Source: an uncultured Rhodobiaceae bacterium (GTDB lineage: Bacteria; Pseudomonadota; Alphaproteobacteria; RS24). Taken from it: a stretch of DNA of 64,000 nucleotides. The position numbers and the translations under genes were made by a program. Below are positions 1 to 64,000 of the stretch, one piece after another (the stretch's first letter is position 1; each line of letters begins with the position of its first letter). The stretch covers positions 124,001-188,000 of the forward strand of contig CALEFA010000070.1 of NCBI GenBank assembly GCA_937876775.1, given 5' to 3'. The notes beneath the pieces are model-generated. The model did no database searches, was not told the origin of the DNA, and was given only the letters and a program-made list of their open reading frames with translations.

Positions 1-2
1 CC

Positions 3-605
3 GGCATGCTGCATCGGCGCGAGATTATTGAGGCTGTGGCACAGCAATTTGACACCAAACAAGCGCCACCCCTGATCGTTGATCCGGTGATGGTCGCAAC
101 CTCGGGTGATCGTCTTTTGGAAGATAAGGCCATTGATGTGGTGATGCAGTTGTTGGTGAGCAAAGCCTCTTTGGTGACGCCGAATTTGCCCGAAGCAAGT
201 TTGATGACGCGCCGCGACGTTGAAACGCTCGACGATATGAAACGCGCCGCCGATAAAATTATGGATAAGGGCGCTCGTGCAGCTTTGATTAAGGGCGGTC
301 ACGGCCAAGAGCGCGTGGTCTATGATTTACTCGCCCAGTCATCGGGCTTTGAGGTGTTCGAACACGAGCGATTGGTCAGTAAAAACACGCATGGCACAGG
401 GTGCACGCTGGCGTCGGCTTTGGCGGGACAATTGGCAGCGCAAACAAATCAGGCACGCGATGAGCAGCGCGCCGACGGATTGGATCTTCTTGTGGCAACG
501 GAAAAAGCGCTGAACTATGTGCATCACGCGATTGCCACGGCGCCAAGCAATATTGGCAGCGGCCATGGCCCCTTGAATCATCTGGGCATGACGCGCCAAG
601 AATAA
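3..605 (+). CDS. thiD: Hydroxymethylpyrimidine/phosphomethylpyrimidine kinase, C-terminal part (5' end outside window)
   Basis: This is the C-terminal three quarters of a ThiD kinase, which phosphorylates HMP and HMP-P to HMP-PP for thiamine synthesis in the cytoplasm. The reading frame is open to the left edge, so the start lies outside the window. Visible ribokinase-fold signatures are DPVMVATSG, TPNLPEA, KGGH and the anion-hole/catalytic motif HGTGCTLASALAG, where the Asp of the usual GTGD position is replaced by Cys, as is normal in ThiD. The C-terminus GSGHGPLNH is typical of the family. No other thiamine gene follows; the next gene is serC after about 165 bp. A pyridoxal kinase is possible but less likely given the motifs. 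Confidence 0.93.
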   Translation, partial: GMLHRREIIEAVAQQFDTKQAPPLIVDPVMVATSGDRLLEDKAIDVVMQLLVSKASLVTPNLPEASLMTRRDVETLDDMKRAADKIMDKGARAALIKGGHGQERVVYDLLAQSSGFEVFEHERLVSKNTHGTGCTLASALAGQLAAQTNQARDEQRADGLDLLVATEKALNYVHHAIATAPSNIGSGHGPLNHLGMTRQE

Positions 606-688
606 TGGTTTCGATTCTTTTTCCACAGGGGTGAGTGGGTTAATTTTCGCCGTTGTCTGCGCGTTTGCGCGAGTTGCTAAAACATCAT

Positions 689-717
689 TTGCCAACCTCT
701 CATATTCGGCCTATATC
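689..717 (+). promoter_or_regulatory. Probable sigma-70 promoter of serC-serA
   Basis: A -35-like TTGCCA (689-694) and a -10-like TATATC (712-717) are separated by 17 bp, close to the housekeeping consensus. Transcription would begin near 724, so the transcript would open directly with the two hairpins that precede serC. Identified by eye only. Confidence 0.5.
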
Positions 718-729
718 GGTTCTGGGACA

Positions 730-766
730 CCCTTCCCCACCGAAGGGCAACTATCTGAGAGGGTAG
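730..766 (+). ncRNA. Two-hairpin leader before serC (candidate serC RNA motif)
   Basis: Two stem-loops stand back to back just before the serC start. The first pairs CCCTTC (730-735) with GAAGGG (742-747) around a 6-nt loop. The second pairs CTATC (751-755) with GGTAG (762-766) around TGAGAG. The only Shine-Dalgarno-like sequence, GAGAGG, lies in the loop and 3' arm of hairpin 2, so folding could occlude ribosome binding. A conserved RNA called the serC motif is known upstream of serC in Alphaproteobacteria. Assignment to it rests on position and shape, not on a covariance search. Confidence 0.6.
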
Positions 767-770
767 CGAT

Positions 771-1934
771 ATGACAGCTATACAAATGCCAGACGTGCGT
801 CCGGCAAACCCAAATTTTTCTTCCGGCCCGTGTGCAAAACGGCCGGGTTTTTCTCTTAATGTTTTACAAGATGCCGTCCTCGGGCGCTCACATCGTTCAA
901 AGCCTGGTAAAGCCAAGCTGCTTGAAGCGATTGATCGTACGCGGTCTGTGCTTGGTGTGCCAGATGATTACCACATCGGCATTGTGCCAGCCTCAGACAC
1001 CGGTGCTTATGAAATGGCCATGTGGAGCCTATTGGGCGCGCGTGGCGTGGATATTCTCGGCTGGGAAAGTTTCGGCAAAGGCTGGATTTCTGATGCCGTC
1101 AAGCAATTGAAACTCGACGATGTGCGGGTCATGGAAGCCGATTACGGACATTTGCCTGATTTATCGGCCGTTGATTTCACCCGCGATGTTGCCTTTACAT
1201 GGAATGGCACCACCTCCGGTGTGTGCGTGCCGAATGGCGATTGGATTGCCGCTGACCGTCAGGGGCTGACCCTGTGCGATGCGACATCGGCCGCTTTCGC
1301 CATGCCTCTGGCTTGGGATAAGCTCGATGTGACAACCTATAGCTGGCAGAAAGTGCTGGGTGGTGAAGCGGCCCACGGCATGTTGATTTTAAGCCCGCGC
1401 GCGGTTGACCGTCTGGAAAGCTATACACCACCATGGCCAATGCCAAAAATCTTTCGCCTGACCAAAGGCGGCAAGCTGATTGATGGTATTTTCCGCGGTG
1501 AAACCATCAACACACCGTCTATGCTGGCGGTTGAAGATTATCTCGACACTTTAAAATGGGCCGAAAGCCTTGGCGGTTTGTCAGGTCTGTTGGGCCGCGT
1601 CGCTGCCAATAATAAAGTGCTCAATGATTGGGTCGATGCATCTGATTGGGCCGGTAATTTATGCGCTGAGAAAGCCAATCGTTCGACCACGTCTGTGTGT
1701 TTAACGATTACCGATAGCGATATCGCTGCGCTTGACGCAGAGGCGCAAGCCGCTTTCGCTAAGAAAATCGCCTCGCTATTGGATAGCCAAGGCGTGGCCT
1801 ATGATATTGGTGCCTATCGCGATGCTCCTGCCGGACTTCGCATTTGGGCTGGCGCCACCGTTGAAGCGGCCGACTTGGCCGCCCTTACCACATGGCTCGA
1901 CTGGGCCTTTGCAACTGCAAAACAGGATATATAG
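771..1934 (+). CDS. serC: Phosphoserine aminotransferase
   Basis: SerC is a PLP enzyme that converts 3-phosphohydroxypyruvate plus glutamate to O-phosphoserine (serine synthesis) and acts on the analogous intermediate of pyridoxal phosphate synthesis. The 387-residue protein opens with [15 protein letters not shown], characteristic of the alphaproteobacterial form. The PLP-binding lysine is K194 in [12 protein letters not shown], and the WNGTTSG and DATSAAF segments line the cofactor pocket. The start is fixed by the leader hairpins that end 4 bp upstream. The stop codon is 2 bp from serA, so the two are one operon and probably share leader control. Confidence 0.96.
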
Positions 1935-1936
1935 AT

Positions 1937-3514
1937 ATGCCTAAAGTACTTATTGCTGACAAAATGAGCCCGCGTGCAGCGGAAATTTTTAAAGAACGTG
2001 GCGTTGAAGTCGATGTCATTACCGGCCTTGAGCGTGACGAGTTGATCAAAATTATCGACCAATATGATGGTCTGGCCGTGCGTTCCTCAACCAAAGCAAC
2101 ACCGCCTGTATTGGAAGCGGCGACCAATATGAAAGTCATTGGTCGTGCTGGTATTGGGGTTGATAATATTGATCTGCCAACCGCCACAGCCAAAGGCATT
2201 GTGGTGATGAACACGCCATTTGGTAATTCCATCACCACTGCTGAACACGCCATTGCCATGATGTTCGCCTTGGCCCGTGACATTCCAGAAGCCAATGCTT
2301 CAACTCACGCCGGCAAATGGGAGAAATCACGTTTCATGGGCGTTGAGCTGACCGGAAAAACACTCGGTGTCATCGGTTGTGGTAATATTGGTTCGATTGC
2401 CGCGTCACGCGGCGTTGGTCTGAAAATGAAAGTTATTGCTTTTGACCCTTTCTTGACGCCAGAGCGAGCGTTAGAAATTGGTGTTGAAAAAGTTGAGTTG
2501 GACGAGGTGCTCAAACGCGCTGATTTCATCACTTTGCATACGCCATTGACCGATAAAACCCGCAACATCATCAATGCTGAGGCGCTGGCCAAATGCAAAA
2601 AAGGTGTGCGTATCATTAATTGCGCGCGCGGTGGTCTGATTGATGAGAAAGCTCTGAAAGAAGCGCTGGAAAGCGGTCAAGTTGGCGGCGTGGCTTTGGA
2701 TGTATTTGAAGAAGAGCCGGCTAAAGAGAACCCATTATTCGGCATGGAAAACGTTATTTGCACTCCACATTTGGGCGCCTCAACGGCCGAAGCGCAAGAA
2801 AATGTTGCCTTGCAAGTGGCCGAGCAAATGGCTGACTTTTTGATGACAGGGGCGGTCAATAACGCCATTAACATGCCATCTATTTCAGCCGAAGACGCCC
2901 CGCGTTTACGTCCTTATGTGGCTCTGGCGGAGCAATTGGGCATGTTTGCCGGACAGCTTACAGAGAGCGCCATTGAGGGTGTTGAAATCGAATATGTTGG
3001 TGAAGTCAGTGAGCTGAATGTGGCACCATTGACCTCGGCGATTATTGCCGGTTTGCTGCGCCCATTGCTCAGCGACGTGAATATGGTCAGCGCGCCAGCC
3101 ATGGCTAAGGAGCGCGGCATTTCGGTTTCTGAGGTTAAGCGCGACAGCAAAGGAGCCTTCGACAGCTATATTCGCCTGAGCCTGAAAACAGAACGTCAAC
3201 AGCGTTCGGTTGCCGGCACGGTGTTCTCAGATGGCAAGCCGCGGATTATTCAAGTCAAAGGCATTAACATTAATGCCGAATTGGCGCCCCGCGTGTTGTA
3301 TATTACCAATACTGATGCGCCGGGCTTTATTGGTTCATTGGGAACGGTTCTGGGCGCTCATGGTATTAACATTGCCTCCTTCCAGTTGGGCCGTGAAAAG
3401 CCAGGCGGTGACGCTGTCTCATTGGTCAACATTGACAATGAAGCGTCAAAAGACGTGCTAAAAGAAATTGAAGAATTGAAACAAGTCATGCAGGTTAAAC
3501 AGCTGTTCTTTTAG
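1937..3514 (+). CDS. serA: D-3-phosphoglycerate dehydrogenase (long form with ACT domain)
   Basis: SerA oxidises 3-phosphoglycerate to 3-phosphohydroxypyruvate, the committed step of serine synthesis. The 525-residue protein has the long-form layout: a substrate domain with GRAGIGVDNID (about residue 70), an NAD-binding Rossmann segment GVIGCGNIGS (about 144-153), catalytic R231 in NCARGGLID, a Glu in VFEEEP (about 260) and H278 in CTPHLGAST. An intervening domain follows, then a C-terminal ACT domain (about 450-525) of the kind that binds serine. I use the ATG at 1937, which gives the MPKVLI N-terminus; an upstream in-frame start would add 15 residues inside serC. Confidence 0.97.
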   Translation: MPKVLIADKMSPRAAEIFKERGVEVDVITGLERDELIKIIDQYDGLAVRSSTKATPPVLEAATNMKVIGRAGIGVDNIDLPTATAKGIVVMNTPFGNSITTAEHAIAMMFALARDIPEANASTHAGKWEKSRFMGVELTGKTLGVIGCGNIGSIAASRGVGLKMKVIAFDPFLTPERALEIGVEKVELDEVLKRADFITLHTPLTDKTRNIINAEALAKCKKGVRIINCARGGLIDEKALKEALESGQVGGVALDVFEEEPAKENPLFGMENVICTPHLGASTAEAQENVALQVAEQMADFLMTGAVNNAINMPSISAEDAPRLRPYVALAEQLGMFAGQLTESAIEGVEIEYVGEVSELNVAPLTSAIIAGLLRPLLSDVNMVSAPAMAKERGISVSEVKRDSKGAFDSYIRLSLKTERQQRSVAGTVFSDGKPRIIQVKGININAELAPRVLYITNTDAPGFIGSLGTVLGAHGINIASFQLGREKPGGDAVSLVNIDNEASKDVLKEIEELKQVMQVKQLFF

Positions 3515-3534
3515 GCGTTTGACGGGAGATTAAA

Positions 3535-4827
3535 ATGGCTAATGTGGTGGTTGTCGGCTCACAATGGGGCGACGAAGGTAAGGGCAAGATTGTCGACTGG
3601 TTGTCAGTGCGTGCCGATGTGGTGGCGCGTTTCCAAGGCGGTCACAATGCCGGTCATACATTGGTCATTAATGGCGACGTTTATAAATTATCGCTTTTGC
3701 CATCGGGCATCGTTCGGCCAGGCAAATTATCGGTTATCGGTAATGGCGTGGTGGTTGACCCTTGGGCTTTGCTTCGTGAAATAGAAACCTTGCGCGGGCA
3801 GGGGGTAACCATTTCGCCAGACAATCTAAAAATTGCGGAAAATGCGACCCTGATTTTGCCATTGCACCAAGAATTAGACAGTGCCCGTGAGGCGTCAAAC
3901 GCCGGTGTCAAAATTGGCACCACCAAACGCGGTATTGGGCCAGCTTATGAAGATAAAGTGGGTCGCCGTGCTTTGCGGGTTGCCGATTTGGCCGACCCGG
4001 GCAGTTTGATGGGAAAAATCGAAAACCTACTTGGTCATCACAATGCCATTCGGCGCGGCTTGTCATTGCCGGAGTTTGAAGCCCAACCCTTATTTGATAA
4101 ATTGACCGAGGTGGCGCCGCATATCACGCCTTACGCAGCGCCGGTCTGGCGCCTGCTTGATCAAGCACGTCGTGCCGGCCAGAGAATTTTATTTGAAGGC
4201 GCGCAGGGTACATTGCTCGACATTGATCATGGTACTTATCCTTATGTGACGTCGTCAAATACCATTGCCGGTCAAGCGGCAATTGGCACCGGCATTGGGC
4301 CTTCGGCTTTGAATCATGTTTTAGGCATCACCAAAGCTTACACAACGCGGGTCGGCGAAGGGCCGTTTCCAACCGAGCAAGACAATGAAGACGGGCAACG
4401 TTTGGGTGAACGCGGCCACGAATTTGGCACGGTGACCGGACGTAAACGCCGCTGTGGCTGGTTTGATGCGGTTCTTGTGCGCCAAGTGGTGCGCACGGCA
4501 GGGATTAACGGTATTGCCCTGACCAAATTGGACGTGCTCGATGGTTTCGACGAAATCAAAATCTGCGTCGGCTATAAATTGGACGGCCAAGACATTGATT
4601 ATTTGCCAGTAAATGCCGCTGAACAGGCGCGCATTGAACCGATTTATGAAACCCTCGAAGGTTGGAGTGAAACCAGCTATGGCGCCCGCAGCTGGGCAGA
4701 TTTGCCAGCCAATGCGGTGCGTTATGTGCGGCATATTGAAGAGCTGATTGGTGCGCCAGTGACCATGCTGTCGACCAGCCCAGAACGCGATGATACGATT
4801 TTGGTGAAAGACCCGTTTGAAGACTAG
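3535..4827 (+). CDS. purA: Adenylosuccinate synthetase
   Basis: PurA joins IMP and aspartate using GTP, the first committed step to AMP. The 430-residue length is standard. The N-terminal P-loop reads [14 protein letters not shown], with catalytic D13 and H41 (GGHNAGHTL). The IMP/GTP motifs [34 protein letters not shown] and [10 protein letters not shown] are all present. It follows serA by 20 bp and is probably transcribed with it. The 3' end overlaps the convergent rpoH stop by 4 bp. Confidence 0.98.
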
Positions 4828-5759
4828 TCTTCGTCCTCGACAAAATCGGCGTCAATAATGCCGCTGTCCGCAGCTTCTTGGGTCATAGCTTTGCGCAATT
4901 TTTCAAATGCCCGGCCTTCAATTTGCCGAATACGTTCGCGGCTGACATCAAATTTTTGGCTCAATTCTTCCAAAGTGGCCGGTTCATCTTGCAAGCGGCG
5001 GGCTTGCAAAATTTCTTGTTCGCGCGGGTTTAAATGGCTCATGGCCGAGAGCAGCACCTGCCGTCGGGCTTGCAATTCATCATTTTCAATCAGCACGGTT
5101 TCCTGACTGTCGCTTTCGTCTGTAAGCCAGTCTTGCCATTGATCGCCGTCAGCGCCATCGGCCCGCATGGGGGCGTTGAGAGATTGGTCGCCTGTGGATA
5201 GGCGTCCGTCCATGCTCATCACTTCGCTTTCTTGCACGCCGAGCCGGTCGGCAATTTCTGTCACTTGATCGGGGTTTAACTCGCCACCATCAATGGCGTT
5301 AATCTCGCCTTTTAGACGCCGCAGATTGAAAAACAGTTTCTTCTGCGCTGCTGTGGTGCCAATTTTGACGAGGGACCAACTGCGTAAAATATATTCCTGA
5401 ATGGAAGCGCGGATCCACCACATGGCATAGGTGGCCAGTCGAAAACCACGGTCAGCGTCAAATTTCTTCACAGCCTGCATCAGGCCGACATTTCCCTCGG
5501 AGATGATTTCGCCAATTGGCAGGCCATAGCCGCGATAGCCCATGGCAATTTTTGCCACTAGGCGTAAATGGCTGGTCACCAGCTTATGGGCTGACTTTAC
5601 CGAAGCTTTTTCAGCATACTCCTTGGCCAAATCATACTCTTCTTGCGCTTCGAGCATGGGGAATTTGCGAATATCTGTCAGATAGCGCGACAGGCTGCCT
5701 TCCGGCGACGGGGCAGGGGCTAGGGCTGTGGAACGCGTGACTGGTTTCTTATCGGTCAT
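4824..5759 (-). CDS. rpoH: RNA polymerase sigma-32 (heat shock) factor
   Basis: RpoH directs RNA polymerase to heat-shock promoters. The 311-residue protein has sigma region 2 at about residues 55-125 ([34 protein letters not shown]). The diagnostic RpoH box QKKLFFNLR is at residues 139-147 and a region 4.2 helix-turn-helix near the C-terminus reads [20 protein letters not shown] clear AGGAG lies upstream of the ATG. The gene lies 60 bp downstream of rluD on the same strand, a pairing common in alphaproteobacteria. The acidic C-terminal end is variable in the family. Confidence 0.96.
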
Positions 5760-5819
5760 TCATAACTCCTAAAACAGATATAAGAACAAACAAATGGCGA
5801 TTAAAGGGACAATCGAAAA

Positions 5820-6842
5820 TTATTTTTTACTCTGAACGCCCAGCGTATCGGCGAAACTGCGCATGTCATCGGGCATGTCGGCTTCAAAATACATGGCTTC
5901 GCCGCTTTCCGGATGTTCAAAGCCCAAGGCGCTGGCATGCAGGGCTTGGCGCTGCAAGGCCTCCAACGCGGTTCTTTGCGCCTCGGTTAAATGTTTGGTT
6001 CGGCTTTTCATACCGCTGCCATACAGACTGTCGCTGAGCACTGGATGGCCGATGTGCGCCATATGTACACGAATTTGGTGCGTGCGGCCGGTTTCCAGCT
6101 CGCATTGCACATGGCTTACCTGACCATCGACGAAACTGCCCATATGCCGGTAATGCGTGACCGCATGGCGGGCTCTCTCACTTTTTGATACGGCCATTTT
6201 CCTGCGATTATGCGGGGCGCGAAAAATCGGGGCGTCGATAGAGCCGGTGGCTGGTAAAATTGTGCCCCAGACAAACGCTTGATACAGGCGCTTCATCCGC
6301 CCATCTCGGCCGTGAGCAGCGAATTGATCGCTCAGGCTATGATGCGCTTTGTCGGTTTTGGCAGCGACCATGACCCCGCTGGTGTCTTTATCAAGCCGGT
6401 GAACAATGCCCGGGCGTTTCTCGCCACCAATACCCGATAAGCTGTCGCCGCAATGGGCAATCAGCGCATTAACCAATGTCTTATCGGGACTTCCCGGGGC
6501 TGGATGCACCACCATACCAGCCGCTTTATTGAGCACAATCAGCGTTTCGTCCTCGTAAAGAATATCCAAATCAATTTCCTGGCCGAGCACCCGCGTGTCA
6601 ACCGGTGGGGGCAATTGCAGACGAATTTCATCATCCAATTTCACCCGCCAAGATGGGTCATTTATCGCTAAAGATTGCCCTTGGCGGACTATCTGACAAT
6701 GATTGTTTCTGATAAGATCTTGCAAGCGCACGCGGCTCATATCGCGAATGGCATCTGCCAAACACCTATCGAGGCGTTCGCTATCATGCTCTGGCCCAAT
6801 GGTCAGAGCGACATTATCATTTTGTGAGGTTTCAATGGTCAT
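5820..6842 (-). CDS. rluD: RluD-type 23S rRNA pseudouridine synthase
   Basis: A pseudouridine synthase of the RluA/RluD family, which isomerises uridines in 23S rRNA (helix 69 for RluD proper). An N-terminal S4 RNA-binding domain covers about residues 20-80. The catalytic domain holds the motif IVHRLDKDTSG with nucleophile D151 and the later HQIRVHMAHIGHPVLSD. I start at 6842, giving MTIETSQ and 340 residues; the longer open frame would add 90 unsupported residues inside the divergent gene. The start codon overlaps that of the opposite-strand gene, and no obvious Shine-Dalgarno sequence precedes it. RluC-type specificity cannot be excluded. Confidence 0.9.
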   Translation of the reverse strand: MTIETSQNDNVALTIGPEHDSERLDRCLADAIRDMSRVRLQDLIRNNHCQIVRQGQSLAINDPSWRVKLDDEIRLQLPPPVDTRVLGQEIDLDILYEDETLIVLNKAAGMVVHPAPGSPDKTLVNALIAHCGDSLSGIGGEKRPGIVHRLDKDTSGVMVAAKTDKAHHSLSDQFAAHGRDGRMKRLYQAFVWGTILPATGSIDAPIFRAPHNRRKMAVSKSERARHAVTHYRHMGSFVDGQVSHVQCELETGRTHQIRVHMAHIGHPVLSDSLYGSGMKSRTKHLTEAQRTALEALQRQALHASALGFEHPESGEAMYFEADMPDDMRSFADTLGVQSKK

Positions 6843-7209
6843 GACACAAGATACACATATAAACGCTGACGGGGAAACGTCTTCTGAGGTTGATCCCCAT
6901 GCACCGTCCCCGCGATATGTACGCGGTTTGCTGGTCGTTGTCATTGGTCTTGGTCTGGTTTTGCTGGGCGGTGCCGCAGTGGTTGTTGGCACCATTATTA
7001 AGCGGATGAATAATCCCGATAGCCAGCCGACCAAACCTGGTTTTGGTGTCAACGAGATATCTGTGCCAGCACAAGGTAAAATTGTATCGATTGAGAACGG
7101 CGAAAGCCGCATTGTTGTTCATATGCGCGATGCGCAAGGTACTTTATTACTCTTGCTTGACCCGCGCAAAGGTGAAGAAAAAGGCCGTATCCGCTTGCGT
7201 CCAGAGTGA
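6835..7209 (+). CDS. Small single-pass membrane protein (DUF6476-like)
   Basis: An uncharacterised protein of about 124 residues. It has a polar, acidic N-terminal tail of about 27 residues, one long membrane helix (YVRGLLVVVIGLGLVLLGG onward), then a C-terminal beta-rich tail with the segments GKIVSIENG and SRIVVHMRDAQGTLL. Small one-helix proteins beside rluD in other alphaproteobacteria are grouped as DUF6476; membership here is from context and shape only. Two in-frame ATGs exist. The one at 6835 lies 5 bp after GAGG and is preferred over 6841. Both overlap the rluD start region on the other strand. Function is unknown. Confidence 0.75.
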   Translation: MVMTQDTHINADGETSSEVDPHAPSPRYVRGLLVVVIGLGLVLLGGAAVVVGTIIKRMNNPDSQPTKPGFGVNEISVPAQGKIVSIENGESRIVVHMRDAQGTLLLLLDPRKGEEKGRIRLRPE

Positions 7210-7238
7210 TGCAGTTACGGCCAGAGAAAGTAAAATAG

Positions 7239-8177
7239 ATGAAATTTCTTGTTATCCTCTCTGCCCTAGTTGTGGTGCTTGCCATTGTTTTGACGTTGGC
7301 CTATCAACGGGCCGATCGCGAAACCATAACCGCCGCAGAGTTCCGCTTCGGCTCCGGCTATCAGCAAGCTAGTTTATCCAATGGCGTCACGGCCTATAAA
7401 ATGGCCGGCCATGATGACGATCCAGTGGTGATAATTGTGCATGGTGCCACGCTTGGCTCCGTGGCCTATCAGGCCTATGTGCCGCCGCTGGTCGCTGCCG
7501 GCTATCGGGTGGTGACTTATGATCAATATGGTCGAGGGTTTTCTGATAGACCCGCTGATCGCTTCACCATTGATTTAATGCGCCAACAATTGTTCGAGCT
7601 GATGGATGCTTTGCAAGTTGAGAAAGCCCATTTATTTGGTATTTCGCTGGGTGGTGCGGTGATTGCTCGCTTTGCCGCCGAACATGGCGACCGCGTTCAC
7701 TCGTTGGCCTATCAAGTGCCGCTGATTGCCGGTGCGTCCGTCTCACCGGCGCTGGTTCTGTCACGCTTGCCGCTGGTTGGGCCGATGTTGGCGCGGTTTT
7801 ACGCCATTCCGGCGATTATTGCGCGCGGCGAGAGTTTCGGCACAGATACACAAGCTGCGCGTGATGTTGTGGCGCATTTCAAGCAACAATTTTTGGTGCA
7901 AGGCACAGAGCGTATGATGCGGCAAATGTTAACCGGCGATGCGCTGAGTGACCGCATGGCCGATCATCAAAAAATCGCAGCGTCAGGCGTGGCGGCGCAA
8001 TTTGTTTATGCAATTGATGACCCTGAAATTGCGGCGCGGCAAGTTGAGCAAGCCTTGTCTTATTATGAAAATCCAGACGTCCATCAATATACTGGCGGAC
8101 ATTTTTTCTCCAGCGGGCGGGCCGAAGAATTATCGGTTAAATTGGATACGTTTTTTAAGGCTCAATCTAAACGATAG
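7239..8177 (+). CDS. Alpha/beta hydrolase, membrane-anchored
   Basis: A 312-residue alpha/beta-hydrolase-fold protein. An N-terminal hydrophobic segment (about residues 2-21) looks like an uncleaved signal anchor placing the enzyme in the periplasm or on the inner membrane. The oxyanion motif HGATLG is near residue 68, the nucleophile elbow is GISLGG with S136, and the probable catalytic histidine is in TGGHFF near the C-terminus. A candidate acid is in the AIDDPEIA segment. Substrate is unknown; esterase or lactonase activity is plausible. It follows the small membrane protein by 29 bp and may be co-transcribed. Confidence 0.85.
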   Translation: MKFLVILSALVVVLAIVLTLAYQRADRETITAAEFRFGSGYQQASLSNGVTAYKMAGHDDDPVVIIVHGATLGSVAYQAYVPPLVAAGYRVVTYDQYGRGFSDRPADRFTIDLMRQQLFELMDALQVEKAHLFGISLGGAVIARFAAEHGDRVHSLAYQVPLIAGASVSPALVLSRLPLVGPMLARFYAIPAIIARGESFGTDTQAARDVVAHFKQQFLVQGTERMMRQMLTGDALSDRMADHQKIAASGVAAQFVYAIDDPEIAARQVEQALSYYENPDVHQYTGGHFFSSGRAEELSVKLDTFFKAQSKR

Positions 8178-8179
8178 AC

Positions 8180-8761
8180 CTAAAACGGGAACCAGCCAGA
8201 CTGGGGTGTGAATTTAAGATATCCGACACTCACACCGGCACGAAAACCAACGCCAACGCGAATAGGCGCGAGCACGACTTGGTCACGCTGTAGAAAACTT
8301 ACGGCGACCCCACCTATATAAAAGGCGGAGCCGTCAACGCCACCAATGCGGCGATAGAGGTCTTCAATATTGTCAGTGCCATATACCAGTGTGAAGCTTT
8401 TTGATGCATTGCCGCCGGTGTCAATGCCTGCCGATGGGCCGCGCCAATAAATCGGATGGCTCTGACCATTTTTAAATAATACATCGCCACGCCCATAACG
8501 CAGGCCAAAGACCACCGCAGCGCCGACTTCTTCACCGCGAATGACGGCGGTTGGCTCGCCATATTGGGTGAATACATTGTCCATCACTTCGGCCATTGAC
8601 TCAGCGGTCGCACCAAGAAACTTGGCCGCTTCAACAACCATTGCACTTTCAGAAAAATCTTCCACCTGTCCAGTGCTCGCCGTCTGTGCCTGAGCGCTAA
8701 AAGTGGCCAGATTGAGGGCGAGAGCAAGTCCAAAGAGATTAAAAATTCGAAGTGCTTTCAT
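8180..8761 (-). CDS. eipA: EipA-family (DUF1134) envelope protein
   Basis: A 193-residue periplasmic protein with a clear signal peptide (about residues 1-25, cleaving near AQAQT). The body carries the DUF1134 signatures GRGDVLFKNGQSHPIYWRGPS, GGNASKSFTLVYG, DLYRRIGGVDGSAFYIGGVAV and VVLAPIRVGVGFRAG, here read in pieces along the sequence. The Brucella homologue EipA is a small beta-barrel needed for cell-envelope integrity. The stop is 2 bp from the stop of the convergent hydrolase gene. The order eipA-cysQ here is same-strand but with a 33-bp gap, so a shared transcript is possible. Confidence 0.88.
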   Translation of the reverse strand: MKALRIFNLFGLALALNLATFSAQAQTASTGQVEDFSESAMVVEAAKFLGATAESMAEVMDNVFTQYGEPTAVIRGEEVGAAVVFGLRYGRGDVLFKNGQSHPIYWRGPSAGIDTGGNASKSFTLVYGTDNIEDLYRRIGGVDGSAFYIGGVAVSFLQRDQVVLAPIRVGVGFRAGVSVGYLKFTPQSGWFPF

Positions 8762-8794
8762 TTTCTATACTCTAATTTGCGGTTACTGTTGGCG

Positions 8795-9625
8795 TTACTT
8801 TTCGGCATCTTGCCAGTTTGCGGCGGTTGCTGCAATGAAAGATGGATTATCAAGTCCCCGATCAAGCTTGCCATAGGTCAAGGGCGCGTGGTCGGTGGTG
8901 GTTACGACACCGCCTGCTGCTTGCAAAATTGCCTGACCTGCGGCTGTATCCCATTCCATAGTGCGGCCATGGCGTGGGTAAAGATCGGCTTTGCCGTCGG
9001 CCAATAGGCAGAATTTATATGACGATGACGCGCCCATAGTTTGCTTAATGTGCAATTGCGATATCAGCTCATCGGTTTCTTTGGCGCGGTGTTTGGCGCT
9101 GGCAATGACCCGCAGCCCAGCCGGATCAAATGGTGGCACAATCAAGCGTGTCGCTTGGCTCATATCGAGCTGACCATCGGGCGCAATATCGATGCGATAG
9201 GCGGCGTTCTCGCCAGAAAAATATAGTTTTTCATGCACCGGTGCATAAATCACACCGGCGACTGCCTTTTCGTCACATACCAGACCAATATTCACCGTGA
9301 AATCTTTGCCCTTGGCGATGAAATCGCGCGTGCCATCCAGCGGATCCAATAGGAAGAATACTGGGTCGAGGGTTTCCGGCACCGCCGAGGCGCAGGCTTC
9401 CTCGCCGATAATCTGAACATTAGGGGCCAGAATAGCTAGAGCTTTTTCGAGCAATTTTTCAGCATCGCGATCGGCTTGGGTTACGGGAGATTGATCAGAT
9501 TTAGTTTCCGTGGCGACCCCATTGCGATAGTGACGCATGATCACTTGTCCGGCCTCCAATGACATTTGGCACAGGGCCTGCATAAAATCGGGGGCGTGTG
9601 GGTCGAATGTCAATGAATCTGTCAT
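8795..9625 (-). CDS. cysQ: 3'(2'),5'-bisphosphate nucleotidase
   Basis: CysQ removes the 3'-phosphate from PAP (and PAPS), recycling the by-product of sulfate assimilation and sulfotransfer. The 276-residue protein has the lithium-sensitive phosphatase motifs: IIGEE for the first metal ligand, DPLDGTRDF for the central metal site and WDTAAGQAIL near the C-terminus. Inositol monophosphatase relatives share the fold, but the DPLDGTRDFIAKGKDFTVNI run is CysQ-like. It lies 58 bp downstream of ctrA on the same strand. Confidence 0.92.
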   Translation of the reverse strand: MTDSLTFDPHAPDFMQALCQMSLEAGQVIMRHYRNGVATETKSDQSPVTQADRDAEKLLEKALAILAPNVQIIGEEACASAVPETLDPVFFLLDPLDGTRDFIAKGKDFTVNIGLVCDEKAVAGVIYAPVHEKLYFSGENAAYRIDIAPDGQLDMSQATRLIVPPFDPAGLRVIASAKHRAKETDELISQLHIKQTMGASSSYKFCLLADGKADLYPRHGRTMEWDTAAGQAILQAAGGVVTTTDHAPLTYGKLDRGLDNPSFIAATAANWQDAEK

Positions 9626-9683
9626 GCGACGTAAATATCACGGCTGGTGCAATTAACAAGCCCAAATAGCTGCGACCGGCAAA

Positions 9684-10370
9684 TTACGAGCTTGAGGTCA
9701 TTGCATCTATCCGATAGCCGCGTCCCCAAACTGTCTTTATCAGAGATGAACTGACGTCGTCGCCCTCAATTTTTTTACGCAGCTTGCAAATGAACACATC
9801 GATAATTTTCACCTCTGGTTCATCTAACCCGCCATATAAGTGGTCAAGAAAATGCTCTTTCGACACCACTTTGCCCTGACGCAGGCAGAGGAGTTCGAAC
9901 ATCTGGTATTCCTTCGCGGTCAAATGCACGCGATCGCCCTTCACAAAGACATCATGAGCCGCCAAATCCACAGACACATCGCCAAAGTTTAGAATGTTTT
10001 TGGCAAACCCATTGCTACGTCGCACCAAGGCGTGCAAACGAACAATTAGCTCTTGAAAATGAAAAGGCTTGGTCATGAAGTCATCGGCGCCGTCACCAAT
10101 GCATTGCAATTGTTTTTCTATGGCACCATGACCGGACAAAATAATCACCGGTGTGTTGTCATCACGGTTTCTTATTTCGCATAATAATTTTTGACCATTT
10201 ATATCTGGCAGTTCGAGGTCTAAGATAATCGCCTGATAATTGTAAATCTCGTTGTGGGCCAAACCGTCATCGCCACTCGCCGCCACATCAGTCTGAAAAC
10301 CCTCCGCCTGCAACATCGACGACAAATTGTTAGAAAACATCATGTCATCGTCAATCAACAAAATACGCAT
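9684..10370 (-). CDS. ctrA: CtrA-type cell-cycle response regulator
   Basis: A 228-residue OmpR-class response regulator closely matching CtrA. The receiver domain (1-118) has the acidic pocket DDD at 7-9, phosphoacceptor D51 (IILDLELPDING) and K101 (MTKPF). The winged-helix output domain contains the CtrA-diagnostic stretches VHLTAKEYQMFELL, FLDHLYGGLDEPEVKIIDV and KTVWGRGYRI. In Caulobacter CtrA binds TTAA-N7-TTAA sites and controls replication, division and motility genes. I start at MRILLIDDD; the open frame extends 40 residues further upstream without similarity. The C-terminal tail is short and ends in Ser residues, unlike the Ala-Ala degradation tag of Caulobacter CtrA. Confidence 0.93.
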   Translation of the reverse strand: MRILLIDDDMMFSNNLSSMLQAEGFQTDVAASGDDGLAHNEIYNYQAIILDLELPDINGQKLLCEIRNRDDNTPVIILSGHGAIEKQLQCIGDGADDFMTKPFHFQELIVRLHALVRRSNGFAKNILNFGDVSVDLAAHDVFVKGDRVHLTAKEYQMFELLCLRQGKVVSKEHFLDHLYGGLDEPEVKIIDVFICKLRKKIEGDDVSSSLIKTVWGRGYRIDAMTSSS

Positions 10371-10517
10371 GTTCTTCCTTCCAATGGTTTCAACACTTAA
10401 CACCACCAGTCGACGCGAAACTTTAATCACGGACAAATCAACTTTTCGTGAACAGCCATGCGCGCAAAAGCTTGCAGTCTGACCCGCCATGCATATATTG
10501 CACCTACAGGAGACATT
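10371..10517. promoter_or_regulatory. Divergent promoter region between ctrA and mnmA
   Basis: A 147-bp intergenic region that must carry both divergent promoters. Two TTAA half-sites are present (10397-10400 and 10423-10426), but their spacing does not fit the TTAA-N7-TTAA CtrA box. No GANTC methylation site is present. A CAGGAGA ribosome-binding site for mnmA lies at its right end. I could not place -35/-10 elements with confidence. Confidence 0.5.
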
Positions 10518-11678
10518 ATGTCGGACACAAAGACCATGATTGATCTATCAGCCTTGCCAGATATTGACCTCAATATCGGGCCGGTTTCAGCCCGCCCGTC
10601 GCAACGCGTTGTGGTGGCGATGTCTGGTGGCGTCGATAGTTCCGTGGCGGCTGCTTTGGTGAAGCGGGCAGGCTACGACACGGTTGGTGTTACTCTGCAA
10701 TTATACGATCACGGCGAAGCGATTAGCCGCAAGGGTGCGTGTTGCGCCGGACAAGATATTCACGACGCCCGCACAGTCGCTGCTGGGCTCGATATCCCGC
10801 ATTATGTGTTGGATTATGAATCACGGTTCCGTGAAAGCGTGATGGATGAGTTCGTTGACAGTTACTTGGCCGGCAATACGCCGATCCCGTGCATTCGCTG
10901 CAATGAGACAGTCAAATTTCGTGATTTATTGGGCATGGCCAAGGAATTGGGCGCCGAAGCCATGGTCACCGGGCATTATATTGCAACGCGGCGTGGTGCT
11001 GACGGTTGGGAAATGCACCGGCCTGTCGACTTGGCGCGCGACCAGTCGTATTTTCTATTTTCTACGACGCAGGAACAGCTCGATTTCTTGCGCTTTCCCT
11101 TGGCCGAACTGACCAAGGATGAAATTCGCCATTTTGCCGGTCAGCTTGGCCTAGTGGTCGCCGAAAAGCCCGATAGTCAGGATATTTGCTTTGTGCCCAA
11201 TGGCGATTATGCCGGCGTGATTAAGCGTTTGCGGCCAGATTGCAGCCTACCAGGTGAAATTCTTCACATGGATGGCAGCGTGCTCGGCCAACATCAAGGC
11301 GTGTTGCACTATACCGTCGGTCAGCGACGCGGTTTGGGGGTTGCGGTTGGCGACCCGCTCTATGTGGTGTCGATTGATGCCGATGCGCGGCAAGTGATTG
11401 TCGGCCCACGTGAGGCGTTGGCGCGGCAAAAAATTCTTCTCTCTGAGGTCAATTGGCTGGGCGGTGATGCCAGCCAAGCGCTTGATGTGCGGGTGCGTAT
11501 TCGCTCGACCAGCGAGCCAGCTGCGGCGCAGATTAAACTGACCGGCGCGCATCAGGCGGAGATCCATTTGGCGACAGCCGAAGAGGGCGTTTCGCCGGGG
11601 CAGGCGTGTGTGTTTTATGCCGCCGATGAGGAACGCTTGCTGGGCGGCGGCTGGATTGCTTCAACCGCGCTGAGCTAA
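10518..11678 (+). CDS. mnmA: tRNA-specific 2-thiouridylase MnmA
   Basis: MnmA installs the 2-thio group on wobble uridine 34 of tRNA-Lys, -Glu and -Gln. The 386-residue protein has the PP-loop ATPase motif [11 protein letters not shown] (about residues 35-45). The first catalytic cysteine is in [10 protein letters not shown] and the second in [12 protein letters not shown], followed by VGQRRGLGV and a C-terminal beta-barrel domain. The ATG at 10518 follows CAGGAGA by 4 bp and is preferred to an upstream in-frame start 60 bp earlier. The N-terminal extension before the PP-loop (about 30 residues) is slightly long but usual in alphaproteobacteria. Confidence 0.95.
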
Positions 11679-11783
11679 GCGAAACAGCGTTTTCCACGAC
11701 GGTTGCAATATTCGTGCCAATTTTTTACCCTTGAGACATATGTTCATCTTTGTGAGGTGCAGGGATGGGGTAAGGGGCCGAAA

Positions 11784-13202
11784 TTGTTAACACCGCGTCT
11801 GCAAATCAAGCAAAGCCAGAAGCTGATGATGAACCCGCAAATGCAGCAGGCGATTCAGCTTTTGCAATTAACCAATATGCAATTGAACGACATGCTGGCG
11901 CAGGAGATCGAGCAGAACCCGTTTTTGGCTTTTGACGCGGCTGATTATCGCGCCGCCGCGCGCGCCGAAAACCCGCAAAAACCAGATGCCGCCGCCAAAG
12001 AGCCAGCTGTGCGCGATACAATTTCAGTGCGCGAATTGAGCCTGCAGCCGGGCCAGTCATTGGCCGATAGCGGCGATGATTATCTTGCCCAATTGGCGGC
12101 GCCAGAAGCCGGATTGAGCGCCTTTTTATTGCAGCAAATTCGCTTAAGCCATTTATCCGGCGCCGCTTTGCTGTTGGCCGTGGAGCTGGCTGGCTGGCTC
12201 GATGATGACGGCTATTTGCGCGATACCGACGCCGAATTATGTGAAAACCTGGCCTGCGATTTGGCGACCTTGCAGCGCGCCCTAACGGTGTTGCGCGGTT
12301 TAGAGCCAAGCGGTGTGTTTGCCCGCAGTCTACCTGATTGTTTGGCCCTACAGTTGCGGGCGCAGGAAAAATACACTCCGGCCTATGAGCATTTGCTGGC
12401 CAATCTCGGCTTAATGGCGCGCGGGGAGTTGGAAAAACTGGCCGCCCTTTGCGCCGTTTCGTCGGCTGAGTTGGGGCAGATGTTGACCCATGTGCAGGCC
12501 TTAAACCCGCGCCCCGCGTCTGACTTTGACACCGCGCAGGAGGTTATTCGTGCCCCTGATATTTTGGTGCGCCAAGAGGGCGACATATGGCGCGCCTATT
12601 TGAACGAGGATAATCTGCCGGCGGTCTTGGTGCTGGAGCGCGATTGGGAAGAAATGGCCAGCCGCAAAATGACCGACAAAGAGAAACGTTTTATGAAAAG
12701 CAATGTGCAATCAGCCCGCTGGCTTCGCAAGGCAACGCAACAACGCGCCGCCACTATGTTGCGCGTGGCGCGCGCCGTGGTTGAGCATCAGCAGGGGTTT
12801 TTCAGCACAGGCATGGAAGCCCTCAAGCCGATGGTGTTGCGCGATATTGCCGATAAATTAGAGCTGCATGAAAGCACGGTGAGCCGGGTTGTGGCGGCCA
12901 AGATCGTGCAAACCCCGAGCGGCCAGCTGGCCTTGAAAGATTTGTTTTCCATTGCTCTGGCGGGGGGGCGAAATCAGCAGCAAAACAGCCAGATTGTATC
13001 GGCGGCCAGCATTAAGGCGCGGTTGGCGCGTTATCTTGCGGCGGAGTCGCCTGAGGCTATTTTGTCGGATGAAAAACTGGCGGAGATGTTGGCTGAGGAG
13101 GGCATTATGATAGCCCGTCGCACGGTGGCAAAATATCGTGAGGGGCTAAAAATTGCGTCTTCGGCGGTACGTCGTCGGGCGGCGAAATTGCGTGCAGGTT
13201 GA
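11784..13202 (+). CDS. rpoN: RNA polymerase sigma-54 factor (probable TTG start)
   Basis: RpoN directs transcription from -24/-12 promoters with AAA+ activators. The Gln/Leu-rich activator-interacting region is at the N-terminus (LQIKQSQKLMMNPQMQQAI). The core-binding domain follows, then a helix-turn-helix LHESTVSRVVAAKIVQTP and the invariant RpoN box ARRTVAKYRE near the end. No ATG fits the conserved N-terminus. A TTG at 11784 (MLTPRLQIKQ, 472 residues) lies 6 bp after AAGGGG and gives the usual family N-terminus; a GTG at 11757 would add 9 residues. The gene stands alone after mnmA, without the hpf or ptsN neighbours common elsewhere. No sigma-54 activator is visible in this window. Confidence 0.92.
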   Translation: MLTPRLQIKQSQKLMMNPQMQQAIQLLQLTNMQLNDMLAQEIEQNPFLAFDAADYRAAARAENPQKPDAAAKEPAVRDTISVRELSLQPGQSLADSGDDYLAQLAAPEAGLSAFLLQQIRLSHLSGAALLLAVELAGWLDDDGYLRDTDAELCENLACDLATLQRALTVLRGLEPSGVFARSLPDCLALQLRAQEKYTPAYEHLLANLGLMARGELEKLAALCAVSSAELGQMLTHVQALNPRPASDFDTAQEVIRAPDILVRQEGDIWRAYLNEDNLPAVLVLERDWEEMASRKMTDKEKRFMKSNVQSARWLRKATQQRAATMLRVARAVVEHQQGFFSTGMEALKPMVLRDIADKLELHESTVSRVVAAKIVQTPSGQLALKDLFSIALAGGRNQQQNSQIVSAASIKARLARYLAAESPEAILSDEKLAEMLAEEGIMIARRTVAKYREGLKIASSAVRRRAAKLRAG

Positions 13203-13264
13203 ACATTGCCAGCGCCGGATTTTTGCTCTATATCATGCTCAGCTTGTCGAAGAACGAAGCTTTC

Positions 13265-13341
13265 GGCGGAGTAGCTCAGCTGGTTAGAGCAGCGGAATCA
13301 TAATCCGCGTGTCGGGGGTTCGAGTCCCTCCTCCGCTACCA
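13265..13341 (+). tRNA. tRNA-Met (CAT), elongator type
   Basis: A complete 77-nt cloverleaf including an encoded CCA. The acceptor GGCGGAG pairs with CTCCGCT (a G-U at the first pair), the D-loop has AGCTCAGCTGGTTAGAGC, and the T arm has GGTTCGAGTCC. The anticodon stem GCGGA/TCCGC (13292-13296 with 13304-13308) encloses ATCATAA, giving anticodon CAT at 13299-13301. The sequence resembles alphaproteobacterial elongator tRNA-Met; a lysidine-modified tRNA-Ile(CAT) is the alternative. Confidence 0.95.
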
Positions 13342-13423
13342 AATTCCTACCTTGAATTAGCCAGACTTGGCAGTGCTATTTTTCAACTAACAGCGCTTGG
13401 GCTTTTTCTCGTATCGCCGTTAA

Positions 13424-13855
13424 CTAAACTTCCATCCCCAAGCCCCGCAGTCGTGGCATTTCGATAGCTGGGCATTTATCGACCACCACATCCATGCCAT
13501 GCGCCAACGCGCTGTCAATGGCTTGCTGATGCACCACATTTATTTGCGTCCAAATGGCTTTTGCGCCATGCGCATGGGCTTCCTCCACCACTTGCGGCAG
13601 GCTGGCGCTGTTGCGAAACACATCGACTAAATCCACCGTTGGCGCAATATCGCTCAACTGGCCAACAATCTCTTGCCCCGCCAACCGCTGACCGGCCAGC
13701 CCCGGATTAACCGGTATCACCTGAAACCCTTGCGCCAGCAGAAAACAGCACACCTGATAGCTCGGTCGTTCTGGCTTTAGGCTGGCGCCGAGCAGGGCGA
13801 TGGTCTTCGTCCGACGCAAAAGTCCGGCCAAATCGGCGTCGCTGTGTAGCAGCAT
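13424..13855 (-). CDS. YccU-like CoA-binding (Rossmann) protein
   Basis: A 143-residue protein of the CoA_binding_2 family, related to the CoA-binding domain of succinyl-CoA synthetase. Signatures are IALLGASLKPERPSYQV near the N-terminus, VIPVNPGL, a VDLVDVFRNS segment and AKAIWTQINVVHQQA. The ATG at 13855 shares its A with the stop of the upstream enoyl-CoA hydratase gene (TAATG) and has GGAG 9 bp upstream, so I prefer it to a start 15 bp earlier. Translational coupling with the hydratase is likely. The molecular role of this family is not settled. Confidence 0.88.
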   Translation of the reverse strand: MLLHSDADLAGLLRRTKTIALLGASLKPERPSYQVCCFLLAQGFQVIPVNPGLAGQRLAGQEIVGQLSDIAPTVDLVDVFRNSASLPQVVEEAHAHGAKAIWTQINVVHQQAIDSALAHGMDVVVDKCPAIEMPRLRGLGMEV

Positions 13856-14655
13856 TAAGCGTCGCTCCATGTCGGTGGGCGTTTTTCGATAAACGCCTGC
13901 CGCCCTTCTTCCGCATCGCCCTCAGAGGTCACGGCGCAGGCCATGGCCTCATTGGCAAAGGCGAAAGATTGCGACAAAGGCATGTCGATTTGCTGATAAA
14001 ATGCCGCCTTGCCGCCGCGAATGCCTTGCGCCGATCGGCTGGCGATTTTATCGGCCAGTTGTTTAACTTCCTGATGCAAATTTTGGCGCGGCACATGCCG
14101 GTTAATCAGACCGAATTCTTGCGCTTGGGCGGCCGCGAACATGTCGCCGGTCAGCGCCATTTCCATGGCGTGTTTGCGCGATAAATTGCGCCCAACCCCA
14201 ACCAGCGGCGTGGTGCAGAAAATGCCAATATTCACTCCCGGTAAACAAAACCCGGCGTCATCGGCGGCAATCGCCAAATCGCAGACGGATACCAATTGGC
14301 AACCGGCCGCGCTGGCCGTGCCTTGCACACAGGCAATCACCGGTTTCGGGGCGTGCACAATGCCCATCATCATCTGCGCGCAATCGGCCAATAATTGCTT
14401 CACACGAGCGTCAAATGCGGCGTCGTCTTCGCCATCGGTTTTTTGCATTTCTTTCAAATCATGACCGGCACTAAAAACCGGCCCTTCGGCGGCCAGCACA
14501 ATCACCCGCGTTTGCGTATCGTCATAGGCCTCGGCCAAAGCGGTGCTGAGCGCGGCAATCATCTTCGACGACAGCGGGTTGCGGCTTTGGGGGTGATTGA
14601 GGGTGATCCAAGCGCAATGGCCGTCCTGCTTTGTTTCGATCAGCATATCATCCAT
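13855..14655 (-). CDS. Enoyl-CoA hydratase/isomerase family protein (ECHDC3-like)
   Basis: A 266-residue crotonase-superfamily protein acting on acyl-CoA thioesters. The oxyanion-hole segments are VFSAGHDLKEM (about residue 60) and GTASAAGCQLVSVCDLAIA (about 110-130). The run NIGIFCTTPLVGVGRN followed by KHAMEMALTGDMF resembles the ECHDC3 branch, in which the usual catalytic glutamates are not both present, so hydratase activity is uncertain. It is the first gene of a two-gene operon with the CoA-binding protein. A second in-frame ATG three codons later is possible. Confidence 0.87.
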   Translation of the reverse strand: MDDMLIETKQDGHCAWITLNHPQSRNPLSSKMIAALSTALAEAYDDTQTRVIVLAAEGPVFSAGHDLKEMQKTDGEDDAAFDARVKQLLADCAQMMMGIVHAPKPVIACVQGTASAAGCQLVSVCDLAIAADDAGFCLPGVNIGIFCTTPLVGVGRNLSRKHAMEMALTGDMFAAAQAQEFGLINRHVPRQNLHQEVKQLADKIASRSAQGIRGGKAAFYQQIDMPLSQSFAFANEAMACAVTSEGDAEEGRQAFIEKRPPTWSDA

Positions 14656-14897
14656 TGAATGTCTCCTTTATACAGCTAGGCTAGTCAGCCCGACTTGCCT
14701 ACGTCAAGCCAAACTTGAACGCACGCGGGGGCACAAAATTTCTGCCCAAACCGCCGAAGCGCTAAAATCATTCATTGGCCATAAGTGGGTATTTTTGCCA
14801 CAATCGCGCCAAACCGCGCCTCCCTAACTTGCGAACCCATCAGGAGCTTGTTAGTTTTTACTTACCCAAACAAAAATAAAAATAGGGAGAGTAAGTC

Positions 14898-15338
14898 ATG
14901 GAAATCTATCGTTTTCGAAAGTCGCTGATGCTCGGTGCCTTAGCATTGAGTGTGGCGTTTACCCCCGCTTGGTTGCAAAATGTTGATGAGGTGGTCATTA
15001 CAGGTTCGCATATCAAACAGTCGCCGGAGGATGCGCCTGTGCCAATTGATGTGGTGGACAGCGAAGAATTATTTAGTATCGGCAACGCAACGGTTGTGGA
15101 TTTGATCAAAACTTTGGGTGTCAGCTCAGGGGGTGATGACTTTGTTACCTGTGACCTGCACTATAATTTCTCATTGGCCAATTTGACTGGTGAGGAATCT
15201 GTGTCAGCCTTGCTGGTTTCGGTTTACAATCTCACCGATGAAGACCCACCACGGGCGCGTTTGGATTTGAACTATGACCCCTATACGCATAATCCGTTTG
15301 GACGGATGATTAAAGTGGGTCTGCATCACCAGTTCTAA
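14898..15338 (+). pseudogene. Internally deleted TonB-dependent receptor remnant
   Basis: An open frame of 146 residues joins the two ends of a TonB-dependent outer-membrane receptor. Residues 1-26 form a signal-peptide-like stretch, and residues 29-80 match the start of a plug domain (VDEVVITGSHIKQ, PVPIDVVDSEEL, NATVVDLIKTLGV). From about residue 83 it continues as the last barrel strands (FVTCDLHYNFSLANL, VSVYNLTDEDPP, YDPYTHNPFGRMIKVGLHH, ending in Gln-Phe). Family members are usually 650-1000 residues, so most of the barrel is missing, yet the frame is kept. A GGGAGAG ribosome-binding site and a strong terminator flank it. It cannot form a 22-strand barrel. An assembly error is an alternative explanation. 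Confidence 0.75.
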
Positions 15339-15365
15339 AGTGCGGGCTTAATACTGCCATCATTG

Positions 15366-15397
15366 GGGCTGTCCGTCGGGTAACGGGCAGCCCTTTT
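15366..15397 (+). terminator. Rho-independent terminator after the receptor remnant
   Basis: GGGCTGTCCGT (15366-15376) pairs with ACGGGCAGCCC (15383-15393), with one G-U, around a 6-nt loop, and TTTT follows. It lies 28 bp after the receptor stop on the same strand. The opposite strand lacks a T-run, so it is probably one-directional. Confidence 0.85.
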
Positions 15398-15405
15398 GAT
15401 TGCTA

Positions 15406-16308
15406 TCACGCCGCTGTCAGAAGTTGTCCCAAAAGCGGGAAGTGCACATGAACCAGACCGGCTTCGGCGGTTTCACGCGCTAAGCTCACGCGTTGGGCGG
15501 TCAGGCCAACCAATGTGCCGTGCACCGTCGCCGGGTCAGGTGATACGGTTTTAATGGCCACTTGTTGGCCAGCTGCAAAGCCCATTGTTTCGTCAATCGT
15601 GCAGCCGCCCATTGGCTGATAGGCTTTGGCATGGTCAATCGCCTGTTGGGTTGTCCACTCGTCCTCGTCATCGCCCAAGCCAATGGAGGAAAGCCGGTCG
15701 AACCAAGCCGCTACATGTGCCCCCAACGCCGATGGTTGCAAGCCGGAGAGGCCAGCGAAGGCAACGCAGGCATAGAGCGTGCAATCGGCGTGGCCTGGCA
15801 AATCGCCGCCAATGAAAGCGCGACCATCAGACAGGGCATTCTCAAGTGCTTGTCCACCGGCGGCAAATTGGCCTTGTAAATGCGGCACAGCTGGCAAAAA
15901 GGCTTCCTTTTTCATGCCAAAACGCACCTCGCGATCTTGCCAAAAAGCCTCATCCATCATGTCGGCGTTACTACCCAACGCCGTGCCAACGGCAGGCATA
16001 AACCAACTGGCGCCGCCCCACAAAGCCAGCAATTTGCCGGCTCGTCCGGTCGGTGCTGGATAGAGGCTGGGTTCGGCCTTAGCGGTTTCCAGCGCATCGG
16101 TGATGCAATCCGTGTCGCAAAAAATATCGGCGCCGATTTGCAGCACCGGAATACGTTCATAACCGCCGGTCAAAACACTGAGCTCAGGCTTCGGGCAAAT
16201 CACAGGTTGTTCGACGGATTTCCACGCCATTTGCTTGATCGTCAGCGCCATGCGCATAGCTTGGCCAAACGGTGACATCGGATAATGGTGCAGGATAATT
16301 TCAGACAT
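15406..16308 (-). CDS. Glutathione S-transferase family protein
   Basis: A 300-residue protein with a GST layout. The N-terminal thioredoxin-like domain (1-80) starts IILHHYPMSPFGQAMRMAL and includes the cis-proline segment YERIPVLQIG and then DTDCITDAL in the glutathione-binding position. An alpha-helical C-terminal domain follows with FIGGDLPGHADCTLYA. About 80 extra residues at the end (from TIDETMGFAAGQQVAI) form a small beta-rich appendage not found in simple GSTs. Likely cytoplasmic and involved in conjugation or detoxification, but no substrate can be inferred. Confidence 0.85.
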   Translation of the reverse strand: MSEIILHHYPMSPFGQAMRMALTIKQMAWKSVEQPVICPKPELSVLTGGYERIPVLQIGADIFCDTDCITDALETAKAEPSLYPAPTGRAGKLLALWGGASWFMPAVGTALGSNADMMDEAFWQDREVRFGMKKEAFLPAVPHLQGQFAAGGQALENALSDGRAFIGGDLPGHADCTLYACVAFAGLSGLQPSALGAHVAAWFDRLSSIGLGDDEDEWTTQQAIDHAKAYQPMGGCTIDETMGFAAGQQVAIKTVSPDPATVHGTLVGLTAQRVSLARETAEAGLVHVHFPLLGQLLTAA

Positions 16309-16425
16309 GGGACTCTTTCAATTTAATATGTGATGATAAAGGCGCTCGGCCTTGGTTCAAGATTGCTTCCAGTTTGGTCGTAAAGCCAAGCGAAAACAAC
16401 AATGTTTTGCCGCCCGAGCAGAATC

Positions 16426-16448
16426 GCGAGAGATATAGAAACTCTCGC
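16426..16448. repeat. Perfect inverted repeat upstream of recQ
   Basis: GCGAGAG (16426-16432) and CTCTCGC (16442-16448) are exact inverted copies separated by 9 bp, about 42 bp before the recQ start. It could be a protein-binding site or a leader hairpin. It does not match the alphaproteobacterial LexA box (GTTC-N7-GTTC). Confidence 0.45.
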
Positions 16449-16490
16449 ACTCTCAGTCATCAAAGCGCGCCGGAAGAAACCCAGATAGCT

Positions 16491-18290
16491 ATGTCGTCAA
16501 CCATTACCCAATCGCTCAAACAATATTTCGGATTTTCGCAATTTCGCGACGGTCAGGAAGATGTTGTCGCGCAAATTTTGTCGCGCCAGAATTTATTGGC
16601 GGTCATGCCAACGGGCGCTGGTAAGTCACTTTGCTATCAATTGCCTGCGATGTTGCTGGAGGGTCGAACAATTGTGGTATCGCCGCTGATTGCGCTGATG
16701 AATGACCAAGTGGCCTATCTGCAATCGTTGAACCTGCCAGCGGAAAAAATTCATTCGCACGCTGAGTATAATGACAATGCCGATGTCTGGCGGCGGTTTG
16801 TTAGTGGAGAGGTAAAAATTCTTTATATTTCGCCCGAAAGACTAATGACTGAGCGTATGCTGGCGGCGCTTGAACATGTGCCGGTCGACCTGTTCGTTAT
16901 TGATGAAGCGCATTGTATTTCGAAATGGGGCGCCGCTTTTCGGCCCGAATATGACCAATTATCGGGTCTCCAGAACCGATTTCCTAATGCCGTCCTGACC
17001 GCATTTACCGCCACGGCCGACAAAGCCACGCGGCAAGATATCGTCGATAAGCTGACCGGCAATCGCGCCAATATCATTGTCAAAGGCTTTGACCGCCCGA
17101 ATTTATCTCTCGCTGTGGCCCTGAAAGATGGTTGGAAACAACGGCTGTTGGCGTTTGTCGATGCGCGCAGAGCTCAGTCCGGCATTGTCTATACATTATC
17201 GCGCCGCGAAACCGAAACAGTGGCGGCATTTTTGTCCGACAATGGTCATAAATCAGTGGCCTATCACGCCGGTCAAGAGGCCTACCAGCGTCAGCAAGGC
17301 CAAGACCGTTTCATGACCGAAGACGGCGTGGTGATGGTGGCGACGATTGCCTTTGGCATGGGCATTGATAAGCCCGACATTCGCTATGTGGTGCACACGA
17401 ATATTCCCGGCAGTATCGAAGCGTTTTATCAAGAAATTGGCCGCGCCGGTCGCGATGGCCTGCCGGCTGATACGCTGTTGATTTATGGGCTTGATGATTT
17501 GGTCAAACGGCGCCGGATGATTGCCGACGGTGATGGCGATGAGGCGCATAAATTGCGCGAAAATAAGCGCCTCGACTCGCTGCTGGCTTATTGCGAGGCC
17601 TCGGCGTGCCGCAAAAAAGCTCTGCTGGCCTATTTTGACGAGAGCCAGCCTGATTGCGGTAATTGTGATAATTGCCTCAACCCGCCCGAAATGGTCGATG
17701 GCACGCGTGAAGCGCAAATCCTGCTGTCGACGATTATCGGCACTGGCGAATATTTTGGCGCTGTGCATGTCGTCAGTGTCGTGCGTGGTCAGAGCAGCGA
17801 TAAAATCACCCAGCGTCGACATGATGAGTTGGCAAGCTACGGCCAAGGGGCTGACCAGTCGGTAGATTTTTGGCAGGCGTTAATTCGACAATTGCTGGCG
17901 GCGGGTAAAATTTATGTCGATTTGGAGCGCTATGGCGCTTTGCGTCTGACAGCCGAAGGGCAACAGATTTTGAACGGCGACATTGGGTTTTTTTGCAAAA
18001 AAATTGTGCCGAGGCCGAGCAGTCAGAAAACCACTTCAGCGCGTGCCGCTGTGGCGTTTGAAGATCCGGCAGATCAGCAGTTGTTAGCGCGGTTGAAGAC
18101 CCTGCGGCTAGATTTGGCGCGCGAGAAAAATGCCCCTGCCTATGTGATTTTTTCCGACCGTGTGCTGATGGAAATGGTGTCGCAGAAACCACGAAATGCA
18201 ACTGAATTGCTGGCGCTTAATGGTGTCGGGCCACAAAAACTTGAGCAATATGGCGCCTTATTCTTGGCAGTCATTGAAAAACCGAGTTAA
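16491..18290 (+). CDS. recQ: ATP-dependent DNA helicase RecQ
   Basis: RecQ is a 3'-5' superfamily-2 helicase of the RecF recombination pathway. The 599-residue protein has Walker A MPTGAGKSLC (about 39-48), Walker B DEAH, motif VI GRAGRDG, zinc-binding cysteines CEASACRKKALLAYF and CGNCDNC, a winged-helix RQC domain and a C-terminal HRDC domain (ATELLALNGVGPQKLEQYG). The aromatic-rich loop reads CISKWGAAFRPEY, where the His and Asp of the usual WGHDFRPEY are both Ala. The start at 16491 gives the usual N-terminus; the frame is open 39 codons upstream. Confidence 0.95.
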   Translation: MSSTITQSLKQYFGFSQFRDGQEDVVAQILSRQNLLAVMPTGAGKSLCYQLPAMLLEGRTIVVSPLIALMNDQVAYLQSLNLPAEKIHSHAEYNDNADVWRRFVSGEVKILYISPERLMTERMLAALEHVPVDLFVIDEAHCISKWGAAFRPEYDQLSGLQNRFPNAVLTAFTATADKATRQDIVDKLTGNRANIIVKGFDRPNLSLAVALKDGWKQRLLAFVDARRAQSGIVYTLSRRETETVAAFLSDNGHKSVAYHAGQEAYQRQQGQDRFMTEDGVVMVATIAFGMGIDKPDIRYVVHTNIPGSIEAFYQEIGRAGRDGLPADTLLIYGLDDLVKRRRMIADGDGDEAHKLRENKRLDSLLAYCEASACRKKALLAYFDESQPDCGNCDNCLNPPEMVDGTREAQILLSTIIGTGEYFGAVHVVSVVRGQSSDKITQRRHDELASYGQGADQSVDFWQALIRQLLAAGKIYVDLERYGALRLTAEGQQILNGDIGFFCKKIVPRPSSQKTTSARAAVAFEDPADQQLLARLKTLRLDLAREKNAPAYVIFSDRVLMEMVSQKPRNATELLALNGVGPQKLEQYGALFLAVIEKPS

Positions 18291-18331
18291 GCTCGTTCAT
18301 CAAGAAAAATAAAACGAATAAAGGATAACCC

Positions 18332-18718
18332 ATGAACGCACAGACTCATTTCACCGCCATCACCATTGGACGCATTTTGCTTGGCGTCTATTTTCTTTTG
18401 CCGGGCATTATGAAAATCGTCGAATGGGATCGGCATATCGCGCTGATGCAGCATCATGACATCGGTTATACCTCCCAGCTTTTGCTGATTGCGACCGTCG
18501 CCAATATTCTATTGGGCGTGTTGCTGATAGCTAATCATCAAGTCCGATTGGCCGCCTATGGCTGTGTCGCCTACATTGTCGTGATTAATTTCACCCTGCA
18601 TGATTTTTGGAACTTCGAGGGCATGGAAGGCGCCCACGAGCTACAGAACTTCGTCAAGAATATCGGCATTTTGGCCGGTCTTCTGGTGTTGGCAGGCTAT
18701 AGTCCCAATCGACGCTAG
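18332..18718 (+). CDS. DoxX-family small membrane protein
   Basis: A 128-residue integral membrane protein with four predicted helices. The first carries the DoxX-like motif IGRILLGVYFLLPGIMKI and a later turn reads HDFWNFEGMEGAHELQNFVKNIGILAG, where the conserved polar residues occur. DoxX/SURF4-like proteins are linked to redox or quinone-related functions but have no firm activity. An AAAGGA ribosome-binding site lies upstream. Its stop overlaps the stop of the convergent lipoprotein gene by 4 bp. Confidence 0.85.
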   Translation: MNAQTHFTAITIGRILLGVYFLLPGIMKIVEWDRHIALMQHHDIGYTSQLLLIATVANILLGVLLIANHQVRLAAYGCVAYIVVINFTLHDFWNFEGMEGAHELQNFVKNIGILAGLLVLAGYSPNRR

Positions 18719-19839
18719 TCGGTTTTCACATGCGTGTCGAAAAAGCTACGGATTTCATCATTTAATACGACGCGCAATTCTTCGCGCGGAATGTCGCCGA
18801 TTAAACCAAAGCGCTTAGCGCGTGATGAGAATTGCGGTGTATCGGAGAAATCACCGTGAATACTGCCAGCCAATAAACGCTTGCGTGACACGCCCTTATT
18901 GGCCGCCATCATACGGTCGAGCTTTTGATAATTTATCGGATCCGTCCAACTGCTTTGACCCAAATATAAAAACGGTTGGCTGAGGCCGGCGTCAATTTTC
19001 TCTTCTGGTACTGGCAGCATCCAACCGTCAAGCGCAATCACTGCGCCAATGCGACTATCGCTGGACGCGGCCATAATGCTTGTGGCGCCGCCATATGAGT
19101 GGCCGAATACGCCGACGTGGTCGACGCCGACATGTCGCCAGAATGTGTCACCAGCGGTGTTCAAGGCACTCACCCGATCGAGCATGAAGCGCACATCGGC
19201 GGCGCGAGTGGCCAATTGCGGGCTACGGAAAGCCCAGAACTCTTCCGTCGTCAAAGGCCCGTTTGCGCGCGAACGATAGTCAGCCGTGCTGCCATCTTCA
19301 AAAATCGTGAAATAGGAATCATAGGCGTGATCGGTAGACATGACGACATAACCATGGCTGGCCAGTTCTTCGGCTTGCACGGCATTTTGATTGCGCGTGC
19401 CGCCCAGACCATGTGAAAATACCAGAAGGCGGCGCGGCTGGCCAGTTTCACTCAAGGCCAGAGGCGCATCGCGATAGGCATTGGTCTTCACCGAACGCAT
19501 ATGGTCAATAAGTGGTGACCATAATTCCAATTGCGCCGCTAAGCGCGGAATACGGCGGTCGGCATTGAGCAAATAATCCATTGTCTCGCCGCTTTGCCGG
19601 CTGGTTGGATACCAAATTTGTACCACCAAACGCCGCTTGTCACTGGCGTCCTCGGTGAACCATTCATCGCGGCTTTCATCTGTCCAGTAAATCACTTGCG
19701 AACCGACTTGATGCGGCCCCGTGGGTGCTGGCAAATCATCCAGCGGAAACACAGATGGAATGACCACGGAACAGGCTGAAATCAAGCCCGTGAGGGTCAA
19801 AATGGCAAGGGCCTTGGCGGTTTTAACGAATTTTTGCAT
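18715..19839 (-). CDS. Platelet-activating-factor acetylhydrolase-like lipoprotein
   Basis: A 374-residue alpha/beta hydrolase with a lipoprotein signal peptide: lipobox LISAC with the modified cysteine at C23. The body matches the PAF acetylhydrolase (isoform II) family, with VVQIWYPT, the oxyanion loop FSHGLGGTRNQN, nucleophile elbow GHSYGGAT (S248), a probable catalytic Asp in ALDGWMLP and a His in GSIHGDFSD. These enzymes cleave short or oxidised acyl chains from phospholipids or related esters. Probably anchored in the envelope facing the periplasm. The substrate is not known. Confidence 0.85.
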   Translation of the reverse strand: MQKFVKTAKALAILTLTGLISACSVVIPSVFPLDDLPAPTGPHQVGSQVIYWTDESRDEWFTEDASDKRRLVVQIWYPTSRQSGETMDYLLNADRRIPRLAAQLELWSPLIDHMRSVKTNAYRDAPLALSETGQPRRLLVFSHGLGGTRNQNAVQAEELASHGYVVMSTDHAYDSYFTIFEDGSTADYRSRANGPLTTEEFWAFRSPQLATRAADVRFMLDRVSALNTAGDTFWRHVGVDHVGVFGHSYGGATSIMAASSDSRIGAVIALDGWMLPVPEEKIDAGLSQPFLYLGQSSWTDPINYQKLDRMMAANKGVSRKRLLAGSIHGDFSDTPQFSSRAKRFGLIGDIPREELRVVLNDEIRSFFDTHVKTD

Positions 19840-19919
19840 GATGCGTTGCTCTCACTCTAACTACCTGTTTGATATAGACAACTGGCCGTTGAAAGCAAAT
19901 GGATTATTGTCCAGTCGTC

Positions 19920-22646
19920 TTATTTTTCAGTTAGGGGCACCGAAAGCCCGGGCGGCGTCCATTGGCCGTCACTATTGGCGTCAATATAAATCGGGTTGGA
20001 ATAAGCGTAGGGGAAGTAGCCCGGATAGACCGCCTGATAAATGTCGCTCGCTTGGCCGCTGATTTCTATCGTCACATAGGCATCGCCGGTGACTTCAATC
20101 GGCATAGAAAAATGACCATCATCGGCAATTTGCGCCTGACCAATGGCATTGCCATTGATTTGAACATCGAGCCTGTCAACATCCACCCAATCGGCGCTAA
20201 ACACCCGCCCGCTCAATGTGCCGGTGCTGCCCTGATGCGTGCCCCCCATGCCGGTGCCCGATAAAGACAGGTCAAAAAATGGACCCGTTGTGCCGTAAAA
20301 ATCGCCTTGCCGCAGGGCGTTGGTGAAACCGTCAATGGAAAAATCCGCCACAGTGTCTGCCGCCAAGCGCACCATATTGCGCGGCAAAGCCACTTGCTGA
20401 GTGGTGCCATGTGAGTCGCTATTGGCGCTGCCCGAAATCCGCTCACCTTGTGATAAGAGGGCGTGCCAATCGCGCCGCAAAGATTGGGTGCGTTCGGGCC
20501 GATAGGCCTGCGAACCATTCATTAATTCCATGGCGTCAAAATCAATATCACGAAAACCGGTCACCGGATCGCGCTCAATCAAACTATTATTGGGGAATTG
20601 GGTCAGTTCCAGCGTCGGGTTAAACGGGTGATTGGCAGCGCCCATATGGGTGAAGAAAGCCTCATCATCAACCGCCTCTTGATAATCATCGGGCAAGTCA
20701 CCACTCAGCTTTAGGTTTTCGCGAGCATGGTTAAGCTGCGCAAAAGGGGCGCCAAAGCCGACATGCATATCATAGAGAACATCGCGGGTGCGGCGGTTTT
20801 CATGGGCGGGCAAACCGCGCCGATAAGCATGTGCTTGCCGCTCAAGTGGGAAAAAATTCATATGCCCAATGGTGTGCGGTGCCCGTGCTGAGGCCAATGT
20901 GCTGGTCACTTCAGAGCCAGTAATGGCAATCATTTTGTCGCTGGCGCCGATTTGCGCCAATAATGGATTGAAATCGAAAATCGTATCATGTTCGGCAGCC
21001 ACCATCACTTCGCCATGCTCAGCGATGAAACTGCGCAGCCGTTTGTGAGTCGAAAAAGCATTGTCAAAGCTCGGCCCTGAATGCACATGCAGATCAGCAG
21101 CCATAAAGCCCGGCGTTTCGACAAGGCGGCGCGGCGCTTGAATATTGAGCTTTTGCGCTTGTCCATCGGCGACCGTCAGCGTCGTGGTCTCAACGGAAAA
21201 TTCCGGGCCGCGAGCGCTATAAATTTGATAACTGCCGGGCGATAAATAAACATGTGTCGGGTCGCCCAGCGTTGCCGCCAAATGGACATCCGTCGCCGCC
21301 TCAATTGGCAGCATTTGCCCATCGACAGCCTCGCCATAGCCGGTCAGCTGGTCTTCCAAATGTGGGTCCGGCGTGCCATTGGTGCCGCGAAAGATCAACC
21401 GCATGGGGGTGCCACGCGGCAGGTCAATGCGGGCTGCTGGCGGTACACTCAAAGTGCCAATATGTACGTCATCAGCGGCCACGCTAACGGCGGTTTCAAT
21501 CGGTTGGCCGGCGCGCGACAACAGCCGAAACTGGTAATCACCGGCTGGCAGGTGGGCGCTGAATTGGCCGTCAGCATCGGGGGTTAATTGGGTAAAGGGC
21601 GCACCGTCTTTGCGGTCAATGTGTAGGCTGGTTTTTTGCCCAGCGCCGGCCACAACCTGCCCAGAGACGCGTGCCGCATGGGCGTATAAATCATCGGTGA
21701 TGGCGGCCACATCGTGGCTTGGCGCGACGATGATTTCTTCTTCAATGTGAATTTCTTGGCCCAGTTCGAGCCCTAAAAACGGCACTTGCAATAATTGCAC
21801 TAACCCAAGGTTTTCGCCGTCACCTATGGTTAAAGGTTCGACCAAGGTAACAAACGCCAAGGCGCTGCGGTCGGCCAGCGCGAAGCTCGGCAAGGCGACG
21901 CGATTACCGCCATTGGTTGATTGCCGATGCGCCGACAGCAAACGCCAACCATAAGCAATAGGTTCAACCGCGTCATGCGGTGACAACATGACAATGACAT
22001 CGATTTTGCGCGCCGCTTGGGTAAACGCCATGGAACTGCGGCCAACGAATTTCTCCTGTTTGAAACCATTGCTGCGCGACGGATTATGCGTCGACAAAAG
22101 AAACGTCTCCAATGAATGATAATTAAAGCTCAAAGAGCTGAAAATGCCAGGGTCGGCCGCATCGTCATTTTTGCGCCAAATACGTTTGTTGATTTTCAAA
22201 CGATTGGCCGCTTCGGCGCTCAGGCTATAGCGTGTTTCAACCATCATGCCGGCGTTTTCACCAAGCGTCACCAGCGCTGCTTTTTGGCGGCTATGGCTGG
22301 CTTGAATGGCACTAATATCAACCGGCTGCGATTGACTGCCATTGAGCAAATCCTGACCCGAAACGAAATGGTCGTCGTCGCGATGGCAAAAGCCAATATC
22401 GCGCAATGTGCCGCCACGGGCCGAAAAATCGCCCTCGTGGTCAAGCGCCGCAAGGGTCACGCATAATGTGCCATTAGATAAAATCCAATCGCCAATACCA
22501 GCCGACGCATCGGGGCCGTTTTGAACATAAGCGTCTGCATTGCTGGCGGTGATTTGTTCGGCCACCATGGTGCCCGCGGCAGGGGCGTTCAGCGACAAGC
22601 CCATCAGGCCGATAGCGCAAAAACTTTTCAGAGCAAAGGCTCGCAT
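19920..22646 (-). CDS. Exported CehA/McbA-family (PHP-domain) metallohydrolase
   Basis: A 908-residue secreted protein with a signal peptide (about residues 1-23). The N-terminal half is beta-rich with carboxypeptidase-regulatory-like segments (GDYQFRLLSRAG and SPGSYQIYSARG). The C-terminal half is a PHP-type metal-dependent domain from about residue 520, with ADLHVHSG, AAEHDT, GHMNFFP and SANSDSHG as probable metal ligands. CehA and McbA hydrolyse carbaryl, but the wider family acts on varied, mostly unknown, ester or phosphoester substrates. The final 100 residues include another beta-sandwich. No partner genes are evident. Confidence 0.82.
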   Translation of the reverse strand: MRAFALKSFCAIGLMGLSLNAPAAGTMVAEQITASNADAYVQNGPDASAGIGDWILSNGTLCVTLAALDHEGDFSARGGTLRDIGFCHRDDDHFVSGQDLLNGSQSQPVDISAIQASHSRQKAALVTLGENAGMMVETRYSLSAEAANRLKINKRIWRKNDDAADPGIFSSLSFNYHSLETFLLSTHNPSRSNGFKQEKFVGRSSMAFTQAARKIDVIVMLSPHDAVEPIAYGWRLLSAHRQSTNGGNRVALPSFALADRSALAFVTLVEPLTIGDGENLGLVQLLQVPFLGLELGQEIHIEEEIIVAPSHDVAAITDDLYAHAARVSGQVVAGAGQKTSLHIDRKDGAPFTQLTPDADGQFSAHLPAGDYQFRLLSRAGQPIETAVSVAADDVHIGTLSVPPAARIDLPRGTPMRLIFRGTNGTPDPHLEDQLTGYGEAVDGQMLPIEAATDVHLAATLGDPTHVYLSPGSYQIYSARGPEFSVETTTLTVADGQAQKLNIQAPRRLVETPGFMAADLHVHSGPSFDNAFSTHKRLRSFIAEHGEVMVAAEHDTIFDFNPLLAQIGASDKMIAITGSEVTSTLASARAPHTIGHMNFFPLERQAHAYRRGLPAHENRRTRDVLYDMHVGFGAPFAQLNHARENLKLSGDLPDDYQEAVDDEAFFTHMGAANHPFNPTLELTQFPNNSLIERDPVTGFRDIDFDAMELMNGSQAYRPERTQSLRRDWHALLSQGERISGSANSDSHGTTQQVALPRNMVRLAADTVADFSIDGFTNALRQGDFYGTTGPFFDLSLSGTGMGGTHQGSTGTLSGRVFSADWVDVDRLDVQINGNAIGQAQIADDGHFSMPIEVTGDAYVTIEISGQASDIYQAVYPGYFPYAYSNPIYIDANSDGQWTPPGLSVPLTEK

Positions 22647-22731
22647 GATGAAACTCCCAATGACTTACCATGCGAAAATATCATGGCCAAATATGGTTAT
22701 AATTTTGCTGTCAAATGAGGCCGCGCACAAG

Positions 22732-23334
22732 TCAATTTAATCGGCTGCGGCTGGCTTCCCACTCAATCATTAATTTCTTGCGCTGCATGCCCCAGCGATA
22801 GCCGGTCATGCGGCCATCACTGCCGATAATGCGGTGGCAGGGTATCAGAAAAGCGATATCATTTTTGCCAATCGCGCCGCCAATGGCACGGCTAGCTGTC
22901 GGTCGCCCAATGGCCGTGGCAATATCACGATAAGTAGCCAGCTCGCCAACCGCAATATCACATAACGCCTTCCAAACGGTTTCTTGAAAAGCTGTTGCCT
23001 CAATATGCAAATGCACATCAGCGAGGGCTTTCGGGTCGCCGCTAAAACAAGCCATGGCGGCGGCATGATCTTTCGGTTCGCCAGACTCTATGTTGGCATG
23101 GGGAAACCGTTGGCGAATATTTTGCAGCGCCGCATACTGACTGTCATCAAATGACAAATGGCAAATTCCTTGATCCGTTGAGGCAATTAAAGCGCGGCCA
23201 AAAGGCGTGTCGTGAAAAAGAATGTGTAGCTGAAGCGTCGCGCCATTGGTGGCATATGGCTCCTGCTTCATGATGCGAATATGCGGCTTATAAATGCCCG
23301 GCTTAGGCTTTTTGGCTGGTTTTTCTTGTGTCAT
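22732..23334 (-). CDS. Methylated-DNA-[protein]-cysteine S-methyltransferase (Ada/Ogt type)
   Basis: A 200-residue suicide enzyme that removes methyl groups from O6-methylguanine. The active-site motif IPCHRII places the acceptor cysteine at C166, and the upstream ATAFQETVWKAL and YRDIATAIGRPTASRAIG segments form the DNA-binding helix-turn-helix. The wording GGAIGKNDIAFLIPCHR is closest to the C-terminal half of Ada, but the AdaA zinc domain and AraC-type domain are missing; the N-terminus is instead a lysine-rich tail of about 22 residues. It may therefore start at a downstream ATG (MKQEPY). Confidence 0.92.
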   Translation of the reverse strand: MTQEKPAKKPKPGIYKPHIRIMKQEPYATNGATLQLHILFHDTPFGRALIASTDQGICHLSFDDSQYAALQNIRQRFPHANIESGEPKDHAAAMACFSGDPKALADVHLHIEATAFQETVWKALCDIAVGELATYRDIATAIGRPTASRAIGGAIGKNDIAFLIPCHRIIGSDGRMTGYRWGMQRKKLMIEWEASRSRLN

Positions 23335-23447
23335 TTTCGGCCCTCTTTAGCCAAATCTTAGCGCAAGCCTCAGCCTATTTCGATGAAAATATTTCTAGTA
23401 AATGGCTGTCGTATTGCTCATGTTCAAAACTAGGTTAAGCTGGCTAC

Positions 23448-24680
23448 ATGGAAAATAATCAACATAGCGGTGCACTTTCGCGCCTGCTGATTTTATTGGG
23501 CCTAGCGGTATTGGCCGTTGGTTTCTGGTTGTTCGCGCCAAACCGGCCGCTGTTGCACGATGATTTATTGGTGCTTGATGCTCATTTAGACACGCCGGCC
23601 GTGCTTGACCGCCCCGGTTTTGACATTACCGCGCGCCATGACCCGCATCGTGATTTTTCGCAAGTCGATGTGCCGCGCATGCGTGACGGCGGGCTGGATG
23701 GTGGCTTTTGGGTGATTTACACACCGCAGGGCCCGCTAACAGAAGATGGTTTCGCCGCCGCTCTCGCACATGCTCGCCACCGCAACACATTGATTGATGA
23801 CATGGTTGCCAGCCATAGCGAGATTTTCGCCCACGCCACTTTAGCTGAACACGCCGCGCCCATTGCTGCGGCTGGCAAGCGTGTGGTTTTCAAAAGCATT
23901 GAGAACGCTTATCCGCTCGGCATGGATGTGTCGTTGCTCGACGAGTTTTATGCCAAGGGCGTGCGCATGATTGGCCTTGTGCATATGAGCAATAATCAAT
24001 TTGCTGACAGTTCAACCGATAAAAACGGCCCGAAATGGGGCGGCCTTTCGCCGCTTGGGCGACAATTGGTTGAACGGGCCAATGCTTTGGGCATGGTGAT
24101 TGACGCGTCGCACGCCCACGACGCGACTTTGGCGCAATTGATTGAGCTATCGCGCACGCCAATTATTTTGTCGCATTCGGGCGCCAAACATATTTTTGAC
24201 CATCCGCGCAATGTGCCCGATGATTTATTGCAAAAATTGGCGACACAGGGCGGGGTGATACATATTAATTCGTTGTCGGGTTATTTGAAGACATTGCAAT
24301 CTGATCCGGAGCGGCGTCCGGCGCTGATGGCGCTTTATGGCGACTTGCGAGCCAATCCGCCACAAACATTGGCTGAGCAAGACGCTTTCTTGGCGCGTCG
24401 GCGTGCCATTGACGCCCAATATCCGCCAGATTTCGCTGATTTTGCCGATGTCATGGCGCATATTCAGCACACATTGACCATTTTGGGCCCGCAACATGTT
24501 GGCATTGGCCTTGATTGGGATGGCGGCGGCGGCGTTGCGGCTTTGCACGATATTGCCGCTTTGCCAAAAATCACCCAAGCCATGCAGCGGGCTGGATATG
24601 CGCGTCAGCAATTAAGCGATGTTTGGAGCGGCAATCTTTTGCGTCTGCTGCGCCAAGCCCATGCGGCCCGCCAGCACTAG
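23448..24680 (+). CDS. Membrane dipeptidase (peptidase family M19)
   Basis: A 410-residue protein of the renal dipeptidase family. Residues 12-30 are a hydrophobic signal anchor, so the catalytic domain probably faces the periplasm. The first zinc motif HxD is in VLDAHLDTP (H46, D48), the bridging Glu is in KSIENAYPLG, and further ligands are in DASHAHD and ILSHSGAK. M19 enzymes split dipeptides, including D-amino-acid-containing ones, and some hydrolyse beta-lactams. It ends 110 bp before the SulP gene, with a folded leader between. Confidence 0.88.
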   Translation: MENNQHSGALSRLLILLGLAVLAVGFWLFAPNRPLLHDDLLVLDAHLDTPAVLDRPGFDITARHDPHRDFSQVDVPRMRDGGLDGGFWVIYTPQGPLTEDGFAAALAHARHRNTLIDDMVASHSEIFAHATLAEHAAPIAAAGKRVVFKSIENAYPLGMDVSLLDEFYAKGVRMIGLVHMSNNQFADSSTDKNGPKWGGLSPLGRQLVERANALGMVIDASHAHDATLAQLIELSRTPIILSHSGAKHIFDHPRNVPDDLLQKLATQGGVIHINSLSGYLKTLQSDPERRPALMALYGDLRANPPQTLAEQDAFLARRRAIDAQYPPDFADFADVMAHIQHTLTILGPQHVGIGLDWDGGGGVAALHDIAALPKITQAMQRAGYARQQLSDVWSGNLLRLLRQAHAARQH

Positions 24681-24706
24681 ACGCCCCCAAGCCAAACGTG
24701 AACCAG

Positions 24707-24767
24707 GCGAAACTTGCCTTTCGCATGAACACAGCTTAAGGGAAGGGTTCCCCAAAGCTGTCATGCG
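24707..24767 (+). ncRNA. Strongly folded leader upstream of the SulP transporter gene
   Basis: A long stem-loop starts with CGCATGA (24722-24728) paired to TCATGCG (24761-24767). It continues as CAGCTT (24732-24737) to AAGCTG (24755-24760) and GGGAA (24740-24744) to TTCCC (24748-24752), with a 3-nt loop: 18 base pairs in all. A competing smaller hairpin, GCGAAA (24707-24712) with TTTCGC (24719-24724), shares bases 24722-24724, so the two cannot both form fully. No T-tract follows, so it is not a simple terminator. It ends 23 bp before the SulP start. I recall a sul1 RNA motif near alphaproteobacterial sulfate transporters, but cannot confirm identity. Confidence 0.5.
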
Positions 24768-24790
24768 TCTCTCGCGCAGAAAGAATTTTT

Positions 24791-26407
24791 ATGACAACAA
24801 ATTATATCGGCCGCGCCGCCCGTTCTCTTGGCATTATGTCTGGACCTGTGGGGCAAGCCAAACCGATTTCAGCCGGCGACTTGCGCACGGAAATTTTATC
24901 CGGCTTAACCGTCGCTTTGGCGCTGGTGCCGGAAGCCATTGCCTTTGCCTTTGTTGCCGGAGTGGCGCCCTTAGTGGGGCTTTATGCGGCCTTTATTGTC
25001 GGCCTAATTACGGCAGTTTTCGGTGGCCGCCCGGGGATGATTTCAGGCGCAACCGGCGCTTTGGCGGTGGTCATGGTGGCACTGGTCGCTGACCATGGCG
25101 TGTCATATCTATTCGCGACGGTTATTCTCATGGGCATTTTCCAATTACTGGCTGGCGTCTTCCGGCTTGGTAAATTCATTCGCATGGTGCCCAATTCGGT
25201 CATGCTCGGCTTTGTTAACGGCTTGGCGATTGTCATTGGCATATCGCAATTGCAGCAATTTCAAATCGTCGATGCGGCAGGCCAAAGCCAGTGGATGAGC
25301 AGTGTGACCCTCTATATCACGCTGGCGCTGGTTATGGCGACCATGGCGGTGATTGTGTTGACGCCGAAAGTGACAAAAATTATTCCCGCGCCTTTGGCGG
25401 CGATTGGCCTGATTACCGCCGTGGTGATTTTCGCCGATTTGCCGGTGCCGCGTGTCGGCGATATGGCCAGTGTTGCTGGCGGCTGGCCGCAATTTGCTTT
25501 GCCTATGGTGCCATTCACTATGGAAACATTTTACATCATAGCCCCTTATGCGCTGATTTTGGCGGCGATTGGCTTGATCGAAAGCCTGCTCACCTTGAAT
25601 TTAGTCGGTGATATCACCGGCAAGCGGGGCGGGGCGTCGCAAGAATGTTTGGCCCAAGGTGCGGCTAATGTGGTCACCGGATTTTTCGGTGGCATGGGCG
25701 GCTGCGCGATGATTGGTCAGTCAATGATCAATGTAAAATCTGGCGGCCGCACGCGTTTGGCCGGCATTGCTGCGGCTTTATTCCTGCTTGGTTTTATCCT
25801 CTATGCTTCTTCAGCCATTGAGATGATACCGCTGGCTGCTTTGGTCGGCGTCATGTTCATGGTGGTGATTGGCACATTTGCTTGGCAATCGATTCAAATT
25901 CTGCTGCGCGTGCCGAAAGCCGATGCCTTCACCATCATTTTGGTCACCGTGGTCACCGTATTGGAAGATCTGGCGATTGCCGTTATCGTCGGCGTGATTG
26001 TATCAGCCTTGGTTTATGCGTGGAATGCGGCCAAGCGTATTCAAGCTTCGGTTCGGCCATTGGAAACCGAAAATGGTGTGCTGGTCTATGATATTCGCGG
26101 CCCCTTATTTTTTGGGTCTGCGGCTAATTTCATGGAATTATTTGATGTCGCCAATGACCCCTATACGGTGATGCTGGATTTCAAAGAATCGCGCGTCGTT
26201 GACCAATCGGCCTTGCAAGCTATTGAAGATATTGCTGGTAAATATGACGCTGCGGGCAAACGCCTGCTATTGCGCCATTTGAGCCGCGATTGTCACAAAT
26301 TATTGCGCCGTTCTGGCCAGTTGATGATTGATAGCGATGATGACCCGACCTATGGCGTGGCGGTTGATTATGATGTTAACATTGGCGCCCTTGGTGGCGG
26401 TCACTAG
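24791..26407 (+). CDS. SulP-family anion transporter with STAS domain
   Basis: A 538-residue inner-membrane transporter of the SulP/SLC26 family (sulfate, bicarbonate or other anions). It has about 12-14 membrane segments in the 7+7 fold. The family signature begins LTVALALVPEAIAFAFVAGV near residue 40, and TGFFGGMGGCAMIGQSM sits in the core. A cytoplasmic C-terminal STAS domain (about 420-525) contains VLVYDIRGPLFFGSA and VMLDFKESRVVDQSAL. The substrate cannot be told from sequence alone; carbonic anhydrase occurs in this window but 11 kb away. Its stop overlaps the convergent helicase stop by 4 bp. Confidence 0.93.
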   Translation: MTTNYIGRAARSLGIMSGPVGQAKPISAGDLRTEILSGLTVALALVPEAIAFAFVAGVAPLVGLYAAFIVGLITAVFGGRPGMISGATGALAVVMVALVADHGVSYLFATVILMGIFQLLAGVFRLGKFIRMVPNSVMLGFVNGLAIVIGISQLQQFQIVDAAGQSQWMSSVTLYITLALVMATMAVIVLTPKVTKIIPAPLAAIGLITAVVIFADLPVPRVGDMASVAGGWPQFALPMVPFTMETFYIIAPYALILAAIGLIESLLTLNLVGDITGKRGGASQECLAQGAANVVTGFFGGMGGCAMIGQSMINVKSGGRTRLAGIAAALFLLGFILYASSAIEMIPLAALVGVMFMVVIGTFAWQSIQILLRVPKADAFTIILVTVVTVLEDLAIAVIVGVIVSALVYAWNAAKRIQASVRPLETENGVLVYDIRGPLFFGSAANFMELFDVANDPYTVMLDFKESRVVDQSALQAIEDIAGKYDAAGKRLLLRHLSRDCHKLLRRSGQLMIDSDDDPTYGVAVDYDVNIGALGGGH

Positions 26408-27993
26408 TCAGCTTTGCGTCCGGCATTGGGCCGGTCATTACGACGATCAGCGGGCTTTCCACCCGGACGTCCGCCTGGTCTGCCGCCGGGGCGTCCGCCT
26501 GGTTTACCGCCCGGCTTACCGCTGGCTTTACCGCGAAATGGTTTTTTCCCGTCACGGGCTTGACCGTCAAATCCGCCGTCAGAACTTTTGCCGTTGAATT
26601 TAGGCTTGGCCTGGCGATGGCCCGGCTTGCCGGTTTTATCGCCGTCGCGTCGGTTGCTGGGTTTCTTACCAGCGCGTTGCGGGCGACCACCTTTAGTGCC
26701 GCGTGGGCGCTGGGGCTGGCTGCCGTCTTCGTCATGATGCCGTGTGTCGAGAGGGTGCTCGCTATTTTCATCACGGTTCTTACTGCGTGGCTTCGCGGCT
26801 GGCGTCATATCCATTGTCGGCTTCACTTGCTTGCCCTTAAGCGGGTCATAGCCAGTGGCGTCCATGACCACAGAATGGGCCACATTTTCGGTCGGAATTT
26901 TGCTTTTCATCATCCGCTCAATATCGCGCAAACGCGGGCGTTCATCGCTTGAGCATAAAGAAATAGCTTGCCCTTCACGGCCAGCGCGCGCGGTTCGGCC
27001 AATGCGGTGAATATAGGCTTCGGGAACCGTTGGCATATCATAATTGACCACCAAAGAGACTTCCGGAATATCAATGCCGCGCGCGGCAATATCGGTAGCG
27101 ACCAGAATATGTTCCTTGCCCGAGCGGAAGGCTTCTAAAGCGCGCTGGCGTTGGCCTTGCGATTTGTCGCCGTGGATGGCCGAGGCTTTCTTGTCATTTT
27201 TGGCAAGATATTTGACCACTTGGTCGGCGCCATGTTTGGTGCGGGTGAAAACAATCGTGCGGAACGCATTTTCCAGCGCGCGCAAAAGAAACGGCCGCTT
27301 TTCGGCTTTTTCAATCAAAAACACCGTTTGGTCGATACGCTCAACCGGCTGCGATTGCGCGCTGACGGCGATATCGGCTGGATTGTTCAAAATCTCATTG
27401 GCCAGTTGACGAATTTGTTTCGGCATGGTGGCGGACAATAGAACCGTTTGACGCTGTTTTGGGCTTTGCGCCACAATCCGTCGAATGGCTGGCATGAATC
27501 CCAAATCAAGCATTTGATCGGCTTCATCAAGAATAATTGTCGTGGTGTCGCGCAGCGAAATACTACCGGACTTCAAATGGTCTTCAAGGCGCCCCGGCGT
27601 TGCGACCATAATATCCAATCCACGCGCCATTTTCTTAATTTGCGGCGGATATTTCATGCCGCCAACAATCGTCGCCCGCAAATGCGGCACGTTAATACCG
27701 TATTTGGCAACATTATCTTCAATCTGGCTGGCCAGTTCGCGGGTCGGCACAATAATCAAAGCGTGGCAGGTTTTTGGCCGCGGGCGCTGCTCAGCCTTGC
27801 TGATTTTTTCGAGAATTGGCAGAACGAAAGCGGCGGTTTTACCGGTACCAGTCTGAGCAATGCCAACCACATCTTTGCCTTTCAGCAAAAGCGGAATGAC
27901 TTCATTTTGAATCGGTGTTGGGGTTTCATAATTATTATCGCTCAACGCGCGTGTGAGGGCTTGCGACAAACCAAGTTTAGCAAAAGCTGACAT
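26404..27993 (-). CDS. DEAD-box RNA helicase, RhlE type
   Basis: A 529-residue ATP-dependent RNA helicase. It opens with the RhlE-like Q motif region FAKLGLSQALTRAL and ETPTPIQNEVIP. Then come motif I AQTGTGKT, DEAD in ILDEADQMLDLGF, SAT, and motif VI HRIGRTARAGREG. From about residue 385 the C-terminus is a low-complexity, basic RNA-binding tail rich in Gly, Arg, Lys and Pro. Such helicases remodel ribosomal precursors or mRNA, often in the cold. I start at MSAFAKLGL (27993), the family-like N-terminus; two in-frame ATGs lie 10 and 17 codons upstream. Confidence 0.92.
   Translation of the reverse strand: MSAFAKLGLSQALTRALSDNNYETPTPIQNEVIPLLLKGKDVVGIAQTGTGKTAAFVLPILEKISKAEQRPRPKTCHALIIVPTRELASQIEDNVAKYGINVPHLRATIVGGMKYPPQIKKMARGLDIMVATPGRLEDHLKSGSISLRDTTTIILDEADQMLDLGFMPAIRRIVAQSPKQRQTVLLSATMPKQIRQLANEILNNPADIAVSAQSQPVERIDQTVFLIEKAEKRPFLLRALENAFRTIVFTRTKHGADQVVKYLAKNDKKASAIHGDKSQGQRQRALEAFRSGKEHILVATDIAARGIDIPEVSLVVNYDMPTVPEAYIHRIGRTARAGREGQAISLCSSDERPRLRDIERMMKSKIPTENVAHSVVMDATGYDPLKGKQVKPTMDMTPAAKPRSKNRDENSEHPLDTRHHDEDGSQPQRPRGTKGGRPQRAGKKPSNRRDGDKTGKPGHRQAKPKFNGKSSDGGFDGQARDGKKPFRGKASGKPGGKPGGRPGGRPGGRPGGKPADRRNDRPNAGRKAD
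26458..26520. repeat. 12-bp tandem repeat encoding Gly-Gly-Arg/Lys-Pro
   Basis: About five consecutive 12-bp units, imperfect at third codon positions and at the Arg/Lys codon, encode GG-(R/K)-P repeats in the tail of the DEAD-box helicase. Length changes by slippage would stay in frame. Confidence 0.8.
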
Positions 27994-28196
27994 TTTAAAT
28001 CTTTCAACGAAGCGCTTAGACATGAGAGTGCACATAAGCAACATTGAACCGCTAAGCTAATAGAGCCATCAACTAGCACGTTTTCAAACTTATGCACCTA
28101 TTAAATTACGCTTGTGCCTGCAAGTTTGTTTGGTGTTTGGCCAACACGGGGTTACACTCATGTCTCAACTCACCCAAATAGGTAGCAAAGGGCACA

Positions 28197-28856
28197 ATGA
28201 CCGAGCTTCATGATTTAGAAACACCCAAGCGTCGAAACGTGTTAGCGGTAATCAGGACCTATTTCTTCACTGGTCTGGTGGTAGCTGCGCCGATTTATAT
28301 CACCTTCTATCTTTTGGCTTGGGCGGTCAGTGTGCTGGATGAATGGTTCCGACCATGGATTCCGTTTGATTATCGCCCGACGACCTATCTGCCGTTTGAT
28401 GTGCCCGGTGTTGGTGTCATTTTGGCGTTTGTCTTATTGACGATTATCGGCGGTCTAACAGCTAATTTTCTCGGTCGCGCCCTATTGGCTTATAGCGAAC
28501 GGTTTATCCGCCAAATGCCTGTGGTGGGTACGGTTTACACCGCGTTGCAGCAAATCTTTAAAACCGCTGTGCAGGAAGATGGCAAAGCATTTTCCAAAGT
28601 AGCGCTGATTGAATATCCGCGCAAAGGCCTGTTTGCCATTGCTTTTGTCACCAAAGCCGCTGATCGGCGGGTCAATAAATCAACCGGCAAGACAATGATT
28701 GGCGTATTTTTGCCAACCACGCCAAACCCGACCTCTGGGTTTTTGCTTTTTGTACCGGAAGATGAGCTGACGATTTTAGACATGACCGTGGAAGAGGGCG
28801 CACGTTTGGTAATTTCGGCCGGTCTGTCAGATGACGACGAAAGCGCTTCAGCCTGA
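28197..28856 (+). CDS. DUF502-family membrane protein
   Basis: A 219-residue integral membrane protein with two long helices (YFFTGLVVAAPIYITFYLLA and GVILAFVLLTIIGGLTANFL). A soluble domain with the DUF502 signatures RQMPVVGTVYTALQQIF, YPRKGLFAIAFVT and FLPTTPNPTSGFLLFVP follows. The family is widespread in bacteria and plants; the function is unknown, though plant relatives (LCV-like) are endomembrane proteins. An AAAGGGC ribosome-binding site is close to the ATG. The stop overlaps the convergent recG stop by 9 bp. Confidence 0.9.
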   Translation: MTELHDLETPKRRNVLAVIRTYFFTGLVVAAPIYITFYLLAWAVSVLDEWFRPWIPFDYRPTTYLPFDVPGVGVILAFVLLTIIGGLTANFLGRALLAYSERFIRQMPVVGTVYTALQQIFKTAVQEDGKAFSKVALIEYPRKGLFAIAFVTKAADRRVNKSTGKTMIGVFLPTTPNPTSGFLLFVPEDELTILDMTVEEGARLVISAGLSDDDESASA

Positions 28857-30929
28857 GTGCAAATAACGGATTGCCTCGTCACGGCGGAATAAATACAGCA
28901 AACAGCGCAAGGCCTGCCCGCGTGGGCTTTCAAGGTTTGGGTCATTATTGAGCATCAGCTTCACATCATCGTGCACCGTCGGCAGAAGCGCCGCATGGTC
29001 CTCAAGGCTGGCAATCCGAAACGTTGGCAAGCCGCTTTGACGCGTGCCTAAAACTTCACCGGCACCGCGCAGCCGCAAATCTTCTTCGGCAATCACAAAG
29101 CCATCTTCTGTGTCGCGCATAATCTCCAGTCGTGACCGCGCGGTTTGCCCCAAAGGGCCGCGATAAATCAGCAGGCAGGTTGACTTATCGAGGCCGCGCC
29201 CAACGCGCCCGCGCAATTGATGCAATTGTGCCAAGCCAAAGCGCTCAGCGTGCTCAATCACCATCACGGTTGCTTCAGGCACATTAACCCCAACCTCAAT
29301 CACCGTTGTCGCCACCAACACGCGAATGTCACCGGCTTGAAAACGTGCCATGACCGCATCTTTCTCGGCCGCTTTCATCTGCCCATGCACTAGCCCGACT
29401 TGCGCGCCATAGAGTTTTTGCAAATCTTTGAAGCGCTCTTCAGCCGCTTGTAGGTCAATCAATTCGCTTTCATTGACCAAAGGGCACACCCAATAGATGC
29501 GGGCCCCGTCGGCCAGAACATTTTTCAAATTACCAGCAATTTCGCTATAACGATCCATGCTAAAAATATGTGTACTAATGGGTTTGCGGCCGGCCGGTTT
29601 ATCCACCATGCGCGACACATCCATGTCGCCATAAGCGGTTAATGTCAGCGTTCGCGGTATCGGCGTGGCGGTCATCACCAATACATCAACCCCTTGTCCT
29701 TTCGACGACAGGCTCATCCGCTGGTGCACACCAAAACGGTGTTGCTCGTCAACAACCGCAACCCCAAGGTCTTTGTAAACCACATCGTCTTGAAACAGCG
29801 CATGAGTGCCAATGGCAATTTGCGTTTCGCCGGAGGCCAAGGCTTCAAGCCGCCCTTGTCGCTGTTTGCCTTTATTGCGGCCGCTTATCAGCGCCCAACG
29901 AATTCCTAGAGCATCAAGCCAAGGGCCGATGGTTTCGCCATGTTGTTGCGCCAAAATTTCGGTCGGTGCCAAAATTGCTGCCTGCGCGCCATTGGCGACG
30001 GCTTGCAACATGGCCAATACCGCCACTACGGTTTTGCCGCTGCCGACATCGCCCTGCAGTAAGCGCAACATGCGCGTTGGGCTTTGCATGTCGGCTTGAA
30101 TATCATCAATTGCCTGTTGCTGCGAGCCGGTCAGGGCGAATGGCAGTTGCGCCAAAAACGCATGTTTCATTTTGTCGTCGACGTGAAACTGACGACCCGG
30201 TAATTGCCGCCGTTGCCGCCTTACCAAGGCCAGCACTAATTGATGGGCCAATAATTCGTCATAGGCCAAACGCGCGCGATTGGGGTGCAGCGGCGCCAAA
30301 GCTTCCATGTCGTTCGGTTGATGGGCGCCGCGCATGGCATCATGCCAACGCGGCCATTGGTTTTTCTCGATCCATTGCGGGTCTTGCCATTCGTCCAATT
30401 GCGGTAGGCGCGGCAGGGCTGCTTGGGCGGCTTTCATGAGCACTTTGGCCGAAATTCCGGCGGTCAGCGGATAGACGGGTTCAATCACCGGCAATTGCTC
30501 AAACTCATGTTGGTTCAGCATATGGTCTGGGTGAACGATTTGCAGATTGTCGCGAAACCGTTCAACCCGTCCGGAAATCATCCGCGTTTCACCGACGGGC
30601 AGGGCTTTTTGTAACCAATCGCCGCGCGCATGGAAAAACACCAGTGACAAAAATCCGGTTTCATTTTGACAGGTCACTCGATAAGGCAAGTGTCGGCGTG
30701 GCGGCGCTTGGTGTTTAACAATGGTTACTTCAAAAGTCGCAATACGACCATCTTCGACATCGGCTAGTGACGGTCGATATTGTCGGTCAATTAGATTGCT
30801 TGGCAAATGCCATAGCAAATCAATGATTTTATCGCCGACGAAATCTTGCAAGGTCTGCGCAAGCTTCGGCCCGATGCCCGGCAAATTTGTGGCATCTGCA
30901 AAAAGTGGATCGAGGCTAGACGGGCGCAT
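28848..30929 (-). CDS. recG: ATP-dependent DNA helicase RecG
   Basis: RecG regresses stalled replication forks and branch-migrates Holliday junctions. The 693-residue protein has the N-terminal wedge domain (LPGIGPKLAQTL; VKHQAPPRRHLPY). Helicase motifs follow: Walker A GDVGSGKT, DEQH in VVDEQHRFGVHQR, TATPIPRTL, and the C-terminal VGVNVPEATVMVIEHAERFG and QLRGRVGRG. The ATG at 30929 lies 5 bp after AAAGG and is preferred to one 24 bp upstream. It diverges from sdhE, as commonly seen in alphaproteobacteria. Confidence 0.97.
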   Translation of the reverse strand: MRPSSLDPLFADATNLPGIGPKLAQTLQDFVGDKIIDLLWHLPSNLIDRQYRPSLADVEDGRIATFEVTIVKHQAPPRRHLPYRVTCQNETGFLSLVFFHARGDWLQKALPVGETRMISGRVERFRDNLQIVHPDHMLNQHEFEQLPVIEPVYPLTAGISAKVLMKAAQAALPRLPQLDEWQDPQWIEKNQWPRWHDAMRGAHQPNDMEALAPLHPNRARLAYDELLAHQLVLALVRRQRRQLPGRQFHVDDKMKHAFLAQLPFALTGSQQQAIDDIQADMQSPTRMLRLLQGDVGSGKTVVAVLAMLQAVANGAQAAILAPTEILAQQHGETIGPWLDALGIRWALISGRNKGKQRQGRLEALASGETQIAIGTHALFQDDVVYKDLGVAVVDEQHRFGVHQRMSLSSKGQGVDVLVMTATPIPRTLTLTAYGDMDVSRMVDKPAGRKPISTHIFSMDRYSEIAGNLKNVLADGARIYWVCPLVNESELIDLQAAEERFKDLQKLYGAQVGLVHGQMKAAEKDAVMARFQAGDIRVLVATTVIEVGVNVPEATVMVIEHAERFGLAQLHQLRGRVGRGLDKSTCLLIYRGPLGQTARSRLEIMRDTEDGFVIAEEDLRLRGAGEVLGTRQSGLPTFRIASLEDHAALLPTVHDDVKLMLNNDPNLESPRGQALRCLLYLFRRDEAIRYLHSG

Positions 30930-31048
30930 GGTTACCTTTCTGTTCCGAGTCACACTAGTTTACCATAAATTTCCACCTATATCGTCAGCTTAGCCCGTGC
31001 AAGACGCCGACACAGTGTATATAAAAGCCAGAGAAAAGGTCGAAACCC

Positions 31049-31324
31049 ATGCAACATTTGAACGATCATAAACGAAAATTATATCACCGCTCCTGCTATC
31101 GCGGCATTAAGGAGATGGATATCATCTTTAAAAAATTCGCCGAAACCTTTTTGGAGGAGCTTGAGGGTGATGATTTGGTCGACTATGAGCGGATTTTGGA
31201 ATTGCCGGACGACCAATTATTTATTTGGGCGACGGGGCGCGATAATGTGCCGGAAGATACGCGCTCACCGCTTTTGGATAAGCTTTTGAGCCTGTCCTAT
31301 ATGAATCAGACAATCGCAAAGTAA
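31049..31324 (+). CDS. sdhE: Succinate dehydrogenase flavinylation factor SdhE
   Basis: A 91-residue all-alpha protein of the SdhE/SDHAF2 family, which promotes covalent FAD attachment to the SdhA flavoprotein. The key motif RGxxExD is R18-G19-I20-K21-E22-M23-D24 in YRGIKEMDIIF, followed by YERILELPDDQLFIWATG, the second conserved block. It sits between recG and mfd, a conserved alphaproteobacterial order. The mfd start follows 30 bp after its stop, suggesting co-transcription. Confidence 0.95.
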   Translation: MQHLNDHKRKLYHRSCYRGIKEMDIIFKKFAETFLEELEGDDLVDYERILELPDDQLFIWATGRDNVPEDTRSPLLDKLLSLSYMNQTIAK

Positions 31325-31354
31325 GCCGCCTTCATTGGCAAGCCGTTAGGGACT

Positions 31355-34300
31355 ATGGTGTCACACTCTCACTTTGATACGCTTATTGCGGCTGAGAAAC
31401 GCCTGCATATTGGTGGCATTCCCAATGGTTACCAGCCCCTCGTGCTGGCTGATATGGCGCGTTTGGCGCAAGACCGCGTTGTTTTTATCGCGCGCGATGC
31501 CGGACAGGCGGCCAGTCTGGTCAATATGTTACAGTTTTTCGCTGTTGATGTGCCGGTGCTCGAACTACCGGCATGGGATTGCCAGCCATTTGACCGCCTA
31601 TCGCCGCATGGTGCGCTGATGGCCAAACGCATGGCTTGTTTAACGGCCTTACCCCAATATGAAAGCCAGCCACATATTATCGTAACCACCGTCTCGGCTG
31701 CCGCTCAGCGTTTGCCGCCGCGTCATATGCTGGCGCAATTGGGGATTTCCATCCGCCCCGGGCAAATGCTCGACAGTGAGGTGCTCGTCGGGTTTTTGGC
31801 CGGCAATGGCTATAGTCGTTGTTCGACCGTCATGGAGGCCGGTGACTATGCCGTACGTGGCGGTATCATTGATTTATTTGCGCCGGGTGAAGAAGCTCCT
31901 GTGCGGCTGGATTTATTCGGCGATACGCTGGAGTCGATCCGCAATTTTGATCCTGAAAGTCAGCGTACCACCGGCCAATTATCTGAACTGCAATTGACCA
32001 CGGCCAGTGAGATTCATTTAACCGAGGACAGTATTCTGGCTTTCCGGCGCGGCTATGTCAGCCAATTCGGCACGGTGATGGATCAAGACCCACTCTATCA
32101 AGCGGTTAGCGAGGGCGCGCGCTATCAAGGCATGGAACACTGGTTGCCGTTGTTTCATGATACGCTGGAGACTGTTTTTGATCATTGCGGCGCCTGCCTA
32201 TATGTCTGCGATGACCAATTGGAAGCCGCCTATCAAGAGCGTTTGAATCAGGTCGATGACTATTACCAAGCCCGCCATCAAGCGATGATTGATGACAGCA
32301 AACGACCGACGACGCAGCGCATCATCAAACCGCTTCCGCCGGAACACCTTTATTTGTTGCAAGAAGAATGGAGCGCCCGCCTCAATGAGGTTCGGCTGCG
32401 CCAGTTAACGGGCTTTACCCTGCCAGAGGGCGGTCAGGTGATAAACTTCCCGGGCCGCGAAGCCTATCAATTCTCCAGCGAGCGGCAGCAGGAAAACATT
32501 AACCTCTTCGACACAGTGGTCGAGCATTTGCGCGACAAGCAAAAGCAGGGCAAGAAAATCCTGCTCAATGCGTCAAGCGCTGGCGCAGTCGACCGGCTGG
32601 TGCAATTGTTCCATGAACATGGGCTGCAAGCCATTCATCAGAGCACGCATTGGCAAGATGTGGTGGCTTCGCCAGAGCCAGTTCATATTGCTGATTTCCA
32701 AATGGATCACGGTTTTGAAACCGATGATATTTATTTGCTGACCGAGCAGGATATTCTCGGAGACCGCATGGTGCGTCCGGCGCGGCGTAAGCGGGCAGAG
32801 AATTTTCTTACCGAAACCAATAGCCTCGGCCCTGGCGATCATGTGGTGCACGTCGAACACGGCATTGGCCGGTTTGAGGGGTTGCAGACCATTGATGCGG
32901 GCGGGGCGCCGCATGATTGCTTGAAATTGATCTATCACGGAGATGCGCGGCTGTTTCTGCCGGTTGAAAATATCGATTTGCTGAGCCGTTTCGGTGGCGA
33001 TGATATGACCGTCAGCCTCGATAAAATCGGTGGCGGCGCGTGGCAAATGCGCAAGACGCGGTTGAAAGAAAAACTGAAAATTATTGCCGCTGAATTGATT
33101 AAAACCGCCGCCATGCGGGCCATGCGAGAGGGAGAAAAACTTCTCGCCGATCACACAATCTACGATGAATTTGCCGCTCGTTTTCCGTTCAATGAAACCG
33201 ATGACCAGCATGATGCGATTGATGCGGTGCTGGAGGATTTAGCCAGTGGGCATCCGATGGATCGACTGATTTGCGGCGATGTCGGCTTTGGTAAGACCGA
33301 AGTGGCTCTGCGCGCGGCTTTTGTTGCGGCCATGGCCGGGCGGCAGGTGGCAATTATTGCGCCGACCACTTTATTGGCCCGACAACATGGTAAAACCTTC
33401 CGCCAGCGTTTCGCCGGACTACCGATCGTGGTGGGTGAATTGTCGCGTTTGGTGGCGACCGCCGAGGCCAATGACGTGCGCGCTGGTTTGAGCGATGGCA
33501 GCGTCGATATTGTGATTGGCACGCATGCGCTTTTGTCGAAGAAAATCTCTTTCGATCGCCTCGGTTTGGTGATCGTCGATGAGGAGCAGCACTTCGGTGT
33601 CATTCACAAAGAACAGCTGAAAAAACTGCGCGCCGAAGTGCATATGCTGACGCTGACGGCGACGCCGATTCCGCGCACCTTACAAATGGCGTTAACTGGC
33701 GTGCGCGATTTATCGCTGATTGCCACCCCGCCGGTTGACCGTTTGGCAGTGCGCACCTATGTCGCGCCGTTTGATGCGGTGAGTTTGCGCGAGGCGCTGT
33801 TGCGTGAAAAATATCGAACCGGTCAAAGTTTCGTCATTGTGCCGCGTATCAGTGATATTGCGGAAATGGCCACATTCTTGCAAGAGCAAGTGCCGGAAGT
33901 GAAATTTGTCACTGCCCACGGCCAAATGGCGGGCGGTGATTTAGAAACGCGGATGAACGCCTTTTATGACGGCAGCTATGATGTGCTGCTGTCGACGTCG
34001 ATTATTGAGAGTGGGCTTGATGTGCCTTCTGCGAATACCATTATCATTCACCGCGCCGACCGTTTCGGCTTGGCGCAGCTTTATCAAATGCGCGGACGGG
34101 TCGGGCGCTCCAAGGCGCGCGCATACGCTTATCTGACCTATGATGAGGCGCTCGGCTTGAGCGACAATGCTGAAAAGCGCCTCAAAGTCATGCAATCGCT
34201 CGACAGTCTCGGCGCTGGGTTCAATCTGGCGAGCTATGATTTGGATCTGCGCGGGGCCGGTAATTTGGTCGGTGAGGAGCAATCGGGGCATATCAAAGAG

Positions 34301-34831
34301 GTTGGCTTTGAGCTTTATCAGCAAATGCTGGAAGAAGCGGTAGCCGAACAGCAGGGTGTTGACGTCGACGATAACTGGTCGCCGACCATTAATGCCGGTA
34401 TTTCGGTTTTGATTCCGGAAAATTATGTGCCCGAATTGGATTTGCGCATGGGTCTTTACCGGCGCTTGTCATCGCTGGATGACCGCGCGCAGATTAATAG
34501 TTTCGCTGTTGAGCTGGTCGACCGATTTGGCAAAATGCCGTCGGAAGTTAAACATTTGTTGGATATTCTGACGATTAAAATTGATTGCTTGGCGGCTGGT
34601 ATTGAAAAAATTGATGCTGGGCCGAAGGGCGCTGTGGTGACCTTTAGAAACCGCGCCTTTGCCAATCCTGAGGCTTTGATTGCCTATGTCTCAGACAATC
34701 AGGAGCGCATAAAAGTGCGCCCCGACCAAACCATTGTATTTCGCATGAAGGCTGAAGATGACGATGAACGCCTGCGCGCTGCGGGCATGATTGCCGCGCG
34801 TTTGGCGGAGTTGGCCAGCGTCGCTGTTTAA
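31355..34831 (+). CDS. mfd: Transcription-repair coupling factor
   Basis: Mfd removes RNA polymerase stalled at DNA lesions and recruits UvrA. The 1158-residue protein has the UvrB-like N-terminal module with ELPAWDCQPFDRLSPH. The RNA-polymerase-interacting domain (LGPGDHVVHVEHGIGRFEG) is near residue 490. The RecG-like motor has Walker A GDVGFGKTEVALRAAF, DEEQHFGVIHKEQ, TATPIPRTL and QMRGRVGRSK. The C-terminal autoinhibitory TRCF domain includes the segment VPELDLRMGLYRRLS. All expected parts are present and the length is normal. Confidence 0.98.
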   Translation: MVSHSHFDTLIAAEKRLHIGGIPNGYQPLVLADMARLAQDRVVFIARDAGQAASLVNMLQFFAVDVPVLELPAWDCQPFDRLSPHGALMAKRMACLTALPQYESQPHIIVTTVSAAAQRLPPRHMLAQLGISIRPGQMLDSEVLVGFLAGNGYSRCSTVMEAGDYAVRGGIIDLFAPGEEAPVRLDLFGDTLESIRNFDPESQRTTGQLSELQLTTASEIHLTEDSILAFRRGYVSQFGTVMDQDPLYQAVSEGARYQGMEHWLPLFHDTLETVFDHCGACLYVCDDQLEAAYQERLNQVDDYYQARHQAMIDDSKRPTTQRIIKPLPPEHLYLLQEEWSARLNEVRLRQLTGFTLPEGGQVINFPGREAYQFSSERQQENINLFDTVVEHLRDKQKQGKKILLNASSAGAVDRLVQLFHEHGLQAIHQSTHWQDVVASPEPVHIADFQMDHGFETDDIYLLTEQDILGDRMVRPARRKRAENFLTETNSLGPGDHVVHVEHGIGRFEGLQTIDAGGAPHDCLKLIYHGDARLFLPVENIDLLSRFGGDDMTVSLDKIGGGAWQMRKTRLKEKLKIIAAELIKTAAMRAMREGEKLLADHTIYDEFAARFPFNETDDQHDAIDAVLEDLASGHPMDRLICGDVGFGKTEVALRAAFVAAMAGRQVAIIAPTTLLARQHGKTFRQRFAGLPIVVGELSRLVATAEANDVRAGLSDGSVDIVIGTHALLSKKISFDRLGLVIVDEEQHFGVIHKEQLKKLRAEVHMLTLTATPIPRTLQMALTGVRDLSLIATPPVDRLAVRTYVAPFDAVSLREALLREKYRTGQSFVIVPRISDIAEMATFLQEQVPEVKFVTAHGQMAGGDLETRMNAFYDGSYDVLLSTSIIESGLDVPSANTIIIHRADRFGLAQLYQMRGRVGRSKARAYAYLTYDEALGLSDNAEKRLKVMQSLDSLGAGFNLASYDLDLRGAGNLVGEEQSGHIKEVGFELYQQMLEEAVAEQQGVDVDDNWSPTINAGISVLIPENYVPELDLRMGLYRRLSSLDDRAQINSFAVELVDRFGKMPSEVKHLLDILTIKIDCLAAGIEKIDAGPKGAVVTFRNRAFANPEALIAYVSDNQERIKVRPDQTIVFRMKAEDDDERLRAAGMIAARLAELASVAV

Positions 34832-34832
34832 T

Positions 34833-35504
34833 TTAAGAAGCGTTGGCCAGTTTGCTTTGTGCTTTAGAGAAAAACTTCAGCAAATACGCCGGATCCTGCG
34901 CCCCTGACAAAATGAATTTTCCGCCAGCTAAAAACGCTGGCACGCCAGCAATGCCCAAATCGCGCGCCGCCGCATCATCATTGCGCGTGCTATCAACATC
35001 TGTGTCAGAAGCAAATAAAGTCGCCAATCGCGCCGTATCCATTTGGTGGGCTTCGGCAATTTCCAGCAAACAGCTGACATCGCCAATATCTCGGCCTTGT
35101 TCAAAATAGGCGACAAAAAGCGCCTCGGCGATATCATGCTGCTGACCGGTGCTGGCCGCCCAGCGGATAAGCCGGTGGGCGTTTAGCGTATTGGGTGTGC
35201 GGCTGATTTTATCAAAAGCAAAATTAATGCCCGTGCCTTGCGAGGCGGCGAGAATGTTTTGATAAATCTGCTTGCCGCCATCGGGGCCGAATTTACGTTT
35301 CATTTGGGTTTCGCGATCATAGCCCTCAGGCGGAGTGCGCGGGTCGAGCTGATACGGTCGCCACATCAGGTTAATTCGCAAATCACTCAATTGCGCCAAG
35401 GCGGCGTCCAAATGGCGCTTGCCGATGAAACACCAAGGGCAAATAACATCGGAAATAACATCGAGCTGCAAAATAGGCGTGTTTGTTTGGGCATCTTGTG
35501 TCAT
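34833..35504 (-). CDS. DsbA-family oxidoreductase (FrnE-like)
   Basis: A 223-residue thioredoxin-fold protein with an inserted helical domain. The active site CPWC is at residues 22-25 in SDVICPWCFIGKRHLD, and the cis-proline region reads GIAGVPAFLAGGKF. No signal peptide is present, so unlike DsbA it is cytoplasmic, as in FrnE-type polyketide or stress-related oxidoreductases. 2-hydroxychromene-2-carboxylate isomerase relatives share the fold but lack the CPWC cysteines. The stop is 1 bp from the stop of mfd (convergent). Confidence 0.9.
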   Translation of the reverse strand: MTQDAQTNTPILQLDVISDVICPWCFIGKRHLDAALAQLSDLRINLMWRPYQLDPRTPPEGYDRETQMKRKFGPDGGKQIYQNILAASQGTGINFAFDKISRTPNTLNAHRLIRWAASTGQQHDIAEALFVAYFEQGRDIGDVSCLLEIAEAHQMDTARLATLFASDTDVDSTRNDDAAARDLGIAGVPAFLAGGKFILSGAQDPAYLLKFFSKAQSKLANAS

Positions 35505-35556
35505 GTTTTGAGCATAGAACGTCAGGCTCAGGGCCGCTAGGGGTTAGGTAAACTTT

Positions 35557-36927
35557 ATGAACACAAAGCTGGCATCGGCTCCAAAGCCACCCACCTCGCT
35601 TGGATGGGGACAAAAAATTGGCTATGGCAGCGGCGACTTTGCGTTCAACCTTTATTGGCAGGGGGTCAGCCTTTATCTGTTTTATTTTTATACGGATGTG
35701 CTCGGCCTTCCCAATGCTTTGGCGGGCATGATTTACGCCATTGGCTCCATGTGGGATGCGATTACCGACCCGGCGATGGGCTATGTCGCCGAGCGCACCC
35801 GGTCGCGCTGGGGGCGTTACCGTCCCTATTTGTTATTTGTGCCAATACCGCTAGCGCTGAGTTATTTGCTGCTCTTTTGGTCGCCCAACGGCCAATCGAT
35901 TCCCCTATTGGTAGCCATGGCGCTGGCTGGACAATTTATTTTCCGTCTGGTTTTTACCATTGGCTCGACCCCTTATTCGTCCCTCATGGCGCGCATGACC
36001 AGCTCCTCGAAGGACCGCGCCGGTATGGCGGGCGCGCGCATGGTATTTGCCTATATGGGCAGTTTTGCTGTCGTTTTACTGGCTGGGTTCCTGCTCGAAA
36101 GAGCTGAAAATGACGCACAGGGGTTTTTCTATTTGGCCGTTGTTTCGGGGGTTTTGGCCAGTTTGATTTTATGGTTGTGTTTTGCCGTGTGCCGCGAGCC
36201 TGCTGAAGACACGCACAACAGCCAACCCCTCACATTGCGACAAACCTATGCCTCCATGCGTGCCAATACGCCTTTCCTCATTGCGTTTAGTGCCATTTTA
36301 TTGATGGTCGCTGGTGCCACTGTTATCAGCAAAACCGTGCTCTATGTGTTTGAGTATGAAATGGGCGACCGCGCCGCCGGTTCAACAGCACTGATTTATT
36401 TCACCTTATCGGGATTTGTGGTGATACCGCTGTGGACATTCATCACATTGAAAACATCCAAGCGATTTGTCTGGATGGCGGGCAGCGTCATCAGTACCAT
36501 CGGTCTATTGGCCTTATGGTTTAATCCGGCTCAGTCGGTTGGATTAATGCAGATGAATTATCTTCTGATTGCTGTCGGCGTTGGCGCTTATGGGGTGACT
36601 TTTTGGGGCATGTTGCCGGATACGGTGGAATATGGCGAATGGCGCAGTGGCGTGCGCGTCGAGTCGATGATTTTCGGCGCTGTGACGTTCGCGCAGAAAA
36701 CCGCTGTTGCTTTGAGCGCCATTATTCTTGGTCTCTTGCTCGATGTGATTGGTTATCAGGCCAATGAGGTGCAAACGGCTGATACCATTCTGGGGTTGCG
36801 CGCAATTGTTGTGTTTGTGCCTTTGACGGGCATTTTGCTGTCGGTTTGGGTGATGGCCTATTATCCGCTGTCGCCGCAACGCCACGCCGCGATTGTTGCG
36901 GATATTGAAGCGCGCAAAGCCGATTAA
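35557..36927 (+). CDS. GPH-family (MelB-like) sugar:cation symporter
   Basis: A 456-residue inner-membrane transporter with 12 predicted helices. The family signatures IGYGSGDFAFNLYWQGVSL at the start and GSMWDAITDPAMGYVAERTR (the Asp-rich cation-binding region of helix II and loop 2-3) place it in the glycoside-pentoside-hexuronide family. FWGMLPDTVEYGEWRSGVR is a second typical motif near residue 350. The substrate cannot be inferred; no glycosidase or sugar catabolic gene is adjacent. A palindrome and a hairpin with a short T-run follow the gene. Confidence 0.88.
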   Translation: MNTKLASAPKPPTSLGWGQKIGYGSGDFAFNLYWQGVSLYLFYFYTDVLGLPNALAGMIYAIGSMWDAITDPAMGYVAERTRSRWGRYRPYLLFVPIPLALSYLLLFWSPNGQSIPLLVAMALAGQFIFRLVFTIGSTPYSSLMARMTSSSKDRAGMAGARMVFAYMGSFAVVLLAGFLLERAENDAQGFFYLAVVSGVLASLILWLCFAVCREPAEDTHNSQPLTLRQTYASMRANTPFLIAFSAILLMVAGATVISKTVLYVFEYEMGDRAAGSTALIYFTLSGFVVIPLWTFITLKTSKRFVWMAGSVISTIGLLALWFNPAQSVGLMQMNYLLIAVGVGAYGVTFWGMLPDTVEYGEWRSGVRVESMIFGAVTFAQKTAVALSAIILGLLLDVIGYQANEVQTADTILGLRAIVVFVPLTGILLSVWVMAYYPLSPQRHAAIVADIEARKAD

Positions 36928-36933
36928 TCATCA

Positions 36934-36986
36934 GGGCAAATTTTGCCCCCTTCCGATATTATTTCGTGTTAATCCTAACGCGTTTT
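36934..36986 (+). terminator. Possible terminator region after the GPH transporter
   Basis: A perfect palindrome GGGCAAATTTTGCCC (36934-36948) is followed by a stem CGTGTTA (36965-36971) with TAACGCG (36976-36982), one G-U, a 4-nt loop and TTTT (36983-36986). The second hairpin has the form of a weak Rho-independent terminator for the upstream gene. Confidence 0.45.
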
Positions 36987-37029
36987 CAACCTAGCAATCG
37001 ATTAACTCTATCAGAAAAGTAGACGTAAA

Positions 37030-37257
37030 ATGTTGTCAGTACAAAATTTGAAATGGGCCAGCACGGCTTGTGTTTTGATTGGTATTTTTCTTACCAGCGT
37101 GAATATTTATCCGATAAATATTATGTTCCACTTCACCGGCGCTCTCGGTTGGACAATCGCTGGTGTGGTGACAAAAGATCGAGCCATTATGACAAATTTC
37201 GGCCTACAATTGCCTTTGTTTTTAATCGGTTTCGCCACATTGGTCGGATTGGCTTAA
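37030..37257 (+). CDS. Small two-helix membrane protein of unknown function
   Basis: A 75-residue protein with two or three hydrophobic segments (STACVLIGIFLTSVNIYPI, then FTGALGWTIAGVVT and LQLPLFLIGFATLVGLA). I do not recognise a named family with confidence; similar short proteins are common in marine alphaproteobacteria. It lies 73 bp before the carbonic anhydrase gene on the same strand, possibly co-transcribed. Confidence 0.65.
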   Translation: MLSVQNLKWASTACVLIGIFLTSVNIYPINIMFHFTGALGWTIAGVVTKDRAIMTNFGLQLPLFLIGFATLVGLA

Positions 37258-37330
37258 CTTATATTTTAGATTTGAAATGGCGCAACAAAGGGCTAAATAT
37301 ACCAACATCTTTGGCTTAGGAGGGACGAGT

Positions 37331-37984
37331 ATGAAAAACATAAAATCTTTACCGCAAGACTTGGTGGATCGCTATCAGACTTGGCGCGCAGGTGTATTTG
37401 AACAAAAATCCACGCATTACTCGGATCTGGCAAATCATGGACAAAACCCGCAGTTCATGATCATTTCATGCTGCGATAGCCGGGTGCATGTAACGGAAAT
37501 TTTTGGCGCTGATACTGGTGATATTTTTGCTCATCGTAACGTCGCCAATCTGGTGCCGCCCTATAAGCCTAATAGTGACCATCACGGCACGTCAGCGGCT
37601 GTTGAATATGGTGTGCGGGCGTTGAAAGTTAGAAATCTCATTGTCTTTGGCCATTCGCAATGCGGCGGTGTCGCGGCGTGCCACAATATATGCACTCATG
37701 GTGTAGCAGATGAGCAAAGAGAATATGAATTTGTCGGCCCTTGGTTGGAAATTCTCAAACCCGCCTATAGCCGCATCAATGAAAACGCCGACCATGAAGC
37801 GCAATTGGTTGATCTCGGCCAACAGGGCATTGTCGGGTCTTTGCAAAACCTCCTCGGTTTCCCATTCATCGCATCCGCCGTTGCTGACGGCTCGTTGACC
37901 TTGCATGGGGCATGGCATGATATTGGCTCGGGCACGCTGTATCATTACGACCCAAACGTCGAAAAATTTATCGCCGTCGAATAA
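37331..37984 (+). CDS. Beta-type carbonic anhydrase
   Basis: A 217-residue zinc enzyme interconverting CO2 and bicarbonate. The zinc ligands are C48 and the CxDSR dyad in SCCDSRVHVTEIFGAD, then H108 and C111 in FGHSQCGG. The frame has an earlier in-frame start, but the ATG at 37331 lies 6 bp after a perfect AGGAGG and is clearly used. No signal peptide, so the enzyme is cytoplasmic and could supply bicarbonate to the biotin-dependent carboxylases encoded just downstream (inference). Confidence 0.94.
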   Translation: MKNIKSLPQDLVDRYQTWRAGVFEQKSTHYSDLANHGQNPQFMIISCCDSRVHVTEIFGADTGDIFAHRNVANLVPPYKPNSDHHGTSAAVEYGVRALKVRNLIVFGHSQCGGVAACHNICTHGVADEQREYEFVGPWLEILKPAYSRINENADHEAQLVDLGQQGIVGSLQNLLGFPFIASAVADGSLTLHGAWHDIGSGTLYHYDPNVEKFIAVE

Positions 37985-38055
37985 TCCTTTCGCACGCGCT
38001 ACTTCACAAGCTGGAAAAGCTGGTGCAGGATAGTCGCACGAGGGAGAGACATGAT

Positions 38056-38143
38056 ATGAAAAATCATTACGGCAACGGCGCTGGTCACCATTATGTTGGT
38101 TGTTGCCGCTTTCGCAATACGTAGCCCAGTAGGTCTAATATGA
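38056..38143 (+). pseudogene. Probable frameshifted small membrane peptide gene coupled to the carboxylase
   Basis: An ATG at 38056, preceded by a good ribosome-binding site (GAGGGAGAG), runs into a run of five A (38059-38063). As written the frame gives only 22 polar residues. With one more A the frame would read a 29-residue peptide, KKIITATALVTIMLVVAAF then AIRSPVGLI, a typical one-helix membrane peptide. Its TGA (38141-38143) would overlap the ATG of the next gene in an ATGA junction. This suggests a real small gene broken by a one-base loss in a homopolymer, a sequencing error, or slippage-dependent expression. Confidence 0.5.
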
Positions 38144-39990
38144 GTGAGAGCAAAAATAAAACCATTCGCATTCAAGCGCCCATGCAGGCGGTGGTGCATC
38201 AAGTCAATGTCGCGGTCGGTGATAGCGTCGCCGCTGGACAGGAAGTCGCCGTGTTAGAGGCGATGAAAATGCAGCACGGGATTACGGCTCCGACATCGGG
38301 TGTGGTCAAGGCCATCAGCGTGGCTGTCGGCGAGGTGGTCGAACAAAATGGCGCGATTTTGAGCCTCGACAGCGGCACTGAAACCGCCGTTGCCGAAAGC
38401 AAAACCGACACTCAGGATCTGGATTATATTCGCCCGGATTTGGCCGAGTTAAATGCCCGTCTTGACCGCACGCTAGATGCCGCGCGGCCAGAAAAAATGG
38501 CGCGACGGCATGAAAAAGGCCACCGGTCGGCGCGCGAAAATGTTGATGATTTATGTGATGCCGATAGTTTCATCGAATTTGGTCAATTGGTGGTTGCCGC
38601 CCAGCGCTTGCGCCGCGATTTGGATGATTTGATTGACAACACACCAGCCGATGGCATGGTCGCTGGCTTTGGCGCCATTAACGGCGATTTATTCGATGAT
38701 GATAAATCCCGTGTCGCCATTCTGGCCTATGATTACACGGTTCTAGCCGGCACGCAGGGCGCCTTTAACCACAAGAAAACCGACCGCCTTTTGGAATTGG
38801 CGCAGGATTGGCAAACACCGGTTATTTTCTTCACCGAAGGTGGCGGCGGACGGCCCGGAGATACTGATTTCGCCAAAATTCAGGCGGCGACGCTGGATGT
38901 CATGACCTTTGCAACCTTCGCCAAAGCCAGTGGTGTGGCGCCGCGCATTGCCATTAACAATGGCTATTGTTTTGCTGGCAATGCGGTGTTGTTTGGCTGC
39001 GCTGATGTCACCATTGCCACCAAAGACAGCTATATTGGCATGGGCGGCCCGGCCATGGTTGAAGGTGGCGGGCTTGGCGTAGTGGCAGCAACAGATATTG
39101 GCCCGATGGATGTGCAAACCGCCAATGGGGTGGTTGATTTATTGGCCGAGGATGAAGCTGATGCGGTGCGTTTGGCGAAAAAACTCTTGAGCTATTTCCA
39201 AGGTGCCATTGCGCCAACTGATTGTGCCGATCAGCGCAAATTACGCCATGTTATTCCCGAGGATCGCAAGCGCGCCTATGACATGCGCGAAGCCATAGAG
39301 CTGATGGCCGACACCGATAGTTTTCTCGAACTACGGCGCGGTTATGGTGCGGGTATGATTACGGGTTTCGTGCGCGTTGAAGGTCGCCCGTTTGGCCTGA
39401 TTGCCAATAACCCAAACCATTTGGGCGGTGCCATTGATGCGGAGGCGGCAGAGAAAGCGGCTCGCTTCTTGCAATTATGCGATGCTTTTGATGTGCCGAT
39501 TTTGTCATTCTGCGACACGCCGGGCTTTATGGTGGGGCCAGATCATGAGAAAAACGCGACTGTTCGGCGCGCCTCATCCTTGATGGTGGTTGGTGCCAGC
39601 CTTACTGTGCCGGTGTTTATGATTTGCCTGCGCAAAGGCTATGGTCTAGGCGCTCAAGCTATGGCCATGGGTAGTTTCCATGTGCCGCAATTTACCATTG
39701 CTTGGCCGACTGGCGAGTTTGGCCCTATGGGCTTGGAGGGTGCGGTGCGGCTTGGCTATAGCAAAGAATTGGCAGCCGCAGGCTCGGAAGCTGAGCAGGA
39801 AGCCTTGTTCAATAAATTGCTCAACGCCATGTATGAAAGTGGCAAGGCATTGAATGTCGCCATGTATCAGGAAATTGATGCAGTCATTGACCCACGCGAC
39901 ACGCGGGCATGGATCTCGCGTGGCATTAAATCCATGCCAGTTGGTAAAAAAGGCGGTAAGGGAAAACGCCCGTTTATTGATACTTGGTAG
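38140..39990 (+). CDS. Acyl-CoA carboxylase carboxyltransferase with N-terminal biotinyl domain
   Basis: A 616-residue fusion. Residues 8-75 are a biotin carboxyl carrier domain with biotinylation site EAMKMQH (K43). Residues from about 100 form an acyl-CoA carboxyltransferase of the propionyl/methylcrotonyl-CoA beta type (EGGGGRPGD, GNAVLFGCADVTIATKDSY, then SFCDTPGFMVGPDHEK and GYGLGAQAMAMGS). No biotin carboxylase domain is present in this protein. The nearest is encoded 9 kb downstream, which has its own BCCP, so the partner is unclear. It is not part of the AtuA operon; the convergent monooxygenase gene ends 2 bp away. Confidence 0.9.
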   Translation: MSESKNKTIRIQAPMQAVVHQVNVAVGDSVAAGQEVAVLEAMKMQHGITAPTSGVVKAISVAVGEVVEQNGAILSLDSGTETAVAESKTDTQDLDYIRPDLAELNARLDRTLDAARPEKMARRHEKGHRSARENVDDLCDADSFIEFGQLVVAAQRLRRDLDDLIDNTPADGMVAGFGAINGDLFDDDKSRVAILAYDYTVLAGTQGAFNHKKTDRLLELAQDWQTPVIFFTEGGGGRPGDTDFAKIQAATLDVMTFATFAKASGVAPRIAINNGYCFAGNAVLFGCADVTIATKDSYIGMGGPAMVEGGGLGVVAATDIGPMDVQTANGVVDLLAEDEADAVRLAKKLLSYFQGAIAPTDCADQRKLRHVIPEDRKRAYDMREAIELMADTDSFLELRRGYGAGMITGFVRVEGRPFGLIANNPNHLGGAIDAEAAEKAARFLQLCDAFDVPILSFCDTPGFMVGPDHEKNATVRRASSLMVVGASLTVPVFMICLRKGYGLGAQAMAMGSFHVPQFTIAWPTGEFGPMGLEGAVRLGYSKELAAAGSEAEQEALFNKLLNAMYESGKALNVAMYQEIDAVIDPRDTRAWISRGIKSMPVGKKGGKGKRPFIDTW

Positions 39991-39992
39991 GG

Positions 39993-41870
39993 CTATCCGG
40001 TGCGAAACGCCTGCACATCAAATTGCCGCGTCATATGCCAATAGTCCACCATGCGCCACGGCATCACTGAGTAAACGCGGTTTTTCGAATTGCGATAATA
40101 AGTGTTGAGCTGAGGGTGCATCCAAATCAGGTCAGCGTGTAACGCATTATATTTATCCATATAATGTTGTTGCGCCTCCGGTTTGGCATCCAGAATATCA
40201 ATTTCATGCGCCAGCATATCGCTAATGGCATTGGCAATATAATGCGCATGGCATTCGGCAATAAACATGCCACTGCCGCCATGGCCAAGACCCGTTGTCG
40301 GGCCTGCCATCATGAAGAAATTAGGAAAATCAGGCACGCAAATTCCCAAATAGGCTTGCGGGTCATCGCCATTCCACACTTGGTCGAGGCGTTGGCCACG
40401 ACCGGTAATGTTCAGTCGGCTGGCCATTTTGGTGACTTCAAAACCGGTCGCCATGATGACAATATCAGCTGTGCAGTGATTGCCCTTTTGACCTATCACG
40501 TCATTTGCGCCAAAAGCCGCCACCCCTTCATTATACAGGGTCACATTGGGTTTGCGGATGGTGTCATACCAGCCATTGTCCAATAGAATACGTTTGCCAT
40601 AGGGCGGGTAGCTGGGCATGGATTTTTCGATTAAGTCAGGTCGCCCATTAAGTTTATCGACCATATAGTCGACCATCTCCTGCCGGTGGCGATCATTGAC
40701 CCGATTCATTGCGCGCTCCGGATGCGGCCATTCAGGGTCTTTTCTCAAGAACGGCAGCAGCCCGTCGCCATAGCGCCAAAACATAGTGAAGCGAAACCAG
40801 GCGGCGTAAAACGGCACGTTTTCGAGCAGATAATGTGCCTGTTCGCTCAGCGCATCATGATAACGCGGTATTGGCCGCGCCCATTGCGGGCTGCGTTGAA
40901 AAATCGTTAGCTCGCCCACCTCATCGGCAATCGCTGGCACAATTTGCATGGAGGACGCACCCGTGCCGACAATCGCAACCTTTTTATCTTTTAACTCAAG
41001 CCCCTCCGGCCAATGGCTTGAATGGAATATCGGTCCCTGAAAATCTTCTAGCCCATCAATCGGCGGCAGTTTGGGCACGCTTATTTGCCCCACAGCGCTG
41101 ACTAAAATCGGCGTCACCATGGTTTGCGCCTCGCCATCCTGAATAATCTCAAGGTGCCAGTTTTTCTCGTCCTCTTGCCAATCGACCCGCATCACTTCGG
41201 TGTTAAAGCGAATATGTTGTCGCACACTAAATTCGTCGGCCTTTTTAGAAATATAGGTTTGAATTTCTTTTTGCGGCGCGAAATAGCGACTCCAGCGCTC
41301 AATTTTACCAAAGCTGAAACTATAGGCGTGATTGGGGGTGTCAACGCCGGCCCCCGGATAGGTGTTCTCCCACCAAGTGCCGCCGACATCCTGGTTCTTT
41401 TCCAAAATTATATGGTCGAGGCCTTTGTCATTTAGCAATTTGCCCAGCGCAATACCGGCAACACCGGCGCCGATAATAATAATCGGCGCGGCCGGTTTTT
41501 TGCGTGGCGCCGTAATGTCTGTACCAAGCGCATGAAAGCCCATTTGCTCACGCATCATTGGCGCATATTCTTCCGCCACTTTCTCGCTCAGGCAGTGGCG
41601 CATCATGGTTAACAGCGTGGCCTCATCAGGGTTGGGCAGGGCGGGCGCGGTATCGGTCAAAAGCGCATCGGCCGCCGCCTGACAAATTTCGGCCCGTAGG
41701 TCATTGTCAAAACCAGCGTCTTCAGCGGCAATCAAATTGACGTCACGACGCGGCGTATAGGGCGGCATCAGCCATTTACCGTCGCCGGTAAAGTGATACA
41801 AAACCATCAACAACACGCGCATATCAGCATGCGGCAAGGCATCGATGAGCGCTTGTCGATCTAATTGCAT
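39993..41870 (-). CDS. Baeyer-Villiger-type flavin monooxygenase
   Basis: A 625-residue flavoprotein monooxygenase. The FAD-binding Rossmann motif IIGAGVAGIALG is at about residues 132-143, after an unusual 130-residue N-terminal extension. The type I Baeyer-Villiger fingerprint FxGxxxHxxxW is F277-G279-H283-W287 in FQGPIFHSSHWPEG. A second Rossmann motif AIVGTGASSMQ binds NADPH. Such enzymes insert oxygen next to a ketone, giving an ester or lactone. The ATG at 41870 follows GAGGGAAG and overlaps the end of the CoA-transferase gene by 10 bp, so it is the last gene of the tetR-led operon. Confidence 0.9.
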   Translation of the reverse strand: MQLDRQALIDALPHADMRVLLMVLYHFTGDGKWLMPPYTPRRDVNLIAAEDAGFDNDLRAEICQAAADALLTDTAPALPNPDEATLLTMMRHCLSEKVAEEYAPMMREQMGFHALGTDITAPRKKPAAPIIIIGAGVAGIALGKLLNDKGLDHIILEKNQDVGGTWWENTYPGAGVDTPNHAYSFSFGKIERWSRYFAPQKEIQTYISKKADEFSVRQHIRFNTEVMRVDWQEDEKNWHLEIIQDGEAQTMVTPILVSAVGQISVPKLPPIDGLEDFQGPIFHSSHWPEGLELKDKKVAIVGTGASSMQIVPAIADEVGELTIFQRSPQWARPIPRYHDALSEQAHYLLENVPFYAAWFRFTMFWRYGDGLLPFLRKDPEWPHPERAMNRVNDRHRQEMVDYMVDKLNGRPDLIEKSMPSYPPYGKRILLDNGWYDTIRKPNVTLYNEGVAAFGANDVIGQKGNHCTADIVIMATGFEVTKMASRLNITGRGQRLDQVWNGDDPQAYLGICVPDFPNFFMMAGPTTGLGHGGSGMFIAECHAHYIANAISDMLAHEIDILDAKPEAQQHYMDKYNALHADLIWMHPQLNTYYRNSKNRVYSVMPWRMVDYWHMTRQFDVQAFRTG

Positions 41871-43069
41871 GCGACGCTTCCCTCTGCGCACAGCGCCTCA
41901 ATGCGCGCTTGCTCAAACCCTAATTCTTGCAAAATTTCGGCACTATGCTGCCCCAACGCCGGACTATCGGCGGCCAAAGAAGTGGCCTTGCCTTCGAATA
42001 AAACCGGCGGTGTTGGCACAGTAATTTTGCCCATGGTTTGTGTCACATAGCTCTCTATCGCACCGATTGCGTTAATCTGATCATTGGCACTTAACGTGTC
42101 GCGTCGTTCACAAATCGTGCATGGCACATCGGCCGCCTCAAGAATTGCCATCGCCTCATGCACGCCGATATCGATTTTTGGGTTTTTCAGCACACGCATG
42201 ACCTTATCCATATTCATTGCCCGTCCGGCCATAGAATTAAAGTCTGGATCATCGAGCAATTCTGGATGTCCCAGCATCGGCAGGAGCGCCTCCCAATGGT
42301 GGTCATGCAAAGCCGCAATGGTCAGCGCCCCATCTTTTAATTTCAGCACTTGATAATAATCAGACATTGGCGGCATCACCATGGCTTCGCGATCATCGGC
42401 CTCAAGCGTTTGGTTCATCATCATATCGGGCCATAAAAAGGCGAGGCAGGCGTGTAGCATAGAAATATCAATATGCTGCCCAACGCCGGTGCTGGCGCGA
42501 GCCAACAGCGCTGCCGTCGCCGCTTGAGCCACCGTATAGGCGGTCACCTTGTCGCAAATCAGCGACCGCACATAGGCATATTCATCAGATGCTTCGCCTT
42601 GCAAATCGGTCAACCCTGAAAGGCCTTGGATGACATGGTCATAAGCTGGTTTGGCCGCCATCGGGCCGGTCGTGCCGAAGCCACTGACGGCGATATAGAC
42701 AAGTTTCGGGTTGAGCGCGCGCAATCTATCACTGCCAAAGCCGAGCCGATTCATCACCCCGGGGCGATAGTTGTGCAAAATCACATCGGCTTCCTGCGCC
42801 AGTTGCGTTACCGCTTCTTGTCCGGCTTCTGATTTCAAATCAATGGCCAGCGATCGTTTGCCGCGATTGCAATTGTTGAACAATGTCGACATGCCGGCCT
42901 TTTGCGTGCCGATTTTGCGCATGGCGTCGCCGATGCCGGGCGGTTCAACTTTAACCACGCTAGCCCCTTGCGCGCGCAGGGTCATGGCGGCCAGCGAGCA
43001 GGTGATCATGGTTGATAATTCGACGACCTTCACACCGGCCAGCGGTTGTTGTGCTGTTGCGTGTGACAT
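41861..43069 (-). CDS. CaiB/BaiF-family (class III) CoA transferase
   Basis: A 402-residue class III CoA transferase that moves CoA from a donor thioester to an organic acid. It begins PLAGVKVVELSTMITCSLAAMTLRAQGASV, here read in parts, with VVKVEPPGIGD, NRGKRSLAIDLKSEAG and DVILHNYRPGVMNRLGFG, all typical. The central ISGFGTTGPM-like segment reads AVSGFGTTGPMAAKP. It would activate or exchange a pathway acid in place of an acyl-CoA synthetase. Gene order tetR, dehydrogenase, this gene, monooxygenase suggests one operon. Confidence 0.92.
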   Translation of the reverse strand: MSHATAQQPLAGVKVVELSTMITCSLAAMTLRAQGASVVKVEPPGIGDAMRKIGTQKAGMSTLFNNCNRGKRSLAIDLKSEAGQEAVTQLAQEADVILHNYRPGVMNRLGFGSDRLRALNPKLVYIAVSGFGTTGPMAAKPAYDHVIQGLSGLTDLQGEASDEYAYVRSLICDKVTAYTVAQAATAALLARASTGVGQHIDISMLHACLAFLWPDMMMNQTLEADDREAMVMPPMSDYYQVLKLKDGALTIAALHDHHWEALLPMLGHPELLDDPDFNSMAGRAMNMDKVMRVLKNPKIDIGVHEAMAILEAADVPCTICERRDTLSANDQINAIGAIESYVTQTMGKITVPTPPVLFEGKATSLAADSPALGQHSAEILQELGFEQARIEALCAEGSVACN

Positions 43070-43102
43070 TTACCCCTCCCTAAATACACATCAGAGACCA
43101 GC

Positions 43103-44245
43103 CTAAAGCCCCATTTGTTTCACCGTCAAGTCACGCATAATTTCCTGTGACCCGCCGCCAATGGCTTGCACTTTAACTTCGCGATAAATCCGCTCGACCG
43201 CATTGCCGCGTAAATATCCGGCGCCGCCGAAAATTTGCATAGCTTCGCTGGCAATCCACTCCAAATTAGTAGAGCAGAAAAACTTCAACTTGCTGATCTC
43301 GGCAACCGGTGTGTCGCCAGTGTTGATGATTTCCGCGACCTGATTGAGATAGGCGTCCATGGCGTCAATTTTGGCTGACATATCAGCCAATTTATGGCGG
43401 ATTACCTGATGTTTGATGAGCGGTTTGTTGAAGGTCTGTCGGTCCGTCGCATAGGCCACACATTCGTCAAACAAGCGCATCGACATGCCGAGCATTTGCG
43501 CTGCCATCCAAAACCGCTCATTGTTGAAATTATTCATAATGGCGTAAAAACCCTTGTGCTCTTCACCCATGAGGTTGGCGGCAGGAATGCGGCACTCGTC
43601 GAAATACAAAGTCGCCGTGTCGGAAGCCCACCACCCCATTTTGCGTTCGATTGGTGTGCGCGAAAATCCCGGCGTATCGGCTTCGACGAAGAACAGCGAT
43701 ATGCCGCCCATGCCGTCACCGCCGGTGCGGGCGCCAATAACAAAATATGATGCCTGCATGCCACCGGTGATGAACATTTTCTGGCCATTGAGAACCCACT
43801 CATCACCGTCTTTGCGGGCTGTGGTTTTCATATTGGCCACATCTGAGCCGCCGCCTGGTTCAGTAATTCCCAAGGCGCCGCCCTTGCGACCTGATAATAA
43901 TTCCGGCAACACCCGCTGGCGAATTTCGTCATTAGCCAATTCGGTGAGCGGCTTCAGCATGATGGAGCGCGAGCCGACGCTGGCCATCAGACCACCGGCC
44001 GAACTACGGCCCATTTCAACGCCACTGGCTTTGCGCATATGCGCATCATCAAACCCCAGACCACCGTATTCTTCCGGTATATCGAAACCAAAAACCCCGA
44101 GGGCGCAAATCTTCTCATTCATCTCATGCGGATAGGCGCCAGCTTCGTCCCAAGCGTCGACATGCGGCCAGACTTCGGCTTCGAGAAATTTGGCGATACT
44201 GTCTTTGAAGGCGCGGCGCTGTTCATTTTCAAACGGGTTTATCAT
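43103..44245 (-). CDS. Acyl-CoA dehydrogenase
   Basis: A 380-residue FAD-dependent dehydrogenase that forms a 2,3-double bond in an acyl-CoA. Conserved motifs are GALGITEPGGGSDVANMKTTA (split here by two family signature halves), WVLNGQKMFITGG and QIFGGAGYLRGNAVERIYR at the C-terminal end. In an Atu-like pathway the equivalent (AtuD) desaturates citronellyl-CoA. Its start overlaps the end of the tetR gene by 17 bp, so expression is directly tied to that regulator. Confidence 0.94.
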   Translation of the reverse strand: MINPFENEQRRAFKDSIAKFLEAEVWPHVDAWDEAGAYPHEMNEKICALGVFGFDIPEEYGGLGFDDAHMRKASGVEMGRSSAGGLMASVGSRSIMLKPLTELANDEIRQRVLPELLSGRKGGALGITEPGGGSDVANMKTTARKDGDEWVLNGQKMFITGGMQASYFVIGARTGGDGMGGISLFFVEADTPGFSRTPIERKMGWWASDTATLYFDECRIPAANLMGEEHKGFYAIMNNFNNERFWMAAQMLGMSMRLFDECVAYATDRQTFNKPLIKHQVIRHKLADMSAKIDAMDAYLNQVAEIINTGDTPVAEISKLKFFCSTNLEWIASEAMQIFGGAGYLRGNAVERIYREVKVQAIGGGSQEIMRDLTVKQMGL

Positions 44246-44921
44246 GGCTCTCTCCTGTCCGTTGACGGGTTTCTAAATAGGGCGCAATCAGGCGTCCAAA
44301 TCGATTAATCGCCCGATCAATTTCATTCGGATCGGGGGTGAAGGGTTGTTGCAAAATCAGCCCGCGCATAAAGGTGCGGGCAATCATCCAAATCTGCCGC
44401 ACGTCATCATCATCGCCATGCGGCGAGGCATAAAAGGCGACGACGGCTTCATCAAGCATGGCATTCCAGTCGCGCAACCGACTGCCGACACGGTTCTGCA
44501 ATTTTTTGTCGGTGCGCGTCGCCAGCAGCACTTCCGACAGGGCGCGGCCTTTTGGCGTGCCAGTCATATTGCGCGCCAGCCAGCGTAAATCGGCAATAAT
44601 ATCGGTTTGGCTCAATTTTTTTGATGGCAGCGACGGGCGCAAAAGGCTCTCCAATAAATGGTCAATCGTTGCCACCATAAGCAATTCCTTCGACGGAAAA
44701 TGGTGGGTCAGGGCGCCACGCGACACATTAGCTTGCGCTTGAATACGCGCGATGGAGGTATCGGCATAGCCAAATTTATCGAGGCAGGCAGTCGTTGCTT
44801 CCAGTAAAACGCGGCGCGCCTCGTCTGATTGCCGCTGCCGAACGCCGCCCTCATCCGCGTCGGTGGTATCACCGGCGCGGGCGTTATTCATGGCTGTAGT
44901 GACATTTATTTGCGACGACAT
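44229..44921 (-). CDS. TetR/AcrR-family transcriptional regulator
   Basis: A 230-residue regulator with a TetR-type DNA-binding domain at about residues 33-80: the helix-turn-helix reads TSIARIQAQANVSRGALTHHF, here as 21 residues broken at SRGA in normal family alignments, and the typical FPSKELL follows. The C-terminal ligand-binding domain is helical and variable. The ATG at 44921 follows GGGAG by 6 bp and is preferred to a TTG two codons upstream. It leads the leftward operon and diverges from the AtuA operon; a perfect palindrome in the 92-bp gap is its likely operator. Confidence 0.93.
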   Translation of the reverse strand: MSSQINVTTAMNNARAGDTTDADEGGVRQRQSDEARRVLLEATTACLDKFGYADTSIARIQAQANVSRGALTHHFPSKELLMVATIDHLLESLLRPSLPSKKLSQTDIIADLRWLARNMTGTPKGRALSEVLLATRTDKKLQNRVGSRLRDWNAMLDEAVVAFYASPHGDDDDVRQIWMIARTFMRGLILQQPFTPDPNEIDRAINRFGRLIAPYLETRQRTGESHDKPV

Positions 44922-44962
44922 CAGCAACTCCCTGAAATTAAGATTAGCTTCAACTTTAGGAC

Positions 44963-44992
44963 TTTACAAGCAGAACAACCGTTCTGTAATAT
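44963..44992 (+). promoter_or_regulatory. Promoter of the AtuA operon with overlapping TetR-type operator
   Basis: CAGAAC (44971-44976) and GTTCTG (44981-44986) form a perfect 6-bp inverted repeat around AACC. It lies between a -35-like TTTACA (44963-44968) and -10-like sequences TGTAAT (44985-44990) or TAATAT (44987-44992). A dimer bound there would block RNA polymerase. It is the only strong palindrome in the tetR/AtuA gap, so it is probably the site for the adjacent TetR regulator controlling both directions. Confidence 0.65.
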
Positions 44993-45013
44993 CAAAATTG
45001 AGGGAGATAAAAC

Positions 45014-46804
45014 ATGTCCAAAAAAATTCGCATTGGCGGCGCTAGTGGCTATTGGGGCGAGTCGATGATGGCGACCCCACAATTGCTGCAAGTCGACGGA
45101 TTAGATTATCTGGTTTATGATTTTTTGGCTGAAATCACCATGTCGATTATGGCTCGCGCCCGCGCATCGCGGCCAGAGGCCGGCTATGCGACAGATTTTA
45201 TCACCGGCGTTTTGAAACCAAATTTGCGCGACATTGCTGATAAGAAAGTCAAAATTCTAACCAATGCGGGCGGGGTTAATCCGCAAAGTTGCGGCGCTGC
45301 AGCGCGCGCTTTAATCGCTGAAATGGGCTTGGATTTGAAAGTCGCGGTAATCAGCGGCGATGACTTGCTGGCCAATGGCGACCAGCTGACCGCCTATAAG
45401 GATATGTTCTCCGGCGTTGAGTTTCCTGAAGTTGATAAATTAGCCAGCGTTAACGCCTATCTTGGTGGCTTTCCGGTGGCCACCGCTCTGGATGCCGGCG
45501 CTGACATTGTTATCACTGGCCGCAGTGTTGATAGCGCGGTCACTTTGGGGGCGTGTATTCATGCCTTTGGCTGGACGCCGGAAGATTACAATCAGTTGGC
45601 CGGTGGCTCATTGGCCGGACATATTATTGAATGTGGCCCGCAAGCCACTGGCGGCAACTTCACCGATTGGCAATTGGTCAAAGATAATATTGCCAATATT
45701 GGCTACCCATTTATCGACATTGACGCGCAGGGTGATTTCACTTGTTCCAAGCTCGAAGGCACTGGCGGCATCGTCAATGTTGGCACTGTCGCCGAGCAAA
45801 TGGTTTATGAAATCGGCGACCCGCAAGCCTATATGTTGCCCGATGTCACTTGCGATTTTTCAAATGTGACCATCACCCAAAGCGGCGACAATGTCGTGCG
45901 CGTCGAAAAGGCCAAAGGCTACCCACCCAGCGACAGCTATAAAGTCAGCGCGACCTATTTCGACGGTTTTCGGGTTGGCACAATGATGAGTTTTGTTGGT
46001 CTGGAGGCGGCTGAAAAAGCGCGGGTATTCGCCGCCGCTGCGTTTGAGCGCACACGCTATCAACTGCGGCAGCACAATCTGGCCGATTTTGAAGAGACCA
46101 GTATCGAGATCATTGGCGATGATAGCCAATATGGCGCTGCCGCTGTCTCATCTAGCTCGCGAGAAGTGGTGTTGAAAATTGCCGCCAAACACGAAGACAT
46201 GTCAGGTGCTGGCGCTTTGCTGAAAGAAATCAGCGGCCTTGGTTTGGCGACACCAGCCGGACTGGCAATGTTTGCCGGCTCGCGCCCCAAGCCGTCGCCT
46301 TTGGTGCGCTTGTTCTCTTTCTTAATTCCGAAAAAACATATTGCCATCACTTTGGATGTCGATGGCGTTGAAAGCCAAATCGACGTCATTGATGGTCAGC
46401 CTTTCGACGCCAGTAAATTGCAGCGTCCTGAAGCGCCAGCCGCTATCGAGCAAGATGGCCTAGTCGAAGTGCCGCTGGTGAAATTGGCGTGGGGGCGTTC
46501 GGGCGACAAGGGCAATAAGGCCAATGTTGGCATTATCGCCCGCGATGCTTCCTATCTGCCTTATATATGGGCGGCGCTGGATGAGGCGGCGATTGTCAGA
46601 AGGTTTGGTCATTTCATGGCCGAGGGGTCGGGGTGCACGCGCTATTATTTACCCGGCAGCCACGCTATTAATTTTCTCATTGATGAAGCCTTGGGTGGCG
46701 GAGGGGTTGCCAGTTTGCGCAATGACCCGCAAGGTAAGGCCTATGCACAAATTCTTCTTGATCATCCGATCGCTGTTCCCACTCATATTGCGGAGGCCGT
46801 GTAA
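45014..46804 (+). CDS. AtuA-family protein (acyclic terpene utilisation / DUF1446)
   Basis: A 596-residue protein of the AtuA/DUF1446 family. It opens KIRIGGASGYWGESMMAT and carries ILTNAGGVNPQSCGAAARAL, DIVITGRSVDSAVTLG and GTGGIVNVGTVAEQM. The C-terminal AtuA-like ferredoxin-fold domain starts near residue 485 (VPLVKLAWGRSGDKGNKANV). AtuA is needed for citronellol and geraniol catabolism in Pseudomonas, but its reaction is unproven. It is first in a five-gene operon, with a GAGGGAG ribosome-binding site, directly downstream of the palindromic operator. Assigned by family motifs; the true substrate may not be a terpene. Confidence 0.9.
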   Translation: MSKKIRIGGASGYWGESMMATPQLLQVDGLDYLVYDFLAEITMSIMARARASRPEAGYATDFITGVLKPNLRDIADKKVKILTNAGGVNPQSCGAAARALIAEMGLDLKVAVISGDDLLANGDQLTAYKDMFSGVEFPEVDKLASVNAYLGGFPVATALDAGADIVITGRSVDSAVTLGACIHAFGWTPEDYNQLAGGSLAGHIIECGPQATGGNFTDWQLVKDNIANIGYPFIDIDAQGDFTCSKLEGTGGIVNVGTVAEQMVYEIGDPQAYMLPDVTCDFSNVTITQSGDNVVRVEKAKGYPPSDSYKVSATYFDGFRVGTMMSFVGLEAAEKARVFAAAAFERTRYQLRQHNLADFEETSIEIIGDDSQYGAAAVSSSSREVVLKIAAKHEDMSGAGALLKEISGLGLATPAGLAMFAGSRPKPSPLVRLFSFLIPKKHIAITLDVDGVESQIDVIDGQPFDASKLQRPEAPAAIEQDGLVEVPLVKLAWGRSGDKGNKANVGIIARDASYLPYIWAALDEAAIVRRFGHFMAEGSGCTRYYLPGSHAINFLIDEALGGGGVASLRNDPQGKAYAQILLDHPIAVPTHIAEAV

Positions 46805-48426
46805 TGCCGGTTTTTGAGTCCAAATTAAATGTAAATTCTGAGGCCTATGCCAAGAACCGAGCTGATCAGCTTGAGAAATTAGCGCATTTGCGCATGCTTG
46901 AGCAACGCGCTGAGGCAGCGTCGGAAAAACGTCGCCCACGGTTTGAAGAACGCAATCAATTGACACCGCGCGACCGTCTGGCGCAACTGCTCGACCCGGG
47001 CATGCCTTATTTGCCGCTATATAATATGGCTAGCTATTGCGTCGATGATCCGGACCGCGAAACCTCAATTCCGGGTGGCTCGGTGTTGGCCGGTATTGGC
47101 TTTATCAATGGCGTGCGCTGCATGGTGTGTGTGGACGACAGCGGTATTAATGCCGGCGCCGCCACAGAGATGGGTTTCCGCAAAAACCTCGAAGCCATGC
47201 GTTTGGCTTTGGCCAATAAATTGCCTTTCATCCATTTGGTGGAGAGTGCGGGCGCCAATTTGATGACTTATAAAGTCGAATTATGGGCTCATGGTGGCAG
47301 TGTGTTTTACACGCTAGGCAAGCTTAGCGCTGCTGGTATTCCAACCATGACCGTTTTGCATGGGCCGTCAACCGCTGGTGGTGCTTATATGCCCGGCATG
47401 TCTGATTATAACGTCGGTGTGAAACATAATGGCATGGCGGCGCTTGGCGGTGCTGCTTTGGTGCAGGCGGCGACGGGTGAAATTGCTGACGAACGCGAGT
47501 TGGGTGGCAGTGAAATGCACGCATCGGTCACCGGTTTGATTGAGTATTTGGCAGAAGATGACCGTGATGGCATTCGTCAAATCCGCGAAGTGGTTGGCAG
47601 TATTGGCTGGAACGCGCATTGCCCACCTTTGCCGCAACACACCTTTGATGAACCGCTTTATGACGCCGAAGAAATTCTTGGGCTGGTGCCGATTGATTAT
47701 AAAGTGCCCTATGATGGGCGTGAGTTGATTGCGCGGCTGGTTGATGGCTCGGAATTTACCGAGTTCAAATCTCGCTTTGGCCCGAATTTGGTCTGCGTGC
47801 AGTCGAAAATATTCGGCCATCCAGTGGCTTTGGTTGCCAATAATGGGCCGATGGGGCCAGACGAAGCGGCCAAAGGCGCGCATTTCTTCCAAATCACCGA
47901 CCAAGCTAATATCCCTCTGATTTTCCTTAACAATATCACGGGCTATATGGTCGGTACGGAATATGAGCGGGCCGGTATGATCAAACATGGCGCTAAAATG
48001 ATTCAGGCGGCGTCGAATATTCGCGTACCGAAACTGACCTATTACGTCGGCGCCAGCTATGGGGCCGGTAATTATGGCATGGCCGGTTTGGGCTATGAGC
48101 CGGACTTCCTGTTCTCATGGCCCGGTGCGATGACCGGCGTGATGAGTGGCGAGTCGGCGGCGGGTACGATGGAGACCGTAGCTATTGCCGGTGCCAAACG
48201 GCGCGGTGTTGAACCGGATATGGCAGCCTTGGCCAAACAGCGCGCCGCGATTGAGGCGATTTTTGGTGCTCAGGAAGATGCTTTCTTCACCTCAGGACGA
48301 CTGCTCGATAATGGCATTATCGACCCGCGCGACACCCGCAAAGTTATCGGTTTTACCCTTGAAACAATTTGGGAGCGCAAGCACCGCGAAGTTCAGCCAA
48401 ATGCCTTTGGCATTGGCCGGATGTAG
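46804..48426 (+). CDS. Acyl-CoA carboxylase beta subunit (carboxyltransferase)
   Basis: A 540-residue carboxyltransferase of the methylcrotonyl/geranyl-CoA carboxylase type. Motifs include RRPRFEERNQLTPRDRLAQLLD, VESAGANL, GPSTAGGAYMPGMSDYN and FLNNITGYMVGTEYERAG, then YVGASYGAGNYGMAGLGY and SWPGAMTGVMSGE. It transfers the carboxyl group from carboxybiotin of the alpha subunit (encoded two genes downstream) to a 3-methyl-2-enoyl-CoA-type substrate (inference). The ATG overlaps the AtuA stop (TAATG). Equivalent to AtuC or LiuB by position. Confidence 0.93.
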   Translation: MPVFESKLNVNSEAYAKNRADQLEKLAHLRMLEQRAEAASEKRRPRFEERNQLTPRDRLAQLLDPGMPYLPLYNMASYCVDDPDRETSIPGGSVLAGIGFINGVRCMVCVDDSGINAGAATEMGFRKNLEAMRLALANKLPFIHLVESAGANLMTYKVELWAHGGSVFYTLGKLSAAGIPTMTVLHGPSTAGGAYMPGMSDYNVGVKHNGMAALGGAALVQAATGEIADERELGGSEMHASVTGLIEYLAEDDRDGIRQIREVVGSIGWNAHCPPLPQHTFDEPLYDAEEILGLVPIDYKVPYDGRELIARLVDGSEFTEFKSRFGPNLVCVQSKIFGHPVALVANNGPMGPDEAAKGAHFFQITDQANIPLIFLNNITGYMVGTEYERAGMIKHGAKMIQAASNIRVPKLTYYVGASYGAGNYGMAGLGYEPDFLFSWPGAMTGVMSGESAAGTMETVAIAGAKRRGVEPDMAALAKQRAAIEAIFGAQEDAFFTSGRLLDNGIIDPRDTRKVIGFTLETIWERKHREVQPNAFGIGRM

Positions 48427-48435
48427 GAGAAGATT

Positions 48436-49242
48436 ATGCAAGCACCAGAAACCACCGTCATTGAATTGGAAATTGACATTGATTGGGCGACCATTTGGTT
48501 GAACCGTCCCGATGCCCGCAACGCCATGTCGGATGAGCTGGTCAGTGAATTGCAAATGGCGCTCGATTATGTCGCCAGTCGCAGCGATATTCGCGGCTTG
48601 ACGGTGCGCGGGCGCGGCGATGTATTTTGTGCTGGCGGCGATTTGAAAGGCTTTAAGGATAATTTTCAAAACGCCCGCACCCAAGACGAAGTGGTCGCCG
48701 ATAGCGCCAAAATGGGAGATTTTTTCCTCACCGTGCGTTCCATGCCACAAGTCGTTGTGTTCTTGCTGCACGGCGCTGCCATGGCTGGAGGCTTGGGCAT
48801 GGCCTGTGCGGGTGACATTGTGATTGCCAGCAAAGATACGCGCATGGCCCTAACGGAAACCGCCATTGGCGTGGTGCCGGCGCAAATCGGTCGCTTCATC
48901 GTCGAGCGGGTCGGTGAGTTTAACGCCCGCTATATCATGCTGACGGCGCAACGTTTTACCGCTGTAGAGGGCAAGGAATATGGTTTGGTGAATTTTCTGG
49001 CCGATGATTTGGCGGCTGGCGAAGAAAAGCTGGCGCGAGTTATTGCCGATGTGCGCCGCTGTGCTCCCAAGGCTAATGCGGCGACAAAAAAATTATTGCA
49101 GGCCAATAAGCAATTGGGCCCGCAGGACATGATTCAATATGCCGGCCGGCTGTTCGCCGAAGCGGTGCAAAGTGACGAGGGGCGCGAAGGGGTCGCATCT
49201 TTCCTCGAAAAACGCAAACCTAATTGGGTTCGGGAGCAGTAA
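48436..49242 (+). CDS. Enoyl-CoA hydratase (AtuE/LiuC-like)
   Basis: A 268-residue crotonase-family protein. The oxyanion hole is VFCAGGDLKGFKD and the second motif is GAAMAGGLGMACAGDIVIAS. The catalytic Glu region reads MALTETAIGVVPAQIGRF, with conserved Glu as in true hydratases. In the Atu and leucine pathways the corresponding enzyme hydrates the glutaconyl-CoA product of the carboxylase. It lies 9 bp after the carboxylase beta gene and ends directly against the alpha-subunit start (TAAATG). Confidence 0.93.
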   Translation: MQAPETTVIELEIDIDWATIWLNRPDARNAMSDELVSELQMALDYVASRSDIRGLTVRGRGDVFCAGGDLKGFKDNFQNARTQDEVVADSAKMGDFFLTVRSMPQVVVFLLHGAAMAGGLGMACAGDIVIASKDTRMALTETAIGVVPAQIGRFIVERVGEFNARYIMLTAQRFTAVEGKEYGLVNFLADDLAAGEEKLARVIADVRRCAPKANAATKKLLQANKQLGPQDMIQYAGRLFAEAVQSDEGREGVASFLEKRKPNWVREQ

Positions 49243-51234
49243 ATGGCGAGTATTCGTAAAATTTTGATTGCCAATCGCGGTGAGATTGCCTGCCGCGTCA
49301 TGCGCACGGCCAAGCAATTGGGCATTCAAACCGTGGCTGTCTATTCACAAGCTGATGCCGGCGCGCCACATGTGGCGATGGCTGATCAAGCCGTGCTTAT
49401 TGGCCCCGGGCCAGTTGGACAATCTTATCTTGTGGCTGAAAAAATTCTGCAAGCCGCTGCTCAATCGGGGGCTGATGCCATCCACCCCGGCTATGGGTTT
49501 TTGTCGGAGAATGCAGATTTTGCCAAAGCGGTTGAAAAAGCTGGTTTGACCTTCATCGGCCCAACCGGCGAGTCGATTGATTTAATGGGCAATAAGGCGG
49601 CCGCCAAACGCCGGATGATTGAAGCCAATGTGCCCTGTGTGCCGGGCTATGAGGGCAAAGATCAATCCGATGAGGTGTTGATTACTGAAGGTGAGAAAAT
49701 TGGTTACCCAATTATGGTTAAAGCCGCTGCTGGTGGCGGTGGTCGTGGCATGCGTTTGGTTGAAAAATCAATGGATTTGGCCAATGCCATCACCGCAGCA
49801 CGTTCCGAAGCTGAAAATGCTTTTGGTTCGGGCGAACTGATTTTGGAAAAAGCGATTGTCAAACCGCGCCATGTTGAGGTGCAGGTTTTCGCCGATACGC
49901 ATGGCAATATTGTTCATCTTGGTGAGCGTGATTGCTCGGTGCAACGGCGCCATCAAAAAGTCATTGAAGAAGCCCCCTGTCCGGTGATGACGGAAACGCT
50001 GCGCGATGCCATGGGGGCGGCAGCGGTTGAAGCGGCTAAGTCGATCAATTATCGCGGCGCCGGTACGGTTGAATTTTTACTTGATGCCAGCGGCGCGTTT
50101 TATTTCCTTGAAATGAATACGCGTTTGCAAGTTGAGCATCCAGTGACCGAAGAAATCACCGGTCTCGATTTGGTGGCCTTGCAAATCAAGGTCGCCGAGG
50201 GTGGCCAATTGGGCATGACGCAAGAAGATGTGCGCTTGTGTGGCCACGCCATCGAAGTGCGGCTCTATGCCGAAGACCCAAGCAATAATTTCCTGCCCAG
50301 CACTGGCCTTGTTTCCTTGTTCTCACAATTGGCGCGCCCCGGTGTGCGCTATGATACGGGGATTGTCAGCGGACAGGAGATTTCGCCATTTTATGACCCG
50401 ATGATTGCCAAGCTCATCACCTATGGCGACAATCGCGAAGCGGCCCGCAAGCTAATGATTGAGGCGTTGCACGAAACCGCTTTATTTGGCCCGCGCACCA
50501 ACCGCGATTTCCTGATTGCCTGTTTGGAGAATGACAAATTCACCAGTGGTGATTTCTCAACGGCCTTTATCGCCGAAGAATTCGGCGCCGACGGCCATAA
50601 AGAAGCTGATGTGGAAGGCCGCGATTTGGCGGTTTTGGCGTTGCGGCATTTCCTCTTTGACCAGCAGAATGTGGCGAAAAAATCTTTAGGTATTTCGGCA
50701 GCGCTGCTGAATTTTTCGGCCGGCGATATGCTGCGCACGCCTTATCGCTTGGAGGTCAAAGACACAATTTATGATGTGGTTGTGGCGACACGGGCAGCTG
50801 GTGCTTATCAAATATCGGTTGGCGAAGAGACTTTCGCCGTTACTGTGCGCAGCACACGCGACTCGCGGGTTGAAATGATCATTGATGATCAGACCATCGC
50901 CAGCCATGCCTCAATGGCTGGTGCGACCCTATTTGTCAGCTATCTGGGCCGCAGCTTAACGGCGGTGAATCTGTTGGCATTGAATGCTGCCAATAGCGAC
51001 GCCAGCGACGGTCGGAGCGTATTGGCGCCAATGCATGGTCGGGTGATTGATGTCTATGTCGCGGCCGGTGACGACGTTGCAACAGGCGATCGCTTGGCAA
51101 CGGTTGAAGCGATGAAAATGCAACATGAGATTCTGGCGCAAATTGATGGTACGGTGCAAGATGTGCTGGTGGTCAAAGAGCAGCAGGTTGCAGCCGATGA
51201 TTTAATGATAAGCATTGCCGCGGAAGAGGACTAA
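49243..51234 (+). CDS. Acyl-CoA carboxylase alpha subunit (biotin carboxylase + BCCP)
   Basis: A 663-residue protein with biotin carboxylase at residues 1-450. It opens IRKILIANRGEIACRVMRTA, has the ATP-grasp glycine loop AAAGGGGRGMRLV, ERDCSVQRRHQKVIEEAPC and EMNTRLQVEHPVTEEITGLD. A linker with the BT (barrel) domain follows, and the C-terminal biotinyl domain carries EAMKMQH (K about 620). It carboxylates biotin with bicarbonate and ATP and pairs with the beta subunit of the same operon. Equivalent to AtuF, LiuD or MccA. It may also serve the lone BCCP-CT protein at 38 kb (speculation). Confidence 0.95.
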   Translation: MASIRKILIANRGEIACRVMRTAKQLGIQTVAVYSQADAGAPHVAMADQAVLIGPGPVGQSYLVAEKILQAAAQSGADAIHPGYGFLSENADFAKAVEKAGLTFIGPTGESIDLMGNKAAAKRRMIEANVPCVPGYEGKDQSDEVLITEGEKIGYPIMVKAAAGGGGRGMRLVEKSMDLANAITAARSEAENAFGSGELILEKAIVKPRHVEVQVFADTHGNIVHLGERDCSVQRRHQKVIEEAPCPVMTETLRDAMGAAAVEAAKSINYRGAGTVEFLLDASGAFYFLEMNTRLQVEHPVTEEITGLDLVALQIKVAEGGQLGMTQEDVRLCGHAIEVRLYAEDPSNNFLPSTGLVSLFSQLARPGVRYDTGIVSGQEISPFYDPMIAKLITYGDNREAARKLMIEALHETALFGPRTNRDFLIACLENDKFTSGDFSTAFIAEEFGADGHKEADVEGRDLAVLALRHFLFDQQNVAKKSLGISAALLNFSAGDMLRTPYRLEVKDTIYDVVVATRAAGAYQISVGEETFAVTVRSTRDSRVEMIIDDQTIASHASMAGATLFVSYLGRSLTAVNLLALNAANSDASDGRSVLAPMHGRVIDVYVAAGDDVATGDRLATVEAMKMQHEILAQIDGTVQDVLVVKEQQVAADDLMISIAAEED

Positions 51235-51235
51235 A

Positions 51236-52036
51236 ATGTTACAAGAAGCGATTGATTTCAAAGAAGAATCCGATGCCCTCTATGGGCTTTTAAGCAATCT
51301 TGAAGACGCTGATTTCGCCCAGCCTACGCAGTTCAAAGGCTGGACGTTGAACGATGTCTTGGAACATTTGCACATGTGGAATTGGGCGGCCAATGAAAGC
51401 CATGCCGATGAGGCTAATTTTGTTGCCTTTTTGCAAGATGTCATGGGCTCGGTCGCTGATGGCGGCATGAAAGCCTATGAGCGCAAATGGATTGATGGCC
51501 TGTCGGGACGTGCTTTGCTTGAGGCATGGCACAGTTTCTACACAGATATGTCAGCCCGCTTCACGCAAATCGACCCGAAAAAGCGCCTCAAATGGGCTGG
51601 GCCTGACATGAGCGCACGCTCGTCTATTTCGGCCCGCCTCATGGAAACATGGGCGCATGGGCAAGAGGTTTTCGACCACCTCGGTGTCTTGCGCCAGGAT
51701 GCAGACCGCATCCGGTCAATCGCCGTCTTGGGCACCAATACCTTTAATTGGACTTATGCGACGCGCAAGCAAACCCCGCCCGGGCCGATGCCCTATGTGC
51801 GCCTCACCGCGCCATCAGGCGATATTTGGGAGTTTGGGGAGCCATCTGACGCCGAGCGTGTTGAGGGCAATGCCAGTGAGTTTTGTCAGGTGGTGACACA
51901 GGTGCGCAATATTGCCGACACCCAACTGCAAGTGACCGGCGAAGTGGCGCAGGATTGGATGTCAAAAGCGCAGTGTTTCGCCGGTGGGCCGGAAACGCCG
52001 CCAGCGCCAGGCACACGTTTCACCAAAAGCCGCTAG
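51236..52036 (+). CDS. TIGR03084-family (DinB/mycothiol-dependent-type) protein
   Basis: A 266-residue protein of the DinB-like four-helix fold related to maleylpyruvate isomerase N-terminal domains. Typical histidines are in GWTLNDVLEHLHMWN (His at the first helix) and ARLMETWAHGQEVFDHLG; these would form a metal site. A C-terminal part includes YVRLTAPSGDIWEFGEPSDA. Proteins grouped as TIGR03084 occur with AtuA-type operons in actinobacteria; the activity is unknown, possibly thiol-dependent isomerisation or hydrolysis. The start 2 bp after the alpha-subunit stop, with GAAGAGGA, fixes it as the last gene of this operon. Confidence 0.82.
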   Translation: MLQEAIDFKEESDALYGLLSNLEDADFAQPTQFKGWTLNDVLEHLHMWNWAANESHADEANFVAFLQDVMGSVADGGMKAYERKWIDGLSGRALLEAWHSFYTDMSARFTQIDPKKRLKWAGPDMSARSSISARLMETWAHGQEVFDHLGVLRQDADRIRSIAVLGTNTFNWTYATRKQTPPGPMPYVRLTAPSGDIWEFGEPSDAERVEGNASEFCQVVTQVRNIADTQLQVTGEVAQDWMSKAQCFAGGPETPPAPGTRFTKSR

Positions 52037-52164
52037 CGCCCCGCACCGCATCTTGTTTCTGACGAGGCATAATTTTTTCACTTTGAGTCGCCAAACCCCT
52101 TGGTGATCATCGAATTATGTGTATGACTACCGGTCAAGCAATTCTCAAATTGGAAATAGAAAAT

Positions 52165-53175
52165 ATGTCTCAGAATTTAGATTTCGTCGCACCAGCGACG
52201 ACGCCTGTTGAACCACGTCATAATTGGCAACGCGACGAGGTTGAAGCCATGTTCAACCTGCCGTTCAATGATTTGATTTTCCAGGCCCAAAGTGTTCATC
52301 GCCAATGGTTTGATGCCAATGAGGTGCAAAAAAGCACGCTGCTATCGATTAAAACCGGCGGCTGCCCTGAGGATTGCGGCTATTGCAGTCAAAGCTCCAA
52401 GTTTGAAACCGGCCTTAAAGCCAGCAAACTTTTAGAGGTTGAGGCAGTGCTGGAGGGCGCGGCGCGGGCCAAGGCAGCGGGTGCGTCGCGTTATTGCATG
52501 GGGGCGGCGTGGCGCTCGCCAAAAGACCGCGACATGGGTCCGGTGGTGGAGATGATTAAAGGCGTGCGTGCGATGGGTATGGAAACCTGTATGACCTTGG
52601 GCATGTTGACGCCTGAACAAGCGACGCAATTGAAGCAAGCAGGACTTGATTATTATAATCATAATGTTGATACGTCAGAAGAATACTATGGTGAGATCAT
52701 CACCACGCGCTCTTATGAAGACCGCATTGAAACCATTGGTTATGTGCAAGATGCCGGTATTAATGTCTGCGCCGGCGGTATTCTAGGCCTTGGCGAAGAG
52801 GTCGGTGATCGCGCCGGCATGTTGATGGTGCTGGCCAATCTGAACCCGCAGCCGCAATCGGTGCCCATCAATATGCTGATCCCAATTGAAGGCACGCCGC
52901 TGGGCAATAATGACCCTGTCGATCCAATTGACTTTGTTCGCTGTATTGCCCTTGCGCGTATTATGATGCCAAAATCAGTTGTTCGTCTGTCGGCCGGGCG
53001 GGAATGGATGTCAGATGAAACACAAGCCTTGTGTTTTCTGGCTGGCGCCAATTCAATTTTTGTCGGTGAAGCCTTGTTGACAACGGCAAATCCCACACTA
53101 TCTAAAGATGAAAGTCTTTTTCAGCGTTTAGGCTTGAAACCCATGGCCGCTCACAAGTGCCCATCGGCTATTTGA
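52165..53175 (+). CDS. bioB: Biotin synthase
   Basis: BioB is a radical SAM enzyme that inserts sulfur into dethiobiotin. The SAM-cluster cysteines are C67, C71 and C74 in [10 protein letters not shown]. Other family segments are [30 protein letters not shown] and RLSAGREWM, with the cluster-ligating Arg. The ATG at 52165 (MSQNLDFV, 336 residues) has GGAAA upstream; an earlier in-frame ATG at 52117 would add 16 residues. It lies beside three biotin-dependent carboxylase subunits and is the only biotin gene here, so other bio genes must lie elsewhere or the cell salvages dethiobiotin. No BioR-type box (TTATMKATAA) was seen upstream. Confidence 0.95.
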
Positions 53176-53192
53176 ATTATTTGGAGAGAAAA

Positions 53193-54392
53193 ATGGATTT
53201 ATCATTATCGAAAGAAAATCTGGACTTTCAGGCCGATGTGCGCGGCTGGTTGGAAGAAATTCTGCCCGAAGGCTCGCCCTATCGCGGCTTGAACTTGTTT
53301 ACCCAAAATCGCGAAGACAGCGCATGGTGGCAGCAAAAGCTCAATGAGCGCGGTTGGGGCTGCGTAGGTTGGCCTGTCGAATACGGCGGCACCGGATGGG
53401 ATGATGCGAAAAAGCAAATTTTCTCAGCCGAATGCGCCCGCGCCGAAGCGCCCATGCAATCGCCATTTGGTGAGACTATGGTTGGGCCAGTGATTTACAC
53501 TTTTGGCACGGAGCAGCAAAAAGACCAGCATTTGGCTGGTATTCGCGACGGATCAGTGTTTTGGTGCCAAGGCTATTCAGAGCCAGGCTCGGGTTCAGAT
53601 TTGGCCTCTCTGCGCACCAGTGCGATCCGCGACGGCGATGACTTTATCGTCAATGGACAAAAAATTTGGACAACTCAGGCGCATTTCGCCGACTGGATTT
53701 TCTGCCTCGTGCGCACCAGCACGGAAGGCAAGCCGCAAGAAGGTATTTCTTTCCTGCTGATTGATATGAAAACTCCGGGCGTTGAGGTCAAGCCGATTTA
53801 CACCATTGATGGCGAGCACCATTTGAATGAGGTTTATTTCTCAGACGTGCGTGTGCCGGTCAGCAATCTGGTTGGGGAAGAGAATAAAGGTTGGACTTAC
53901 GCCAAATTTCTTTTGATGAACGAACGCGTTGGTATTGCCGGCACAGGGCGCTTGCGTTCGGGCTTAGGCAATTTGATGGCCATTCACAATCACCTCAATG
54001 AAACCGCCGCGAGCAGCTATGACGGGGACGATGTTGCCCGCAAACATGCTGAATTATCTATCCGTTTGGATGCGTTGGAAGCACTGGAAGCACGCGCCTT
54101 AACAGCTGAAGAAGGCTCAGGCGAGTCGATGATTTTGCCATTGCCGTTGAAGCTATTGGGCACGCATTTGCAACAAGATGTGGCCGATTTGGGCGTTGAA
54201 ATTCTTGGCTATTCAGCAATGCCGCGTACCGGCTATGGCTTTGGCGAAAATGATTCATCAAACGAACCAAATTATCGCGCCAAAGGCCCAGGTCTGACAT
54301 CATTCATGCTGTCTGGCCGCGCCTCCACCATTTACGGCGGCTCGTCGGAAGTGCAGCGCGGTATTATGTCGAAATTTGTGCTCGGTCTATAG
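53193..54392 (+). CDS. Acyl-CoA dehydrogenase family protein
   Basis: A 399-residue FAD-dependent dehydrogenase of the longer, distinct clade seen in steroid- and branched-acid-degrading bacteria. Motifs are WPVEYGGTGWDDAKKQIFS, CQGYSEPGSGSDLASLRTSA, IVNGQKIWTTQAHFADWIF and TIYGGSSEVQRGIMSKFVLGL at the C-terminus. GGAGAG precedes the ATG. It follows bioB by 17 bp, hence probably one transcript. In clade members the catalytic Glu position varies, so the true substrate cannot be told. The gene could serve the same pathway as the AtuA operon just upstream. Confidence 0.92.
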   Translation: MDLSLSKENLDFQADVRGWLEEILPEGSPYRGLNLFTQNREDSAWWQQKLNERGWGCVGWPVEYGGTGWDDAKKQIFSAECARAEAPMQSPFGETMVGPVIYTFGTEQQKDQHLAGIRDGSVFWCQGYSEPGSGSDLASLRTSAIRDGDDFIVNGQKIWTTQAHFADWIFCLVRTSTEGKPQEGISFLLIDMKTPGVEVKPIYTIDGEHHLNEVYFSDVRVPVSNLVGEENKGWTYAKFLLMNERVGIAGTGRLRSGLGNLMAIHNHLNETAASSYDGDDVARKHAELSIRLDALEALEARALTAEEGSGESMILPLPLKLLGTHLQQDVADLGVEILGYSAMPRTGYGFGENDSSNEPNYRAKGPGLTSFMLSGRASTIYGGSSEVQRGIMSKFVLGL

Positions 54393-54396
54393 AGCG

Positions 54397-55182
54397 CTAA
54401 CTGAACACGGCAAGGTGCTGCATGGAATCCATAATACGGCGGCCTTGCCGGTTCCAGATTTGAATCAATTGTGACGAGTAACCATCGCGGATAAAGCGTG
54501 TGGCTGAACGCACCAGCCACCAACCACCTTCTGTGCTGATGTCGTCGCTGAGCATATTGATATTCCAATTCATTGAGCTGAGCGCTTGAATTTGCGTGAG
54601 AGCGGCCAGCGCGGCAGGTGGCGCATCGCCTAGCACCATCAGCGGCAATAGACCGGTGCGGGCATGTTCATCTGTATGGCGTGTCCACAATAACATGTCG
54701 GGATTATCTGACCCTGAAAGCAAATCTGGGCCAGAGATTTTGCGCCGCTCAAAATTGGTTAAAAATGTTGGCGCCGGTGCCTGCGGCACAATTAATTCAG
54801 CGTCTTCGGGGCGGGTGTCGGGCAGATTAATCGGATAGTCCATGGTTTTTTCGATCGCTCGATTGACCCCAAAAGTGAAGTAACCATAAGTGCCAGCGCC
54901 CAGTTCGCTGTCGAGGCGCGCTTCAATGGTGACGTTGTTTTTGCCCTGCCGCAAAAGTTTATGGGTGACTTGCAGAGGCCCTGCGGCGGGGCCGATAAAA
55001 TTAACCTGCATGGTGCGCAATGGCGGAAGGTCGGGGTAGTGATGTTGAATGGCGGCCAGCAATAGGGCGCTGGTCATGCCACCAAAGGCGGTGCGACCTT
55101 GCAACCAATTGCCCGGCAATTCGACGGCATAATTTGGTGCGGTGGCGTAAAACGTCTCTAATAACTCGGAATAGGTGCTCAT
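54397..55182 (-). CDS. Acyl-CoA thioesterase, TesB-like double hotdog
   Basis: A 261-residue protein with two hotdog domains in the thioesterase II arrangement. The first contains WLQGRTAFGGMTSALLLAAI and MQVNFIGPAAGPLQV; the second contains LSSMNWNINML and GWWLVRSATRFIRDGYSSQ, typical of acyl-CoA thioesterases. It hydrolyses an acyl-CoA to free acid and CoA. The ATG at 55182 lies 7 bp after the stop of the GIY-YIG gene; the earlier TTG is less likely. The gene is convergent with the acyl-CoA dehydrogenase, with a 4-bp gap. Confidence 0.85.
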   Translation of the reverse strand: MSTYSELLETFYATAPNYAVELPGNWLQGRTAFGGMTSALLLAAIQHHYPDLPPLRTMQVNFIGPAAGPLQVTHKLLRQGKNNVTIEARLDSELGAGTYGYFTFGVNRAIEKTMDYPINLPDTRPEDAELIVPQAPAPTFLTNFERRKISGPDLLSGSDNPDMLLWTRHTDEHARTGLLPLMVLGDAPPAALAALTQIQALSSMNWNINMLSDDISTEGGWWLVRSATRFIRDGYSSQLIQIWNRQGRRIMDSMQHLAVFS

Positions 55183-55189
55183 TTTAAGA

Positions 55190-55477
55190 TTACTTCTCTT
55201 GCTCAATGTCGCCTGCTTGGGTCAATAAACGCAGGCGTTCGGATTTACTTTTCTTCAATTCATATTCGCGCGCCATAGCCGCACCGCGGGTTTTGAAAGC
55301 CTCACTATGCACCAAACGCCACTGCCGTCCACGCGTTGACTTGGCGCCTTTTCCGTTATTATGGGCGGCCAGACGTTGCTGTAAATCAGTCGTCCAACCG
55401 ACATAAGATTTAGCCGGTCCGGCGTCACAGCTTTGTAGCAGATAGACAAAACAGGGCTTGATGATTGGCGGTGCGAT
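55190..55477 (-). CDS. GIY-YIG nuclease-family protein with a non-ATG start (candidate AUC)
   Basis: A 95-residue open frame encodes a GIY-YIG domain: the first strand motif is CFVYLLQS, the second SYVGWTTDLQQRLAAHN, with GKGAKSTRGRQWRLVHS, then the catalytic-helix stretch AREYELKKSK. No ATG, GTG or TTG is available in frame upstream of the domain. The best initiation site is an ATC codon at 55477 with GAGG 5 bp upstream, giving MAPPIIKPCFVY if read as Met. It may be initiated at AUC, or be a start-lost pseudogene. Homologues (YhbQ-like) are small single-domain proteins of uncertain role. The thioesterase gene follows 7 bp later. Confidence 0.8.
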   Translation of the reverse strand: MAPPIIKPCFVYLLQSCDAGPAKSYVGWTTDLQQRLAAHNNGKGAKSTRGRQWRLVHSEAFKTRGAAMAREYELKKSKSERLRLLTQAGDIEQEK

Positions 55478-55625
55478 TGCGGCCTCACATGGTTGCGATA
55501 ATCAATCAGAGTTTATAGTGCTTCGGCGATGATTTGTAACCCTACAAAGGCTTTCACAATAAGCTTTACAGCCATGGCTAAAGCAGCTAATCACGCAAAT
55601 TCACTAGGGTTTTATGAGGTTGTCG

Positions 55626-57569
55626 ATGTCCCATACAAACACCACGCATCTTCGAGATGAAAATTTGGCTCCGAAATCGCCGGCTTTGGCGCGCGCTGAT
55701 GCACAATATGGCGTATCGCGCTGGGGTGATGGGCTGATCACAATTTTGGAAAATGGCCACATCGGCCTCCTGCACCCTAATCGTCCCGATGATGTGCCAA
55801 CCGATTTGATGTCAGTGATTGAAAACCTTGATGCGCGTGGCATTGCTGCGCCGGTTTTGTTGCGCGTGTCAGATTTTATTTCATGGCGTATTGAGCAAAT
55901 CAATGAAGCCTTCCGCGATGCCATTTCGGAACTTGATTATCGCGGCACTTATCAAGGTGTTTTTCCGGTTAAAGTGAACCAACAAGCGCAGGTGATTGAA
56001 CGCATTGTGGCCGAGGGACGGCAATATGATTTCGGCCTTGAAGTTGGGTCAAAAGCTGAGTTGCTCATCGCCCTGTCGCATGACACGGGTGGCAAAGCGG
56101 CTTTGATCTGCAATGGTGTGAAAGACGAGGAATTTATTTGCCTCGCCCTGATGTCGCAACGGCTTGGGTTTAATACTTTTATCGTTTTGGAAAGCCCGCG
56201 CGAATTGGATTTAGTGCTCCGCGTGTCGCGCGAAATGGATATCCGCCCGCAGCTTGGCATCAGAATTAAACTAACCCATGAAGTGAGCGGCAATTGGTCG
56301 GCGTCCAGCGGTGACCGGTCAACATTTGGCATGACCATTGCGCAAGTGATGGATGTGATTGACCATTTGCGCACCGAAGGGTTTCTTGAATGTTTGGTGT
56401 TGCAGCACAGCCATTTGGGCAGTCAGGTGCCGAATATTATTGAAATTCGTATGGCGGCGCAGGAAGCCTGTCGGTTTTTCGTCGAATTGCGCAAAGAGGG
56501 CGCGCCCTTATCTTTTCTCGATCTGGGCGGCGGTCTCGGCATTGACTACACTGGCGAGCATCGCGCCACTGAAAACTCGACCAATTACACCTTGTCCGAA
56601 TATTCCGTGAATATTGTTGAGACGGTGAAATATGCCATGGATAAAGCGGATATGGCGCATCCGATTATTATCACTGAAAGCGGCCGTGCCTGTGTCGCGC
56701 AATCGTCGATGCTGTTGTTCAATATTCTTGAAGCGACGCATTTTGATAGCGCGCTGCCGGTTGAAGCTGAAGACGGCGATCATACAGTTTTACAGTCTAT
56801 GTTGGCGATTGAGGCCTATCTCACGGCTGAACGTGTGCACGAGTGCTGGAATGATTTGGTGTTTTACCGCAATGAAATGCGCGCCCTGTTGAAAAGCGGG
56901 CAGGCGAGCTTGCGCGAAACCGCCAAGGCTGAGCGCGTGCATCTTTATTTAATGAACCGGATCAAAGCGCTTTTGGCTGAAAATGACTCGATGAATGAAG
57001 AAATGGCCGAGGCCATGAAGCAGGCGGCTGATATTTATCACGGTAATTTTTCGCTGTTTCAAAGCCTGCCCGATGTTTGGGCGATTGACCAAATTCATCC
57101 GATTGCGCCGCTCCATAGATTGGAAGAAAAGCCAACCCGCCACGCAGTTTTGAGTGACATCACCTGCGATAGCGATGGCAAAATTGATAGTTTCGTGCTC
57201 GGCAACGGCCTATCAAAAACATTGCCGGTTCATGAGTTGAAAGAAGACGAAGACTATTATCTTGGCGTGTTTTTCGTCGGTGCCTATCAAGAGACCTTGG
57301 GTGATTTGCACAATCTATTCGGCGACACCAATGTGGTGACCATTGAATTGTGCCCCGATGGGTCATTTGAATTGATGCATGAGCAAGAAGGCGACACAAT
57401 ATCTGAGGTGCTGTCTTATGTGGAGTATGATCCGCGCCAAATGGTCGATGTGTTCAAGAAAACCGTTGAAAATGCTGTGAAAACTGGCCGTATTGCGGCG
57501 ACCGAACGGCGCCAGATGATTTCTGCCTTTAAAGACAGTATTAACGGATATACTTATTTCGAAAAGTAA
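55626..57569 (+). CDS. speA: Biosynthetic arginine decarboxylase
   Basis: SpeA decarboxylates arginine to agmatine. It is a PLP enzyme of the alanine-racemase fold. The 647-residue protein opens near QYGVSRWGDGLITI; the PLP lysine is in GVFPVKVNQQAQV, followed by FGLEVGSKAELL, HSHLGSQV, FLDLGGGLGIDYTG, SESGRA-like TESGRACVAQSS and, at the end, VEYDPRQMVD. The ATG at 55626 follows GAGG by 6 bp and is preferred to one 12 bp upstream. It starts a four-gene polyamine operon. Confidence 0.96.
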   Translation: MSHTNTTHLRDENLAPKSPALARADAQYGVSRWGDGLITILENGHIGLLHPNRPDDVPTDLMSVIENLDARGIAAPVLLRVSDFISWRIEQINEAFRDAISELDYRGTYQGVFPVKVNQQAQVIERIVAEGRQYDFGLEVGSKAELLIALSHDTGGKAALICNGVKDEEFICLALMSQRLGFNTFIVLESPRELDLVLRVSREMDIRPQLGIRIKLTHEVSGNWSASSGDRSTFGMTIAQVMDVIDHLRTEGFLECLVLQHSHLGSQVPNIIEIRMAAQEACRFFVELRKEGAPLSFLDLGGGLGIDYTGEHRATENSTNYTLSEYSVNIVETVKYAMDKADMAHPIIITESGRACVAQSSMLLFNILEATHFDSALPVEAEDGDHTVLQSMLAIEAYLTAERVHECWNDLVFYRNEMRALLKSGQASLRETAKAERVHLYLMNRIKALLAENDSMNEEMAEAMKQAADIYHGNFSLFQSLPDVWAIDQIHPIAPLHRLEEKPTRHAVLSDITCDSDGKIDSFVLGNGLSKTLPVHELKEDEDYYLGVFFVGAYQETLGDLHNLFGDTNVVTIELCPDGSFELMHEQEGDTISEVLSYVEYDPRQMVDVFKKTVENAVKTGRIAATERRQMISAFKDSINGYTYFEK

Positions 57570-57580
57570 GAGGGTTAGCC

Positions 57581-58786
57581 ATGGGTAATGTTTTGGTAAT
57601 TGGTGCTGGTGGTGTCGGCTCAGTCGGCGTGCATAAAATGGCGATGCTGCCAGAGCGTTTTGAGAACATCACTCTGGCCAGTCGGACGCTCAAGAAATGC
57701 GATTTGATTGCCGATAGTGTCGATGCGCGTTTCGGCAAACGTATTCAAACGGCAGAAATTGACGCCGATGATAGCAAAGCTACAGCGGCTTTAATCGAAA
57801 AAACCCAACCTGATTTGGTGGTCAATCTGGCTTTGCCCTATCAGGATTTGGCGATTATGGACGCTTGTCTGATGGCTGGCGTCGATTATCTCGACACCGC
57901 TAATTATGAGCCGCGCGATGAGGCTAAATTCGAGTATCACTGGCAGTGGGATTACCAAGATCGTTTCGCCGAAGCAGGCTTAATGGCGCTTCTCGGCTCT
58001 GGTTTTGACCCCGGCGTCACCAATGTGTTTACCGCCTATATTCGCAAACATTTGATTAGCGATATGCGGACATTGGATATTCTCGATTGTAATGGCGGCG
58101 ACCATGGTCAGGCTTTTGCCACCAATTTTAATCCTGAGATTAACATTCGCGAGGTTACCGCACCGGCGCGCCACTGGCACAATGGCGCTTGGGTTGAAAC
58201 ACCGGCTCTGTCGCATAAGCAAAGCTTCGATTTTCCTGAAGTTGGCGCGCGCAATATGTATTTGATGTATCACGAGGAGCTTGAGTCGCTATCGAAGAAT
58301 TATCCCGAGCTGACCCGCGCGCGCTTTTGGATGACATTTGGCGATGCCTATCTAAAACATCTCGAAGTGCTGCAAAATATTGGCATGACGTCGATTGAGC
58401 CGGTTGTTTATGAGGGCCGCGAGATTGTGCCATTGCAATTTCTCAAAGCGGTTCTGCCAGACCCCGGTGATTTGGGCAAAACCACCCATGGCAAAACCTG
58501 CATCGGCAATATCGTAAGCGGCACGCAAGACGGCGCCGATCGCCACGTCTATCTGTATAATATTTGCGACCATGAGGCGTGTTTTGCCGAGGTTGGTAGC
58601 CAAGCGGTCAGCTATACCACCGGTGTGCCTGCGATGATTGGCGCGGCGCTGATGCTCGATGGCACATGGCGCCAGCCCGGCGTGTTCAACCTTGAGCAGC
58701 TTGACCCTGATCCCTTCATGAAAATGCTCAATGAAAATGGTTTGCCGTGGCAATATGTCGATCTCGACCGGCCGCTGGATTTCTAG
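57581..58786 (+). CDS. Carboxynorspermidine/carboxyspermidine dehydrogenase (saccharopine-dehydrogenase family)
   Basis: A 401-residue NADPH-dependent enzyme. The N-terminal Rossmann motif is VLVIGAGGVGSVGVHKMA. The body has VNLALPYQDLAIMDACLMAGVDYLDTANYE and GSGFDPGVTNVFTAYI, both typical of the CASDH family (LYS1-like). It condenses aspartate semialdehyde with putrescine (or diaminopropane) to carboxyspermidine (or carboxynorspermidine). With speA, nspC and speB in one operon, spermidine is the expected product. It lies 11 bp after speA, 2 bp before nspC. Confidence 0.93.
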   Translation: MGNVLVIGAGGVGSVGVHKMAMLPERFENITLASRTLKKCDLIADSVDARFGKRIQTAEIDADDSKATAALIEKTQPDLVVNLALPYQDLAIMDACLMAGVDYLDTANYEPRDEAKFEYHWQWDYQDRFAEAGLMALLGSGFDPGVTNVFTAYIRKHLISDMRTLDILDCNGGDHGQAFATNFNPEINIREVTAPARHWHNGAWVETPALSHKQSFDFPEVGARNMYLMYHEELESLSKNYPELTRARFWMTFGDAYLKHLEVLQNIGMTSIEPVVYEGREIVPLQFLKAVLPDPGDLGKTTHGKTCIGNIVSGTQDGADRHVYLYNICDHEACFAEVGSQAVSYTTGVPAMIGAALMLDGTWRQPGVFNLEQLDPDPFMKMLNENGLPWQYVDLDRPLDF

Positions 58787-58788
58787 CC

Positions 58789-59949
58789 ATGATGGAGACG
58801 CAATCGACTGGGGCAGGCGGGTTCGCTGATTTTGATTTATCGCGCGTACCCAGCCCGTGTTTTGTCGTCGATGAGATTGCCCTTGAGCGCAATTTGAAAA
58901 TTCTACAAAGCCTATCGCAAAGCACTGGGGTTGAGGTCTTGCTCGCTCTGAAAGCCTTTTCCATGTGGTCTTTGGCGCCCTTAATTAATCAATATTTGTC
59001 CGGAACCTGCGCGTCTGGCCTATGGGAGGCGCGTTTGGCGCGGGCCCATTATGCCGGTAAGTTAGCCAGCTTTGCGCCAGCTTTTCGACCCCAAGAAATC
59101 GACGAAATCGCCTCTCTATCCGATCATCTCGTGTTTAATTCAGTGGCTCAGATTGACCGCTTTGGCGCGGCCGCCAAAGCCGGCGGGGCCGATATTGGTT
59201 TGCGCTTAAACCCGCAACATTCGGAAGGCGAGATTGAAAAATACGACCCTTGTGCGGCCGGTTCGCGGCTTGGCCAACCGTTGACGCAATTGGCTGATAC
59301 GCCGCTGGAAACGGTGTCGGGCTTTCACATGCATACGTTGTGCGAACAGGGGTTTGAGCCGTTATCCCGCACGGTCGCTGCCGTGCAACCGTTCTTGCAA
59401 CAGCACAAGGGCAAGTTTTCTTGGTTGAATTTTGGCGGTGGTCATTTGGTCACCCGACCCGGCTATGACATTGACGGGCTCAGCCAGCTTTTGCGCCAAA
59501 CCGGCGAAACCTATGGCGTGCAGACATATTTGGAACTTGGTACGTCAGTAGCGTTCGATGCGGGCATCCTCGTCGGTGAAGTCCTTGATGTGGTTGAAAA
59601 TGACGGCCCGATTGCGATTTTGGATATTTCCGCCACCTGTCATATGCCGGACGTGATTGAGGCGCCTTATCGGCCTGCTCTTATGGGGGAAAGCACCAAT
59701 GGCGCGCAAGTGAAATTAGGTGGCCCAAGCTGTCTGGCCGGCGATGTTATCGGTGACTATGGCTTTGCCACCATGCCGCAAGCCGGCGACCGCTTGGCGT
59801 TTCTCGACCAAGCGCATTACTCCATGGTGAAAACATCGACCTTCAACGGCATTGGCTTGCCGTCGATAGCGATTTGGAACAGTCAAACAGACGCACTGCG
59901 CATGGTTCGGCAATTTGACTATACTGATTTTGAAGGACGGTTATCGTGA
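58789..59949 (+). CDS. nspC: Carboxynorspermidine decarboxylase
   Basis: NspC is a PLP enzyme of the alanine-racemase fold that decarboxylates carboxyspermidine or carboxynorspermidine to the polyamine. The 386-residue protein has PLP lysine K55 in LLALKAFSMW. Other family segments are GFHMHTLCEQGFEPL, NFGGGHLVTRPGYD and GPSCLAGDVIGDY, with the substrate-facing cysteine in PSCLAGD. The start at 58789 is 2 bp past the previous stop. Its TGA overlaps the ATG of speB (ATGATG region), so translational coupling is likely. Confidence 0.95.
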   Translation: MMETQSTGAGGFADFDLSRVPSPCFVVDEIALERNLKILQSLSQSTGVEVLLALKAFSMWSLAPLINQYLSGTCASGLWEARLARAHYAGKLASFAPAFRPQEIDEIASLSDHLVFNSVAQIDRFGAAAKAGGADIGLRLNPQHSEGEIEKYDPCAAGSRLGQPLTQLADTPLETVSGFHMHTLCEQGFEPLSRTVAAVQPFLQQHKGKFSWLNFGGGHLVTRPGYDIDGLSQLLRQTGETYGVQTYLELGTSVAFDAGILVGEVLDVVENDGPIAILDISATCHMPDVIEAPYRPALMGESTNGAQVKLGGPSCLAGDVIGDYGFATMPQAGDRLAFLDQAHYSMVKTSTFNGIGLPSIAIWNSQTDALRMVRQFDYTDFEGRLS

Positions 59950-60803
59950 TGCAAGATCAGTTTCTCGGGGAAGAATTATCAGCCGACGAAAATAATAGGG
60001 AGACGGCGCAGTTTGAAGTCGTGCCCTGTGGCCTCGAAGCCACGGTGTCCTATGGCACTGGAGCGGCGCAGGGGCCAGCGGCGATTATTGCGGCGTCGCA
60101 TCAATTGGAGCGTTTGGTTAATGGTCAAGAAACCTGCGCGCAGGGTATTTTCACCCATCCGCCAATAAACTGCCAGCAGCCGATTGAGACGGTCATGTCT
60201 GACTTGCGCCAGCTGACCAGCGCAATTGTTTCGCGCGGTCATGTGCCGGTGACTTTGGGCGGTGAGCATAGTTTGAGCTATGGCGCGGTCATGGGCGTGG
60301 TTGACGCACTCGCGGCGCCCGTCGGATTGGTGCACATTGATGCCCACGCTGATTTTCGTAATGCCTATCAAGGCCACAAACATTCGCACGCCAGTGTTAT
60401 GCACTTATTGGCTGGCGAGGGGTTACCCATGGCCTCATTTGGCGTGCGTGCATTGGCGGCGGAAGAAGAAGCTGGTCGCCGTGCCCATGGGGTGATTTGC
60501 CACGACGGGCCGGATCTGGTTCGCGGGCAAATCTCAGCGGTCAATCTGCCGGAGGATTTCCCCGAAAATATCTACGTGACCTTCGATCTCGATGGCTTGG
60601 ACCCATCGGTTCTGCCGGCCACTGGCACCCCTGTGCCCGGTGGACTCGGGTTTTATCAAGCACTGGATTTGGTGCAAAGCACCTTGGTTGGGCGTCGCTG
60701 TGTCGGCATTGATGTCGTCGAATTGGCGCCAATTGCCGGTCAGCCGGTCAGTGATTTCACCGCCGCGATGATTACCTATCAACTGATGCGCTTCTGCCAA
60801 TAG
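59949..60803 (+). CDS. speB: Agmatinase
   Basis: SpeB hydrolyses agmatine to putrescine and urea, completing the supply of putrescine from arginine in this operon. It is a binuclear manganese enzyme of the arginase fold with 284 residues. Metal-ligand motifs are LGGEHSLSYG, HIDAHADFRNAY, YVTFDLDGLDPSVLP and GIDVVELAP. The ATG at 59949 overlaps the nspC stop (TGATG). A formimidoylglutamase or guanidine-related ureohydrolase is possible from the fold, but the neighbours argue strongly for agmatinase. Confidence 0.92.
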   Translation: MQDQFLGEELSADENNRETAQFEVVPCGLEATVSYGTGAAQGPAAIIAASHQLERLVNGQETCAQGIFTHPPINCQQPIETVMSDLRQLTSAIVSRGHVPVTLGGEHSLSYGAVMGVVDALAAPVGLVHIDAHADFRNAYQGHKHSHASVMHLLAGEGLPMASFGVRALAAEEEAGRRAHGVICHDGPDLVRGQISAVNLPEDFPENIYVTFDLDGLDPSVLPATGTPVPGGLGFYQALDLVQSTLVGRRCVGIDVVELAPIAGQPVSDFTAAMITYQLMRFCQ

Positions 60804-60832
60804 GCTCTCTGGCTTATGAGAATGGCGCAAGT

Positions 60833-60895
60833 GCCTCCCGACAAGAGGGAGACTTTGCCAGGAGGCGTGCAATCGAAGGGTTGAAAGATTGCACG
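60833..60895 (+). ncRNA. Structured leader or intergenic RNA before the DUF3604 gene
   Basis: The 154-bp gap after speB holds a perfect 9-bp stem: CGTGCAATC (60866-60874) with GATTGCACG (60887-60895) and a 12-nt loop. Upstream, CTCCC (60835-60839) can pair with GGGAG (60847-60851), or GCCTCC (60833-60838) can pair with GGAGGC (60861-60866), which are mutually exclusive folds. No T-tract follows, so this is not an ordinary terminator. It could be a regulatory leader. I do not recognise the motif. Confidence 0.45.
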
Positions 60896-60917
60896 ATGAA
60901 AGGCTAGGTAATATAAA

Positions 60918-60932
60918 TTAACGGGGCGTTAA
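60918..60932. promoter_or_regulatory. Palindrome upstream of the DUF3604 gene
   Basis: TTAACG (60918-60923) and CGTTAA (60927-60932) are perfect inverted repeats separated by GGG, 25 bp before the start codon. The size and symmetry suit a transcription-factor operator. No regulator gene is adjacent. Confidence 0.45.
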
Positions 60933-60957
60933 AAACCAAATGGCGCCAAGGGGGATT

Positions 60958-62772
60958 ATGAAACTTACAAAACTTTTATCGACACTGGCTTTGAGTGCCA
61001 GTTTTAGTGTTGCCGCCATGGCTGCTGATGCGCCGGAAAACCGCGCCGTGCTATTTGGCGAAACGCATTTACACACTGCCTTGTCGTTTGACAGTTATAT
61101 TTTCGCCAATCGCAATTCGCCCGATGACGCTTATCGCTATGCCCGTGGTGAGACCATCAAACATCCCGCTGGTTTTGATATGAAGCTCAATGACCCGCTA
61201 GATTTTCAGGCCGTCACCGATCACGCGATTTACCTTGGCATGTTGCCAGCCATGCACGACCCGCGCCAAGCCGCGTCTAAGCATGAATTGGCGCTGGCTA
61301 TTCGCAAAGCCAAGACACCGGTTGAACGTCTGGCCGCCTTTCAAAACCTGTTTCCGCGTCTGAACAAAAGCGACACGCCGGATGACTTGGTTGATAATGA
61401 GGTCATGGCGTCGGCATGGGCGCATATTATTGAAAAGGCCAATGAATATAATGAACCGGGCAAATTCAGCACGCTGATTGCATATGAATACACCTCCGGG
61501 CCGGACAATCAAAACCTGCACAGAAATGTTTTCTTCCGCGGCGATAAAGCGCCAGCTTTGCCATTTAGCCGCATTATGTCGCCTAATCCGGAAGATTTGT
61601 GGGCGTGGATGGATGGTCTGCGCGCCAAAGGCGTCGACACCATTGCCGTGCCGCATAACTCCAATGGTTCCAATGGCTTAATGTTCAAAACCGAAAAATG
61701 GGACGGCACGCCAATGGATCAGGAATATGCTGCCACCCGCATGCGTAACGAGCCCTTGGTCGAAGTCACGCAAGTAAAAGGCGACAGCGAAACCCACCCC
61801 GCCTTGTCACCGAATGATGAATTTGCCGATTTCGAAACCATGCCGTACCGCATTGGCGTATGGGTTGATAGTGAAGTTGACGGCTCTTACGTTCGCCAGT
61901 CCTATTTGCGTGGTCTTGAACTGGCCGCCAAGGGCGCTGGCAATCCCTATAAATTTGGCCTGATTGGGGCCTCCGACACGCATGTGGCCGCTGGCGCTTT
62001 TGATGAGGATAATTACTGGTCAAAAGTCGGTGTGATTGATGCCTCGCCACGATTGCGCGGCTCCGTACCACTGAAAAAAGCCAATCCGGATGGCAGCAAA
62101 TATAACGCCAATAATTTCCAAACATGGAGTGCCTCGGGCTTGGCAGCCGTGTGGGCTGATAGCAATACGCGTGGCGATATTTTCGACGCCATGCGCCGCA
62201 AAGAGACCTATGCCACCACCGGCCCGCGCATTAAATTACGCTTCTTCGCTTCGGAAAACTTCGACGCCAATATTCTGACAAGTGTCGATATGGTCAAAAA
62301 AGCCTATCAACAAGGTGTTTCAATGGGCGGTGATTTGTCGGTTGCGGCTGGCAAAGGGCCTGAGTTTCTTGTCTGGGCGATGCGCGATGCTCGTTCTTAT
62401 GGTTTGCAACGCCTGCAAATCGTCAAAGGTTGGGTCGACAATCAGGGACGCGCGTATGAGAAAATTTTCGATGTTCAATGCGCTGGTGGTGTCGCGCCAA
62501 ATGCGCAAAACCGCTGCCCTGACAATCAAGCCAAGGTTGATCTGACGACCTGCCAAGTCTCGGCGAACACATCGGCGGATGAGCTGAAAACTGTTTGGCG
62601 TGATCCGGAATATAAATCAGGTCAATCGGCGTTTTACTATGTCCGCGTGATGGAAAACCCAAGCTGCCGCTGGTCAAGCTGGGATGCCCTGCGGGCGGGT
62701 GTGCCGCCGCGTGAGGACATTGCCGCGACCTTACAAGAGCGCGCTTACTCTTCACCGATTTGGGTCAATTAA
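60958..62772 (+). CDS. Exported DUF3604-domain protein
   Basis: A 604-residue secreted protein with a signal peptide (residues 1-23, cleaving near AMAAD). It matches DUF3604: LFGETHLHTALSFDSYIF near the mature N-terminus (PHP-like metal motif HLH), DFQAVTDHAIYLG, TLIAYEYTSGPDNQNLHRNV, GLIGASDTHVAAG and DAMRRKETYATTGPRIKLRF. Conserved His and Asp residues suggest a metal-dependent hydrolase of the PHP superfamily, probably periplasmic, but no activity is established. AAGGGGG precedes the ATG at 60958. Transcription is separate from the polyamine operon if the upstream leader is real. Confidence 0.85.
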   Translation: MKLTKLLSTLALSASFSVAAMAADAPENRAVLFGETHLHTALSFDSYIFANRNSPDDAYRYARGETIKHPAGFDMKLNDPLDFQAVTDHAIYLGMLPAMHDPRQAASKHELALAIRKAKTPVERLAAFQNLFPRLNKSDTPDDLVDNEVMASAWAHIIEKANEYNEPGKFSTLIAYEYTSGPDNQNLHRNVFFRGDKAPALPFSRIMSPNPEDLWAWMDGLRAKGVDTIAVPHNSNGSNGLMFKTEKWDGTPMDQEYAATRMRNEPLVEVTQVKGDSETHPALSPNDEFADFETMPYRIGVWVDSEVDGSYVRQSYLRGLELAAKGAGNPYKFGLIGASDTHVAAGAFDEDNYWSKVGVIDASPRLRGSVPLKKANPDGSKYNANNFQTWSASGLAAVWADSNTRGDIFDAMRRKETYATTGPRIKLRFFASENFDANILTSVDMVKKAYQQGVSMGGDLSVAAGKGPEFLVWAMRDARSYGLQRLQIVKGWVDNQGRAYEKIFDVQCAGGVAPNAQNRCPDNQAKVDLTTCQVSANTSADELKTVWRDPEYKSGQSAFYYVRVMENPSCRWSSWDALRAGVPPREDIAATLQERAYSSPIWVN

Positions 62773-62782
62773 AAGACGTTAA

Positions 62783-63568
62783 TCAGCCTTTGCGGGTGGC
62801 CAGATGGGCCATCAGCAGAAGCATAAAGCCAGCGACCAGAACGCAGACAATAACTGGCCCTGTCGCCAGCTCAAAATTCTCTGCCAATGGCAAGCCAATT
62901 AGCATGCAAACGCTGGCAATGGCACTGCCGCCAATGGCCATGGCTTCTGGCGAGCGGGCGAACAGCCGCGCCGTCGAGGCCGGTATGATCAGCAAGGATG
63001 TAATCAACAAAATACCGACCAGTTGGATAGAGGCGGCAACAACTACGCCCATAAGCACCATTAAGGCAAATTCATAACGCACAATATGCACGCCTTCGGC
63101 ATGCGCCAAATCTTCACTGGTGGTCATCAAAATAAGCCCGGGCCAGAGCCGCATCAGCAAGCCCAGTGATAGGCCACTACCGGCAATCACCCAGACTGCC
63201 ATATCTTGCGTCACAGCGTCGAGACTGCCGAGCAGGTAATCATGCACTTCAACATCGCCAGCCCCCAATAGGGTCATCGCTACCACACCTAAAGACAAAG
63301 CTGCATGGGCCAAAATACCGAGCAATGTATCGGTTGCCAGCACCCGTTTGGCGCGCAGCCAAATCAGCGACAGGGCAAAAATAATGGCAATCGCCATCAT
63401 GCCAATCTGATCCGATACGCCAATCACCAGACCAATAGCCACACCGAGCAGGGCGCTATGGGCCAGACCGTCGCCAAAATAAGCCATCCGCCGCCATACG
63501 ACGAAACAACCAAGCGGCCCGGCGACAAGGGCCAGTGCCAAAGTGGTCAGTAATATATGCGCGCTCAT
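62783..63568 (-). CDS. znuB: Zinc ABC transporter permease
   Basis: ZnuB is the membrane subunit of the high-affinity zinc importer (ABC-3 family). The 261-residue protein has about eight membrane helices. Signatures are GPLGCFVVWRRMAYFGDGLAHSALLGVAIG at the N-terminus (read in parts) and VGILLITSLLIIPASTARLFARSPEAM later. Its ATG overlaps the znuC stop in an ATGA junction, so the two are translationally coupled. The znuA substrate-binding gene is not in the window. Manganese transport cannot be excluded from the permease alone. Confidence 0.93.
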   Translation of the reverse strand: MSAHILLTTLALALVAGPLGCFVVWRRMAYFGDGLAHSALLGVAIGLVIGVSDQIGMMAIAIIFALSLIWLRAKRVLATDTLLGILAHAALSLGVVAMTLLGAGDVEVHDYLLGSLDAVTQDMAVWVIAGSGLSLGLLMRLWPGLILMTTSEDLAHAEGVHIVRYEFALMVLMGVVVAASIQLVGILLITSLLIIPASTARLFARSPEAMAIGGSAIASVCMLIGLPLAENFELATGPVIVCVLVAGFMLLLMAHLATRKG

Positions 63569-64000
63569 CAGCTTTCCTCGCTAGGCGACGAATGATGGTG
63601 GTCATGGTCGTGATCATGGGCGTGACTATGCGGGTAAACGGCCATTAATTTGGCCATATCATCGCCGAAAATTGAGATAAATTCAGGATCGCGGGCCACG
63701 CTTTCGGGGGCTCCTGAACAGCATATATGGCGAAACAGGCAAACCACTTTGCGGGTTGATGACATTACCAAATGCAAATCATGCGACACCATGAGAACCG
63801 ATAATTTGCGGCTTTCATAAATCTCATCAATCATTGTGTAGAACTGCAATTGCCCGTTGACGTCGAGGTTTTGCGCTGGCTCATCCAATATCAGCAAATT
63901 TGGTTTGCCGGCCAAAGCCCGCGTAAGCAAGACCCGCTGCAATTCACCGCCAGACAAATCGGCCAGCGGGCTGTTCAGCAAATGGCTGACTTTCGTTTCT
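63568..64000 (-). CDS. znuC: Zinc ABC transporter ATP-binding protein, C-terminal part (5' end outside window)
   Basis: This is the C-terminal half of the ATPase subunit that powers zinc import with ZnuB. The ABC signature LSGGELQRVLLTRAL, Walker B LLILDEPAQNLD and the switch His in VSHDLH are visible; Walker A lies off the right edge. The C-terminus ends in a histidine/aspartate-rich tail (HSHAHDHDHDHHH), typical of zinc-related proteins and probably metal binding. The frame is open to the window edge. Confidence 0.92.
   Translation of the reverse strand, partial: ETKVSHLLNSPLADLSGGELQRVLLTRALAGKPNLLILDEPAQNLDVNGQLQFYTMIDEIYESRKLSVLMVSHDLHLVMSSTRKVVCLFRHICCSGAPESVARDPEFISIFGDDMAKLMAVYPHSHAHDHDHDHHHSSPSEES

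Follow-up and report, generated by a model that had tools for sequence, protein, structure and literature searches.

A conserved GIY-YIG gene without a canonical start codon, probably translated from AUC, in an uncultured alphaproteobacterium

Background

Non-canonical start codons are, as a kind, already known. The infC gene, which encodes IF3, starts at ATT, ATC or ATA and is autoregulated by its product. To our knowledge, ATC starts are established for very few bacterial genes, and our literature searches on AUC starts in bacteria returned nothing useful. A study of Streptomyces describes an infC gene that starts at ATC and a sigR gene with a conserved GTC start that is repressed by IF3 (PMC5472188).

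The GIY-YIG gene of an aquatic bacterium that is analyzed here appears to be a new conserved instance of this kind. As in infC, a near-cognate ATN codon follows a Shine-Dalgarno site; unlike infC, the gene is of the nuclease type and does not encode a translation factor, its non-canonical state is seen in only one genus so far, and the effect of IF3 is predicted. The likeness to sigR includes a conserved non-canonical start in a gene outside the translation apparatus, the presence of a Shine-Dalgarno site and the possible existence of an upstream in-frame ATG. The sigR start, however, is preceded by an extended AGGAGGTG site and has been proven by experiment (PMC5472188), whereas the GIY-YIG gene has GAGG only and is known from sequence alone.

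The GIY-YIG locus and its product

The window (the whole 64,000-nt stretch of DNA analyzed) is part of contig C70 of a 1.72-Mb genome, denoted G000. It was compared with G002, a different species of the same genus, and with a third congener, G001. The features of the locus are:

55190-55477, minus strand: UPF0213-type GIY-YIG coding sequence, 95 codons plus TAA with ATC as the proposed start, identified by Pfam and PDB profile matches and by pN/pS
55502-55504, minus strand: upstream in-frame stop codon TGA (in G002, a TAA at another place)
55485-55490, minus strand: ATGTGA, a start-stop that is out of frame, overlaps the Shine-Dalgarno site and is kept in the three congeners
55483-55486, minus strand: Shine-Dalgarno site GAGG, with a 5-nt spacer to the ATC, kept in the three congeners
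55475-55477, minus strand: proposed start codon ATC, identical in G002 and G001
55460-55465, minus strand: two more in-frame ATC codons (55465-55463 and 55462-55460)
54397-55182, minus strand: acyl-CoA thioesterase gene (4HBT_3/4HBT_3C), downstream of the GIY-YIG gene
55614-57569, plus strand: biosynthetic arginine decarboxylase gene speA, upstream of the GIY-YIG gene and divergent from it

The initial annotation of this DNA described an intact 95-codon GIY-YIG frame that has no ATG, GTG or TTG start, and the present analysis confirms it. The frame runs from ATC (55477-55475) to TAA (55192-55190) within a stop-to-stop open frame of 103 codons. Its product matches the GIY-YIG domain (PF01541) with 56.3 bits, compared with a curated Pfam score of 22.6, and given the E-value of this match (4e-15) and the strong purifying selection described below, the frame is more than a chance occurrence. 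A profile constructed from the protein and its relatives matched PDB entries 1zg2 (BH0048, E 3.4e-15) and 1ywl (EF2693, E 6.2e-11), both UPF0213 proteins; these were the sole two matches at E<=0.01 and spanned the full domain, so that the UPF0213 proteins have the same domain as the protein analyzed here, over the full length. Among six aligned proteins, Y12, Y25, G27, R35 and E71 are invariant. The GIY-YIG protein retains the motif residues, the catalytic ones among them (both tyrosines, the arginine of the first helix and the glutamate), and its family membership suggests that it would be a nuclease. Neither this protein nor the thioesterase has an NCBIfam match, and literature searches on UPF0213/COG2827/YhbQ in conjunction with GIY-YIG found nothing useful. 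A phage or mobile origin was considered and rejected: there was no match in phage records, and none of the 12 pattern matches in viral contigs encoded a relative.

The ATG of the thioesterase gene (55182-55180) begins 7 nt past the GIY-YIG stop codon. A TATAAA at 55517-55512, spotted by eye, received no support from a scan for sigma-70-like promoters, which found a single site, inside the GIY-YIG gene, versus 0.7 expected by chance.

The candidate start codon

Between the upstream in-frame TGA and the GIY-motif tyrosine lie 19 codons, none of which is ATG, GTG or TTG. The first canonical codon in frame is a TTG at codon 54 (with the ATC counted as 0), past the two motifs, GIY and YIG. The one-base neighbours of ATG in that upstream stretch are three ATC codons and one AAG. 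The initial annotation had singled out the ATC 5 nt after GAGG as the only plausible start, and this choice is supported: it is the first of the three in-frame ATCs and the sole one with a Shine-Dalgarno partner, its predicted duplex having -5.6 kcal/mol versus +1.9 kcal/mol for each of the ATCs at 55465 and 55462. The expected 16S rRNA tail, GGATCACCTCCTT, has one occurrence in the genome. Shine-Dalgarno duplexes at least as strong as -5.6 kcal/mol are found for 41% of the 149 ATG-first genes on the contig versus 10% of 5000 random places. On the contig, GAGG is most often spaced by 7 nt (seven cases, versus three with 5 nt), so the 5-nt spacer is a little short.

The reading that we favor, with a probability of roughly 0.73, is that this is a living UPF0213-type GIY-YIG gene translated from the AUC at 55477-55475, with a low, IF3-sensitive output. 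The ribosome would be guided to this codon by the GAGG, and the initiator tRNA would place fMet there, yielding a protein that begins with fMet-Ala-Pro-Pro (codon 2 is GCA, for Ala). The mismatched start would be expected to keep the output of the gene low and should make its translation sensitive to IF3, as in the case of infC and Streptomyces sigR. Since initiation would take place at AUC with the aid of a Shine-Dalgarno site, the gene is probably repressed by IF3, similarly to infC and sigR.

Non-canonical initiation could also take place at another near-cognate codon, that is, at the second or the third ATC or at the AAG that follows them, all of which precede the domain and would leave it complete. 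In genus g4, a GTG at Tyr -6 (position relative to the GIY-motif tyrosine) is aligned with the third ATC, and in distant relatives (loci L044-L047) the last canonical start is at Tyr -5. We nevertheless consider this alternative unlikely, given that both of these ATCs lack a Shine-Dalgarno match and that the second one is replaced by CCT in G001.

Recoding, in which translation would start at the out-of-frame AUG of AUGUGA (55490) or at the overlapping GUG and then shift frame, or else would read through the upstream stop, is more doubtful still. The domain is in the +1 frame relative to the AUG of AUGUGA, and AUGUGAGG is kept in the three congeners; however, no slippery sequence is apparent by eye, that AUG has no Shine-Dalgarno site ahead of it, the predicted RNA folding of the region is unremarkable (z 0.09), and the in-frame upstream stops of G000 and G002 differ both in kind and in place.

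Conservation in congeners and other relatives

The stretch from TTATCGCAACC through the ATC into the domain is identical in G002 and G000, and G002 likewise has no canonical start before the domain. Over the 95 codons, 16 synonymous and 4 non-synonymous changes separate the two species (pN/pS 0.075), and within the first 84 codons the differences number 1, 2 and 15 at the first, second and third codon positions, respectively. The two genomes share 39 aligned codons before either reaches a canonical start, and these contain 5 synonymous and 0 non-synonymous changes; counting from the ATC, all 8 differences within 38 codons are in third positions, which indicates that the region unreachable from canonical starts is selected as protein. 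Judging by this pattern of substitutions, the GIY-YIG gene is alive, not dead. The initial annotation had taken the preserved domain and the tight link to the thioesterase gene to suggest expression; the suggestion holds, with codon-level selection as better evidence than the thioesterase link.

A lost start followed by decay of the gene would fit the observations that the loss is common to two genomes, that other genera keep a canonical start, and that the leader in the genus is shorter than that of G001 (an 11-base gap), but this scenario is most improbable considering the low pN/pS between the two start-less species and the presence of 0 internal stops or frameshifts in either. That the start codon was misread or misassembled is very unlikely, even for metagenome assemblies such as these, because the sister species G002, which is 0.244 differences per synonymous site away, carries the same ATC and is likewise devoid of a canonical start, and ATC is found again in G001.

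The ATC proposed as the start is present in all three congeners, one of which, G001, also has in-frame ATGs, and other genera use canonical starts. The G001 locus comes from a 3.5-kb contig with 3.2-fold coverage according to its name. It keeps GTGAGG and ATCGCACCGCCA though the neighbouring codons differ, and its two in-frame ATGs precede the ATC by 6 and 30 codons. Because the predicted Shine-Dalgarno duplex of the nearer ATG (-6.4 kcal/mol) is about as strong as that of the ATC (-6.8 kcal/mol), G001 is neutral as to which codon is used, and the conservation of ATC in this genome may reflect the coding sequence alone.

The GIY-YIG gene is represented in 24 of the 28 genomes of the family. 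We examined 49 loci, of which 48 were read, and a canonical start ahead of the domain is missing in three: the window locus and G002 twice (L002 and L026); these 48 loci are not all independent, as L026-L042 appear to repeat genomes among L002-L025. The start-less state is accordingly seen in just two species of one genus, whereas in the other relatives read, an ATG, GTG or TTG stands in frame ahead of the domain. The orthologues begin before the domain, not inside it, with starts relative to the GIY tyrosine at -13 (ATG) in genus g6, -22 to -27 in g5, and -18 or -22 (ATG) in g4. The g6 ATG lies two codons upstream of the ATC in an ungapped DNA alignment versus the same column in the protein alignment. 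In genus g5 (L015-L017), a TATATT is visible by eye about 6-7 nt before the GIY-YIG ATG, which would suit a leaderless transcript. One genome (G027) has two copies of the gene on different contigs (L008 and L025), possibly through contamination or strain mixture.

Non-canonical starts elsewhere in the family

The initial annotation also called ATC initiation very rare in bacteria. The rarity stands; the codon is nonetheless not foreign to this family, as seen in infC. The infC start position was defined as a Shine-Dalgarno site followed by ATA or ATC and then [VA]RRP, and the assignment, which is to be taken as predicted, draws on homology and the known biology of infC. Of 26 infC loci found, 24 were read (L194-L216 and L219; L217 and L218 unread), with ATA at the start position in 20 and ATC in four, the latter being the four g5 loci. 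For 17 of the loci read, a stop no more than 10 codons upstream closes the frame, so that the ATA or ATC has no canonical start ahead of it; G000 and G002 have a GTG in frame 8 codons before the start position.

For a broader comparison, 907 kb of G000 were set against 1.09 Mb of G002, which covers between about one half and two thirds of either genome. This yielded 749 non-overlapping paired frames, 544 of which look coding, and in 23 of the latter both genomes have at least 20 aligned codons before any canonical start. Inspection by eye put 21 of these down to ordinary situations, either an ATG behind a conserved leader or a shadow frame that looks antisense. The remaining two, a lower bound given that the 20-codon cut misses genes with a nearer next canonical start, are the GIY-YIG gene and hflX:

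842-2191 of L099 (contig C10 of G000), minus strand: hflX; also in L191 (G002), L192 (G001) and L193 (G004)

HflX, a ribosome-splitting GTPase, was identified by TIGR03156 (E=1e-131), and its gene in the genus of the window appears to lack a canonical start as well. The first canonical start is at codon 40 in G000 and at codon 42 in G002, after a start-like ATA TTT AGC GAC; G001 has ATT TTT AGC GAC at the same place, and its first canonical codon is codon 19. The hflX case is weaker than that of the GIY-YIG gene because no clear Shine-Dalgarno site is seen and the match to the HflX model does not start until residue 39 of the frame.

It is conceivable, if rather doubtful, that this lineage keeps a small set of genes on near-cognate AUN starts under joint control by IF3, namely infC (AUA/AUC), hflX (AUA/AUU) and the GIY-YIG gene (AUC). 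Such shared control, if true, would couple the supply of ribosomes to their rescue and to a protein that handles DNA. If confirmed, the GIY-YIG gene would extend a very short list by one conserved gene that is initiated at AUC and does not belong to the translation apparatus and, together with hflX, would make IF3 control beyond infC testable in alphaproteobacteria. Gene callers limited to ATG, GTG and TTG would overlook genes of this kind or shorten them.

Matches to hflX were detected in 118 of the 142 alphaproteobacterial genomes searched. In G004, which belongs to another genus, the hflX frame has an ATC shortly after AAAGG, and the first canonical codon, a TTG, occurs only in the first conserved strand.
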